A model generated the notes under the pieces. It was not told the DNA's origin and searched no databases. It saw nothing but the letters and a program-made list of their open reading frames with translations. A stretch of 64,000 nt of DNA from Centroberyx gerrardi (Eukaryota > Chordata > Actinopteri > Beryciformes > Berycidae), in NCBI RefSeq assembly GCF_048128805.1, contig NC_136016.1, forward strand, positions 18,725,176 through 18,789,175, in the 5' to 3' direction. Positions 1-64,000 of the stretch are shown piece after piece. A program made the translations under genes and the position numbers. Every line of letters begins with the position of its first letter. Position 1 is the first letter of the stretch.

Positions 1-23
1 CCATCACTTGTCCCGGCCCACAG

Positions 24-855
24 TCCCTCCTGGAGACTCATGACTCGGTGGCGTCCAAAAGCTATGAGACTCCTCCCCCCAGCCCCTGCTCCTTCATGGA
101 CGCAGCCCTCAACAACCAGCCTGTGCCCCCCGACGCAGTCAGGATGGTGGGCATCCGTAAGGTGTCCGGAGAGCACCTGGTAAGACCAAACAGTTAGAGA
201 ACTACACTTTATGCCCCTTTGCAGGTGAATGGGTAGTAGGGTAGAGCTTGGAACGACGGCTCTTATGCTAATGGGTTTTATTCCCACTGGGCGCGCCAAT
301 TTAAAAATGAATACCCTTCTGTAAATTGTAAACCGATAAAATCCCTCATTAAATGGTATGATTTGTGGTTTAGGAGCAGCACATGCACTCAGCATAATGG
401 CACCTGTTTGTAGCATTGTTTAAAGGGGCAATAAGTTAGATTTTTACTGCCCCATAGCATAGAATGGAATGATTTATCTGACAGGGTTGTTGATCAATAA
501 CAAGGACTCAACAGTTACTACGCCAGGTGTTGAGATTTCTGGCTTTCAGAACTCACTTTCTGGCCTGAAGTCTCTGTTTTGGAACAAGAGCTCCTCACCC
601 ACTGGAGGTTCAAGACCCACCCCCACCCCCCACCCACCTACTCGCATTTTAAACAGGGACGGTGCTAGAGACTTGTGTTCTATCGATATTACAATTCCTT
701 GGTCGCCCATGGGGGTCGATACGGGTCATAGATTCCTTAATTCCCTTTAATTGTTCTGAGGAATTCAACTTTTGCATTTGTGTAAAATAGATTTTGTATT
801 GATCCTGTCTAGTTAGCCCACATAACAAACGCCTGCTTCTTCACCCATCTCTGCG

Positions 856-906
<51 letters not shown>

Positions 907-3900
907 CAGGGAGTGACTTTTCGCGTGGAGAGCGGCGAGCTGGTGATTGCCAGGATCCTGCATGGCGGCATGATCGACCAGCAGGGTCTGCTCCACGTGG
1001 GTGACATCATCAAGGAGGTGAACGCCAAGGAGGTGGGGAACGACCCCAAAGTGCTGCAGGACATGCTGAAGGAGGCCAGCGGCAGTGTGGTGCTGAAGAT
1101 CCTGCCCAGCTACCAGGAGCCACACACACCGCGACAGGTCAGACACACACCAGACACTTCAACTGGAATTATATAAAGGCGTTAAAGTAACAATCTGTGA
1201 CACTTTCATAAAAATTGCTGTTTTTCTACTCTCTATAGCTGATTGATAGAACACAATAGTGATTAAACCTATACCAAGTTCATGAAAGCTTTTACATTTG
1301 CTGTTCTTCTGGTGGCTCTTTCCTGGAAAAATCCTCTGGCGCACGGGAAGTAATGTTGCGTTTTAGGTTTCCAGCAGTAGCAACAGCTTTGTTTTGAATA
1401 AACAGAAGAAGAACTGGGTAGTTAGCATCAGCAGTGATAGCCACCATGGCTGAACAGACAAAGAAAAGAGCGCCAGCTACAGAAACTCAAACTTCACTGA
1501 CAGAAAATCCAAGGAAAAAGACGTCTCAGTCCCGCCCACACTGTTTGATTGACAGGTGATCTCTGGGAAGTGCAGTGCAGAAACACCACAGCAATGAGCG
1601 CTGAGCACAAAAGACATCACCAAAATAAAAAATAAAAAAGAGGATCTTGCAGATTAGCACTTTAAAAAATATTTGTGATTTTCTCCCCCATAACCATGAT
1701 GCATATTCATGATCTTTTATTTATCCAGGGAAAGTTCACACACAACCACGACTGCATAGTAGTTAGTAGCTCTACTTATTCATTCATAGAAGTTATTCAT
1801 GGCAATATGAACTAGACTCTCATCCCTAGTGTGCGTAGGAGAGTCAACTTTCATCTTAAATTTCTCGATGATCTTTATTCACACGCTCCTACAAATAGAA
1901 TCAGCTTTTAATCACCAATCCTGAAGTAAATATAGTAAAAAAGAAATACTATGAGCTTTAAAAGATACTGTCATTTTCATCAGTTTTTTATCAAGTAGCT
2001 ACTGCTTGCTGTCCCAGAGCAGAAGCGGTAGCCTCCCTGCTGTCTGTAACCTTGCATACTGTGCCAAGAATTATACATCTATTTCCGCATCATCTGCAAA
2101 TGGCACTCTTTAGATGACATTGCCGATTTGGCTATACTTGCATTAGTTTTGTCAGTTGTCCAAATGTAATGCTGTTTTCTGCTTATACATAATGGATCAG
2201 GGACTGAAGTCTCCATGAGCGAGACGGAGCGAGAGCGATCCCGCAAACAACTCACAACACAGGAGTCCTCATCTGTTTCCTCCCAGAAGAAAACTTTTTG
2301 ATGCATCATCTCCTCCCGCGGTTGCAGCATTCCAGTCAGAAAGAATATTTCAGTGTGTTGCATATCAAAGACTCGTAGGAAATTATGCAGGACCTAGTTG
2401 TGTAGCTGCAGAAAAACAGTCACAGGGAAAGATTCTTGGTGTTTCGGGTCTTTGAACAGCGCGCTAACAGGCTGTGAAAGCGTTCGGCCAGCTAATGGAC
2501 ACTAGCCTCCAAAGAGCCGGGGAAGGCTACTCACACTGAAAATATGACCCACTTTAGAGTGTGGGGAAATGGAGGGGTTATCTTGCCTAGTGATGCATTG
2601 CCAATAGGATAGCAGAATAGAGCACATCACAGGATGCAGTATATACAGCTGAAGATGTGTTGGGCACAAGGCCCTGTGACAGATTGGTCTCATCCATGGA
2701 GTGTGTTTGTATATCGGGGCTCTTCATGCCAAAGAAACAGGAGCGTTGCAGCTTGAGGAAGGCGTTCTTAATGAATTACTTATACTCAACAAGAACCAAA
2801 ATAAACTAGACCAGAATATACTAGAACATAATATTTTAGATATCTTAGAATATGCTAGGATAGGATATGTTAGAATAGACTTGAATCATGTGTTTGAAGC
2901 ATATTGCCGCTGTGAAAACCTTACAGAAAGAAAAACAGCCTTGATGACAATGCATTTTTGACATTATCTAATGGATTTTGAAAGGGTTTCAGAAGGCCAG
3001 GGCATCAGGGAATTGCACTTAGGAGGTTTTCACATGACAACAGCGATGTGCCAATTATAAATGCCAACTCCCAACATCTCTCCACTGAGCTGGCAAGGCC
3101 TGTGGAGAGCTGGACAAGATGCTGTGGGCATCAGCCACTCTGGCGGAAATGCTTTCGAACGCCTCCAGGTCGTAATCAGATAACGTCCACACCTTTCTTC
3201 TGGTTATTCATTAAAAGGAGTCTATTCTGAGCCATGGGTTTTTATTACATTTCAGTAGGTCCAGACTTTTCTGCAAGACGGGATTTCTAAGGCCTCGGCT
3301 TTCTGAAATCACAGCAGCACAATGTTTTGTTTTCTATTATTTATTTTTTTTTGGAAGGATATTCGCTCCAGATATCAAAGTGCCTACTTGAACCGTAATA
3401 GAGGCTGTCTGTCAGATATATTAAAGGCTGGTTTGGCTGTGCTCGTACAGAAAAGAGCTGTGTAGGTGGATGTTATATACTGTGCAAGGATTTGTGATGA
3501 TTTGAGTTGTTCCCAGAAGTGCTCTTTAGAATCCGATCCAGCTGTCTGTATTTCACGCCTCTAACTCCGCCATCTCTGTCTGCCGGTGATGGCATGGTGA
3601 CTGAACTCAACTGACAGCTCCCTTTGGCCAGTTGAGACAGCTATTGTGTGTGTATGTGTGTGTGTGTGTGTTTGTGTGTGTGTGTCCCCGTCGTGTCCTT
3701 ACAGGGAATCAGACACACACGCGCACACACACACGGTACAGTAGGGGCTGGCAGGCTTTTTTTTTTGTTCATGCATCAGTTCAGCATGAGAAAACGCCGT
3801 CAAGTGCAGGGGGGATGGTTGCCATGGCTACACATTTTGGCTCTCTCTGTCTCTCTCGCTGTCTCTCCTTCTCCCTCTGTCTCTCCATATCTATCTCTCC

Positions 3901-5393
3901 AACTCCTTGGCCTCTCCTCGGGAGTCGGGAAGCAGGGTTTGGTTTATGAGCTGAAGCCCCTGTAGCCTTGAGATGTCTGGGAAAGTGAGCTGCTAGATGG
4001 AATGGGCTTTAAGCAAGCAAGGCTGTTTCGACGCGATGGCCTCTTACTCACCAAATCCACATACCAAGGATCATGTACAATTCATTTACTTGTGCGCTAC
4101 ACCAGAGGCAACATAGGTGTACAATTCTACTGCGTTATTAAGCCAGTATATCCAAGCCGTCTAATATGTACTGATAGACATTTGGTGTCTGTTTTGATTT
4201 CTGTTCTGGCATTTTTACTAACACGTTTCTATATTTTTTCCGGTCCCTTCAGGCCTTTGTGAAGTGTCACTTTGACTACGACCCCTCCCACGACAACCTG
4301 ATTCCCTGTAAGGAGGCGGGGCTTAGCTTCAGCAGTGGAGACGTCCTGCAGATCTTCAACCAGGAGGATCTCAACTGGTGGCAGGTCAGTGCAACCATCG
4401 GAGCATTTCAGCCCCAGCTGACACCGAGATCCTGATTCACTAGGATTGCGTTGCGAGGGCAGTTGGTGCATCTTTTTCTGCCTCAGTTGCTTGAGCTAAG
4501 AGTGCAGAGTTTTCATTTTATTCACTAAGAAATGTATTCAAAGAAATTGTTGCACAAACAAGAACTCGAAAAGAGAGTTGCACAAGAAAATAGCCTCATT
4601 TAAGGTCACAATTAAATGGAAAAATGCCTTTTTCAACTTGTTAGCTAATTTTCCAAGTCTTATATATTTAACAGTATATACCAAAGAATTTACAACATTT
4701 TCAGTTTCTCATATTTTTATCAAAACTTTCTGGAAAATGTATATTTTAGTGGTTCTTCCATTACATACCAGTAGGCGCACATAAAAACTCCAATAACAAC
4801 CAATAATACCATCACAGATTTTTGAACATTCCCCCTCCGCCCCTCCCGTCTTATAAAACAGATACTGCTGTCCCATCGGTTTACACCATCAGCCACTTTT
4901 GAAAAAATAAAAAAACGTACAATACATTAAATTACAGAAGCAAGAATGCCATTTCATTGTTACTTTAAGTCTAATCCGCCAAGGCTGACACCCTTGCGCC
5001 CTACAGCACCCTTTATAATTGGAGCGTTCTCTGATCTGATCTGCCTGACTTGCTGCCAACGTTGGCTGAATCTTTCGGCTTTGATAGGAGAAACTGATCT
5101 TTCTGTGCAGTGTCTTCACACCGCCTTTCACAAGATCTTATATGTGCTACGATAATTTGGGGGAGCTTGTGTTGCGAAGTGCTAGTGAATTGGATGCAAT
5201 GTGTGTGTGTGTGTGTGTGTGTGTGTTTCCTTCACAGGCCTGTCACCTAGAGGGAGGCAGCGCGGGTCTCATCCCAAGCCAACTCCTCGAGGAGAAGAGG
5301 AAAGCTTTTGTGAAGAGGGATCTGGAGCTCGCTACCACAGGTACAGAAGCACAGAAACACGCATCATTATGCAAAATCTGCACAGAATCCTCG

Positions 5394-5430
<37 letters not shown>

Positions 5431-8400
5431 GGCAACAAAGGCAACATCTGTTCCTCTCCATATCATACAAGCGTGTCATCTGCGCCGGCCGCTTGTCCTC
5501 CTCTCACCTCTCCAGTCTGTTACTCTGTCAGGGAGCGCTGGAGAACTGGTAATGAGCATCACTGTGACTCAGGCTGGCCTGATCCAATCTGCCGGTTATT
5601 AAGCTGCAGGCTCTGACATTCACAAACCGCCTCCCGGAGAGGAGGCGCCGATTGAGGAGGCGCCGATTGAGGAGCCGCGATAAGATCCCCAAATACAAAC
5701 CTGATCAATAATCAGCTCCTCTCTTATGAGATGCTGAGCGAACACAGGCCCGGTTCCTTCAGATTTATCTGTTCCACGCAGCGTCCTCAGCAGCAGCAGA
5801 ACAGGTGGTGAGTCACAGCCAGCCGCATGCCCTTCACTTCTGGAGGAGAGAGACATGACAGACCCAACGATATTGCCCTTGGGGCGCGGAAAGGACACAT
5901 CTGTCCGCTCGCGCACTTGGCAGATATTATACAGACTGAGATCATGGTTTGAATAAAATATTTGAACAGGATGTATTGGGATGGTGGGGTCTGAAAATGA
6001 TTAATCAAAGGACAGGGATTAAGTGACCTAAGAATAAATATATTTCAAAATCGTTGCTCGGTGGCTGCGAGGTGCGCTGCCACACTGATTTATTTTCCAT
6101 CAGATTGATGTGTTGAATTCAGTCATCATAAAAAAGAACAACGCAGCTCATGTTTATTTCTCTGCCATGCCTATTGTTTCCTCTACATTAGACATTCTCC
6201 CCCAGTGGCCACACAGTCTGCCATATTGAATAGACAGCCAGGCAGTGACAGATATCCTCCAGTCACAGGTGTTCTCAGGCAGTCGACCGGATTGAATGGA
6301 TTGATCAGTTTTGGTGCGCAGTGCCACCTAGTGGTCCAGTCTGCCTAATGACCCTTAAGGGCTTTGGATTTATGACCCAGCAGAGCCTTCAGAGGGATCT
6401 CGCCTTCCCAGTATATCACCTTAACGGGGACTTTGTTGAAGTGGCTGGCAGAGACGAGCGCGGCGGTTGGAGGTTTTATTGTGTTTTGTGTGTCGCTGCC
6501 TCTTCTCAGGTCCTCTGTGCGCCGGGATGGGCGGCAAGAAGAAAAAAAAGATGATGTATTTGACCACCAAAAACGCAGGTACTTTAAACTTCCCACACAC
6601 ACTGTGATTCACAGTGGCTCTCCATGATGCTGTTTTCTGTGAGCTTGCCCTGAATTGGAGGAAATGACTCAAATTTTATTTTTTATTTAACCTTTATTTA
6701 ACCAGGAAGTCCCGTTGAGATTAGAAACCTCAATGGGACGACAAATGGTTTCAGAAAGACTACAATAAAAACAAATATAGGCACAGAACAGACTACAATA
6801 AAAGCATAGGATGCAAAATACAGCATAAAACATTTAGGAAGAAGAATAGTCTGCTACACTCTAGAGAACTTTGTTCATTAAAAACAGTGATATTCCAATG
6901 AATTAGATGCCAATTCTTTCATTTTGGATTTAGAAGCTTGTGTTTTATTGTACTGTGTTCGTTTTTTTATTCTGTCCTACTCCCTAATCGATGGCTTCAA
7001 TATGTTGTCTGACTAGAATTTGACCGCCATGAGTTGCGGATCTACGAGGAGGTGGCCAAAGTCCCGCCCTTCAGGAGGAAGACGCTGGTTCTGATTGGTG
7101 CGCAGGGCGTCGGCCGGCGCAGTCTGAAGAACAAGCTGTTGGTGTCGGACCCCCAGCGGTACGGGACCACCGTCCCCTGTGAGTAGATTCCCGATCGCAC
7201 TAAACCACCGGCATTAGTATGACATCCACCTGGTATTCAGTATCTGTGGTATTTAATCAAGTATTGAATCCATCCACTATTGAATCCACAATAGAAGGAG
7301 ATGCATTTTGTTGTTTTTATCCCATTTTCCACCATGCTGTGTTCTTTTGTCATTTAGACGTTTTTTTAATTCAGTCGTGTCTTTCTATGTCATCTTGGTT
7401 TCTATTCTCTTTCATTCATTTGTTTTGAGATTAAATGTTTTTATAAACCCTTGTTTTGTTTTATCCCATCTGCAAATTCTTTTTTAGAGTATTTTTCTCT
7501 TCTTTCTGTGGTTTTATCTTTGCATTTTACCACTGTGTTTTTTCCAGTTTGTGTCTATGTTCACTGTGCAAATAAACTAAACCATACCAAGCTAAAGTGT
7601 ATTACAATGACATTCATTTACCAGTACATAAAGTACAGATTTTTCTTAGGATAAAAATGTCCACATTTTGATTGCCTTGCCTCAGAGAACTTTGACTTTC
7701 AGTGCCATATTTGTGACTAGATTCTCCCAAATGAAACTGACTGATCCCTCCCTTTGTCTCACTCCCCAGTCACCTCCAGAAAACCTAAGGTGGATGAGAG
7801 GGATGTGCAGATGTACTCCTTCATGACCCGCAGCGAAATGGAGTGCGACATCAAAAACGGGCGTTTCCTGGAGCACGGCGAGTACGATGGCAACCTGTAC
7901 GGCACCAAGATCAACTCCATCCATGAGGTGGTAGAAACAGGAAAGATCTGCATCCTGGACGTCAACCCACAGGTAGAGGACCAGTTCCTCTCTGCCTCCC
8001 TTCGTTGCTTCTGTTATTCACCCTTCTAAATGTCAATCCATCCTTCCTTCCTTCCTTCCGTCATGGTATCATGCTTTCCGCTTTATGCATAAAATTACAG
8101 ATTCTAACTAATTATGCATAGCTTGTTGCTCCTGAAGTATTTTCAGTCTAAGCACATCTTCAATATTCATCAAAACAAATCTCTTAATGAAAAGTATTAT
8201 TCACTGGAAACATTCAGCAAATCCTATTAGCTACACATTAGCCAGATAAATCTGCTAGATCAAGATGCCGCAGTTACATTTTAATCACCTTCTCAGCTTT
8301 ATAATTGTGCTTGACTTTTAACTGCTTCCATTGCTCCAGTGATGCAGTGATTGTGTGTCTGCTGCACCTCAACACTTTTCTCTGAAGGCTCTCAAAGTCC

Positions 8401-9012
8401 TGCGGACGTCAGAGTTCCTGCCCTACGTTGTGTTCATCGAAGCCCCGGACTTCGAGGTTCTCAAAGCCATGAATAGGTCGGCGATCGAGTCGGGAGTGGT
8501 CACAAAACAGTTAACGGTGAGTAATCGGCGGTCCTTCTAGCATTAGAATAAATGAAAGGATTATATTTTGCGCCCTCAAAGTGCTGCAGTGAAATGCATA
8601 AACAAGACAGCTCCTTGTATGCATAATTGGAATGCAGAAGGTATTGAATTTACTCAGCGTAGAGGAATGCTAACCAGGAAATTGCATTCCTGCCAATTAG
8701 ATCATGCAGGCTAATTTAATTTCAGTTGTGTACCAATCTCACGGTTTACTCTGTCCCTCATTGGCGCCTTCATCCAAATAATTGCCTGCTCATTGCATTC
8801 ATTCCCGCCTAATCGCCTCGCCGCGATGCCGACAGGACTCCGAGCTGAAGAGGACGGTGGACGAGAGCGAGCGGATCCAGAGGGCCTACGGACATTACTT
8901 TGACCTCTGCATCGTCAACGACGGCCTGGAGGCGGCTTTCCGGAGCCTACGGTCGGCGCTAGAGAAACTGTCGACCGAGCAGCAGTGGGTGCCTGTCAGC
9001 TGGGTCTTCTAA
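24..9012 (+). CDS. mpp2: MAGUK p55 scaffold MPP2, 3' part (PDZ-SH3-HOOK-GK)
   Basis: Membrane-associated guanylate kinase scaffold that links membrane proteins to the cortical and synaptic cytoskeleton. Nine coding exons are read: 24-179, 910-1137, 4253-4384, 5238-5340, 6510-6578, 7017-7178, 7770-7972, 8388-8516 and 8836-9012 (TAA). They total 1359 nt, giving 452 residues in frame. Exon 2 is the PDZ core ([21 protein letters not shown]). Exons 3-4 form the SH3 ([18 protein letters not shown]). Exon 5 is the basic HOOK ([15 protein letters not shown]). Exons 6-9 are the catalytically inactive guanylate-kinase-like domain ([15 protein letters not shown], ending WVPVSWVF). MPP2 is preferred over MPP6 because of residues such as [12 protein letters not shown] and the [19 protein letters not shown] linker. 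The L27 domains and start codon lie left of the window. The first exon boundary at 24 is inferred from a preceding CAG. A teleost a/b suffix cannot be assigned. Confidence 0.93.
421..615 (+). repeat. Dispersed repeat, copy 1 (mpp2 intron)
   Basis: A block beginning with a GGGGCAATAAG motif reads in the same order as 16298-16475. Shared landmarks are a TTTTTACTG stretch, GTTGTTGATCAATA, GAGATTTCTGGCTTTC and CTCTGTTTTGGAACAA. The two copies sit in introns of unrelated genes, so this is an interspersed element rather than a gene part. Its class is unknown; no terminal inverted repeats were recognised. Confidence 0.6.
861..903 (+). repeat. (TG)n microsatellite at a 3' splice site
   Basis: An uninterrupted TG run leads almost directly into the acceptor of the mpp2 PDZ exon (AG at 908-909). 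It occupies the place of the usual polypyrimidine tract. Confidence 0.9.
1138..4252 (+). other. mpp2 intron between PDZ and SH3 exons
   Basis: A 3.1-kb intron without a convincing gene. It holds a mixed (TG)n/(CA)n tract at about 3644-3740. The remainder is ordinary AT-rich intronic sequence. The short open frames across it have no recognisable domain and are treated as chance. Confidence 0.6.
4720..4890 (+). repeat. Dispersed repeat, copy 1 (partner at 46.7 kb)
   Basis: This intronic stretch shares ordered blocks with 46717-46940. Both have an ACCAATAA-type stretch, a CATCAGATTTTTGAA-like block, a C-rich CCCCTCCGC-CCCTCCC stretch, an AAA-AC segment and a CATCGGTTTA/CATTGGTTTA end. The copies are diverged. 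It is an interspersed repeat of unknown class inside mpp2. Confidence 0.5.
5394..5430 (+). repeat. (CA)n microsatellite
   Basis: A pure CA run lies in the mpp2 intron just downstream of the second SH3 exon. Together with the (TG)n run at 5200-5226 it flanks that 103-bp exon with complementary dinucleotide tracts. Confidence 0.9.
6672..6900 (-). mobile_element. L2-like LINE 3' end fragment
   Basis: The stretch with TTTATTTAACC repeated twice, then ACCAGGAAGTCCCGTTGAGATTA, is the reverse complement of the 3' tail typical of fish L2-type LINEs. A near copy of the same tail lies at 21613-21680, directly downstream of the LINE reading frame at 21.8-23.5 kb. Only the tail remains here, with no coding part. 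Confidence 0.6.
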
Positions 9013-10440
9013 AAGTCGCCAAGAGCTCACCGGGAAGCGGCCGGGGCTCGAGGTCAAAGGTCGGAGGACGAGTCGGCGGACGCCGCCTCCGTTGCGGTTA
9101 CCGGTGGCGAAGGCCCGAGCGTCGTGATTCAGTGCAAATGACCAGCCTCATGTAGAGCGTTTTTGTACAAATTTAGAGTTCCTCTACTGACCCTAACGTC
9201 AAGTTGTATTTTATTTGTATGATGATATTTGTTCAGAAGGATTTAGAGTTGATTATGAGGTATAGTGCAATAGTGTGAGTGAAACGAGTGTGTGTATGTT
9301 ATCATTAACGTGGAAATAGGCTTCAGTATATGTTTTGCAGACACAGTGCTCTGTTGAAGGTCTTTGTTGAAGGAAATTGTTGAACTTTTTAGCCTTCCCA
9401 AATCTTAAATACTTTATGTAGTGTAATGTTTACATTGGATCGGTAGTTTAAGGACAAATTGGTTGAGGAAAGATACCAAATGTCATATTTGTATTAAATT
9501 CTATATATTTTACCATTTGATCGTACGGTATGATTGTATATGTTCGAAAATGTGCTTTTTCTTGTATGTATCCATTGATCGGAAAAATGAACAGCAATAC
9601 ATCATTTAAAACAAATACATACACATGCAATACATTTACTCACACAAATATACACAAAGTTCACTGGGAACAATGGGAAACCTTCCTTTGTTGAGTTCCC
9701 CTGGGTTACTGTCTCAGTGCATATTTTGTCTCATTTTGACGATGGTATTTCTTGTTCATTTTGATTACATTCTACATTTTCTGCCTATATTGAAAACATT
9801 TCTCATTAGTCTGAAAATGCTGTTTGATAGCCAGAGGATCACAGTGTCTGGCTACTGTATGGTTCATATTGTTGGAGTTGTTTTTGTAGCACAGACACCT
9901 AAAGAAATAACCCTTGTAAAACAATTTATAAAAAAAAAGTAGCCTACAATATGCACATACTGTATAATGAAGGCTGATAGTACTTAACTTAACACAAGTT
10001 TGTGTTTTACAAGTTGCTGTAACATGTTACACTTCACTGTATATGGACAATTGATGGAAATAGTCACATTTTTGTTATTTTTGATGTATAAATAGTAAAA
10101 TATATATCAGTGGCTTCTAATTCATACTTACTTTTGCCTTAACATGGTTAAAAAGCCAAGGAAACACTATATTTTTTCATCATGGAACATTTCACTACTA
10201 TCACTGTACATGTTCCTTCTTAGAAAAAGAAACAAAAACAATACTCGCAACTTATTTGAATATTTATTTTATTTTCCCTCAAACTTGTAAATATTGTATT
10301 GTAACAAAGAGTATACTATAACATAGAGAAACACTTGGTGCTTTGATGATTCTGCCAGTGTGTAGATGTAGTTGAACAACTACCGAGCACTGTAATTTTG
10401 ATGTTCATATGAAAATGTATTAAAAATGAAAATGTTTAGA
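9013..10440 (+). other. mpp2: mpp2 3' UTR and probable poly(A) signal
   Basis: AT-rich sequence follows the mpp2 stop with no conserved reading frame. An ATTAAA hexamer at about 10419-10424 is the likeliest polyadenylation signal. The next gene on the minus strand has its own AATAAA (TTTATT on the plus strand) at about 10478-10483, so the two genes end tail to tail within roughly 100 bases. The exact cleavage site is not visible. Confidence 0.55.
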
Positions 10441-10589
10441 ATATTGCTTCATTGTCAACACTCACTATCCAGGCAACTTTATTTTTTATTAAAATCACAC
10501 AATATTATATAAAAATGACATAATTTACGTTAATACTCTTTTTCAAAATATGAACACAAGGTGCATCCATTCTCCAAGTTTGGTGAGAA

Positions 10590-11704
10590 TTAGTGTGGAT
10601 TTTGGACTGTGGGTGCCGGTGGTGAACTCTGGGGCCGAGGGAGCGTGGAGGGTGGGGGTGGCGGTGGGGGTCGGGGGGGCGGAGGCGGAGGCGGAGGGCC
10701 TTCGGGTGTCGACCAGTGATGGGGTTCCAGCGGCAGGGTGATGGGATACATCTCGTAGGCGGGCGGCGGGCCTCCTGGCCAAGCGCTCCACAGCTTGGGG
10801 TCAAACTGCATGAGAGAGAAGTTCAAAGTAACAACAAACAGTATTTAACCTGGAGTCACTTCTTAAATCTGGTAGACAGTGTTTTGTACTCTAACCCCCT
10901 ATATTCCAGATGATATTTACATTTACATTTTTGGCATACTTATCGGACACACTTATCCAGAGCAACTTAGAATAAGTGCATCAGCTAGATAAGCTTCAAT
11001 CCTTAGATTACCAACATTAGAAGCAACACAACAAATTTTCTAGTGTTAATAAGTGTTCATTTTTCTGTGACAATTACTTTTTAGTTGTTTTTGTATGGCT
11101 CTGGGTCAGCTGTTCAAAGCTATCTAAAAGCGTTGAATTACCTATGATGAGTGTCTACTTACATAAACACAGGTATAGTTGATTTTTACACTCTCAGAGT
11201 TAAATGAACACCAATAGTAAGGAGTGCAAAGGTCAAAACAGACAAAAGAGAATAGAATTTAGAATGGGACATTTATGAATAATATAGAAATAGTTTAAAC
11301 TTGTGTGCATTAAAGAGATGTGGTGGCAGTGGGTGCAGCAGGGGCGAGCGCACCAGTGAGTACGGTGGTGGGAGGTCTACAGTGCTGTAGGGAGGCGGGA
11401 GTCTGTTGGTGTGTCTGTCCACTTCTTCCTGTCTTCCAGACAAAGGAATGACCTGGATGGAGGAGGAGCGGTCATGTTGCGTTGGCACGGTGATGTCTTG
11501 TAATGCTCTTTTCCTCTTGACGTGCAAATAGAAGCAGAGCAGGACCACAGCTATGGACACCACCAGGGCAGGGAATCTGGGAATATGGTGCAAACAAGTC
11601 TCAGGTCTCGCCAGTTCCCATCTTACAGTATGGTAGAGGACATTTTGAGATGCGTTCTTTGACCATACTCACATATATCCAAAGATATTCCCTAGCGATG
11701 TCAT
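10590..11704 (-). CDS. Unrecognised single-pass membrane protein with PPxY tail (gene A of tandem pair)
   Basis: Three coding exons are read on the minus strand: 11704-11673, 11576-11354 and 10805-10590 (TAA). They total 471 nt, giving 156 residues. The predicted protein begins MTSLGNIFGY and goes straight into one hydrophobic helix (FPALVVSIAVVLLCFYLH) with a basic KRKR stop-transfer, so only about ten residues face outside. The tail carries two PPPY motifs (RLPPPYSTV, DLPPPYSL), one PPAY (PPPAYEMYP) and a polyproline end. PPxY motifs are ligands for WW domains such as those of NEDD4-family ubiquitin ligases; that role is inferred. Splice phases and exon content match the neighbouring gene at 13259-13983, so the two are tandem paralogs. 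The donor at 11353 (GTGCGC) is weak. I do not recognise the family. Confidence 0.72.
10911..10980 (+). repeat. Short interspersed fish repeat fragment
   Basis: The stretch ACATTTACATTTTTGGCA, then CTTATCCAGAGCAACTTA and AATAAGTGCAT, matches a widely scattered fish repeat pattern known from memory. It lies inside the intron of PPxY gene A. No target duplication was identified. Confidence 0.45.
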
Positions 11705-12438
11705 GGCTGGAATTAAGACAGGCTGCTGACATTACTGTGAGAAAAGAAGAATTATAAGAACATCTGGTGCAGCAGATGAGTTTAATGACATTCCTAACAA
11801 AAAAGAATGGGAAGCATTTTACTGTCCTTGGTTTACATTTTAATTCAGCAACTGTTATACTGACAGATGAGCCAATTAATTATGTATCAGAATTATTGTA
11901 TTTACAATAAGACCTAACTATATACTCACACCATCTTTTCAGAGTAGAAATTCAGCAGACTTTGGACATTGTAACTGACGCAGATCAACAAATGGGTGTG
12001 ACCTGACGTCACAGGATACGATAATGTTTCAGTATTAAATTGCTCCAACAATCAATACAAATCAACTGGAACAATAATAAGAGACTAATTGGGTGCTGAT
12101 TGCCCAATCACAGGGGTTCCAGGAATCTCATGACCTCATCTACTGCACCTGCTGTACAGTGTTATTTAACTATAAAACTAATGTCACGTTAAAAACCTTT
12201 AAAAGTTACTTCCAATTTATGTTTAGAATTGTTAAATGAAGACGCTGTGAGCTTGGAAGATCGGTATACTGTTTAACGACTGAAGTTGGACCTTCATGTT
12301 ATAAATCTGTCTTATCCAAACTCCAAAGTAAACTAAATCTTTTGAATTCACATGATTCTAACACATGCCACACTGTTGACACAGAATTAGACAATAATTG
12401 GCTACCTATTATATTGATTATAGTGGGGTCAGTCTTAC

Positions 12439-12560
12439 CTTTTTTAAGATCCCAATAGCTACAGAAATTGTCCTGACCTGCGGGCCGCTCTCAAGGATCA
12501 TGTGTCACAAAGGAAGTGCACAAGATGAACTGCTTTTACAGCGTCGTTGTCTTATTTAAA
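12439..12560 (-). promoter_or_regulatory. Probable 5' non-coding exon and promoter of PPxY gene A
   Basis: On the minus strand a good donor (AAAAAAG before GTAAGA, exon end 12439) is preceded by about 90 bases of transcribable sequence. A TATA-like TTTAAATAAG lies at 12551-12560. The coding first exon has its own acceptor (TTTTCTCACAG) ending at 11735, leaving 30 bases of leader before the ATG. Gene B shows the same layout. Confidence 0.4.
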
Positions 12561-13258
12561 GACACAGCACTTACAGGTGTGTTCTCTGTTCTGCACATTA
12601 CTTTTGTGCACTGAAAGGAATCGACCATCACACTAAATGTTTTTCATTTCTTCCCAGCTCACTGTGTTGTGAGCCATCAACACTGGGGTTCCTCAGGGGT
12701 CAATACTTAGACCACTCTTGTTCTGTTTCTTTTTTTTTTTTTTTTTTTCATAAAAGCTGTCTTCCTATCTTGCTTTCCACAAAAACAAAACTGGACACAG
12801 CTTAAGGGCATTTTCATTTGATTTCATTTTGATTCATTAATATAAAACAGAACAATATTTACATCATAGCCTATAAAATGACCACAATATTGTTAAAACG
12901 TGTAAACTGAAAGTGCATAGTTACTCAAATATTTTTACTCCTTTGAGCTGTGAAAAAGTCAACATTATGATGATATTATGAACATTTAGAAACAGATTTG
13001 TCGGGTTTTAATGGGGTTTCCTTTGGATCTTTGCGAGTGCTGCCAATTAAATAATGATATTCATGTACTGCACAAAGTGGATTGTTTACAGTAAAAAGTC
13101 ATCATAAAGATCCCAAAATAAAATAAAACATCAGTACACATCTGTACTACAAGTCGTACACTTGAGTTCCTGTAACCTTCCCTGCGAAAAATATGTTTCT
13201 TTGGGTAACTGGGGCCTGAATGCTGGAGGGTGTTTGAGGGGAAGCAAGAGAGGGAGGA

Positions 13259-13983
13259 TCAGACACGCTCTGAATAAGCTGGAAGGTCTGTGTATGCCGG
13301 AGGTGGGTCTGCGTACGGTGGCGGTTCAAACTGGAACAGAGAATATTTACAGGGAATTATTTACAGAGAATAAAACTGGAATATTCTGTAAAATCTTTGC
13401 TCTCTCAGTGTTTTTAGTCTCAGTTGCTGATGATAAAACCTCTAAAATCTGACACCTGATAAGACATTTTCAAAAGAAACCCTGAACCAACCATCTATAT
13501 AACATAATGGCATCATCATCATCATGAAATATCTACTGAATGTGTATACATAGTGCTGTACCCCATATGGTGGTGGTGGATTGACATTTCCTGAGATGTA
13601 CATGGGAGGCGCACTGTAGGGAGGCTGAAAATAATCTTCATCTATGACCATTACTTCGTCATCCTCCTCTTCCTCCTGCACCTCTTCATATATGGGGATG
13701 ACATATACAGGTGGTGAGGAGTTAGTGGGCATGGGGGGCCAGTTTTCCTCTTGCCTGCGTCTCTTTGCATAATGGCAACAAACGATCCATAGAACTATAC
13801 CTAAAAGCAATACGGGAATCCTGAAATTGAGAATAGAGGTATTTGTTTAAAAATGGCAGAACTAAAATATGTGCAGGATACTGTAAACTAGATGAGGTGC
13901 ACAGTAAGTGAAGTAAAAGGTAAAATGAGAAGAGAGGAGAAGATGGGAAATACTTACTCAATAGTAGGATAATAAATGACCAT
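13259..13983 (-). CDS. Unrecognised single-pass membrane protein with PPxY tail (gene B of tandem pair)
   Basis: Three coding exons are read on the minus strand: 13983-13958, 13820-13562 and 13330-13259 (TGA). They total 357 nt, giving 118 residues. The protein starts MVIYYPTIE, followed by one hydrophobic helix (IPVLLLGIVLWIVCC) and a basic KRRR, which predicts a minimal ectodomain and a cytoplasmic tail. The tail has an acidic run (EEVQEEEEDDEV) and five PPxY motifs (PPVY, PPMY, PPPY twice, PPAY) plus LPAY near the end. As in gene A, exon 1 ends in phase 2, exon 2 ends just after a PPPY, and exon 3 starts Phe-acidic-Pro. The shared architecture implies tandem duplication. WW-domain recruitment is a reasonable inference, but the function is unknown to me. 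Confidence 0.72.
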
Positions 13984-14876
13984 GACAGTTTTTTTTTTTA
14001 AATCAGGTTTAAGGTTTCACACCTGGGGGAAATGATGAAGTAGAAGCTTTGTCATTAAAAAAGCCAGAATTTGATTTTGTCACATGAGCACTGTTCCTCT
14101 ATTTTACTGTTCAATTCAGCTCAATTTAATGCTCAATTTTGCAACCCAGTCATATATGGACAGATCAAAGCTAGCTCTCTCCAGACCTCTTTATATCTCC
14201 TGGTGTCCAACTCACACAGAAATAATCAGGATATTTCTAAGGCACCTTTAAATATGTGTGAGAGTTGCATAATGTCCAAAATGAGATTATCCAGGAAGTC
14301 CTAACTGTCCAACACAGTTCACTTTGAGCTGTTCTTACTCATAGATTAGCATGAACAGACATGACCTAACATTTAGAAGTACACAATACCTCCCCATTTA
14401 TTTCTCTTTTGAGACAAAAACAAGCAAAATCAGGCTTAATTGTCAAGAATTTCAGAAAGGGTTCATTCCATCTCTGTAATTTGATCCTACGCAAACTTTG
14501 AACGGAGTAATGTGGAGCATAAACACAGCGAGTGACCGGGCTGCTTATCACTACAGTTCAAAGTTAAAGCAGTCATAGCTGTAAACCGTACATAAAAATT
14601 ATAAAACTGAATTCTACCAGATTAAAAGGAGGAAACAATGACAGGCAGCAGCAAACTGGGTCTCCTCTAATCAACAATACGGCACTCATCATCAAACGCG
14701 ACATTTTTGACAGCCGAATGAATGATACTGGGCCTTCTGTTTCAGGCCTCACTTACGAGTCAGTCGAACAGAATCAAATATAAACCAGCAAAGAAAATGA
14801 CTTGATGCGGTTTGATAAGCTGCCCATGAATAATTACTGACATCAAACACCTTTTGATGCTGAAAAGACAGCTTAC

Positions 14877-14940
14877 CTTGAAGTACAAGCCGTGTAGCGC
14901 AGGTAAGTGTAACTGTTGACTTGTGAGTCGTCTTCAGGTC
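14877..14940 (-). promoter_or_regulatory. Probable 5' non-coding exon of PPxY gene B
   Basis: A minus-strand donor (CTTCAAG before GTAAGC, exon end 14877) pairs with an acceptor (TTTCCCCCAG) that opens the first coding exon at 14022, leaving about 39 bases of leader. The upstream limit is not visible. The resemblance to the gene A layout supports it. Confidence 0.35.
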
Positions 14941-15490
14941 AGGTCAAGACTTTCCTATCTCAATAGGAATACGCATGAGACATTTTATAGCCTCAGTGAC
15001 CTGTTTAAAGTCGCAGAACCTACCAGGGTTAGTCAGTGACGCAAACAACTTATCGTCTTTGACTCTGCATTCAACACTTGCAGCAGAATGGCAGGAGCTG
15101 GTGTTGGGCAAAAGGTCTAGGACTAGGCATTTATTAGCTGTAAAGAAGACTCTAATGGAAAGAACACAGATTATGACGCACAGTAATGAGCAAAACAAAT
15201 ACAGATGAAATACGGAAGGGAAGTGATATTACAGGAAAAGGAGAGGATAACAGGGAAACGGAGGAATCCCTGTTGCAGCTTGTAGCTCAGGAATGCGAGT
15301 CAAGGTGTCGAAACATGTTGAAAGCACTTCTACAGCTGCTCTCTATGCATAGGAATGCTTCCCTTTGAAGGAGGATTTTCTGTCCTAGAAATATCATCTG
15401 AGGCTTGAATGGATGTGTCGACGCTCATACTGTACCATGCAACAACACTCACAGATGAAACCGTACCACACACACACCTTTTCAAGCTTC

Positions 15491-15498
15491 TTTTATTT
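15491..15498 (-). terminator. abi3: Probable abi3 polyadenylation signal
   Basis: TTTATTTA on the plus strand reads as AATAAA on the minus strand, about 190 bases after the abi3 stop codon. No closer hexamer was noticed. The 3' cleavage site itself is not visible. Confidence 0.4.
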
Positions 15499-15686
15499 AT
15501 ACTCAACACTGATCTCACAACAGCCCCAGACTCACCCAAATATTTCACATGCATGCACACACATTACACATCCATTTCATGGCCAACCCAGCAACCAAGC
15601 CCACAATGTGAACGGCAAGCATTACAGTAAATCTGCATTCTCTCTATAGGAGTAAATGATGCAATTAACATGCGCTGTCATGGTCA

Positions 15687-18600
15687 TTAATGTAGGAGAG
15701 GAGGTGGTGGAGGTGGAGGCGGTGGAGGAGGGGGTGCTGCTCCTGATGCGGGAGGGGGTGGTGGTGGAGGAGGGGGTGCTGCTCCTGATGCGGGAGGGGG
15801 TGGAGGAGGAGGAGGGGGGGGGGCACCTCCTGATGCCAGAGGGGGTGGAGGAGAAGGAGGAGGAGGGGGGGCGCCTCCTGATGCGGGCGGGGGTGGAGGC
15901 GGGAGGATGCCGTTGGGCGAGGTGACGGGCGGCGGAGGGGGAGGCGGGGGGAGACTTGCGGGTGAGGTCGAGGAAGGCGGAGGGGGGGGCAGGCCAGCGT
16001 CCATGGAGGAGGGAGGAGGTGGAGGCGGAGGCATGCCGGGGTCCAAAGCAGCTGGAGGAGGAGGGGGCGGCGGGCAGTCGGTGGTTAGGTTGGAGAAGCT
16101 CGGCATGGTGGGAACTGACGGTGGGGGCACAGCGATGCCGAGATTGGATCTGGATGAAAGAGAAAAGCAAAATGCACCATCGACAGTTATGAGCAGTAAT
16201 GAAACTATCATCGCAGAGAGTGATTCAACTTTACTGTTACAAAGTGTGATTGCAGCTCTTTAATTGTCAATGCTGCATTTTAGCACAGGTCTTACAGTAA
16301 TGGGGCAATAAGTGAGATTTTTACTGTCCCATAGCACAAAATGACCATATCTGGAAGGGTTTGATAGGATTGTTGATCAATACCAATGATTCAAAGATTA
16401 CTTCTCTGGGTGATGAGATTTCTGGCTTTCACTTTCTGGACCGTACTCTGTTTTGGAACAAAAACTACTTGAATTTTTATGTGCTCAGCCACGGAGGACG
16501 GTTGTTCTCAAGCCAAAAAAGCAACTGACAAAAGCCATAAAGCAGGATTATTATTACAGTATTTTACACGATTATATATCACCTCTTCACTTTACATTCC
16601 TGTTGATCTTTGCTCTAATTAGCCAGGTTACTCATCTCTATTTTTGAAAATGTAACTTCATTATTTATGTCAATTACCGGCCGCCGTAAGCTGTGCCAGA
16701 GGCCTGTCGATGTTGTTGCAATTCCTCAGTCGTGGTTGGAGGCTGATAAAAGTTATAGCTTACTAAACGCTTCTTTAAAGTATACACAACCCTGCTCAAG
16801 CAAAGAGGAGCAAGTCTTTGAAAGATGATTTTTCTGGGCTTTTGCCTTCATTTTGATAGTTTTTATAGTAGAGATAGACAGGAAAGATTAGGAGAGAGCG
16901 AGAGGGGGAGGAATTATGACATGCGACAAAGGTCCTGGGCCGGATTCAAACCCAGGACAGTTACATGGTACGCGCCCTAGACCACTAATCCACCAGGATG
17001 CCCCAAGAGGAGGAAGTCTTACCCAAAACGGTCACTGAGGCTGGATGTTGGTTCCCCAGGCAGCGTGGGAGGAGCGACGGGGCACTCCACCGGCTCTGGG
17101 CCTCGACTGATGAAATGACAACAATGAGTGAAACGTTATTAGGAAACCTCAACCTTACGCTTCAGCAAAAGTCAATTAATATGAGTTCATCAAGCAGAAA
17201 CTTTTCAAACAAGATCAGACATTGTGCATTTAGATAATATCCCCATATCATAATCATATGGGGTCCAGGTGGTGAAAGTACGATGATTGTCTTCCTAACA
17301 GGGAGAAAGAAGGCAGTAGGTCTACATACACTGAGCTGTTCCCAACACTCTGTATGCTGTCTGTGGTTCCCGCTCTTTTTCTTGACTCCTGCACAGTGAC
17401 CTGGGGAGAGAAGATGAAACGAGGCAAACAAACAGATGGCATAATCTATCACTACACCACAGTCAGCCATACATCACACTTGACACCAAGGGACTACACC
17501 ATGGAAAGAGGAGAATGTATTGTGCTATAGATCCTTAATCCAGTGGGAAATAATTGGAAAACATGCGGATTTAAACTTTGGCTTGCTGCAAAATAAGCTG
17601 CACTAGTATCTGACTTCATCCTCACCTGAAAGCAGTGTCCGACGGAGTCCAGGATGGAGAATGATATGGGCACTCTTGAGTAGCGTCCCTCTGGCTCCTT
17701 GCCTGATTTAGGTAGGGCCATCAGCTTGGTACGGGGCCTCTTCTTGGGAGTAGTGAAAACTCCAATCTCTCTCCTGGCCACCTTCTCCTGGTGGATAGCT
17801 ACAGCCTGGTTGGGAGTACAGCATTTAACCGCCATAATCCACACAGCAACTCCATTTTCAGTTCATTTCTACAATCTGTCATGCAAATATCAGCTGTTAA
17901 TGTTTAATTCTTGAGAATGCCTTTCTTATAAAAGGACGGTATGAAACAAGTAACATGCATAGAGCAAAATGACCACAGATTGAAGGCCTACTGTATGAGT
18001 TACAGTAGGTGACCTGCAAGTGAAAAAATACAGTAAACTAAGATATTGGCTAAAATTTTATTTAAAGGGGCACACCACTAAAAAACATGATTTAAAACTC
18101 CTGTAATGTTGTTCATTTGATTTTGAGTTTACATCAAGTGATGTTACCTGCAGCACACTTATGGAACTTAAGAAAGCAGTTTTCAAGTGAATACGTTTCC
18201 AAGTTAATATGTTATTTTATACAATGAATAAAGACTTTTAAGGACTTAAAATCAAAGCAAGGCATTACAGCCAGCTATGCAGTAAGCTACAGTAATGACG
18301 TTGGTGAAGATCTTTATTGGGGAATCAGTTGAATCAATGGGTGGGACAAAATAGAGCTCAGGTGTACTTTGCCCCTTTAAAGAATATATGGCAGTTTTGT
18401 TTTAAGAAGTACTGCTCACCAGTGAGAGGAGGTTGATGGAGGACTCCATGTCTTTGACCTGCATGGCCTGTGAGTCCAGCAGCCTCAGGACGGTGGTGGC
18501 CAGGCTGTTGATCTGGTAGGTTACACTGGCCAGCGCCTGGGTCGCCAAAGCCTTGGATTCTTCGAGAGCCTTTGCTGGATCCTCTGCCTTTAGGATTTCA

Positions 18601-18843
18601 ACAGGAATAGGTATTGGATGTTGCAACAGGATTGAAAAATCTCAAATCTAAAACTCTCACCAAGTTGCACCGTTACAGCCCAGTTGCTGGGTCCCTCGGG
18701 TTACTCACCTGAACATAGTTGTTCTCGCAGTATTCTGCCACTTGGAGCAGGTTGCTCTGGTTGTCAGCGAGCCCCTTCCTGGCAGCTGGCGCTTCCTGAA
18801 ATATCTGAGTAATAACCTCTGAAAACTTCTTTTGGTCCGTCAT
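15687..18843 (-). CDS. abi3: ABI3-type WAVE-complex adaptor ending in a polyproline tail
   Basis: Abl-interactor family proteins sit in the WAVE regulatory complex, which drives Arp2/3 actin assembly. Six coding exons: 18843-18709, 18587-18420, 17805-17626, 17400-17330, 17106-17023 and 16149-15687 (TAA). They total 1101 nt, giving 366 residues. The N-terminus has the family signature ([11 protein letters not shown]). Next come the coiled-coil region ([18 protein letters not shown]) and the near-invariant [12 protein letters not shown], then a Ser/Thr-rich stretch and [13 protein letters not shown]. The last exon is almost entirely proline, in repeated blocks of Pro runs separated by ASGAAP or ASGGAP. 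No SH3 domain, normally at the ABI C-terminus, is encoded before the stop or seen downstream. ABI3 is favoured over ABI1/2 by length and sequence. The symbol is probable, and a paralog suffix is not assignable. Confidence 0.82.
15700..15960 (-). repeat. Coding polyproline tandem repeat in abi3
   Basis: Units of roughly 45-48 bases repeat about four times, each encoding a proline run plus ASGAAP or ASGGAP. The plus strand is G-rich, with many GGG runs, and could form G-quadruplexes. Unit boundaries were placed by eye. Confidence 0.75.
16298..16475 (+). repeat. Dispersed repeat, copy 2 (abi3 intron)
   Basis: Diverged copy of the block at 421-615, in the same orientation, inside the last abi3 intron. 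Shared landmarks include GGGGCAATAAG, GTTGATCAATA and GAGATTTCTGGCTTTC. Confidence 0.6.
16829..17004 (-). mobile_element. tRNA-derived SINE (minus orientation) beside an abi3 exon
   Basis: Read on the minus strand it begins with a tRNA-like head: A-box-like TGGTGGATTAGTGG and B-box-like GGGTTTGAATCC. A body follows containing CATGTCATAATTCCTCC and CTTTCCTGTCTATCTC. The same head and body occur at 58428-58582. The head starts about 18 bases past the donor of the abi3 exon ending at 17023. Confidence 0.7.
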
Positions 18844-19561
18844 TTTCTGCCTTCGGTACCAAAAGCTTTTTTAAATCCTTCTTTGGAGGAGGATGTAGAA
18901 GTTTCTGGGAGCTGTCAGTCGAGGCAGGCAGGGAGGGGCTGGTCGGCGCTGAACGCGGAATAACCGCAGGCTAAAGATTTGCAGCGTCTCAGGTGAGCTG
19001 CTGGTCCCGGGGCAGGGCGGCACGAGCTACACACCCACCGACTGTGGAGAACAGGCACCTAACTCTGAAGTGAACACAGGTGACATGGTATTTTACACCG
19101 GGATTCCGTGGGCTGCCGTGTCACACTGAAACCTGGTCCGATATGAGACATAGTAAACATAAAGTCAACTTCACACGAGCCTGAACACGCAGACGTGACT
19201 TACACCCACTTGCATTCTTTATTAAGACCACTAGAGGTCAGTGGAGTCCAGAGAAAAGAAAGTGGAACTGATAAGATCTGTTCATCAGTGGGTCCTTCCT
19301 TACTGCGATCTGCACTATTGATGATGATGATGATGATGATGACGTAAGACTCATGCTCAGTTTTCTCCGTACAGACCCAAGCAGTGAAATGCCTACAGAT
19401 ACAATCCAGCATTAAATAAACAAAGCATCAGCCAGATAATGCCTAAATGGAACATTATAATATTATAACTACAGAATGCTCAACCAAGTCAAAAATCCAT
19501 TGTATTGTTAAGGATATCCTGTATAAACAGCTGAATGGCACAACATCCTTGACTGTGTGTT

Positions 19562-19594
<33 letters not shown>

Positions 19595-19719
19595 ACATAA
19601 ATGTGTATGTGCCTGCTCCCTGTCTGGCCTGGAGTCAGCCGTTATGGGATGCAGTACTAGATGAGTGTTGTCCCATCAGCCCACAACCCTGAAACACAGA
19701 CACGCTTTGTGTGTGTGTA

Positions 19720-19776
<57 letters not shown>

Positions 19777-20324
19777 TTTCGCAGTGCCCTGACTACAGAT
19801 TTCTTGAGAGGTTCCTCTCAGTTGGAGACAGTGTGTGCGTGGAATTCATGCGCTCACATTATGTGTATTGCGTATTGTTATTCAGCGATGATTTTCAGAA
19901 TGATACGGCTTAGAGGACATTCAGGGTGTCTCTTCCTGTGTATTGTACTGTTCTTCCTGCCATGCTTACAGCAAACAGCCCAGCAGCAGGAACTCACCCA
20001 GCTTTAGTGAAAGTGTGTCTGATAAGTTAGATGTGGACAACAATATCAATATCCTTGATAATGTTCTCAATGACAATTAAAGCACACCTGATTATTCAAA
20101 TTATGCACCAAAACTTTTGCAGCCAACACGTGTGTGGGGTGTTGTTTAGAAATGTTTTGCAAATCACTTTACAGTCTAACAACTGTATAATGTTGTAATG
20201 TGGGGTGTGTTCTGTGTGCTGCATAAAATGGATGAAGATCCCCTTTGAAATATGGAAATTTGTTTTGTGAAATGTTTAACCCAGATGAGCAGAACCATGG
20301 CTTAATGATATGCCCATCCGCATT

Positions 20325-20560
20325 GACTTTAATAATAATAATAATAATAATGCCTTTATTTATATAGCACTTATTAAAAACAGAGTTACAAAGTGCTTTA
20401 CAAAGACATCAGATTAACAATCAGGAAAACAACAGAAAGTAAGAATGGAATTAAAACAAGAGACCCGCAAATGTAAAAACAAAAGAACATAAAAGCAATC
20501 AATCAGGTATTAAAAGTAAGTCTAAAAAAGTGAGTTATAATAGGCTTATAAGGTCTGCAC
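20325..20560 (-). mobile_element. LINE/SINE 3' tail fragment
   Basis: A TAA-triplet run is followed by GCCTTTATTTATATAGCAC and TTACAAAGTGCTTTACAAA. This is the reverse complement of the AAGTGCTATATAAATAAA-type tail seen here at 60170-60200 and 62166-62185. Only the tail is identifiable. Confidence 0.5.
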
Positions 20561-20639
20561 TCCTGCTGTGTAGACAACAAACCTGGTTAGAATAGAATTT
20601 GCTCCTTGGTAGCTATTTTCCATACTCATTTTTCCCCAT

Positions 20640-20870
20640 TATTTATCCAGGGAGGAGACACTGAGGCCTGGGAGACGCCCGGTGTAAACACAGTCTTCTG
20701 CTGTTGGCTCCACTTGCACAGCTGGGGGTAAGTGCCTTGCTCAAAGGCACCACAATGGCAGGTGAGAGTTTTAACTCATGCAGCTTCTCCATCCACATTT
20801 TGCCCCGTCTTTCCAGTGATCGGAACCGGTGAACTTCCCTTGTTGCCTCAGGACAATTCAGACAGTGTTA
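20640..20870 (+). mobile_element. Probable SINE core fragment
   Basis: The motif AAGTGCCTTGCTCAAAGGCAC within about 200 bases of repeat-like sequence resembles the conserved core of several fish SINE families. A related GAGGTGCTCTTGAGCAAGGC occurs at 38977-39003. Family assignment is from memory and the copy limits are uncertain. Confidence 0.4.
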
Positions 20871-21612
20871 TATAAGCTGTCAATCACAGAAATGTAAACA
20901 CAAATGGCTTTTTAAATTGTTTTAACACTCATTGAATTGTCCTATGTGGCAAACCCTCCCTCCGTCTTGTAGTCCAAGAACATTAAAACAAACACCAAGT
21001 GTTATTTGCATATATACTGTATATATATTTTTTTTAACTCAGGTCTGATTTTGAGAGATAAATATTTGACCTCTATCCTCCTTTGAATGTAATCTAATCT
21101 ATCCCTTTGACTTAATAGACATTTGATAAAGTTATAGTGTCTTTCTGTTATGTGCCGTTATCAGTGACTTTGTTTATAGCTCATATTACAGAATCATCAG
21201 GGTCTTTGTCTGTTGATAAGAGATAAGAGCTTCTGCAATGCGTTTTTTATTTCTTTATTGTGCATCACCAGCAGCACCGTAATATTTTGTTAAAAGTCAT
21301 ATAAGTAGATATCATATAATTTGATTAGGTTCAGCAGTGGAAAGTCATAAAATGGAAAAGTGAGAATGGAGATTGTGATTGCCATGTGCCATGTGCCATG
21401 TGCCATGTGCCTACAGTAAAAGGGGATTGTTCATTAACAACGCCACAACACCAGACAAGTTTTGTATCTTTACAGCCTTTTACAGTTTTCTTACACTGAA
21501 CAGACACATAGTTTTTTTGTATGAAGAAACTGACTCAAACTGATTTGCTGCACATCCACAAAATGCTTTCATTTTTCCTTGATCGTGGTGTGTTCTACTG
21601 AGCAGCAATTTT

Positions 21613-23583
21613 TTTTACATTTTTATTTAACCTTTATTTAACCAGGAGTGGAGTCTCATTGAGATTAAAAATCTCTTTTTCAAGAGTGTCCTGGCCAAGA
21701 CAGGCAGCAGCACAGTTACACGGTTGCAGACATAAAACAAACATATAACAATTTAGAATGAAAACAAAGAACACATTTCATCAACATTCAAAACATCTAC
21801 AGCCAGATGTGTTTGCTTCCAAGTCATTTAGAAACACTTTAAATGCATCCAGTGAGACCAGCTCCCGAAGATTCAGGTAATTTTGCAACTGATTCCAAGC
21901 AGAGGGAGCAGCATACCTAAACGCCCTTTTTCCCAGTTCAGTACGGACTTTAGGGACAGTTAGTAGGAATAAGTCCTGGGAGCGAAGACAATAACTTCCC
22001 ATACTTTTTTGAAGGATGTAGATCCGTAGGTAAGATGGAAGCAGACCAAGAATAGCCTTATAAATAAGGATGTGCCAATGGTTAAGTCTGCGGGTGGACA
22101 AGGCAGACCATCCAACCCGAGCATACAAAGAGCAATGGTGAGTAAGGGCTTTAAAATTTGTAATAAATCTCAGTGCTCCATGGTAGACAGTATCCAGCGT
22201 GTGTAGGCATTGCGAAGATGCATGCATGTATATAACATCGCCATAGTCCAGCACAGACATAAAGGTGGCAGCAACAAGTCTCCTTTTGACCTCGAAGGAG
22301 AAGCAAGACTTGTTTCTAAAATAAAAACCCAATTTCAACTTCAGTTTTTTCACCAGTTGCTGAATGTGAGGCTTAAATGAGAGAGAATCATCAATTACAA
22401 TTCCTAGATACTTGTATTGAGATACAGACTCAATCTCAGAGGCCTGAAAAGTGGTGATAGATGGGAGGTTCAGTGGCTTGGATTTTGCATTCGAAAACAT
22501 CATGAGTTTTGATTTGTCGGCATTCAAAACAAGTTTTAAGTCACACAGGGTACGTTGTACAGTATTAAAAGCAAGTTGTAGCTGACAGAGAGCCTGGTTT
22601 GGTGTAGACGCAGAGCAGTATATCACAGTATCATCGGCATAAAAGTGGAAATTTGCGTTGGAAACATTTTGAACGAGACTGTTGATATATATAATGAATA
22701 GTAGTGGTCCCAGGACCGATCCCTGTGGCACGCCCTTGGATACACCAAGGGAGCTAGAAGTGATACCTTCTGCCTGCACGCACTGAGATCTGCCTGGTAG
22801 ATAATTTTTAAACCAACAGACAGTTTGTTCTGACAGTCCTACACTGATAAGTCTTTGCATCAGTATTGCATGATCCACAGTATCAAAAGCCTTAGATAAA
22901 TCAATGAAAAGGGCTGCACAATGTTGCTTGTTATCTAAAGATTCAATAAAATCATTTACTACTTTTAAACCCGCTGTCACTGTGCTGTGTTTTTTCCTAA
23001 AACCTGATTGAAAATCAGATAAACTGTTGTTAGTGGATAAGAACTCTTTCAGTTGTTCACTCACAAGGAATTCCTTAACCAGGACAGACAATTTGGAGAT
23101 GGGCCTATAGTTGTTTAGGACAGTAGGGTCACCCCCTTTCAACAGGGGAAGAACAAAAGCAGATTTCCATATATGTGGAATTTTGTTTGTGTCCAGGGAG
23201 AGATTAAAAAGATGTGTCAAAGGTGGTGCGATAAAATCAGCTGCTAGCTTTAAAAAGTAAGGCTCCAGGTTATCAGGACCTGCCGATTTTCTAGTGTCTA
23301 AAAGTTTGAGGGCTTTACGCACCTCTGAGACTGTAACCGGACTAAAACTAAAGGCTTGACCCACCGTAACATGACCGTCAGAACAAACAGCAGGGGAATT
23401 TCCATGGGCAATGTTGAGAGAGTCGAACAAGGAACCAGAGGCAATGAAATGCTCATTAAAACAACCAAGCATTTCGGCCTTATCAGAGATTTTATGTGAG
23501 TCCTTAACAATGCATGGGGGAAGCTCTATGCCATTTTTATTTCCATAGAGCTTCCCCCATGCATTGTTGAGGACTCACATAAA
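21613..23583 (-). mobile_element. 5'-truncated L2-like LINE with open RT reading frame
   Basis: A minus-strand frame from 23472 (and upstream to about 23530) to 21781 is uninterrupted for over 560 residues. It encodes a non-LTR reverse transcriptase: [66 protein letters not shown] and the catalytic FYADDTVIY at about 22630-22641. The conserved C-terminal domain follows (SAWNQLQNYLNLRELVSLDAF). The endonuclease half is missing, so the copy is truncated and not autonomous. A typical TTTATTTAACC tail lies at 21613-21680. L2/CR1-like affinity is judged from memory. The lack of stop codons suggests a recent insertion. Confidence 0.88.
23491..23583. repeat. 40-bp inverted repeat (snap-back) at LINE 5' end
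   Basis: Arms at 23491-23530 and 23544-23583 are reverse complements over 40 bases with a single mismatch, around a 13-base loop. The left arm is LINE coding sequence (ELPPCIVKDSHK on the minus strand). The right arm is the same segment in the opposite orientation. Confidence 0.93.
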
Positions 23584-25380
23584 TACATACAATAAACTTT
23601 CTCAGTAGCCTCTGGCAATGACAAATGGATGCAATTCCTCTCGTAGCGTTTGTTGTTCTGCATGATTTAATATAGCTGGTAATGTATACACACGAAGACG
23701 CCAGCGTGATTCAACACACTACACCCAGATTTGAATGAGCATGGCCTAATAATGAGATATACTGTAGAGATCTACTGCTGCAGCTGAGGAGAGAGATCAC
23801 AGTCTATTCTTACCTTCCATGGAAAATAGTCCTGAGGTTTGCTGTCCGGCCTCTCTGTACGCTCGCTGACCTCAGCCGTCACGTCATTGTCTTCAAGGTT
23901 TTGTAACCATCAATTACCTGTTCAATCATTATTCCACAATCATGCTGATTACTTTGTTATGAGGCTCACTTTATCTTCTGGCATGTCAATACAGGAAAGG
24001 TCAATTACAGTTTCTACAGTTTCCTATCTGTTGTGAAATGTGTTCAGTAATAAATTCAGTATATATACTGTATATCCAGGACCTCTTTAACAGTCGTATT
24101 TCTTTCCTATCACTTGCTCATCACTCAAGAAGAACTGATTGCATTCGTTTTTGAATATTATAATTGTTCTTTCCGAATTGCCGTTACAGAACATGTAAGC
24201 AGTTTTGTCAAAGCTGTGCCATCACTAACACTATAGGCTACGGTAAAATCACATAGAAATACAGTTCTCCCACAAAATGAAACATTCTCGTGAGTGAATG
24301 AAAGCGTATTTTATCACCGCGCCCCCCAGTAGAAGCTAGAGATGCATTCAGATCCCCCAACCAGCGTATCAGCAGGAGCAGCGTGGTGCACTGCTGTTTT
24401 ATGGTCTTGTTTTTATAGCCGAGCTATCCGAGTGTGCAACCAGCCATTTGATTGAGAAATGGTCTCTCTGGATGAGAAATGAGACTTCACCCTCAATTCA
24501 GAAGAGGATATTGATGTTTTTGTCTGTACTGTGACACTAGAAAGACCAAACTGCAGTCAATTGACTACTGTTTTTTAATTTAAGAATTTCAATATCTTGG
24601 CTTTCAACATGTACCTCTGTACCTCTGTGTCTGTACAAACCAGCGTTGATAGATTTTCAAAATCATGCAAGAAAATAGTAGGCTAGTTATAGCTGTATTT
24701 CTCCCCCTTCCATAGCTCGTTGTCTTGTCTCTTGTCCCAAATCCATTGGCCCTTCTAATGTTAACTGAAGCTTACTGTCCATCTACCATTTAATCACTCC
24801 TTATCATCTCACATAGGCCAAAACTGATGCTACTTTTGATATTATCTCCTTGATATTTTAAGCCATTTTCACAAACATTATAATGCATGATACCATATGC
24901 TGCTGTTTAATGTGAATCCCTTGGATTATTCTGTAAACTGGAAGAGTAGGAAATGTATTTATTACATTTGAGTGCATGGGAGAAGAAGCTGCAACATTTA
25001 ACACTTGATCAGAAAATGAACTTAACAATATCCTACAGCTCCTGCCACACACTCACAGCTCTGGAACCAAGTCTGATTTCAGAACATCTGAACATGTGTT
25101 AACTCTGCCCAACAGCTTTCAAACAAGTACCCCCTTTTCTAGTTTACACCCCTACGGTACCTACACACAAACACACACACAGACACAGACACACACACAC
25201 ACACACACACACACCACACTACCAGCATCCATGTCCAATGGTGTGCAACATATGCCTCTTTTACCTGTGAAGATTGGATGCTCTGGGCTATCACAGCCTC
25301 TCCACACTTCACAGACTTCCATTACCGGAAATGCCAAATTCAATTATGGTGCTGGGGTCTGCAGGAAAACTAGACTGTCA

Positions 25381-25433
<53 letters not shown>

Positions 25434-28400
25434 CACAAACACATAAAATAAGCTGGCTGCTAAAATTCTTGTTTGCAGTTTTATTGGCTTCAGGTAAACC
25501 CGACTTTGGACCCAATTCCAATAGTCACCATGGTCACCAGCTCGAGGCACCTGTCGCCCTTTTCTCAACCTGTTGTTGTTGTTGTTGATCCGTTTACGAT
25601 GCACAGCAGATTAAAACACTTGTGGCATGCTTCTTGTCTCATGGAGAAAACACAGAAAACACACACACACACCTACACCGCTTCTTTGCTTTTCTCATGA
25701 AACACGGGCATCAAATGTCTTTGTTTACACTTTACAATCTTAACCAGGCATGTTCAGCCACAAGTGGGAGTGTGTGAAATGTCTCAGCGACTCGGACTGA
25801 TGCAGCCCCTGATCATTCAGTGATCACGCCGCCCAATCCGTTTCTATCGGCGCGGTTATCCCACATGAAATGAGCGATGATAGCACAGAGCAGCCTGGAT
25901 ATTCTCTGTCAATCAGTAACCGCCCCGCTGCGGCCGCTTCACATGTCGGACACGTGCCTCACATTTCCAAAGACATCAGCGAGTGCGTGTACGAGAACAC
26001 TGGAGCTGTGGAGACATCTGCTACATGGCTTGATGGCTCTATCTGAGGTTTCTGTTGGCTGGACAGAGGCAGAGGGTCGTGTGTGTGTGACAGTGCGGCT
26101 GGATGTTGAAGCAGTAATATATACAAGTGTTGTTTACAGAAACTGTCAAACACTACTTATTTCACAATTATCATGCTTACTGAGCTGTCATACTGCTGTT
26201 TATGTTTTTTTTTGTATAATTAATTACATACTTTTTCCACTGTGTTCTGCCTTCTCTCTTTATTCCTTAGCTTTTCTATGTTTCTTTTCCTTTTCTTTTT
26301 CTGTTTCTTTTTCATATTCATTTACTTATTTTCCCATTTATTTATTTATTTATTTATTGGGGTTTTGTTTCGGAATTGCCTATATTACGTTGTACGAAAT
26401 ATGTACAATGTTTGTTTAAGGTTTCTTTGGTCTTCCTTGCACATGCTCTTCATGATTTCCTGATCACTTGTTGTGTGTTTGCTTTTGTTCATATTTATTA
26501 TGGGTATTTTGTATGAACTACACTTTTGTGCTAAATAATATAAAAAACAAAACAAATGGCTGGACTCTATCTGAGCCTGAACTGCTCACCTAACAGCAGT
26601 CAGTCCCTGTCTCACTGTGGATAATGAATCCTTCTACCTTGACCTGACAAAGGCCAATGACTTGAATGGATTGAATGTGTGCGCTGATCAAGCTGATGGA
26701 TCGACTCACAACAATTGTCATAAGGTGCAACTAAGAACAGTTTTGCTGTGTTCACTCGTGTGGAGGAGAGGAGGATGAGTAAGACAGAGAAACGGCAGAA
26801 GGAAACCTGGCAAGGGGAGCTGCAGCAGACGGACCATTACAGACTGGGGAAACTCCTCGATTGGCCCTTTCTTTGGGAAAAGGAACGGGAGGAAAAAGAC
26901 ATACCCGCAGGTGCTGGAGATTCTGGCGACAAGCACAGACCGTAAGGAGAAAGACTCACATTGCCGGGGACATCCCATTCCTTGTTAAAGAGACTGCTTT
27001 GCAACTCCTTTTTTTTAAGTGATTTTTCAGCTGCTAAAAGAGAAATAAACTGACAATAAGATCCTGAACTGCCTCTGTCTGTGTACTTGTGAACCAGAGA
27101 TATAAAGAACCCAGTGTCTATCTATTCCTTTGGTGACACAATCACAACACTGTCACATCAAGAAGAGGAGTCTCCCTTCTGTTGAGAAATAAAGATTTAA
27201 ATTTGCAGTGTTAATTCACTTATTTTAGATGTTTGATCACTTATAAAACTTTTAAACGAGCATGCAGTTTGTTGCATAGAAACATAATAGACTCGATGAG
27301 TTTGTAGCCTGTATAAGTTAGTCTCTAAGTCTCTAAGTTCTCTAGAGGCCAATGACTACAAAACAACAATGTCAGCATCATTAGATTTACATCTTTATCA
27401 GATCCAGATGGAAGACCTTATCAGCAGCAGCGCCACTTCATCAAAGCCAAGTTCAGTTTCGGATGAGATTTCAATTCAAAGACCTTTGTTGAACGATAAG
27501 GATTGAATCACCATTAGACATTACATAAAGCCCTATTAAAATTACTGTAGAGCTGTGAGGATTATCAAGGCCTCCAAAGACTTTGAACATGACTATCACC
27601 AACCGCTATAAATCAACATGCCATCAGTATGACCTGGGAAATACGAGTCGTCTGACACATGAGTCGACACATTCGATTAAAGATCTGATTCGTTTATCTT
27701 GGAAGGCTGCTTGAATGGAAAAAATATCTACGATCCAAAATTCGAATTCAATACAAAAATCTTTGGAAACATGAAGTTTTTGGAGTCATTGAAACTCAAG
27801 GGCCCGTCCTTGTGCAATATGAGATCAATCTTTTTAATATTCTCATACCTTTTTGACCTCATTCAGTCACACTGCGTCCTTCCTGGAATGGGACGGTGCC
27901 TGACATTGAGTGAACTTGAGCAGCTACCGGTCCCTTCTGCTCCTAATTATGCAGTTTTGAGCAGTAGAGTGTCAGATTTCATTTGCCAGAACGTTTTGTT
28001 AGAGACATTTAAGTCCTTCTACATATTTTACATTTGGCACTACTACACAGCAGTTAATGTAAAATCCAAGTGAAGCACACAATACGTGGTGGGACCATCT
28101 TCATCTTCATCTTCATCACTTGACTAGCAACATTCTCACCGCCGGATATGTTTCCTCATCCTGGTTGTGTTGCAAGATACATTTTCACAGCCTGTGTCTC
28201 CGTGTTGGCCTGTATTGTTACCCAACCTGATGATCAAGTGTGTAACCTTTGTCTGAGTCTGAGTCAACAATGTTCATTATCAAGGACTCGAGTGCTGATA
28301 ATTGTACAACAACATATATTTAATATTTAATAGTATTTATGATAGTTTTATAGACTCAAAACAAATAAAGTTATATCATTGGTCTTACGTTGCGTTTTGG

Positions 28401-30904
28401 AGGTTGACCTTATTGTATGCCCCCCCCCCCCCCCCCCCCATAAGTTTTCATTGCTATTGGTCAGTATCAGTAATTGACTTCCACTGATCAGTCCAACAAA
28501 TATATGCAAAAACCTTACGATGTCCCACTTTATGTGACATTCCACTTTTGCTGAAATTACCCTGCATAGATTATTTATTTAAGGAAATGAACTGCTGCTG
28601 AGCCCCCAAGAGCACAGATTGTCTTTTTAAGCCTGTTAACATTTTTGGATTATTACAGCTGAGATCAGAGAGAAATTATACAAATATTTTTGTCGTCATA
28701 TGTTGCCAATTTGATGCATATTATTTACATATAAATTACAGCTCTCTCATTTCTGGTATGATTATGCAGTAGCATAAAATAAAGTATAATTTGTGGAAAA
28801 TGTTACTAAATGTAATGCTACTAAAACTGACAAGAAGAAAGAAATTGAACACCTTCTCTATTTCTCTGTGTTAATTCTTGCTCATAGTGATAGTAACTGT
28901 GTCAAATTTTGTTGGATTTGTGTGAATGTGTGAAAATGGCATGATAATATATAACAGACTACAGTCTAAATGTAGCAGGAGGCCAACTGAACAAATTCCT
29001 CTGGTTAAAACTCTATCCTTTGTCAAAATGAAGAGCCAACTTTTGATTTGGCTTGATCATTAACATCAAGCTGAATGGGACCTGTTGTTCCAGACTGGGA
29101 AGAGACTCACCTTCTGTGATAGAAAGCTATCAGCTAGTCCTTGCTAACATGAATAACACCTGCAACAAAGTTCAGCTCTGCAGCTCTGGTCTCTGTTGAG
29201 ATGTGAGTGAGTTTATAATGGAGTCTGTCAAACTGAAAACCTGTGACACAGTATCTGCATGACACCATATTGAAAGACAGCGTATTCTTCTTCTTTACTG
29301 GATTGAAGCAACATGAATTAGTAACCCAAAAACTGCCCCATTATTTCAGTGTATATGTTTCTCACTGCCAAAATAAATATTTTGGATAAAATCTGTCAAA
29401 TACATGGCGATGTGCTTTGTGCAGAATCCATCATGTACAGTAGGATTTAACATCCCTACATTAAATCTGCACTGAAAGGGTTATGAGTGACATATACTGT
29501 AATCAAACCTCTTTCAAAGCGCTCTCTCAGAGAATTCCTGCAGGTCGCAACACATTGCACATGTGCAATATTCCCACATGTTGGGCTAATTAATAGCTCC
29601 ATGGAATATTTATCCTCCTCACTTGTGTGAAAAACTCAAATACTATACTGATTGTGTAATATATAATTTTTCTTTCCAGAGCCCTCTCATAGGAAACTGA
29701 CTGATATAAGCTGCGGTATAGCTTTGCGCCGGCAGTTGCCGTGCAACAGCCAATGACAGAGGGTTTGTTACAAGCTATAGTACACTTTGGATGAAGACTA
29801 TTCACAATACTGATGCCAAGAATGGAGACAGCTTGTAAATCCCTTCACTGTTTGACAGTTGTGTACCTCCCGTTTCTTAAAAAAGACCTGTCAACTGTCT
29901 CAGCTGCTACCCAAAACAGCAAAGCCTGTTTTTTGAATCATTTGGAAGGGGTGCTTGCAGACTTGCGATCTTCCAATAGTGTCCTTTGTCAATTTTGCGT
30001 GGGAATCTGGGAAACCTATATTAAGACAAGTGTTGACCACATGATAAATTACACTGGTTCCATTTTTGCTGTCGTTTGATATAATCTTTCAATCCTCAGA
30101 TGAGAGAGAGAAACGGAGAGATGGGGAAATATAAAACAGAGGATTCAAGGTGGGCCCCGTTCACCATTTTATGCATATCTCTCTCTCTTTTTCTGCTTAT
30201 CTCTTTCAGCCCTTTCACCCCCTCCCCCTCCCCCCTCAACCCCCCATTTAATTCTCCTATCCCCTCTCTCTTTCATTTCCCCTGTCTTTTCTAACTCCCC
30301 CTCCCCTCCCCTTGTCACTAAGCTGAGGGAGGGAACTGAGAGCAAAGTACGTGGAGTCCCTCCCAGACCCTCGAGTGCTGGTTATTGAGGAGCTGCCACT
30401 CTGCAGGCAGGCAGGCAGGCAGGCAGGCAGACAGGCAGCATTGATGTGTCACAGCTTATATCTTATCTGCCACAGTACAGGAGTTACAGAACTTGGGATC
30501 TGATCATATTCACCGCTGTCCAACCAAACTCTGGCATCCAGGTGAAGGAAAGGAGGGAGGGAGGAGAGAAGGGAGTAAGGAAGGGAGAGAGAGGGGGGGG
30601 GGAATAGGTCCAGTGCTGTAAACTGGTGAGAGGGAAGGCTGCAGAGAAGTGTGGGCTGGGTTAAACTGGTACTTAAAAAGCAGCTAGCTGTGGCTTCTGT
30701 GCATTTCACCAGCAGACAGGCTGACAGGCTGGTAAGGAGCAGTGAGGGAGTGGATGAGACAACAGCCCCGGGGTGAAGGTGTACTCTCACTTCACTGGAA
30801 GAAGTATATTTTTAGCCTCTTCTTCCAACTCTTCCACTTTCCACTGTAGTGTGTTTTTACCCTGCACTTTTTCTTTGGTGGGAGCGAGAGCCAAGTGGAG
30901 CAGG
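23584..30904 (+). other. Gene-poor region upstream of ace
   Basis: No coding exon was recognised over 7.3 kb. It contains (CA)n runs at about 25163-25216 and 25383-25431, a run of about 19 C at 28421-28439, a GCAG tetranucleotide run at about 30404-30438, and TTTA runs near 26338. The last 200 bases before the ace start probably hold the ace promoter and 5' UTR; CTTAAAAAG at about 30672 is a weak TATA-like candidate. The short open frames here look like chance. Confidence 0.5.
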
Positions 30905-31911
30905 ATGGACAGGTTTCTGTGGGCAGCGGTGCTGCTGCTGCCGGTCTTGGGACTCTGTGAGGCTCTACCTGCCAGCTGGCTGCCGGGGGAATACTCCAAC
31001 ACGACAGCTGAAGCAGCAAGGTTTGTCAGCGACTACAACAGCACGGCCGAGCAGGTGCTCTTCCACAGTGTCACCGCCAGCTGGAACTACAACACCAACT
31101 TGACGGACTACAACTCCGAGCTGCAGGTAGGACGTTCTCCATAGAAACACAGAGATTAGGCATCTTGAACTTAGTGGTTGATGTGTGAGTTGAACCTTTC
31201 CCGTATGCTGATGTGAAATTGGCTTCCTTAGAGCAGTGTGCTGTTAGTCAGAGAAGTCCCTGCCAGGACTGGCGCCTCGCAATCACAAATGCATGCACGG
31301 TCAGGGGTTTCTGGGGAGCCGAGCCCTGGTTGACTTGGAGATCACCCCTATTCATCTCCCTCCAGAATTACATGCTCAGTTTCCTCCCAAAGCGGCCAAC
31401 TCAGCTTGTGTGTTTCTGGAAATATGAAACGGATCTGAATGCCTGTGGCGCGAACGTCTTCAAGTTCTGAATAAATTTGCAGGGGGTCTTGCGAGCTTAA
31501 TATGTCAACTGTTTATTTGTTCAACTGTCTGATTTTTGATATTTTTACTTTGTGCTGAACGTCAGGCAAAGTGCAATTTCACTCACTACAGTATGCAGTT
31601 TTACACATTGCTAGACTCCAGTCTTTATGGTCGAGCATAGAGATATTTGAAGCCCAGCAAAATGTCTCTCCTTTGTAGTAATGTAAAACTGGGGCTTTTC
31701 AGAGGCAGGCAATAAGACATTAACATGAACGGCAGATGGCTTCGGTTTACAATTTCTTCTTGCCATATGTTTGAGGAACATTTGCATAAGCATAGAGGAC
31801 TGGGGAGAGATGATACCGACTGTAAAACAGGAGAAAACTACAGCCAGGACGGAACCAATAAAATTGCAGAGGCGTGCAAGAGTATTTTCTGGCCTTAAGG
31901 CAGAAATGAAT

Positions 31912-31975
<64 letters not shown>

Positions 31976-32042
31976 TCATGAATACTCACTTACTCAGTCA
32001 CACACACACACACACATTCATGAATACTCACTTACTCGGTCA

Positions 32043-32086
<44 letters not shown>

Positions 32087-32669
32087 CTTATGAAAGCAAT
32101 TTCTCAAACACACACATACACACTCCGGGCAGAGCCTCGGGGCTTTTTTCTGTGTGTGCTTGGACAGCTGTCACAACAGGATTTCACTACACTATCCAGG
32201 CTTAGGGAGCTGCTCTCCTCACACACTGAACACAACAGGTGTAGCTCCGGCCCCCGCCACGCCGGTGTCAGCGGGGTCAAACTATAGAACGTGTCCTGCT
32301 CTCCAGAAAGCGTCCAGGATGTGAGGCGAAAGATGAGCAGGCTTAAGGCTAACCTGTAGGCTGCCACGTATGAGCGCTATTGTTCTGGACACTTCAAAGA
32401 TGGGATCAAAGTGAATCAGAGCATCGAGCGCCATCCGACCTGGCAGGCAGGGGCAGCGTGGCCGTTCAGCCTGCCAGAGAATAAAAATGGCTGTCATGCT
32501 TTTTTAATTTTTATGCTAACGTTGGCATTCCAGTCAGCGCTGCACTGTGGGTCACATTACCTGATTCATAGGGTTCATCCTTGAAATTGGCCTTATTTGA
32601 AAATAAATTGCAGGTAATGAAGGACAGGCACTGATAAATGGTCTAGAAAGGTAAAATACCATCTACAAT

Positions 32670-32704
<35 letters not shown>

Positions 32705-35700
32705 CGCGCGCGCGAACACATGCTTCCACCACTGCCCATGTAGCTTCAGAGGTGAACGGTGATTTTGTCTCCGTGCAAATGAGGCTCAGGTTAGAGCCAG
32801 TATAGAGGATCAAACAGCATGCGGATCAGTCCACAGGCTTATAATTACACTGAATAAAAAGCGATGAGAGTGGACACCCATGACTGATATCCTTTGAACC
32901 TCAGAATGGATTACCAGCTGCCTATAAGTGTCAGGACCAGACCCGAGGCTCAGTTGCCTTCAAAGTCATTCATTTCACCTCATATTGCCAGCTTTTTGCC
33001 GTGGCTTGAATGTATAATTGAGCGCCATAAGAAGCACTTACACTGTGCTGAATACCGTGTCATTTAGGTAGTGATGCAAGTCCATTCATCCCCAGTGCAC
33101 ATACAAGTTTAAACGAATATGAACATTTAACTGAATTGTTAAAGGAGAGATTACTGTTAACATTTTGAAGTGAACCTTGTGCCATTTGTAATGCCAGTCC
33201 CTCCAAAACACATTGCAGTTTATACAACAGGAAGACCTTGAGGGAGGGAGAATCAGCGAAACGGCATTTCAGCCTTATCTTATTGTGTTTCTTTGGGTGA
33301 GAATCTGCTAATCTGGGTGAACGAATGGGTGGAGGCTGGCTGGAAAAAACGATAGAGAAAAAGACAGAGATTGAGAGGAAGAGCGCAAAGGTCAGAGTTA
33401 ATGCCTCAACCCACTGTCACCAGTTTTCTGTTATTTAGTGGATGGTGGGAGCAAGACAGATAAGCTGGGCTTCAATGAAAACATTACTGGAATGAAGCTA
33501 CTGTTCTGTCAACTTTATCAGGATGTGTGTGGAGAGTTTGGACAAGCACTGACTCCTTGCTCTTTAGTTACGACAACAGTAGTGCATGTGAAGATATTTT
33601 CCATTGTCCCAATTTACTAGTTGCATTCCTTCACTTCAACATGACAGCGACCTACAAAGTACACACTTGCAGCACAGTACATGGCCATCTTTTTTCTGCA
33701 GCAAATGAAATGTCACATTGGTATATAGAACATGTCACACAGTGCGATAATAACGTAGCAATAGTTATTTATTTAGCAAATTTATCATTTTGAGTAGAAG
33801 CAAAGCAATGCGCGCTACATATACTATCCATGTAATGTTTCACAGTGGCCTTGACTCAATGCATTTCTCCAGCGCTGTCATTACATATTGAATACGCCGC
33901 ACATGTCCATGACCTTCCAGGATGCCATAAAGAAAAGCTCTTAAGCTGCAGCGAGGCCATACATGAGCATGTGTACTTGAGAGTAGGGAAGATTTTTTTG
34001 AATGTTATCCTTGAGCTCTGGCAACTTGACTCTTTTCTTTCACCTTGGAGCTTGTCAGGAAAATAACTCATGTTTCCAATGTTTTTTCTATTTAATCCCA
34101 TCACTCTGGACCTTCACTAGCCTTCACTAAAGGACACTACAGAAGCTGCAGAATTGATGCTTTAGAGTATATTCACAATCCCCTTTTTGCAAGCCCTTAA
34201 ATCTCAGATCTTTATGTCTTAATATTTGCCGAGATAATAAACTATATCATTGTCATCCATAGGGGTGTGTATTTGATGTAGCCCCACATTCAGCATCTCC
34301 TCCTCCTCTCTGCCTCTATAGGTAAATGCATCCCTGGAAGAGCAGGCCTTCACTGAGGCCTGGGGGAAGAAGGCCAAGCAGGTGTTCCCTCCTGAGTTTC
34401 TGGACAACCTCCCTGACGCTGATGTCAAGAAGCTGATAGGCAAGATCAGCACACTGGGAGCCGCCAACCTGCCGCAGAATGAGAGAGAGCAGGTTTGTTT
34501 CTATTTCATGTTTTATAATTGGGAAAGACTGGAGCAGACAGTGTCCATGCATGATTTCTTAGCAATGGTAGCGCTCCTTGTAATGTGCTACTGTATCAGC
34601 AGAAATGTAAGCGGATTGCTGAACTCTTTCTAAAATGAAAGAATGATTTCCACTCTCTTTTCTTGTCTCCAGTATAATGAAATTCTCAGCACCATGGACA
34701 AAATCTATTCAACAGCCAAGGTGTGCCCAAACGAATGCTGGAGCCTGGAGCCTGGTAAGTTGGTAAAAATAAATGTTCACATGAGTTATTTGAAACTGAT
34801 TTCTTAGAATATCTGAAAGAAACAGAACAAGGTTGAGGAATATGAAACAAACAACAATATGGAAGGGGTCTTGGGAGCCCGGAAAGCAAAACAGTAGTAA
34901 GTGGTTAAGATCCTATCGCCTCTAGGAAAAACAACAGGATGGGGACAATTACTTCAGAGAGGTCTCTAAAGGAAGCGTTATGGTTGTGCTTCATAGGTGT
35001 TGAGTAAAAAGCTATAGAAACAGCATGCTAGGAGCTTTTAACGCCACAGTACAAAAGCCATCATCACTTATTCTCCGTCATCAAAGTGTGTGGTAAACAA
35101 TGGTCCTGTGCTTTGTCAGCAGCAACTGCCAAAAATTAATTGTGAGTAATGCTTGCCAACACACACAGTGCCATATACACGGAGCAAAAATAGCTATTTC
35201 GGCCAGGGCCTAGATCATGGAAACAATTACCGTTAAATGCAAATGGTCTTGTTTATTGCTGTTAAGGGAAAGCTCTTGGATTATTATTAGTTTCATAATC
35301 ATGCCGTGAAAACACTCTAGGGAGGAACAGGGTCACTGTAAGTATCTAAGCGGACACACCCCTTCACAAAAAACACTGGCTTCATTCTAATAACAAACAC
35401 AGACCCCCACCACAGAGGCTATCTCTTTTTCCACAAAACCCACCATGTTCCTTCAACTTTCACCTTTTCCTCGCCTTCATTTCCTACGCCTGGCTTTTTG
35501 AAGATGTATGTCGATGCTCAGGATACCATGGAGTCATCATAACTCAAGGCTAACCTCTTGTGTAATGTATCTGTTTTCCTGCTGAGAGAGCATGAAGTCA
35601 TCTAAACACCAATACATCTTGATTGTTTTAGGAAACCTCTCTGCTCTTGCTTTTGCCTCCTCTTTCTGTTTGGGCACCGTATGAGGCCTCAGCTTCCCTC

Positions 35701-38700
35701 TCTTTGCTGTCATAGTCTCTGTGACTGAGGGTGTGTTGGATTTTGTTCCCTCTCCAGAGCTGACAAATATCATGGCCAACTCCAGGAGCTACAAGAGGCT
35801 GCTGTACGCCTGGGAGGGCTGGCACAACGCATCAGGTGTACCTCTTCGGCAGTACTACCCCAAATTTGTGCAGCTCAGCAACAAGGCCTCTCAAGCTGAC
35901 GGTAGGAACTTCACCATGACCTTTGATGTTGCAATTACACTACAAGTCAAAAGTTTGGACACATTTTTCTTTATTTTTACAAATCTATCTTATATTTTAT
36001 ATTCTTTAAAGTAGTAGAATTATGCAGTGACCAAAAAAAAGCGTTAAACAAATCAAAACTACTTTATATTTTATATTCTTTAAAGTAGCCGCCCTTTGCC
36101 TTGATGGAAAGGCAAAGGCTTTGGAAAGAAATTCATACATAGGATCAACTTCACTATTTATATTTGTGCAAGAAACAAGCATTTAAGCATAAGCCTTTAG
36201 ATCAAAATGACTTTAAGATCATGAAAAACATAATACATTAAATCAGGGGTGTTCAAACTTTTGACTGGTAGTGTACATTTAAAAAAAAATATTTTATACA
36301 TCAGGCAAACATTTGGCAAACGTGCTATTTTTATACATTGCAATTTTGACGCTTCAAAGGAGTAATTGCTGCAATGGTAACTACTGTAAGTAGCGAGGGA
36401 AGGAGGAGAGCAGAGGAGAGAGAGAAGATGAACATTATGTCCTGTCTAGGTTTTAAGGACACTGGAGATGACTGGCGCTCCTGGTATGAGACTCCAACGT
36501 TTGAGGAGGACTTGGAGAAAATCTACAAGACCGTAGAGCCCCTCTACCAGCACCTGCATGCTTTTGTCCGCCGCAAGCTCTACAACCAGTACGGCCCCAA
36601 GTACATCAACCTCAAAGGACCCATCCCTGCTCACCTGCTAGGTACAGCAGATGCACCTTTTTATGTTGCCAGTATATCTGGCTGGAGGCATGAATGTGTG
36701 TTACACATTATACATAAACAGTCAATATATATAAATGCATAGAAAAGCAAGCGAAATGTAATCACACCGACTCCTGGTGACAATCCAAACTATTGAGGCG
36801 CACCATTGCCGGTAATTTTGTCTCATTGTTTTAAACAAACATGTAAGCGGTTCCTACAGTGCTTGTGAGTGGAGAAGCCCCACAGCAAGTTACGGCTGAT
36901 GCTTGAGTGTCTGTTCTCCCTCTCCTTCAGGAAACATGTGGGCTCAGACCTGGAACAATGTCTATGACATGATGATCCCCTTTCCTGACAAACCCAACGT
37001 GGACGTGACTGATGAAATGGTCAAACAAGTGAGTGAGGGGAAAGCTGACATGGTGGAAGTGTGGGAAGCTGCAGTGTGATTGCTTTTGGGTCAATAGAAT
37101 GAACTGAAAAGGATGCATACTAAGAGGGAAAAAATGAAATTCACTTGTTAGGTCTTGCAGACAGTGAAATCCAACCCTTTCTGTTTTTCTGTTGAAGTTC
37201 GCTTTGCCAGAGACCACTGAGGTGAATCAAGAGTTGTGTAATTGTTCCCTCTCTCTCTCCAGGGCTACAATGCCACGCACATGTTTCGTGTTGCTGAGGA
37301 GTTCTTCACCTCTCTGGGCTTGATTGAGATGCCCCAGGAGTTCTGGGACGAATCCATGCTGGAGAAGCCTGATGGTCGGGAGGTGGTGTGCCACGCGTCC
37401 GCCTGGGACTTCTACAACCGCAAAGACTTCAGGTAAAACAGACAAGCTAAAGCGAGCTCAGCTTATATTTACACTTCAAACACTGCTGATTTACAAGATG
37501 AAAAGGGATGAAAGGGATATTGTGATGATTCTACATTGTGAATATCTAAGGAATAGTAAGTGTTCTCCCTTCAGAAGTACATCATTGGTGCTCTATCAAT
37601 ACACACTACCAGTTAAAAGTTTGGACACATGCATTTTTCTTTATTTTTGATATTTTGCACATTTTAGAATAGTAAAGACATCAAAACTATAAAATAACAC
37701 AGATGGAATCATGCAGTGACCAAAACAAGTTTTAAATCAAAACTATCTTATATTTTAGATTCTTTAAAGTAGCCGCCCTTTGCCTTGATGGAAAGGCAAA
37801 GGCTTTGGAAAGAAATTCATACATAGGATCAACTTCACTATTTATATTTGTTTAAGAAACAAATTTCAAGCATTTAAGCAGAAGCCTTTAGATCAAAACG
37901 GCTTTAAGAGAATGAAAAACGTAGTACATTCAATCAGGTGTCCAAACTTTTGACTGGTAGTGTATTCTGTGTATATCTGCCATTACCACTGATAATAGTT
38001 GATTATACTGACTGATAAGGGATTGATTGATGTTTCCTCCTCATCAGGATCAAGCAGTGCACCACAGTGACTATGGAGCAGCTCTTCACGGTGCATCACG
38101 AGATGGGACATGTGGAGTACTACCTGCAGTACCAGGACCTGCCTGTGGGCTTCCGGCGCGGAGCCAACCCCGGTTTCCACGAGGCTATCGGCGATGTCCT
38201 GTCTCTCTCTGTCTCCACACCCAAACATCTGCACACCATCGGCCTGCTGAAGTCTCTGACCACTGACTATGGTAATTATAATAATAAACGTCACTTAAAA
38301 AGCACTTTTCAGAATACAGCAACAAAGTTCTCAAAAACAATAAATAAAATCCACAAGCCACAAGCCATAGAACTGGCAATGGGGTTAAATTGTTAACATC
38401 AGGGAATTAGATGACTTATTAAGTGCTTTATTCCTAATCACTGGTGCTATGCCGTTTCTGCAGAGACCGACATTAACTACCTGTTGAAGATGGGTCTAGA
38501 GAAGATGGCCTTCCTCCCCTTCGGCTACCTCATCGACCAGTGGAGATGGGGCGTGTTCAGCGGACGCACCCCTCCAGAGCGCTACAACTCTGAGTGGTGG
38601 TACCTCAGGTAGGCATTTATGTAAAGATCACTCGTTTGAATCTTTGGACCGGCTGAGAAAATGTGGTTTGGGAAAGTGAATGAGCGATGCAAAAATAAAG

Positions 38701-39692
38701 CTGCCGAAAATGGTTCTTTGGAGTGATGCCATAGAAAGAACCATAGACAAAGAACCTTTCAGACCAAGGTTCTTTAAAGAACTATTTCTGCACTCCTTTG
38801 TTTAGACACCTGCATTGTGTTTTTGTTTATCTGCCCTTGTATAACCTCATTTCCAAAGAACCATATATGTTTTTTGGGATATTAAAAGGTACTTGTTCTT
38901 CTATGGCATCACTCCGAAGAGCCATTTTCAGTTCCAGTTGGCACCTTTATTTTTCTGTGTGTACCGTCCCTCAACACCTACCGAGGTGCTCTTGAGCAAG
39001 GCACAACCCCCGACAGCTCCAGTGGAGTCAACAGTACATGACTGTGGTTTTACTGGGCAGCTCCCAGATGCAAATATGTGTAACTGTGTGAGTGTGAAGT
39101 GAAGCGTTGCAGGAACATGTGCGTGTGTGCACGTATCAGCCGATGATTCCTGGAAAAATAAACGTAAAAAAAAAAAACAAATAAAAAAAAAAAAGTCAGA
39201 GGGAGCAATTTTCCAGAAAACATGTCTGAGTTATATAACCTATGCTAATGTGTTCTGAATCCACCTATCCCTTCTGCCATTCCTTTTTAAAGGACAAAAT
39301 ACCAAGGCATCTGCCCACCCACCAGTCGCACAGAGGAGCACTTTGATGCGGGGGCAAAATACCACATTCCTGGAAACACGCCGTACATCAGGTACCATCC
39401 TGTCCAAACCACTCCAACTGCCACCACTGCCTAACACAGTACACACCACAGTGATAAACGCCTCATACAAATATGACAATAAACTTGGGCCATTGATGTT
39501 TTCATTTTTCCACTACTCTCATGGAATGTTACATAATAGCTTTTTTTAGTTTTGTCATTGTTTTTCCTAGTTGGCTGGTCAAGTGCTTGACACACACAGG
39601 CTTATTGTCACAAAGAGCTTTACAGAACACCAAGGACAACACAACTGAAGATAAAACAAGGGACAGAACAGTTACGTTATACATTCCAAGAA

Positions 39693-39724
<32 letters not shown>

Positions 39725-42700
39725 ACATGAGTGGCTATAAGGATGTCTGCAGAAGTAATAAGTGAATGACAGACTGCAGGGAAGTAAACAAAGGGAAAGA
39801 AATGGTCGGTAATGTTGGAATTAAAGTGATGTTGAACTTTGGTAGTTTCTTGGGTTGTGTACATGATAAAACCCCAAAATCGGTGATTCTCTGTTATCTG
39901 TTGCTCTGGTAGAGGAGATTGGAGAATTGTGTTTTTTTCTCTCTCCATTCACTGCCTTTGTATGGTGAAATAGGTCTGAAAATCACACTTCTAGCACATA
40001 TTTCTGCTGAAATGTTTATAAGTGAGTTTCTGCTGAAAAGTGAGTTGCTTTCTTTATGTTTATTAAACCTTTCAGTTTGTGTGTGTAACACCAAAGTCTG
40101 GTTGGAAGAAGTTTGACTGCACTGACTAACTGGTGCTTTAGTCTGGACTTAAATACAGAGAAAGTGTCTGCTGCCCTTACAATGGCAGGAAGCTTGTTCC
40201 AAAAGCCTCTGGCCCCAGCTGTTTTCTTTCAAAAGTGGAGAATGACAGTTAGTCAAACACAGAGTTTGTTAAACAGACAAACAGACACATGTTGAATGTG
40301 AATTCCTTAGTTAATCCCTAAAATGTTCCATTTTAATTATTTTAGATATCAGTGAGGCCTTTGATACTGTAGACCATTTTATTAGATCACTTGAGAAAGT
40401 GAGCTGGTCTCAGGGACATAATTCTTTACTGGTGCAACTCCTCATCCTTTTCTTTAGCAGACATCACATGTGTGGATACATTTTAGGCCGCATCTTATCC
40501 TCCATTTACACGCTTCTACTTGGTCACAAACTAAGTCTCGTAAGTGGAAAGCCTCAGCTTTCTTTATAGCGGTTGCCTTTAGTTTCAGAATAAAGTTGAA
40601 TATTTCACTCATCACTTTTAAGACGCGGATGGGTCTTTGGCTATATCACAGATCTATAAACACCATATGAGCCAGATCGCAGCCTGAGGTCCTTGGGCAG
40701 GTTCCCATGGGCTGTTCCAAAATGCAGATTAAAAACAAGAACCAACATCTCCAATCAGGTCTCAACAACAACAACCTGCCTGGCTAAATCTGTATCATCT
40801 TTTAAATCACTTCCTAAAACTCATTTTCATAAACTTGCTTTTATGTAATTACCTTTAATCACTTCTGTTTTTGACCTCCCTTTTATGGTTTCTTGCCTTG
40901 CTTTTATAAAACACTTTGTAACTGTGTTTTGAAAAGGCCTATATAGCCTAAATAAAGATGATGATGATGTGATGGTGGTGATTATTATTATTAGTAGTAG
41001 TAGCATAAACGTGATGCACAAAAGAGATGACTCAGTGTTTGGTTTGTTCCCCTGCAGGTATTTTGTCAGCTTCATTCTGCAGTTCCAGTTCCATGAGAAA
41101 CTGTGTCAGGCAGCCAAGCACACCGGCCCTCTGCACACATGTGACATCTACCGGTCCAAGGAGGCGGGAGCCATCTTACAGTATGTGTTCTGATAGGGCC
41201 TCCAGAGCTCATCAATTTTACAGATAGAAGGAGCAAGTAATGGTTTATGGATGCAGTTTATGGATGCAACAATTTCAATCTTCTTCTTCCAGGAAGGTTC
41301 TTCGGTCTGGCTCTTCCAAACCTTGGCCTGAAGTGCTCCAGGAGGCCCTGGGCACCAACAAGATGGACGCCGGTGCACTGATGAGATACTTTGACCCCAT
41401 TATTAAATGGCTAGAAAAGCAGAACGTGGAAGAGACCCTGGGCTGGCCGGACTTCAACTGGGTCCCGCCCATCCCTGAGGGCTACCCTGAGGATATTGGT
41501 AAGATTCGGTGGGACAGGCTAATACTGAGTAGACAAAAATCCCGAGTATGCAGTATGTCAAAGCTCTTTAAAATGCATCAAAATAGAAGAGATCAAATAC
41601 TGTTCATCAAGTAGATAGAAGATGACTAAAGGAAAACACACATTAAAATCACTTGGAGGAATGCAGATTAAAATCACAATAAAACCAAAATACACAGTGA
41701 ATACCAGAGGAATGTAAACCAGAATCTTTGGCTGCTTCTGTGATTCTTTGTGTAGCAGTGTATTCCATAATCCTAGTGCATAAAAATCTTTTTATTTTTT
41801 CATTTATTTATTCCTTATCCTTTCTTTGTACCATTCTTGGTATCTATATGAAACATCGGGTACTTTTAAAAGAATTTTTTGCAGACTTAACCACATGGAT
41901 CTTCATTTACGCATTGACTATCAACACATCCCGCACCTCGTCTGACCTGTCCCTCTCCTTGTCTGCCCAGATAAGAATACGGATGAGCTTCAAGCGAAAG
42001 CGTTCCTCGAGGAATACAACAGCACAGCGGAGATAGTGTGGAATGCCTACACCGAGGCCTCTTGGGCGTACAACACTGACATCAACGAAGCCAACAAGCA
42101 GACGATGGTGAGCCCTTAGTCTGCCTGCCGACTCCACCCAGCTCCACTAACCCTGTTCAGCCCTCTGCCTGCATTCTGTCTTGTCAAATGTGAAGGCCTG
42201 TTGGACCTCATGGCTGATTTTCAAACCACTGCACAAATTCAGTGAATCAGTAAATGAATCAATAAATGAATCAATAAATGCACCAATGAATGATTAAGTC
42301 ACTGAGTCAATGAATGAATGAATCTATATCTATCTATCTATCCATCCATCCATCCATCCATCCCTCTATCCTGTTTCATTGACATATAATTAGCTATGTA
42401 AAGAGTATTCATTATTCTGCCTTAGCTGGAGAAGAACCTGGAGATGTCCAACCACACCCTGGAGTACGGACAGAAGGCCCGTCTGTACGACACCACTGAC
42501 TTCCAGGACGGCTCCGTCAAACGCATCATCAAGAAACTCAGCGACATTGAGAGGGCCGGACTGCCGAAAGCAGAACTGGAAGAGGTGCGGAGGACAGCAG
42601 TTTCAGTTATACAAACATTTCTCTGAGGCAGAGCTGCTCCGGGGGCACAAATAGTCGTATTGGTTTAGTTAAATCTCAATGGGCGGAGCCAAAGAACCAC

Positions 42701-43795
42701 AGTTTCCTAAGTAATTTGTAAGTAATGTTAGACTGAAGCTCAGTGAAAAAGGCAAGGGGTAAGAGAAGAGGAAGCTAGTATTATGAAGCCTAGCGCTCTG
42801 CTACTAACTGAAAATAAAAATGAATCTAGTATGCCAAATTATCTAGGCTAGCCATTTAGCTTAGCTGACCTTCAAACTAGCTATCTAACTAGCCATATTA
42901 GCCTCTAGCCATCTAGGTGAGCTCTTTAGCTGGCCTGCTGATCTTACAAGCTCATGAATGCCAATTATTTAAATTTTGTTAGTTTGCCCGTTAGCTAGCT
43001 CTGAAAAACTGTAGCTCCGCCCATTGAGGTTTAATTCAACCAATAAGATTATTTCTGCCTCTGAGAAATGCTTGTATGATTAAAACTCCAATATGCGTGG
43101 CATGGGCTAATTTGATACTGTTTTTTTAGGTGCTCCGTGTGTTTATTCATTCGTTTGCCCATTTGTGTGTAACACTTTTTGCAATGCGCTTTGCTTAGGG
43201 GAATTACAGTATGCATTAGGCCATGCAGAGCCCCAGGAGCCCTGCGTAAGGGAAGTGTGCACTCGTACACCAGGCAGTAGGCTAGACACACAGGCATCAA
43301 CCAACTGGAGGCTGGTGTGCTCCAGGCAGTAGCTGTGATTTTCTAACTGCAGTGGCTATAAGTCAATGCATGAATGGAATCTTAGTTACAGCAACACTGT
43401 GCTGCCACAGCACTTAGGTGTTAACAGATGGAGCTTTTAAAGTTTCACTCACTCCAATGATACCACTTACCCTACCCCTCCACCCGAGCACCTAGAAAGA
43501 GCTAGGTTTATCAAATATGACATGGAAAAACAGGATGGTGGCTGATGATTTAAATGAGATCTAATGCTTGGTGGGTGTCTTTACCTTCACAGTACAACAC
43601 TCTCCTGTCCAACATGGAGACCAAGTACAGCGTCGCTGAGGCTTGCAGAGATGACGGAACCTGCCATCCACTGGATCCAGGTTAGACTATGCAATGCATA
43701 TGAAGAGTTTCATTCCAAAAGGCTAAATCCATTTGAAAATATGACACATACTCAGACTACTCAGTGTACTGGCATGAAAACTTACTATTGATTAT

Positions 43796-43859
<64 letters not shown>

Positions 43860-43860
43860 A

Positions 43861-43901
<41 letters not shown>

Positions 43902-46900
43902 ATTGTGCAATGAATATGAAGCAAAAAAAAATTCCACAATGGACAATACATTTTGGAATTTAACCCATTATATATTCATGTACAGTAGTGGTTAGTCACC
44001 AAACAATTAGTGTTTTCACTGAACCTCAGCTGTCAAACAGGAGGCCTATTTTATAGTCACTGTGTGTAGTCATCACCTCATCTATCCAGCAGGGCTTGTG
44101 CTGCACACTCAGGCAAATACTGTATGTAAAGCTAGTGTAATAAAAGAAGCCGCTGTGTTTCAGATCTCCAGAAGATCATGGCTGAGTCCAGAGATTACGA
44201 CGAGCTGTTGTTTGCCTGGAAGGGCTGGAGAGACGCTGCTGGCAAAGCACTGCGGCAGGATTACAAGAGATATGTTGAGCTGGCCAACAAAGCTGCCAAA
44301 CTCAACGGTATGACCTTAAAAATAAAAGTGCTGCTAGTGCTTTCAGAGTAAAAAAAAACTTTCCATAAAGGCTACAGTCCTTCAGCGACGTAGAGTACAG
44401 CTGATAACTTTACCAGCTCAGTGGTTAATGATTTGAGAGGATTGCAGATTGGAGTTTCTCAGAGGCAGAGCTGTTCTGGAGGCAGAAATAATCTGATTGG
44501 TCGAGTTAAACCTCAACGGGCGGAGCCAAAGAACCACAGTTTTCTTTCTTTTCTCATTAGACTTAAGCCTAGTGAAAAAGGCAAGGGGTAAGAGGGGGTA
44601 GCTAATATTATGAAGCCTAGTGCTCCTGCTAGTAAATGAAAAAATGCAATCCTAGCCATACTAAGTTATCTCACAAGTGAGTTTAGCTGACCTTCCAAAT
44701 TCAAACTAGGCATACTAGCCTATGGGTAGGTATAGGTAAGCTAGTTGGCTAGCTGTAGCTATCCAAGATGATGAATGTCATGGTCAAGAGTAAATGAAAA
44801 AATAATTCATTACCACATATATTTTATTTTTATTTTGACCAGAGTTCCTTCCTTGGCATTCAAGTTTGCCAGTTAGCTAACTTGCACACCTCCCATAATG
44901 TTTAGCTCAACCTTAATTAGTCAACCTGAGATTATTTCCAAGAAATGTTTGCATAAAACAATTTGCATTGCCTTTGCAAGTTACAAACCCCAAGACTAAC
45001 TACTCCTCATTGATGGGTGTTTGTACCCCTGGTGCTCTCTGTAGGTCACACTGACAACGGGGCTTTCTGGCGCTCCCTGTATGAAACCCCCACCTTTGAG
45101 CAGGACCTGGAGACTCTGTGGAAGGAGCTGGAGCCCCTCTATCAGAATGTGCATGCCTACGTTCGCAGAGCTCTCTACAAAAAGTATGGTGCCGAGCACG
45201 TCAACCTGAAGGGACCCATTCCTGCTCATTTGCTGGGTAAGTGCCACAGGGAGGAACTTTCTTGGAAAGAGCAGTGGCTCTTTGGGCTGGATGTCATGGA
45301 ATTACAATATTTGTGACTTTACATTGCCTAAAGAAATTTAGTAATTTTGATTACGTCTAGGCTTTAATGTGTTCAAGAGTGCAGGGAGTTGAGGCTAAGG
45401 TCACTGGACAAAGCTGCACTTCAATCAGTATTTCACTAAGGAATCCAAAACTGGTTCTATCACTATAGCCAAAACTCTCCTTTTATGTGTGAGCATTCCC
45501 CATTGATATTCTGTTGTTGGCTGTACATGCTTTCGGGTTTAGGCAGGATTTAATTTGCTTTCAGAGGCGTCAAGCGTGACATTGTGTGTGACAGTTCCAC
45601 ACGGCTAGGGATTGGACTGACTCACAGTCACAAATCCCACTGGGTTTAACACTGGCAGAGTAGAAGATAACCCTTTCCATAACTTTTTATGCTCAGAGGA
45701 TGAAATATGAATGCTGTCTTCTATCCTTTTAGGGAACATGTGGGCACAGACGTGGTCTGGCATCATGGATTTGGCCATGCCCTACCCGGATGCCACGCAA
45801 GTTGACGCCACGCCAGCTATGGTGGCAAAGGTGAATGAAGACGTCAGCCGGCTGTTGCATAATGATCACCGTTACACACATGAACACACAAAGACACACA
45901 CATAGCAAGACTGCAAGCAATCCTGGCTCCCTTGTACCAAAATATTCAGTGATGCACAAACACAAAGACATTACTAACTCTCTCTTTCTCACACACACAC
46001 TCACACACACTGACATACTTCCACCGCTCGCCTTGCAGCTTCAGAGGTCAAGGATCATTTCGTCTCAGTGCAAATGAGGCTCGGATTTGGGCCAAAGTTG
46101 AGGATCAAACAGCATGAGCATAAGTCCACAGGCTTGTAATTACACTGAATTAAACTTGCAAAAAGCAGCAGTCACAACGGACAACCATGACTGATACGAC
46201 ACGTGTACATAATATATGAATACTACTGTATATATGAGTTCTATTTCAAAATGGTATATATATTAATTTTCTAGAAAAAGTATTACCTAAGGTTCATCTT
46301 TCAATATCTCTAAAATATAGAAGATCCAGTCTGTAAAAGTGTTTTATCAATCAAGGATGTAGAGTAGGTGTCACTTTTTCCAAATGGTGGTTATCTCATT
46401 GTGGAACAAAATCCTTCAAATGTACATGTACATCCATATCTTCACTCATACTCCTCTTTCCCCATTCAGGGCTGGAATGCCATCAGAATGTTTAATGAAT
46501 CAGATAAGTTCTTCACCTCTCTGGGTCTGCTGCCCATGCCAGAAGAGTTCTGGAAAAAGTCCATGCTGGAGAAACCTTCTGACGGACGAAAGGTGGTGTG
46601 CCACGCCTCTGCATGGGACTTCTACAACCGAAAAGACTTCAGGTTAAACTTCAGCTATTTTGAGAATTGGATAATAGGCTACCATAAGACAAATTGGTGG
46701 TCTTGTGTAGAAGATTTAAAGTCCCCATGAAATGAAACCTCATTACTTTTACTTCCTGGACAACAGAGTATCTTTCATAGTGACCTCGTACTGCACTAGT
46801 AGGTGTAAATATACATTTCTAACCAATAAAACCATCAGATTTTTGAATTATCTCACCCCTCCGCACCCCTCCCATCAAATAAAACTGCCTTTCTCTCTGA

Positions 46901-48211
46901 CTCATATTCCATTGGTTTAGACTTTTGAATGATCCCTCACTGCCTCCTCTATCAGAATTCGCCATCATCATTTCCTTGTTTGCGCTTCCAGGATCAAGCA
47001 GTGCACAGTGGTGACTATGGACGACCTGATCACGGTGCACCATGAGATGGGCCACGTTCAGTACTTCCTGCAGTACCAGGACCAGCCTGTGTCCTTCCGC
47101 GACGGAGCCAACCCCGGGTTCCATGAGGCCATTGGCGATGTACTAGCCCTGTCTGTGGCTACCCCCAAACATCTGAACAGCATCGGCCTCCTGGACAAGG
47201 TGGAGAACAACCACAGTGAGTGGCCATACGTGATGGATACTGTAGGCACATTAGGGGAAGTGCTTTTCCTTCTGAAAATTGCTGCATCGAAGTATTGAGA
47301 GTAGAATCCATTTCATGAAACTGTTCAGATCCAGGTACATAATGTGTCTCTTTGGCTGTTTTTGTTAAGAGAATGCTACATGTGCTGTATAGTTTTATAG
47401 GTACATTATGTGACGTTAAAATACAATGTTCAGCTCATGTTTTTCCTTCGTCTGACCCCTTTTCTAGAGAGTGACATCAATTTCCTAATGAGCATGGCCC
47501 TGGACAAGATCGCCTTCCTACCCTTCGGCTACCTGATGGACCAGTGGAGATGGAAGGTGTTTGACGGACGCATCCCAGCCTCTGACTATAACAAGGAGTG
47601 GTGGAACCTCAGGTAAAGACCACCAGTACCTCTACAATTACCATCTACAACTTCTCCCACCTTGATAGATACAAATAAACGATTAAATGGAGGTGAGTTA
47701 TTGAGTGAACAGACAAGCGGTTGATTGACTGATTGATTGATTGATTGTGTGAGCGAGAGAGTGAATAAATGAGTGCATGAATTAATTATTTACTTAAATA
47801 ATGATTAGATGATACACTTTCCGTTTGCGTTGCAGAATGAAGTACCAGGGTCTGTGCCCACCGATAACCCGTACCGAGGATGACTTCGACCCGGGTGCGA
47901 AGTTCCACATCCCTGCTAACGTTCCCTACGTCAGGTATGTTATCTGATTCTGCAGAACAAACATGACACCTGATAACTGAGCACACACAACTTGATAACT
48001 GCTCAGTCATCTAACACTCTAACCGACTACAGATAGATAAGATACATATAAACACATGGACATAGCCTGTGTAGAACATTATGTGCTCCTAGTCACATGG
48101 CTGAAAATGTAATCACCATTATGAGCAGCTGATGTAACAGTACCAGTTTTTGTTAGGGAGAACAGTAATGTTTTTGTTTTACTGTGCTGGAAATAGACAC
48201 TGTTTGTGTGT

Positions 48212-48243
<32 letters not shown>

Positions 48244-50582
48244 TGGGTTCTGCTGGTCCGAACAAAGTAAATTTCCACGTGTGGACAATAAAGCTCAAAG
48301 GACAACCATATGACCGGGCATGTTTAATAATCTTCCATCAGGTACTTTGTTAGCTTCATCATCCAGTTTCAGTTCCACAAGGCTCTGTGTCAGGCTGCCA
48401 AGCATGACGGGCCCCTCCACACCTGTGATATCTACCAGTCTAAAGACGCTGGGAAACTGCTGGGGTAAGCACACACACATACATGTACCTAGGTATACCC
48501 ACCCATAACCACATGTACCCACACCTACCCATATTCACCCACATGTACCCAAACCATATTCACATGTACCCACATATACCCACATGTATTCACATTTACA
48601 CACATATTTGTACCCACATGTACTTAAATGTATCCACATGTACCCACACCTACCCATATTCACCCACACGTACCCACATGTATTCACAAGTACCTACACA
48701 TACCCAAACATACCCCCCCACACACACACACGCATGCACGCACACACAGATGCATGCATAAAGGTATATATGCACACAGGCACAACAAACAATTAAATGA
48801 TGTGTTGATGTGAGTGTCTTACTTTGATTTAAAATAATACACAAGTATCTGTTACTGGAGCTTGAGATTAACACTAGTAGTAGCCTAGTGCTCACAAATT
48901 CTGACTGTGGCTGGTAAGTCTGTCGATTTCACTAGCCACTTTGGCAGGTACAAATCTGCAATCAGTGTTTCTATTCTAACAAGTACAGATTCTGTACAGT
49001 CAATTCACTTGCCAGTGTGGCCAGCTGGTGAAGAAGATGCTTCACGCCATGTGTTTTTGTATTTCCTAACCTTTGCCTCCTCTAACTCCCTCTCTGACCT
49101 GTGGTGTTTGCAGTGATGTGATGAAGCTGGGCTTCAGTAAGCCCTGGCCAGAGGCTATGACCATGATCACCAAACAGCCCAAAATGACCGCCCAGCCACT
49201 CATGGAGTACTTCCAACCTCTGATTGAATGGCTGGAGACAGAGAACAACAAGAACAGCGATATCCGCGGGTGGCCCGAGTACGACTGGAAACCTCTAAGT
49301 ATGTCGGACACACTCATGCAAGCACCCACACACACGCTTATGCCTCCACATAAGCACACACACAAGCACTCGCATACAGGCAGACCTATTCATTCAAGTC
49401 TTAGAAAATGTTTGGAATATGAGGACTTATGAAACAGTATATTTAGAATAGCGTAGACAGTTTGTTAAATAAGTGTTCCAAACTTAAAGCCAAAGCTTTT
49501 GGTGAACTCTTTCCCAGAAAAAAACAAAGTGGCTCATTCGTCTTCAGAGGGAGGCATTAATTTTGTTTTTCTCCTTAACTGCGGCTTACAATGAAATCAA
49601 TCTCCTGCGCCCCTTGTTTTACTGATGAGATCCTGCTGAAAGGATGTGTAGAGATTAGATAGATGAGAAAAAGAGCAACAGAGAGAGAGAGAGCGAAAGA
49701 GAGAGAGCCAGGAAGAGAAAGCGGGGAATAGTCAGGGAGATTGGAAAAGACGAGAGAGCACAGCTGGTGTTAGAGGGATCGAGGGAGAGATGCAGACTGC
49801 AAAAATGAGTAAAGCATAGCTAGAAGAGGAAGGAGGTAAAAAGGCAAAAGAAAGACAGAAAGTGACCGCGTTACCTCAAAAAGACTGAAAAGGAGCAAGA
49901 GGTATAAAATCATTCTAAAAATCAGCCCTCTTGCTGATTGTGATTAACATTATTATGTCCTGTAGCATTAAGAACACCATGGAAATTTGGAGGCAAATGT
50001 TTTGTGAAGGTTATTTATAACAAAAACTACAGACATCCGTATGGGATAAAATAATACAGGAGAAAATGTACATTTTGAAAATGATTTTGTAAATTTAGTC
50101 TTGTCAGAAATGCTCCCCACCCCTCCCAATGTCCTGTATTGTTATACATTGACTTCAATTATTTTGTAATGTATATGTATAATTACTTTTACATGCTATT
50201 CTGCATTGCATTCTACAATCTGTAGAATTGATTGTTTATTATCCATTATTTATTTGACTTTATCCTTTGCAAATGCTTTGGCAACATAGATCCTTTCTGC
50301 CATGCCAATAAAGCAGATTTGAATTGAATTGAATTGATATCCAGCATGTTGCTCATTCAGTTGTGTGTGTCTGTGTGTGTGTGTTGCACAGGTACCCCTA
50401 AAGAAAAAGTGGACTTCCTGGGTATGAATTTGGACAGTGCAGCTGCCATAGCTGGCCAGTGGATCCTATTGGTCCTTGGCCTGGTCCTCCTGGTGGCCAC
50501 CATCCTATTGGCCTACAAGTACAGGAAGTCAAAAAAGCCTGAAAAGTCCTTATCAACGATGGAGCTCAAGCAAAAAGACTAG
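30905..50582 (+). CDS. ace: Angiotensin-converting enzyme, two-domain somatic form
   Basis: Zinc dipeptidyl carboxypeptidase ectoenzyme that makes angiotensin II and inactivates bradykinin. Twenty-five exons: 30905-31126, 34322-34492, 34673-34754, 35758-35901, 36450-36641, 36931-37028, 37263-37432, 38048-38271, 38464-38608, 39293-39391, 41058-41180, 41293-41498, 41971-42107, 42426-42584, 43593-43680, 44164-44307, 45045-45236, 45733-45830, 46470-46642, 46992-47215, 47468-47612, 47836-47934, 48342-48464, 49114-49298, 50392-50582. They total 3834 nt, 1277 residues. Signal peptide [20 protein letters not shown]. Zinc motifs HEMGH at residues 377-381 (38097-38111) and 973-977 (47041-47055); third ligand Glu in FHEAIGD at about 405 and 1001. 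RYFVSF, with the chloride-site Arg and catalytic Tyr, occurs in both domains. A C-terminal helix (about 1238-1256) and short tail anchor it. Exon 7 lacks one codon found in its C-domain partner, exon 19. An in-frame ATG at 30773 is less likely the start. Confidence 0.97.
31127..34321 (+). other. ace intron 1
   Basis: A 3.2-kb intron with long (CA)n arrays at about 31914-31974, 32000-32016, 32046-32092 and 32671-32702. The first two are separated by a duplicated ATTCATGAATACTCACTTAC block. It also holds one copy of the segment shared with intron 18 (32723-32890). No exon or embedded gene was recognised. Confidence 0.6.
32723..32890 (+). repeat. Duplicated intronic segment, copy in ace intron 1
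   Basis: Collinear with 46018-46196 in ace intron 18. Shared blocks are AGCTTCAGAGGT, GTGCAAATGAGGCTC, GAGGATCAAACAGCATG, GTCCACAGGCTT, AATTACACTGAAT and CCATGACTGATA. By eye the two are roughly 80% alike, and both follow a CA-rich stretch. Confidence 0.75.
35936..36275 (+). mobile_element. Inverted-repeat DNA element (MITE), copy in ace intron 4
   Basis: Its ends are CACTACAAGTCAAAAGTTTG and the near-inverse CAAACTTTTGACTGGTAGTG, each with an adjacent TA. The interior (TAGCCGCCCTTTGCCTTGAT and onward) matches the element at 37602-37964. There is no coding capacity. The ends recall Tc1/mariner-type non-autonomous elements common in fish; that class is inferred. Confidence 0.75.
37602..37964 (+). 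mobile_element. Inverted-repeat DNA element (MITE), copy in ace intron 7
   Basis: Ends CACTACCAGTTAAAAGTTTG and CAAACTTTTGACTGGTAGTG are inverted repeats, with the same interior as 35936-36275. It retains a segment after the left end (GATATTTTGCACATTTTAG) that is missing or altered in the other copy, so this is the fuller copy. Confidence 0.78.
38704..38931 (+). mobile_element. Inverted-repeat DNA element (MITE) in ace intron 9
   Basis: The left end AATGGTTCTTTGGAGTGATG with CCATAGAA is mirrored at the right end by TTCTATGGCATCACTCCGAA and GAGCCATTTTC. The inverted repeats are about 35 bases and imperfect. The interior repeats AAAGAACC/GGTTCTTT motifs. Non-coding. Confidence 0.75.
40110..40960 (+). 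mobile_element. Decayed LINE fragments in ace intron 10
   Basis: The plus-strand translation shows remnants of non-LTR reverse transcriptase, including [11 protein letters not shown] at about 40346-40379. A typical tail follows: TTATAAAACACTTTGTAACTG, then TTTTGAAAAGG and AATAAAGATGATGATG at about 40903-40967. Frames are broken throughout, so this is an old copy or several overlapping ones. Confidence 0.65.
42610..43076 (+). mobile_element. Long-TIR non-autonomous element in ace intron 14
   Basis: The left end (TACAAACATTTCTCTGAGGC, running on to TCAATGGGCGGAGCC) is inverted at the right end (GCTCCGCCCATTGAGG to AGAAATGCTTGTA). The terminal inverted repeats are about 70 bases and imperfect. 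The interior has a GTGAAAAAGGCAAGGGGTAA block and TAGC/GCTA-rich stretches. It begins only about 25 bases after the exon 14 donor. A related copy is at 44455-44953. Confidence 0.8.
43797..43900 (+). repeat. (TATC)n/(TA)n microsatellite in ace intron 15
   Basis: About 16 TATC units run into a long TA dinucleotide tract. A compound simple repeat. Confidence 0.93.
44455..44953 (+). mobile_element. Long-TIR non-autonomous element in ace intron 16
   Basis: Same family and orientation as 42610-43076. It shares TCTCAGAGGCAGAGCTG, CGGGCGGAGCCAAAGAACC, GTGAAAAAGGCAAGGGGTAA and the right-end AGAAATGTTTGCA. The right inverted repeat is more eroded here. Confidence 0.75.
46018..46196 (+). repeat. Duplicated intronic segment, copy in ace intron 18
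   Basis: Partner of 32723-32890, with the same block order and orientation, again after a CA-rich stretch. Confidence 0.75.
46717..46940 (+). repeat. Dispersed repeat, copy 2 (ace intron 19)
   Basis: Related to 4720-4890: ACCAATAAAACCATCAGATTTTTGAA-like block (split here), CCCCTCCGCACCCCTCCC and CATTGGTTTAGAC. Family unknown. Confidence 0.5.
48475..48720 (+). repeat. CCCACATGTA minisatellite in ace intron 23
   Basis: Imperfect units related to ACCCACATGTACCCACA and ACCCATATTCACCCACA repeat for about 240 bases. It gives a spurious His/Tyr/Pro-rich open frame. Confidence 0.88.
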
Positions 50583-50945
50583 TCATTAACGATGGCTAAA
50601 GGGGCTGAAGTAATGCCTAACTTACTGTAGCTAGCACAGTACCAACCTCAATGTGAACATCAATGTTTTTGTGTACTGCACAGTACATCTGATCAAATTT
50701 GCTTTTCTTTTTGGTCTGCTTCCCTCCCTAGTCTTGTATATTTATTGTATACACTTGGAGTCAAATTATTTTGGCTATGCAAAAGAACCTTACAGTTTTG
50801 TAATTTATTTGTAATATTTGAATGTTTAGGGAGGAAATGTTTCAAATGAATGTTTGTAAAGTCTTTAATTGTGTAAGCATTTTTGAATATTTGATTTTTG
50901 TTGAATCCTTTGCCTTTCTAGAATAAAGAAATATGACATTTCTTT
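50583..50945 (+). terminator. ace: ace 3' UTR with AATAAA
   Basis: The AT-rich trailer of ace ends with a canonical AATAAA at 50922-50927, followed within about 20 bases by a T-rich stretch. The trailer is about 360 bases long. Confidence 0.75.
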
Positions 50946-52657
50946 TGGCTGTGTATTCAAGTAAGACATTGTAGAAAACAAGGAATGACTCGCTCCATCC
51001 AGGCAGCAATTTAACCACCGAGGTTCTTACAAACAGTTTAATTACATTGAAACTGCACAGTAAAAAAACAACACCACCACAGAGAGAGGAGTTTGTGCAT
51101 TGGTTTCAGCCCTTCCCTCTTTGCTGACTGAGTCAATGGAGCCTCTGTAATGGCCACAGATAGAGAGTCTCACAACAGAATACCTGTGGGCTCTCAGGTG
51201 ACAGGGACTGGAGTGGTAACGAAACACTCAGTCCCACCAGAGAACATCAGATGACTGTCTTCTGTCGGTCCAGTCTAGTTCCAGTGCTGGAGGTTGACCT
51301 CAATGGGGGCCACAATGGCTTGGAAACAATCCAAGAGTCAGCTTGCTGACTTGTACGAAAATACAAAGCACAGGGACAGAAACAACACAAGCAAATGAAA
51401 TATGCATTCATTCAAATAGTCCATGGAATCATATTTCACTATCATAATTCAATGTAACTTGTCATTATCTACAATTTATATTGCATCTATACTGGAGCTT
51501 ACCAATATCATGAAATCTCCAGATACAATATCATACATTATTTAGTCCAGTGTTGCGACTCCCTATAAGTGATTTCTTGAGGATAGGTACTCTAGTGTAA
51601 TCACATAATACAGTGTAATAAATAATAATCACAAGGGCCACTGAGGATTTAAGTGAACTCCAGCCATCCCATCAACAAATATCTCTAGCTCTAAATATGG
51701 ATAAGCAGCTATCGCTCTACTGCTTCTTGCTGCAGGAGTGCTTAAGGGACTGTTGGAGTTGAATTTCATGGGGACAACTACCAAGCCAAGCTGAGCTGTA
51801 TAAAATCCATTATACACCAACACTTAAGTCATTTCTCTCTGTGCCTCTGTAATGTGCTCTGTATTTATTCCCTGAAATCAGGGAGATTATTTTTTCAATT
51901 TAGCTTGACAAATACACTGTGAAGTTCTGCAGATGAGGTTGAAGTCACGACCAAAACTGTGTTTAAGATGCTAGGCTGCTTAATGTTTGCTAAACACTGA
52001 CATGGACATTCAAATAAGGCACTCTTGTTGTTGACTCAAAACAGAGTGGCTACTGGTCAACATATTTTTAAGCTTTAAAAATGATATCCCAAACTACTGC
52101 TGTAGTTTTAAAAACCATACATTGCCTATAACCACTGACCACAAAGTGATGCTTGGGGACAGAACCAGAGGAACATTTACAATCACAGAGAAAATCAATA
52201 GACTCATGATTAGAGAGAAAACACACATGATGGAAATAGACATGATGAATGACCAGTAATGTTACTCAGAGGATTAAGGGAAAAAAAATAATCAAAAGAA
52301 ATGAAAATATACATGCAAAGGCTTAATTCAGTACACAAAATCTGCAACAGAATCAAAACAATTTACAACACACTGTTACTCTTGAATGTAGCCCCAATTC
52401 CAATGTACAACACTGCATTCATCAAAAATACTTAACAAATTACAATCTCTGAAGCAAAAACGTTCAGTATATTGCACTAAAAAAGACTTGATGAAATCTA
52501 CTACAAATTCTACAAACCATAAATTTCCAAATTGAATGCACTATCCACAGTTGGTCCGTGCGCTGCGAAGCCGATGGCTTGACCAAGCCCAATGTTCTCT
52601 CTTTGTCTGTGTCAAAACAGTGTGAAGGTGAAGAGTTTAGGATTCAAAGTAGAGGGT
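50946..52657 (-). other. itga3 3' UTR / ace-itga3 convergent spacer
   Basis: No coding exon was recognised. The stretch next to 52657 is expected to be the itga3 B-form 3' UTR. Minus-strand poly(A) candidates are AATAAA at about 51864-51869 and ATTAAA near 51036, and I cannot choose between them. Otherwise AT-rich. Confidence 0.45.
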
Positions 52658-52825
52658 TCAGTAGTAGTAATGCTGCATCTCCGTCCAGTTGGTGATCCAA
52701 TACTTTTTCTGTGGCTCCTCGGGCTGAAAGCCCAGATTGAACTGATAGCGCTCAGCCTTGCGGATCTTCACCCCCTGGTGCTTTGGCATTATCCGGTAGT
52801 AGATGGCTCGCTTGAAGAATCCAAG
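52658..52825 (-). CDS. itga3: itga3 cytoplasmic tail B exon
   Basis: Encodes 55 residues beginning [16 protein letters not shown], with [16 protein letters not shown] and a terminal HYYY, then TGA. The pattern (YYxIMPK, IRKxER, W-T-W, terminal YY) is that of the alpha-3B/alpha-6B tail. It lies about 2.9 kb beyond the A exon, separated by nested transposons. The first residue is Leu rather than the usual Cys. Confidence 0.92.
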   Translation of the reverse strand, partial: LGFFKRAIYYRIMPKHQGVKIRKAERYQFNLGFQPEEPQKKYWITNWTEMQHYYY

Positions 52826-55800
52826 CTAGTAGGGAGAGGGAGACAGGGAGGTGAAATTAAAGACAGGATACACTTAACCAGCAGGAGAGTTGGGAATGGC
52901 TGCTTGAGAAGAACAGTTACGATTCAGAGGCTAAGGAAGTAAGACCAAGTTAGAAAGTTAAAAAGAGACCGACAAAATCCTACTGAGTAAGATGGAATAG
53001 AAGGATAAAGTAGTGAAGACAAACATGGGAAAAAAATTAGCAGCAGTGCAAGGGAAGGAAGTATTAGCCTGAAAAGGAAGTAGGAGAGATGTTAGTTAAC
53101 TAGAACAGTGATTCTCAACCTTTTTCATACCAAGGACCCCTAATTTAGTCCACATTAGGGCCACAGACCCCCATTTGATGAGATTTTGTCTCTCGGACCA
53201 TAATATTGAACTTTATTGTAGGATAAACCCCTTGAGATGAATCATCTCGTTTTCAAGGGGGTCCTTGAAACACAAATACATCTACAATACAACAAACCGA
53301 AAGAAAATTACAGGTACACATAGACACGTACAAATACATATACAAAGGCTCCCACGCCCTCTCCACCCCCAACCCACCCGCACCCCACAAACCTTTTATA
53401 ATGAATTAAACACAATTAGAAACAAGAACAAGTTGCTTTAAGATGAACAAATTGTAATGTCCTAAAAATGCGAAGCGAAGAAATGGATCGGAGAGAGTTA
53501 GGCAGGCTATTCCAATCAGAATTTAAAGGCTCGACGCCCAATTTCTTTAGAAATTTTGGGAACAAAAAAAAGGGGATATTGAGCACAAGTGTGTATGAGG
53601 ATCTGTATGGAACTAGGTATTGTTTTAGATGGGAAGGATAGTTAAAATAAATGCATTTAAAAATAAATTGCAGCCAGTGAAAATGCCTTCTAGAACGATA
53701 GCCAGTTAAGCGATTCATAAATAAAGCAATGATGGGTTCGATACGGACACCTCAAAACAAATCTGCACAGACTATTATAAACTACATTTAGAGGACGCAG
53801 ATGTGATTCAGAGGTGTTCTGATAAACAATATCTGCATAATCAAGTATAGGTAATACTAACTGAGAAACAATTATTTTTCTTACCTGAAAAGTGATTTAT
53901 TGAACGATATAGTGTGCTCAGACTGCAATTTATTTTTTTAATGACCATATCAATATGGGGCCTAAAGGAAAGTTCGGAATCAATCCAGACGCCCAAATAT
54001 TTAAAGACATCAACTTTCTCTAGTGGTGACCCATCATAAAAATTAATACACAGGTCATTGCATGTATGAGTAAGATTATATCTAGTACCAAACAGCATAC
54101 AACAGGACGTTTGTTGTTGTGAAACCAGATTTGTACAACATTGAAATCAAATTGCAATGAACTTTGAATCTGTCATATATCGGAATTAGATGTATAAATA
54201 ACAGTATCATCAGCATATAAATGGACATGGCAGTCAGAATAAATTTGCAGGAGATCATTAATAAAAATAAAGAAAAGGAGAGGCCCCAAAGTAGAACCTT
54301 GGGGCACACCCTTTTCCATAATTAAATATTCAGACTGACTACCATGAAATATGACACGTCTGTTATGGAGATACGCATTGAACCAAAATAAAGCCTGTAG
54401 AGTTACACCAATGGAATAGAGCTTATCAAGGAGTAGGTAGTGATCAACCGTATCAAATGCCTTGGTAAGATCAACAAAGATTGAACCAGCGAGCTGACCC
54501 TTATCAAAGGATGAAGACACATCGTTAGTAAATTTAAGGAGAGCAGTAGTAGTGGAGAAATGTGATCTGAAGCCGGATTGGGATTGCGATAAAATGTCGA
54601 AATCATTAATGTACTAACTGATTAAAAATTAGCTTCTCAAAAGTTTTAGCAATAGCGCTAATAACCAAAATTGGTCTATAATTATTAAGATCTAGGGGAT
54701 CACCACCTTTATGGAGTGGAGTTATTCTGGCACATTTCCAGATGGATGGAAGCATACAAGTTGACAAAGACAAATTGAATAAGTCAGCAAGTGGATACAT
54801 CAGTATATGAGAGGCAAGCTTAATAAACTCGGCCTCCAATCCATCATGACCAGCGCCACTACCCTCCTTCAATTCACAGATAACATGCTGAACTTCGACA
54901 GGTAAAACTTTTCTAAAGGAAAAAGCGCTGCTACCAGTAGTATTGTTAGAAGAACTGACAGTGCTGGAAGAATCAGATAAGGGGAAACTGCAGATAGAAG
55001 AGAAATGATTATTGAAAGCTTTAGAAATAATTGAAGGATCACCAACAATTTCATTATTGACTCTAATCGAGTTTGTGGAACTTTTGTTAGATTTATTAAG
55101 AATACTGTTGATTTGGTTCCAAAACTGTCTAGGATTATGGAAATCTTGAGAGAGGCAGTCTTTGTAATAAGTAGAGTTAGCATTTCTTGTTTTGGTCTTC
55201 CTTAAATACCTGTATGATTCCCAGTCAACTGGATCCTTTGTAGCTCGATATTTTGCCCAGGCCTTATCTCTCTGTTTAAAAAGATTAATTAGATCTGAGC
55301 TAATCCAAGGTAAATGTCTACCTTTAACTCTAATAGTTTTCCAAGGAGCATGTTTATCAACAACTTTAGTTAATCTTAGAGTATTTTTATTGTTAGATAT
55401 GATTTTGTTCAGAATCCCATGACTATCTGTGAAACTATGATCAAAGTAATCACTCTACATTCTCTAACTGTGTTAACTTATCGAAAATGGAATAATGGTG
55501 ATGTTTAACAATTCATCAATTTGCTGGGGACCACCAGAACCCCTTCAAGGACCCCTGGTGGTCCCCAGACCCCACGTTGAGAACCACTGAACTAGAAGAC
55601 GCTGACAGAATTAGAAGAGGCGTAATTAGTAAGAAAGTGAAGTCACAAACCAGTTGAATCACACCCCACACTTATATCCACACATATCCATTTGAAGGGG
55701 TGATATATTACCCAAAACCCCTACTGGTGTGTGCTGGTGGGCCCCCACTGCAGGGGGACCCGGGGGTCTCAGTAGTCCTCAGTCAGCCTCTCTGTCTCAG

Positions 55801-58800
55801 AGGGCTGGATCTTCATCTCAGCCTTCTGGGCCTTGGCCTCATACATCTCCCTCCTGCTGGCCCTCCGGAAGAAGCCACACTGGGGTTGGAGGAGGAGGAG
55901 GAGGAGGAGGAGGAGGGGGAGCGGGGGGAGCAGGGGAAGGGTTAGACTAACGGCTCGATATTGACGTTATAGACGAGTCAGTGTCTGCTCAGATCAATAG
56001 GTCAGCAACTATCATATAATCCATAGAAGAAGAGCTTTGGGGTGAGCAAATATATACAGTATGTGGGGAAAAAACTCATAGCTATTCACAGTGTGAGTCT
56101 GCAGAAATGTGTGTATGTGCAGGAATGTAATCGATGTGTTTCATACTCTCACCTTCCACAGTATAAGGCTGATGACTCCCAGTAACAGAATCCCCGCTAC
56201 AGCAGCAACGATGATGATCCACAGCGGGACTTCGTAGGGCGCCTCCTCTCCTAGAACTGGGTCTATGTCCACTGTGAACTGGAAGGGGGGTGGAGACAAT
56301 GAAATCATCATCATTATCACCAATATCAGCATTATCATCATCATTATCTTCACTACCAATCCTGCCCCTCAATAGACTATAAAAATTGATTTTTCTGTGC
56401 CTGGTTCTATGTCCACTATGTCTCAGTATTTGCTGGATGTTGTCCAACTGTTTGTGTGTGTACAGGCTGTGGAAACAAATTTCCTCTAAGGGGATAATAG
56501 AGAATCTAGAGATAATAAAGAGATAATAAAGAATCTATGTATCGACCACCACGCACCTCTCTGGTCTCGCTGTCCATCTTGATGGTTGGTTTGTCTGTGA
56601 TGAGCTTCAGTGTGGCTTGACCCCTGACCTTCACCCTCAGAGCATTGGCATAGTCCTGCAGGAACCCACGGACAGATTCAAAACATTTCCAAAAAGAGCG
56701 CAAATGGCTTGAAGGAGAACAGAAACAAGGTAAAAGGAAGCTCCTGTTGTGTTAAAGTCAGTGATGTGCACGCTTCTGCCCCTATTTGGTGTGTGTGTGG
56801 CTGCAGCCAGTGACCTCTGACCTCTAGCATTGTGCTGTTCCAGACGCGCGACCTGACGATGATCTTGGCTGAGTTCGTCATGTTGAGCAGGGGACAGGTA
56901 AACGTCACGCATCGCGCTGTCCTCTTGGAGCATTCCTTCATCACACAGCAAGGAAGAACAACAATCATCCAAGTGAAAAAATATAATATAATATAATAAA
57001 ACTATATATAAAAATATAAAACTCATAGCATGTTATAAAACAGAGTTTAACAATCAAATAAAGTGAAACATCAAAGCCATAAAATAAATTGAAACATCTA
57101 AAAAATAGAGACTAAAAATAATAGCACTGAACACAGTGCATGCTACAGTGTTAGCACTGGACACAGAGTCAATGACCTACTGGGGACACATGGATGATTT
57201 TGGTCAGTCTCCCCAAAACTTAGTGTCCTTTAAGCACTTCAGGCCTAGACTTTGGAACAGCCAGAAGAACCCGGCATGAGGATCTGAGGCTGCACAATGA
57301 CTCAAAGGGAATTAAAAACTGTGCGATATAGCTTGCAACCAGTTGCAATCATTATCTAATGATGACATTAAATTGAAATTAGAAATTAGTTTTGATCAGG
57401 AAAATCTCAAAATCAAATCTAAATTTAACAGGTAACCAGTGAAGAGATGCCAGAATTGGAGTGATATCATTTCACATCTGTTTGTACCAGTTAAAATCCT
57501 AGCTGCTGCATTCTGAACAAGCTGAGATGTGAAAGAGACATTTGATCGGTGTCTCACCAAATTTAATTGATAATAGTTGTATAAGCTCTGTTTCTTTATC
57601 TTAATGTTTAAATTACTGTGTAGCTCCATTGAATTGTTTTGTTGTTCATGAGTTTTTGGCAAGGCGGATCCAGTCCTCACCAATAGGTGGGTCTCTTTGC
57701 GAGGTGTGAGCAGTGTGATTGCTGCCTGCGGCTCGATGATCTGTGGCTGGCTGGCATCATCAACATCGTCCACCATGACCTGCCGTTTGGGACGCTTCCC
57801 CCTGCTCTCTGACAACTGCAAGACAAGAGAGCGAGAGGGGAAAAAGAAAGAAGGAAGCAGAGGAGACACAGAGAGAGAGAAAAAAGACATTACATCAGTG
57901 GTCTGGTGGTAATTGCTGGTTTTGATAAAGACATTACCAAATTCTTCCCAAAATAGCATTGTCATTTCCACTGTCTATATGTAGACCACACGCATTATGG
58001 TTTTCTATTTTGGGCTCTGTGAGTAAGGTTTGCGTGTGGGTACAAAGAGGTTTTTTTTTCCAAAAATTATTTCTGAACAGTTGTGGTTTTGGCAGAGAGA
58101 CGATTTTCACACTCTGCCACTGACCTTCACTCTTACTGCTCGTTCACACTGACCTCAGCACAGAGCCAGACGCATGAGGTAAGAAAGCAGCCAGGCTGGT
58201 ACAGTACAATACACTCAACTTCAGCAAAATTAACTAAAGTATTTTTCATTTCACTTAATATCAGCCCAGTTCAGTGCAATACAGCACAGTACCAGGTTAC
58301 GTTCCCCAAAAGTATCTGAGCAGTAAGAACAACAAATTCAATTTTAAGTAATTGGAACACAGATGTTTTCTTCCAAGGCCTTTTGTTAAAGCTATAATGC
58401 AACTTTTTGATATTAAAAGAGTTTTTGGCATTTCTGTTTTATTGGATAGTCGGCAGTAGAGAGACAGGAAAGATGTGGAGAGAGAGGGGGATGACATGCA
58501 ACAAAGACCCCAGGCCGGATCTGAACCCAGGATGTCACGGTTAAACGGTATGCGCCTTAGCCAGCTGAGCCACCAGGGCGCCTGGCACAGCGTTTTATTG
58601 CAGATCGGTTGTGTTCACAGTCTGCTCCTTCGCCACTTGCGGCTTCCCAGATGTCTGTTCCCTCACCCTCAGACTGGACACCGCGTCAAGGTAGACAGCT
58701 CATCAAGATGAGTGACAAGTGTTGGGGCATGAACTTGACCAACTTGGGGGAGGAGGGCGGGACTAACGATACACTTCGGTGACTCACGAGTTGCATATTG

Positions 58801-61800
58801 TAGCTTTAAACCAGACCTTGTTCATTTCAACTCAGCAGCTTGAAGAGAGTCTTACAGTGAGGTTCAGCAGGTTGACGATGTCTCCGGGAGGGACACAGTG
58901 AGTCTCTGCTGTCCCCTTGAAGACGATCTCTGTCAGGTAAAGCAGCCACTTGCCGTTGGCTACCTCAAAGGGCCACTCGAACTCCACAGCCAGGGTCCCC
59001 ATGTCCCCCAGAGGCTGTCCCAGAATTGCCACCTAGTGGTGAAGAAAAGTCAGCATGCTCAAGGAAGAGAACATAGAATAAGTCAGCACAAGGATTGCAT
59101 ATTGTGTGAAATAACACTGTCTGTAACTTCGTCAGTCCTAAATAGTATCCACCCCTGCTCATGCCAACACCACAAGACCAGGCTCACATAATAATCCTTT
59201 CCCCACGCAATATTAAAATTCCCAAGAATAAACCAATTGGTTTCAATGACAGGGTGGGGATGAGGGAAATGTGGGTGAGTTGCGCACATAGATGCAATAT
59301 ACAATCCTGGAGGTCTAATATAGTCTGAGTGGTGGAGGTGACTCACGCTGAAGGTGTACTCCACCAGACTGCCCACGTCACTGGCGCTGACCATGGCCGA
59401 CTCGCCCATCACCTCCCCGCTGAAGTAAGTCTGCACCAGAGGCTTGTCTCTGCACAGAGAGGGTCAGACATGACTGTGTGAGTGAAGGCAGCGATGAAGG
59501 AGATACTGTGGTGTGACATCCAGAGCTGCACTGGCCATGTATAATTTTACGATTACGTGCTCTTTATGTAGTCATCCTCTACAGTGGATAAGTATTATAT
59601 TTACAGTTGTACTCACATGGAGAAGGAGGTGAGGATGGTGTTCTCGACCAGCAGGACCACAGGCACAGGGTTCAGGTCCGCCTGCTCACTCAGACTGAGC
59701 AAACAACCAATAGTGTGTGTCAGTGTTGTATTTAATCATCATTATAGGGCCACAACAGCAAGGAAAGACGCACTACTACTACTACTACACAAAATGATAT
59801 ATGAATTATAATTTTGCCCTATTTTGTCTAAAAACAAAAAAGCGTAGGGCGTGTAGAGTTAATGCTTTAAATAAAAGATCTGATGATGATCTGTTGCATA
59901 ATGCTATATAATCAAAAACGGGACCCAAAGAGAGACACTCCTTAAAACTCACTTTTATGTAAAGGCATTTTCATAGTGTGGTTGTTACCCCTTCTCTTTT
60001 ATTACTTTATATCATGATTTTATAATTTTATTTTCTCTTTTATCCTTGTTTTATTCTTACTTTATCATGTTTTTTTTTTTTTACTACTTTTTACTCTTGT
60101 TTTATGACAATTGAACTCTGAACTCTGTTGGTGACTTTATCTTGTTTTGTAAAGCACTTTGTAACCTTGCTTTGAAAAGTGCTGTATAAATAAAGTTTAT
60201 TATTATGTTATTATTATTATTATTATGAAATGTGAAAGTAAAATCAGAATTAAAGCTAGCCTTTAAAGTACCTGTGCAAAAAACGGATAGGAGTAACTCA
60301 GTAGAGTCATTTTCATGTTAACCCTTAGAGGAGATACATTCATACTTGAAAGGTTTGATCAAACAGTGCTGTCCATGTGCAGAGACGTTTAAAAGACACT
60401 TACGTGGACAGCAGGAGGTGGGACTCAATCTCTTGCGTGTACAGATTGATGCCCGTTGTCTCAAAGATGAGCAGCAGAGACACCTGACAGGGACAGAGAC
60501 GGGTCAGGGACAGAGACGGGTCAGGGTCAGAGACGGGTCAGGGTCAGAGACGGGTCAGGGACAGCGACGGGTCAGGGACAGAGACGGGTCAGGGTCAGAG
60601 ACGGGTCAGGGTCAGAGACGGGTCAGGGTCAGACACGGGTCAGGGTCAGAGACGGGTCAGGGACAGAGACGGGTCAGGGACAGAGACGGGTCAGGGACAG
60701 AGACGGGTCAGGGTCAGAGACGGGTCAGGGACAGAGACGGGTCAGGGACAGAGATGGGTCACAAAACTAACGCCACACCACCAGTAAGGCAAAATCCATG
60801 AAGCCAGATCAGTGGTGTGACAAAGCGCTATTCAAACTTACCCTTTCATTGCTCTTTAACGGATTCCCCAGCTCACAAATCACCGTGTCTTCAAGACTGC
60901 ATTCTACATCGTGGTCCTGCACACACGTCAGCATATAAAGAGGGATTCAATTCATCAGTCCAAGTGGTTGGGGATGCGATCAGGAACAATCAGTACAGCG
61001 TCAAAATACTCAACACAGACATACTGTACAACAAAACACCCAATAAGTCTTTAAATCTTGCATTGAGTCTTAAAATATTCGTTTTCTTAACACAAGTGAA
61101 AAAATGTGCCACTGGGTTCATTTCACTTCCGCTGCAAATCAGCTTGTTTCTATTTTGTGTGACTCATTTTAAGAGGATTCTTGTATCAAGTGAAACTGCA
61201 CTGAAAAAAAGAGAAATTATTTCATCCCACTGGCATTTTTTCCCCCCACTTGCTTTGACACTAGAAAGTCCAGTGGTTTTTGAGGGTCTAGGAGAAGGCC
61301 AACAAGCTGTCAGCTGAAGAGGGCAAATGTAAAAATATAACTAGAACTACTATTTTCTGGTGTGAAAATCGAACAACACTGGTTTGTACAGAAAGAAGGT
61401 CTAGGAAAAGTCATGGAGGGACACTTTGAAAGCTGATACTTCAGTTCTTACTTCACATGAAAACAACCATCGACTGCCAGCCAGGCTCTTAACTAGAACT
61501 AACAGAAGAGATCACATTAGTCCCATTTTATCCACCTTGCACTGGCTTCCTGTTAGTTTTACAATTAATTTACTTTTTAAAGCATTAAATGGCTTGGCTC
61601 CAGCATACAGTATATATAAAATGCACACAAGACACTTTTGACTGTTCCAAAGTCTAGATTTATGACAAGAGGCGATCGTTCCTTCTCTATCAAAGCACCT
61701 AATCTTTGGAATCAATTGCCTGAAGAAATACGTTTTGGCAAGCTCTGTATCCTCTTTTAACACCAAATTAAACTCACCTTTTTAGTCCAGCTTTAAACTA

Positions 61801-64000
61801 GTTTCTTGTTTTATACACTTTGTATTTTGTTCAATTAACTGACTTTATGTACTTATTTATTGTTCATATGTATTTGTATTTATTTTTTATTTTCTTTTAA
61901 CTTGTGAAGCACTCTATATTTAAGTAAAAGGATTAGGGCCACATGTGAAAAATGTATTTGAGTTCAGAGATTAATCTTAGAATTCTGACTTTGATCTCGG
62001 AATTCTGACTTTGATCCCAGAATTCTGAGAATTAAGTCATAATTCTGAAATAAAGTCATAATTCTGAGATTAAAGTCATAATTCTGAGATTAAATTCAGA
62101 ATTTTTAGTTTAACATGAGAATTCACGTGGCCCTAATCCTCTTTGACATGTATTTGTGCAAGAAAGGTGCTATATAAATAAAATGTGTCATTATTATTAC
62201 ATAATTGGCCGCTGCTTTCTAATGTCAACAAAAATGAAGTTTTAAGACTCAGTACAGGGTAAAATGACAAATTACAGTAGGATCCCCCTCTGTCCTGTGC
62301 TGCCCCCCGGTGGACGTACCGTGGACCTGACCCCGGAGTACCTCAGGGTTTCGGGGATGGTGATGTTGAGCATGGCCTGGTGGGCGTCCTCCGCCACCTT
62401 CCCTGGAGCGCGCAGGTTGGTCACCTCCACCATCAGCATCAGCTTCTTCACACTGCTGTTGTACTGCAGCACCTGGTGCTTGCCCTGCCTGGATGCAGAT
62501 ATATATGGAAAACATGTAAGCAATAAGGCAGTGACAGGCTTTTAAATAGTTATTTTTAGCTGTTTTTCCCCTGCTGTATGTGCATGTTGCTTTATAACTA
62601 GGTCAGGGTTTTGTGTCCTGGGATAGTTGAGTGGTTCGGTCTGTATGTGGCCCTGCTGGCTGGGTTTGAGTCCCAGCAGAGCTTTTCTCTCCCATGTCTC
62701 CTCTCTGCTTTTCATCTGTCTAAATAAAGAAAAAAACACTAAAGGTCTCTGGACTCTTTGCAAATCATGTGTGATGTGTCGAATGAACTAGGAAAGTGAA
62801 TAGTTTAGGGACAGGAGACACTTGGGAGTTGCACAGGGGGGAAGGGAGCTCCGATTTTTTATTTATTTATTTAGTTGCTTTTGTGCCTTTACTGTTACTT
62901 GGTTTGTGTTCTTTTGCATGTATATGTATTGTGTATATGTGTACATGTATTTAGATTTTTCGTTTTTTTCTGGACACAAAAAAAAAAAGGAAAATAACAA
63001 TAAAAAGATTTAAACACAAAGGTCTCTGGACTCCCACATTCCATTAAAAATAACAATGTTATACTTTTTACTGTTTAGCTTATTGGCTTTCGTTCCTTAC
63101 TACTTTACTGTCTGTATCCCCCGACCCACTACTAAAACACTCACAAATGCACATGCTGTACACACACACACACACACACATCAGAAACACATGAGGAAAA
63201 GACAGTAGGGTTAGACTGTTAAATCAGCAAACCGATACATCAGGCCGATATTGGCTTTTAGTCAGTGTAAAACCTGAATTTTCTTTTCCTTTTGCTTTTT
63301 GTCACTTAATTGTTCAATTATGTCTTTTTGTAACTTAATTCTCAACCCTGCCTCAAAGAGCTGCTATCCCATCTATAAGAATTTTACTTGTATTGGTTTC
63401 AATGGAGGGTTTTAGTGATGCATGATGGTCTAAATGCTGTTTCAGAGGCTTTTCCACACTGACAAGAATAACATTGTTAAGAAAACGCTGGCCACTTTGA
63501 ATTTTTTTAGCATGAAAAAGCAAATTCAAAGACACTGTTTATTGATACGAAATATTGGCTATTGGCGACTTTAGTCTGAAAATATTGGTATCAAAAACCC
63601 AAATCGGTCGAACCCTACAAGAGAGGACTTCATTCAATCACTCACTCATTCAACAATCATTCAGTCATGCTTGGACTTTCTTCTCACCTGGGATACGGCC
63701 TTTCCTTGTCGTTAGCAAACCTAGCTGTCAGCTGCAGGTTACTGGTGCATCTGTTGTCTGAGCCGCACTCCTTCTGGAAGTTAATCTGCAGGAAAACAAA
63801 CAAGGGAGAATGTCATATCATCATATCATGTCATATCAAGCCTTACAGTGGGCTTAGCGTATAAACATGTACTAGACTATCTATGCATACTAAAAATAGA
63901 CGCATGCAGCATATACACCGTTTCATACCTCAGCTCTTTGGGTGACTTTCTGCTTCTGGCTGAGGATTGGGAAGGAGTCCAGGTTCTGCAGGGAGCGTCT
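52658..64000 (-). CDS. itga3: Integrin alpha-3, 3' part, with alternative A and B tails (partial)
   Basis: Laminin-receptor alpha subunit that pairs with beta-1. Minus-strand exons: (64000)-63929, 63785-63688, 62488-62320, 60916-60842, 60483-60404, 59694-59617, 59449-59347, 59032-58856, 57815-57681, 56935-56822, 56655-56557, 56278-56153, then tail A 55879-55769 or tail B 52825-52658. With tail A these make 1437 nt (478 residues). Diagnostic stretches: [75 protein letters not shown] furin-type site, RGKRPKRQ, at the start of exon 57815-57681 marks the heavy/light-chain cleavage. One transmembrane helix ([20 protein letters not shown]) is followed by GFFRR or GFFKR. Assigned to ITGA3, not ITGA6 or ITGA7, by tail A ending [12 protein letters not shown]. 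The beta-propeller exons lie right of the window. Paralog suffix unknown. Confidence 0.95.
53106..55589. mobile_element. hAT-like non-autonomous element with 8-bp target duplication
   Basis: The left end CAGTGATTCTCAACC at 53106 and right end GTTGAGAACCACTG ending 55589 are terminal inverted repeats (one mismatch in the outer 14 bases). AACTAGAA flanks the element perfectly at 53098-53105 and 55590-55597, matching the 8-bp target duplication of hAT transposons. The ends include the mirrored GGACCCC-type blocks typical of such elements. No transposase is visible. Most of its length is a nested LINE. Confidence 0.88.
53200..55490 (-). mobile_element. L2-like LINE nested in the hAT-like element
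   Basis: Minus-strand frames, broken by frameshifts, encode [67 protein letters not shown] and [10 protein letters not shown] (YADD at about 54206-54217). This is a reverse transcriptase related to, but clearly diverged from, the one at 21.8-23.5 kb. The 3' end (CTCAAGGGG, then ACAATAAAG) is near 53200-53260. It is 5'-truncated and inactive. Confidence 0.85.
55769..55879 (-). CDS. itga3: itga3 cytoplasmic tail A exon
   Basis: Encodes 36 residues starting [10 protein letters not shown] and ending [10 protein letters not shown], then TGA. In ITGA3 and ITGA6 of mammals an A-type tail exon precedes the B-type one, and skipping it yields B. The order is the same here. The membrane-proximal motif has Arg where GFFKR has Lys. 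Its acceptor is preceded by a (TCC)n tract. Confidence 0.93.
58428..58582 (-). mobile_element. tRNA-derived SINE in itga3 intron
   Basis: On the minus strand it begins with GGTGGCTCAGCTGGCTAAGG (A-box-like), then GGGTTCAGATCC (B-box-like), a CATGTCATCCCCCTCTC stretch and CTTTCCTGTCTCTCTAC. Same family as 16829-17004. Confidence 0.75.
59930..60225 (+). mobile_element. LINE 3' end fragment
   Basis: It contains CTTAAAACTCACTTTTATG, a long T-rich stretch, GTAAAGCACTTTGTAACC and AAGTGCTGTATAAATAAAG, ending in a TTA-triplet run. This is the usual fish L2-type 3' tail. Confidence 0.6.
60485..60760 (+). repeat. 17-bp minisatellite abutting an itga3 acceptor
   Basis: About 16 units of AGAGACGGGTCAGGGAC, with AC/TC variation, run without interruption and stop at the 3' splice site of the exon 60483-60404 (AG at 60485-60484 on the minus strand). 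Because 17 is not a multiple of 3, all three frames cycle, giving a spurious open frame on the plus strand. Confidence 0.92.
61440..61925 (+). mobile_element. LINE RT C-terminal fragment
   Basis: The plus-strand translation [20 protein letters not shown], then [19 protein letters not shown], is the conserved C-terminal region of fish L2/Rex-type reverse transcriptases. A tail with TTGTGAAGCACTCTATATTTA follows. Frames are broken after about 61641. The tail resumes after a small inserted element (GTGCTATATAAATAAAATG at 62167-62185). Confidence 0.75.
61927..62144. mobile_element. Small inverted-repeat element with internal tandem repeat
   Basis: The ends AAAGGATTAGGGCCACATG and the inverse ACGTGGCCCTAATCCTCTTT form imperfect terminal inverted repeats of about 20 bases. 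The interior is a tandem of AATTCTGAGATTAAAGTCAT-like units. It splits a LINE 3' tail. No coding capacity. Confidence 0.75.
62617..62733 (+). mobile_element. tRNA-derived SINE-like fragment
   Basis: GGGATAGTTGAGTGGTTCGG is A-box-like and TGGGTTTGAGTCCCAGCA is B-box-like. They are followed by CTCTCCCATGTCTCCTCTCT and an AATAAAG tail. Confidence 0.55.

Follow-up and report, generated by a model that had tools for sequence, protein, structure and literature searches.

Which kind of protein is encoded by two small genes, hereafter A and B, that stand side by side on the minus strand in the fish Centroberyx gerrardi, and how are the two related? Both are flanked by an Abi-family gene on one side and an MPP gene on the other in the window, that is, the whole 64-kb stretch of DNA analysed (C20:18725176-18789175, from an assembly of 779 Mb in 278 contigs). 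An earlier note on this DNA had described them as a tandem pair of unrecognised membrane proteins with PPxY motifs.

Locus and gene models

To the left of A and B, exons on the plus strand encode PDZ, SH3 and guanylate-kinase domains, and an L27 domain comes before them in the left flank; together these form the domain set of an MPP-type MAGUK. Since the best match of the guanylate-kinase exon among solved structures is MPP5, the name mpp2 rests on the earlier note and on published synteny. To the right, on the minus strand, we found Abi exons (Abi_HHR, E 6e-14); a second exon of this gene matches Abl interactor 2 (E 6e-13), and we assign the gene to the Abi family only, to no particular Abi. 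An ACE gene (Peptidase_M2) lies beyond it, an integrin alpha gene (FG-GAP) occupies the right flank, and two DLX-type homeoboxes are located ~97 to 108 kb away from the pair. The neighbours chosen for ace of ray-finned fish in a published study were dlx3b, dlx4b, kat7b, itga3b, mpp2b, tut1 and top2a (PMC6278350), so that the locus of A and B looks like a normal fish locus.

The exons of both genes, rebuilt letter by letter, yielded frames that close without remainder and the common design that had been proposed, including a very short first coding exon that ends in phase 2 (Table 1). We scored splice donors with generic frequencies, against a background of all minus-strand GTs in the 64-kb window. 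In gene A, the donor of the proposed 5' non-coding exon reached a score of 7.2, equalled or surpassed by 0.15% of these sites, and reading that exon (14955-14877) for an ATG revealed none. The start-codon exon follows a CCCCCAG acceptor ahead of 14022 and ends at a GTAAGT donor (score 1.5, 5.3% of sites as high). Much weaker is the GGG/GTACAG donor of exon 2, with a score of -3.0 that 34% of the minus-strand GTs attain. Three phase-0 GTs within the same open frame outscore it, those at 13681 and 13654 clearly and that at 13585 barely, and a donor at either of the first two would remove PPMY and one PPPY. Given the weak donor and its better-scoring competitors, the 3' junction of A exon 2 is not secure. 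The claim that exon 2 ends at PPPY in phase 0 applies to both genes as modelled, on an insecure junction in A.

The gene B model is good. Its start-codon exon has a TAT/GTGAGT donor (score 3.4, 1.8% of sites as high), and the CTG/GTGCGC donor of exon 2 is the top-scoring one in its open frame, in phase 0 (score 1.8, 4.6% as high). For the possible 5' non-coding exon, the overlapping candidate donors would make the intron begin at 11931 or 11929, and a scan of the upstream region for a TATA motif found none. An earlier ATG (11732-11730) stands out of frame in the start-codon exon, so that translation of B would need leaky scanning; we rejected it as the start because, by eye, its frame does not reach that of the membrane helix. 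Longer N-termini were likewise rejected for both proteins because of an in-frame stop close upstream of the start codon in the same exon (14019 in A, 11734 in B). The last exon opens with Phe-Glu-Pro in A and Phe-Asp-Pro in B, as had been noted, but the several PPxY motifs also claimed for this exon amount to a single one in B, where the proline-rich end is of low complexity. The weak points of the gene models are the exon 2 donor of A and, in B, the early ATG and a TATA scan that found no motif.

Table 1 Features of genes A and B in the window.
Gene	Feature	Position	Strand	Details
A	Coding span	13983-13259	minus	118 aa; frame closes without remainder
A	TATA motif	14989-14983	minus	TATAAAA; upstream of proposed 5' non-coding exon
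A	Proposed 5' non-coding exon	14877..14955	minus	donor AAG/GTAAGC; start approximate, set from TATA motif
A	Start-codon exon	13958..14022	minus	coding 13983-13958, 26 nt = 8 codons + 2 nt, phase 2
A	Exon 2	13820-13562	minus	259 nt, phase 0; membrane helix, KRRR stop, PPVY, PPMY, PPPY
A	Last exon	13330-13259	minus	FEPPPYADPPPAYTDLPAYSERV, then stop; opens F-E-P
A	Poly(A) signal	13012	minus	variant ATTAAA only
B	Coding span	11704-10590	minus	156 aa; frame closes without remainder
B	CRE	12004-12011	-	TGACGTCA; upstream of possible 5' non-coding exon
B	Possible 5' non-coding exon	11930..11990	minus	inferred; limits approximate; two overlapping candidate donors
B	Start-codon exon	11673..11734	minus	coding 11704-11673, 32 nt = 10 codons + 2 nt, phase 2
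B	Exon 2	11576-11354	minus	223 nt, phase 0; membrane helix, KRKR stop, two PPPY
B	Last exon	10805-10590	minus	FDPKLW, one PPAY, proline-rich end, stop
B	Poly(A) signals	10490 and 10483	minus	AATAAA

Relationship between the two genes

In both genes, a phase-2 intron follows the first coding exon and a phase-0 intron the second. In the proposed frame, the two proteins aligned with a score of 89, as compared with 24 to 33 for the eight other frame pairs of exons 2 and 3. Shuffles that preserve the segments (keeping the hydrophobic, basic and proline-rich blocks) reached 89 in 85 of 5000 cases (1.7%), and when only the stretch ahead of the PPxY region was compared, they reached its observed score of 49 in 26 of 5000 (0.5%). 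These results support the homology of A and B to a moderate, not overwhelming, degree. When B was the query, tblastn ranked A exon 2, in register, first among the non-self matches of the 64-kb window (E 0.34), and in 304 kb of the chromosome around the pair this exon tied for first place with one unrelated match (E 1.6); with A as query, B was absent from the matches in the window at E <= 10 and in the 304 kb at E <= 5. The best blastn match between the two gene regions had an E of 0.65, so a duplication would be old. The pair had been called highly diverged outside its landmarks, which is true of the DNA; the proteins, however, also share VIP, a cysteine and a histidine at the membrane exit, and PPYS. 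From these sequence comparisons, A and B are probably ancient tandem duplicates. A whole-genome search with B (E <= 0.001) returned two matches, both of them B's own exons, and missed A, so that other copies as diverged as A may exist. Small, fast-diverging adaptors encoded by split exons are difficult targets for annotation and homology searches.

The identical phases also bear on a quite improbable arrangement, in which A and B would be a single gene with two alternative sets of membrane and tail exons. The phases would let A exon 1 be spliced to B exon 2, and likewise A exon 2 to B exon 3, on the same strand and across ~1.55 kb from the A stop to the B start codon, and the donor of exon 2 in A is weak; however, A and B each possess a start codon, a stop and a poly(A)-type signal of their own, with separate upstream elements.

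Membrane helix, PPxY tails and putative function

Each protein contains one hydrophobic stretch, near its N-terminus, with a best 19-residue Kyte-Doolittle mean of 2.2 in A and 2.6 in B, and no such window beginning after residue 40 exceeds a mean of 0 in either. Only ~9 (A) and ~11 (B) residues, none of them cysteine, precede the hydrophobic run, and the KRRR (A) or KRKR (B) that follows it predicts a cytosolic tail. Hydropathy and the sequences of both products hence agree with the single helix, basic stop and near absence of an ectodomain described before. The proposed number of three to five PPxY motifs was also recovered, three in B and five in A, which has an LPAY in addition. Shuffled tails contain far fewer, with a mean of 0.45 for A, where none of 20000 shuffles reached five, and of 0.36 for B, where a fraction of 0.003 of 20000 reached three.

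We also filtered the six frames of 304 kb, stop to stop, for either two PPxY motifs or a membrane stretch before PPxY. Four frames passed: A exon 2, A exon 3, B exon 2 and an unrelated one with two overlapping PPxY and no membrane stretch, so that a membrane stretch before PPxY occurred in A exon 2 and B exon 2 only. The lack of a third such frame, an architecture matched twice, frame-specific similarity and frames free of in-frame stops make it very improbable that A and B are chance open frames or pseudogenes, as the low-complexity proline-rich last exon of B and the failure of tblastn with A to find B might suggest. A and B are probably two genuine genes.

On the whole, we favour, with somewhat more confidence than doubt, the reading that A and B are real genes of this fish, which probably arose by an ancient tandem duplication and encode single-pass PPxY adaptors that recruit ligases of the NEDD4 family; the adaptor reading itself does not hang on their paralogy. 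The N-terminus, of ~10 residues, would lie outside the cytosol and the proline-rich, probably disordered tail inside it. Helix or tail would hold a membrane partner and bring the ligase to it, and this partner would be ubiquitinated and then sorted to endosomes and lysosomes; several PPxY in a row would raise avidity. We infer in this way the expression, topology, WW binding and cargo of the two proteins. PPxY motifs are also bound by YAP, WWOX, MAGI and other WW proteins, and since their binders are so many, the partner class of A and B is a guess. That the PPxY tails would recruit NEDD4-family ligases is suggested, by analogy, by the architecture and by published analogues (PMC5578492, PMC11399591, PMC6991692).

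The tails can be read in another way. In immune-type transmembrane adaptors such as LAT, PAG and PRR7, cysteines stand close to the membrane and tail tyrosines bind SH2 domains, and A and B could belong to this type, with lipidated membrane-proximal cysteines and WW binding as a secondary property. Where A leaves the membrane it carries CC, and its tail contains nine tyrosines and the sequence IYEEV, which we take to resemble a Src-type SH2 site. The PPxY protein WBP1L is palmitoylated (PMC6991692). Nevertheless, B possesses a single cysteine and four tail tyrosines, three of them inside PPxY, and what A and B have in common is PPxY and not an SH2-like site; we consider an immune-type adaptor unlikely.

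If A and B do act as adaptors for NEDD4-family ligases, they would join a class with members that control how much of a receptor, for example Robo or CXCR4, stands at the cell surface, and a further vertebrate pair would give candidate regulators of these ligases.

Family tests and comparison with known systems

A Pfam scan up to E 10 matched B to no family and A only to DUF6479, below threshold (E 0.025; 15.5 bits, where the cut-off is 25.4), and B found nothing credible among solved structures (best E 0.19 and 0.38). Rfam at gathering scores gave nothing in the 64-kb window. There was no match to the DNA of B exon 2 in phage records or to A in viral contigs, and a 121-residue part of B produced 58 pattern matches in prokaryote genomes, with no relative among them. 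Among viral contigs, this same part matched one locus, on a phage contig; the match covers a DPKLWSAW stretch in a phage frame and was rejected as due to chance. Literature titles, abstract starts and text passages contained no published description of A or B, which is weak evidence, and fish annotations may already list them under a provisional name. The pair can thus be called unrecognised in Pfam (both proteins) and among solved structures (B only), but as a kind of protein A and B are not new.

Commissureless of Drosophila is a short protein that crosses the membrane once; its L/PPxY motifs bind Nedd4, and its conservation outside them is remarkably low. It and PRRG4 bind NEDD4-family ligases, and its midline function does not need Nedd4 binding (PMC5578492). 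A and B resemble Commissureless and PRRG1-4, as described there, in being short single-pass proteins with L/PPxY in the cytosolic tail. They differ, in a comparison by description, in having almost no ectodomain and in lacking the extended motifs GLPSYDEAL and GLPSYEQAV. For an extended LPxY of the Commissureless type, A has only DLPAYSERV, and B contains no LPxY. A and B also differ from PRRG proteins in having no Gla domain, given that Pfam returned no Gla match and there is no room for one ahead of the helix.

The STMC6 proteins (WBP1, WBP1L, VOPP1, CYYR1 and TMEM92) have a single helix and multiple PPxY motifs, as do A and B, whose helix is predicted by hydropathy. WBP1L binds WWP2, ITCH, WWP1 and NEDD4L, and its loss raises surface CXCR4 (PMC6991692). 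CYYR1, for which WBP1, VOPP1, WBP1L and TMEM92 are named as the other mammalian members, brings WWP1 to late endosomes (PMC11399591). By analogy, A and B may work like Commissureless, PRRG4 or WBP1L. However, the luminal domain of STMC6 is C*C*CC*CC (PMC5578492, PMC6991692), and neither A nor B has a cysteine before the helix, with the upstream in-frame stop within 12 codons in the same exon in both; no curated family model in Pfam matched either protein above its cut-off. In the absence of the STMC6 cysteine pattern and of the PRRG Gla domain, we file A and B in neither family.

A and B might still be diverged relatives of TMEM92, a Shisa-like STMC6 protein, in which the helix and PPxY tail persist but the cysteine-rich ectodomain has been lost; we grant this a low probability. 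The tail of TMEM92 has paired PPPY-S, and human DLX3, DLX4 and ITGA3 are located at 17q21.33. The position of TMEM92-AS1, antisense to TMEM92, at this same 17q21.33 (PMC8024739) makes, with these three genes, TMEM92-type descent possible. The locus of A and B holds the two DLX-type homeoboxes, the integrin alpha gene and ace, and dlx3b, dlx4b, itga3b and mpp2b stand beside fish ace (PMC6278350). Against TMEM92-type descent are the lack of cysteines before the helix and of a family match above cut-off. We regard as decidedly unlikely the broader proposal that A and B form an ectodomain-less fish family of PPxY adaptors from a TMEM92-type ancestor, a vertebrate functional counterpart of insect Commissureless; if true, its members would recruit soluble ligases and have nothing fixed but the helix and the PPxY ladder. 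MLANA, PRR7 and PMEPA1 also resemble A and B, being membrane proteins that are small or have a short ectodomain and that carry PPxY in the tail; A and B would be a natural case of how little such an adaptor needs beyond helix and PPxY.

The 3' end of the Abi-family gene

The Abi-family gene, the minus-strand neighbour to the right of the PPxY gene pair, has its stop at the end of a long polyproline tract. An Abi-type SH3 query, searched at E <= 1 against 304 kb of chromosome around the pair, matched only the SH3 exon of the plus-strand MPP gene on the left and one weak distant site, which suggests that this fish's Abi-family gene may lack its SH3 exon, although a split or diverged exon could escape such a search.

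The 5' region of gene B

In gene B, the PPxY membrane-protein gene encoding 156 aa, the frame opened by an upstream ATG overlaps the main start, and this ATG could possibly act as a translation brake. The CRE palindrome near this gene is the sole full copy in the 64-kb window.

Repeats and LINE-like frames

At 60322-60801 (+) of the window, a short tandem repeat encodes repeated peptide units in overlapping open frames. Two long open frames resemble LINE reverse transcriptase.

Features located in the window
Feature	Position	Strand	Remark
Abi-family gene, part running into the polyproline tract	15690-16259	-	tract ends in a stop
Upstream ATG, gene B exon 1	11732-11730	-	frame differs from main start
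Full CRE palindrome TGACGTCA	12004-12011		immediately upstream of likely 5' exon of gene B
LINE reverse transcriptase-like frame	21781-23574	-	likeness judged by eye
LINE reverse transcriptase-like frame	53841-55454	-	likeness judged by eye
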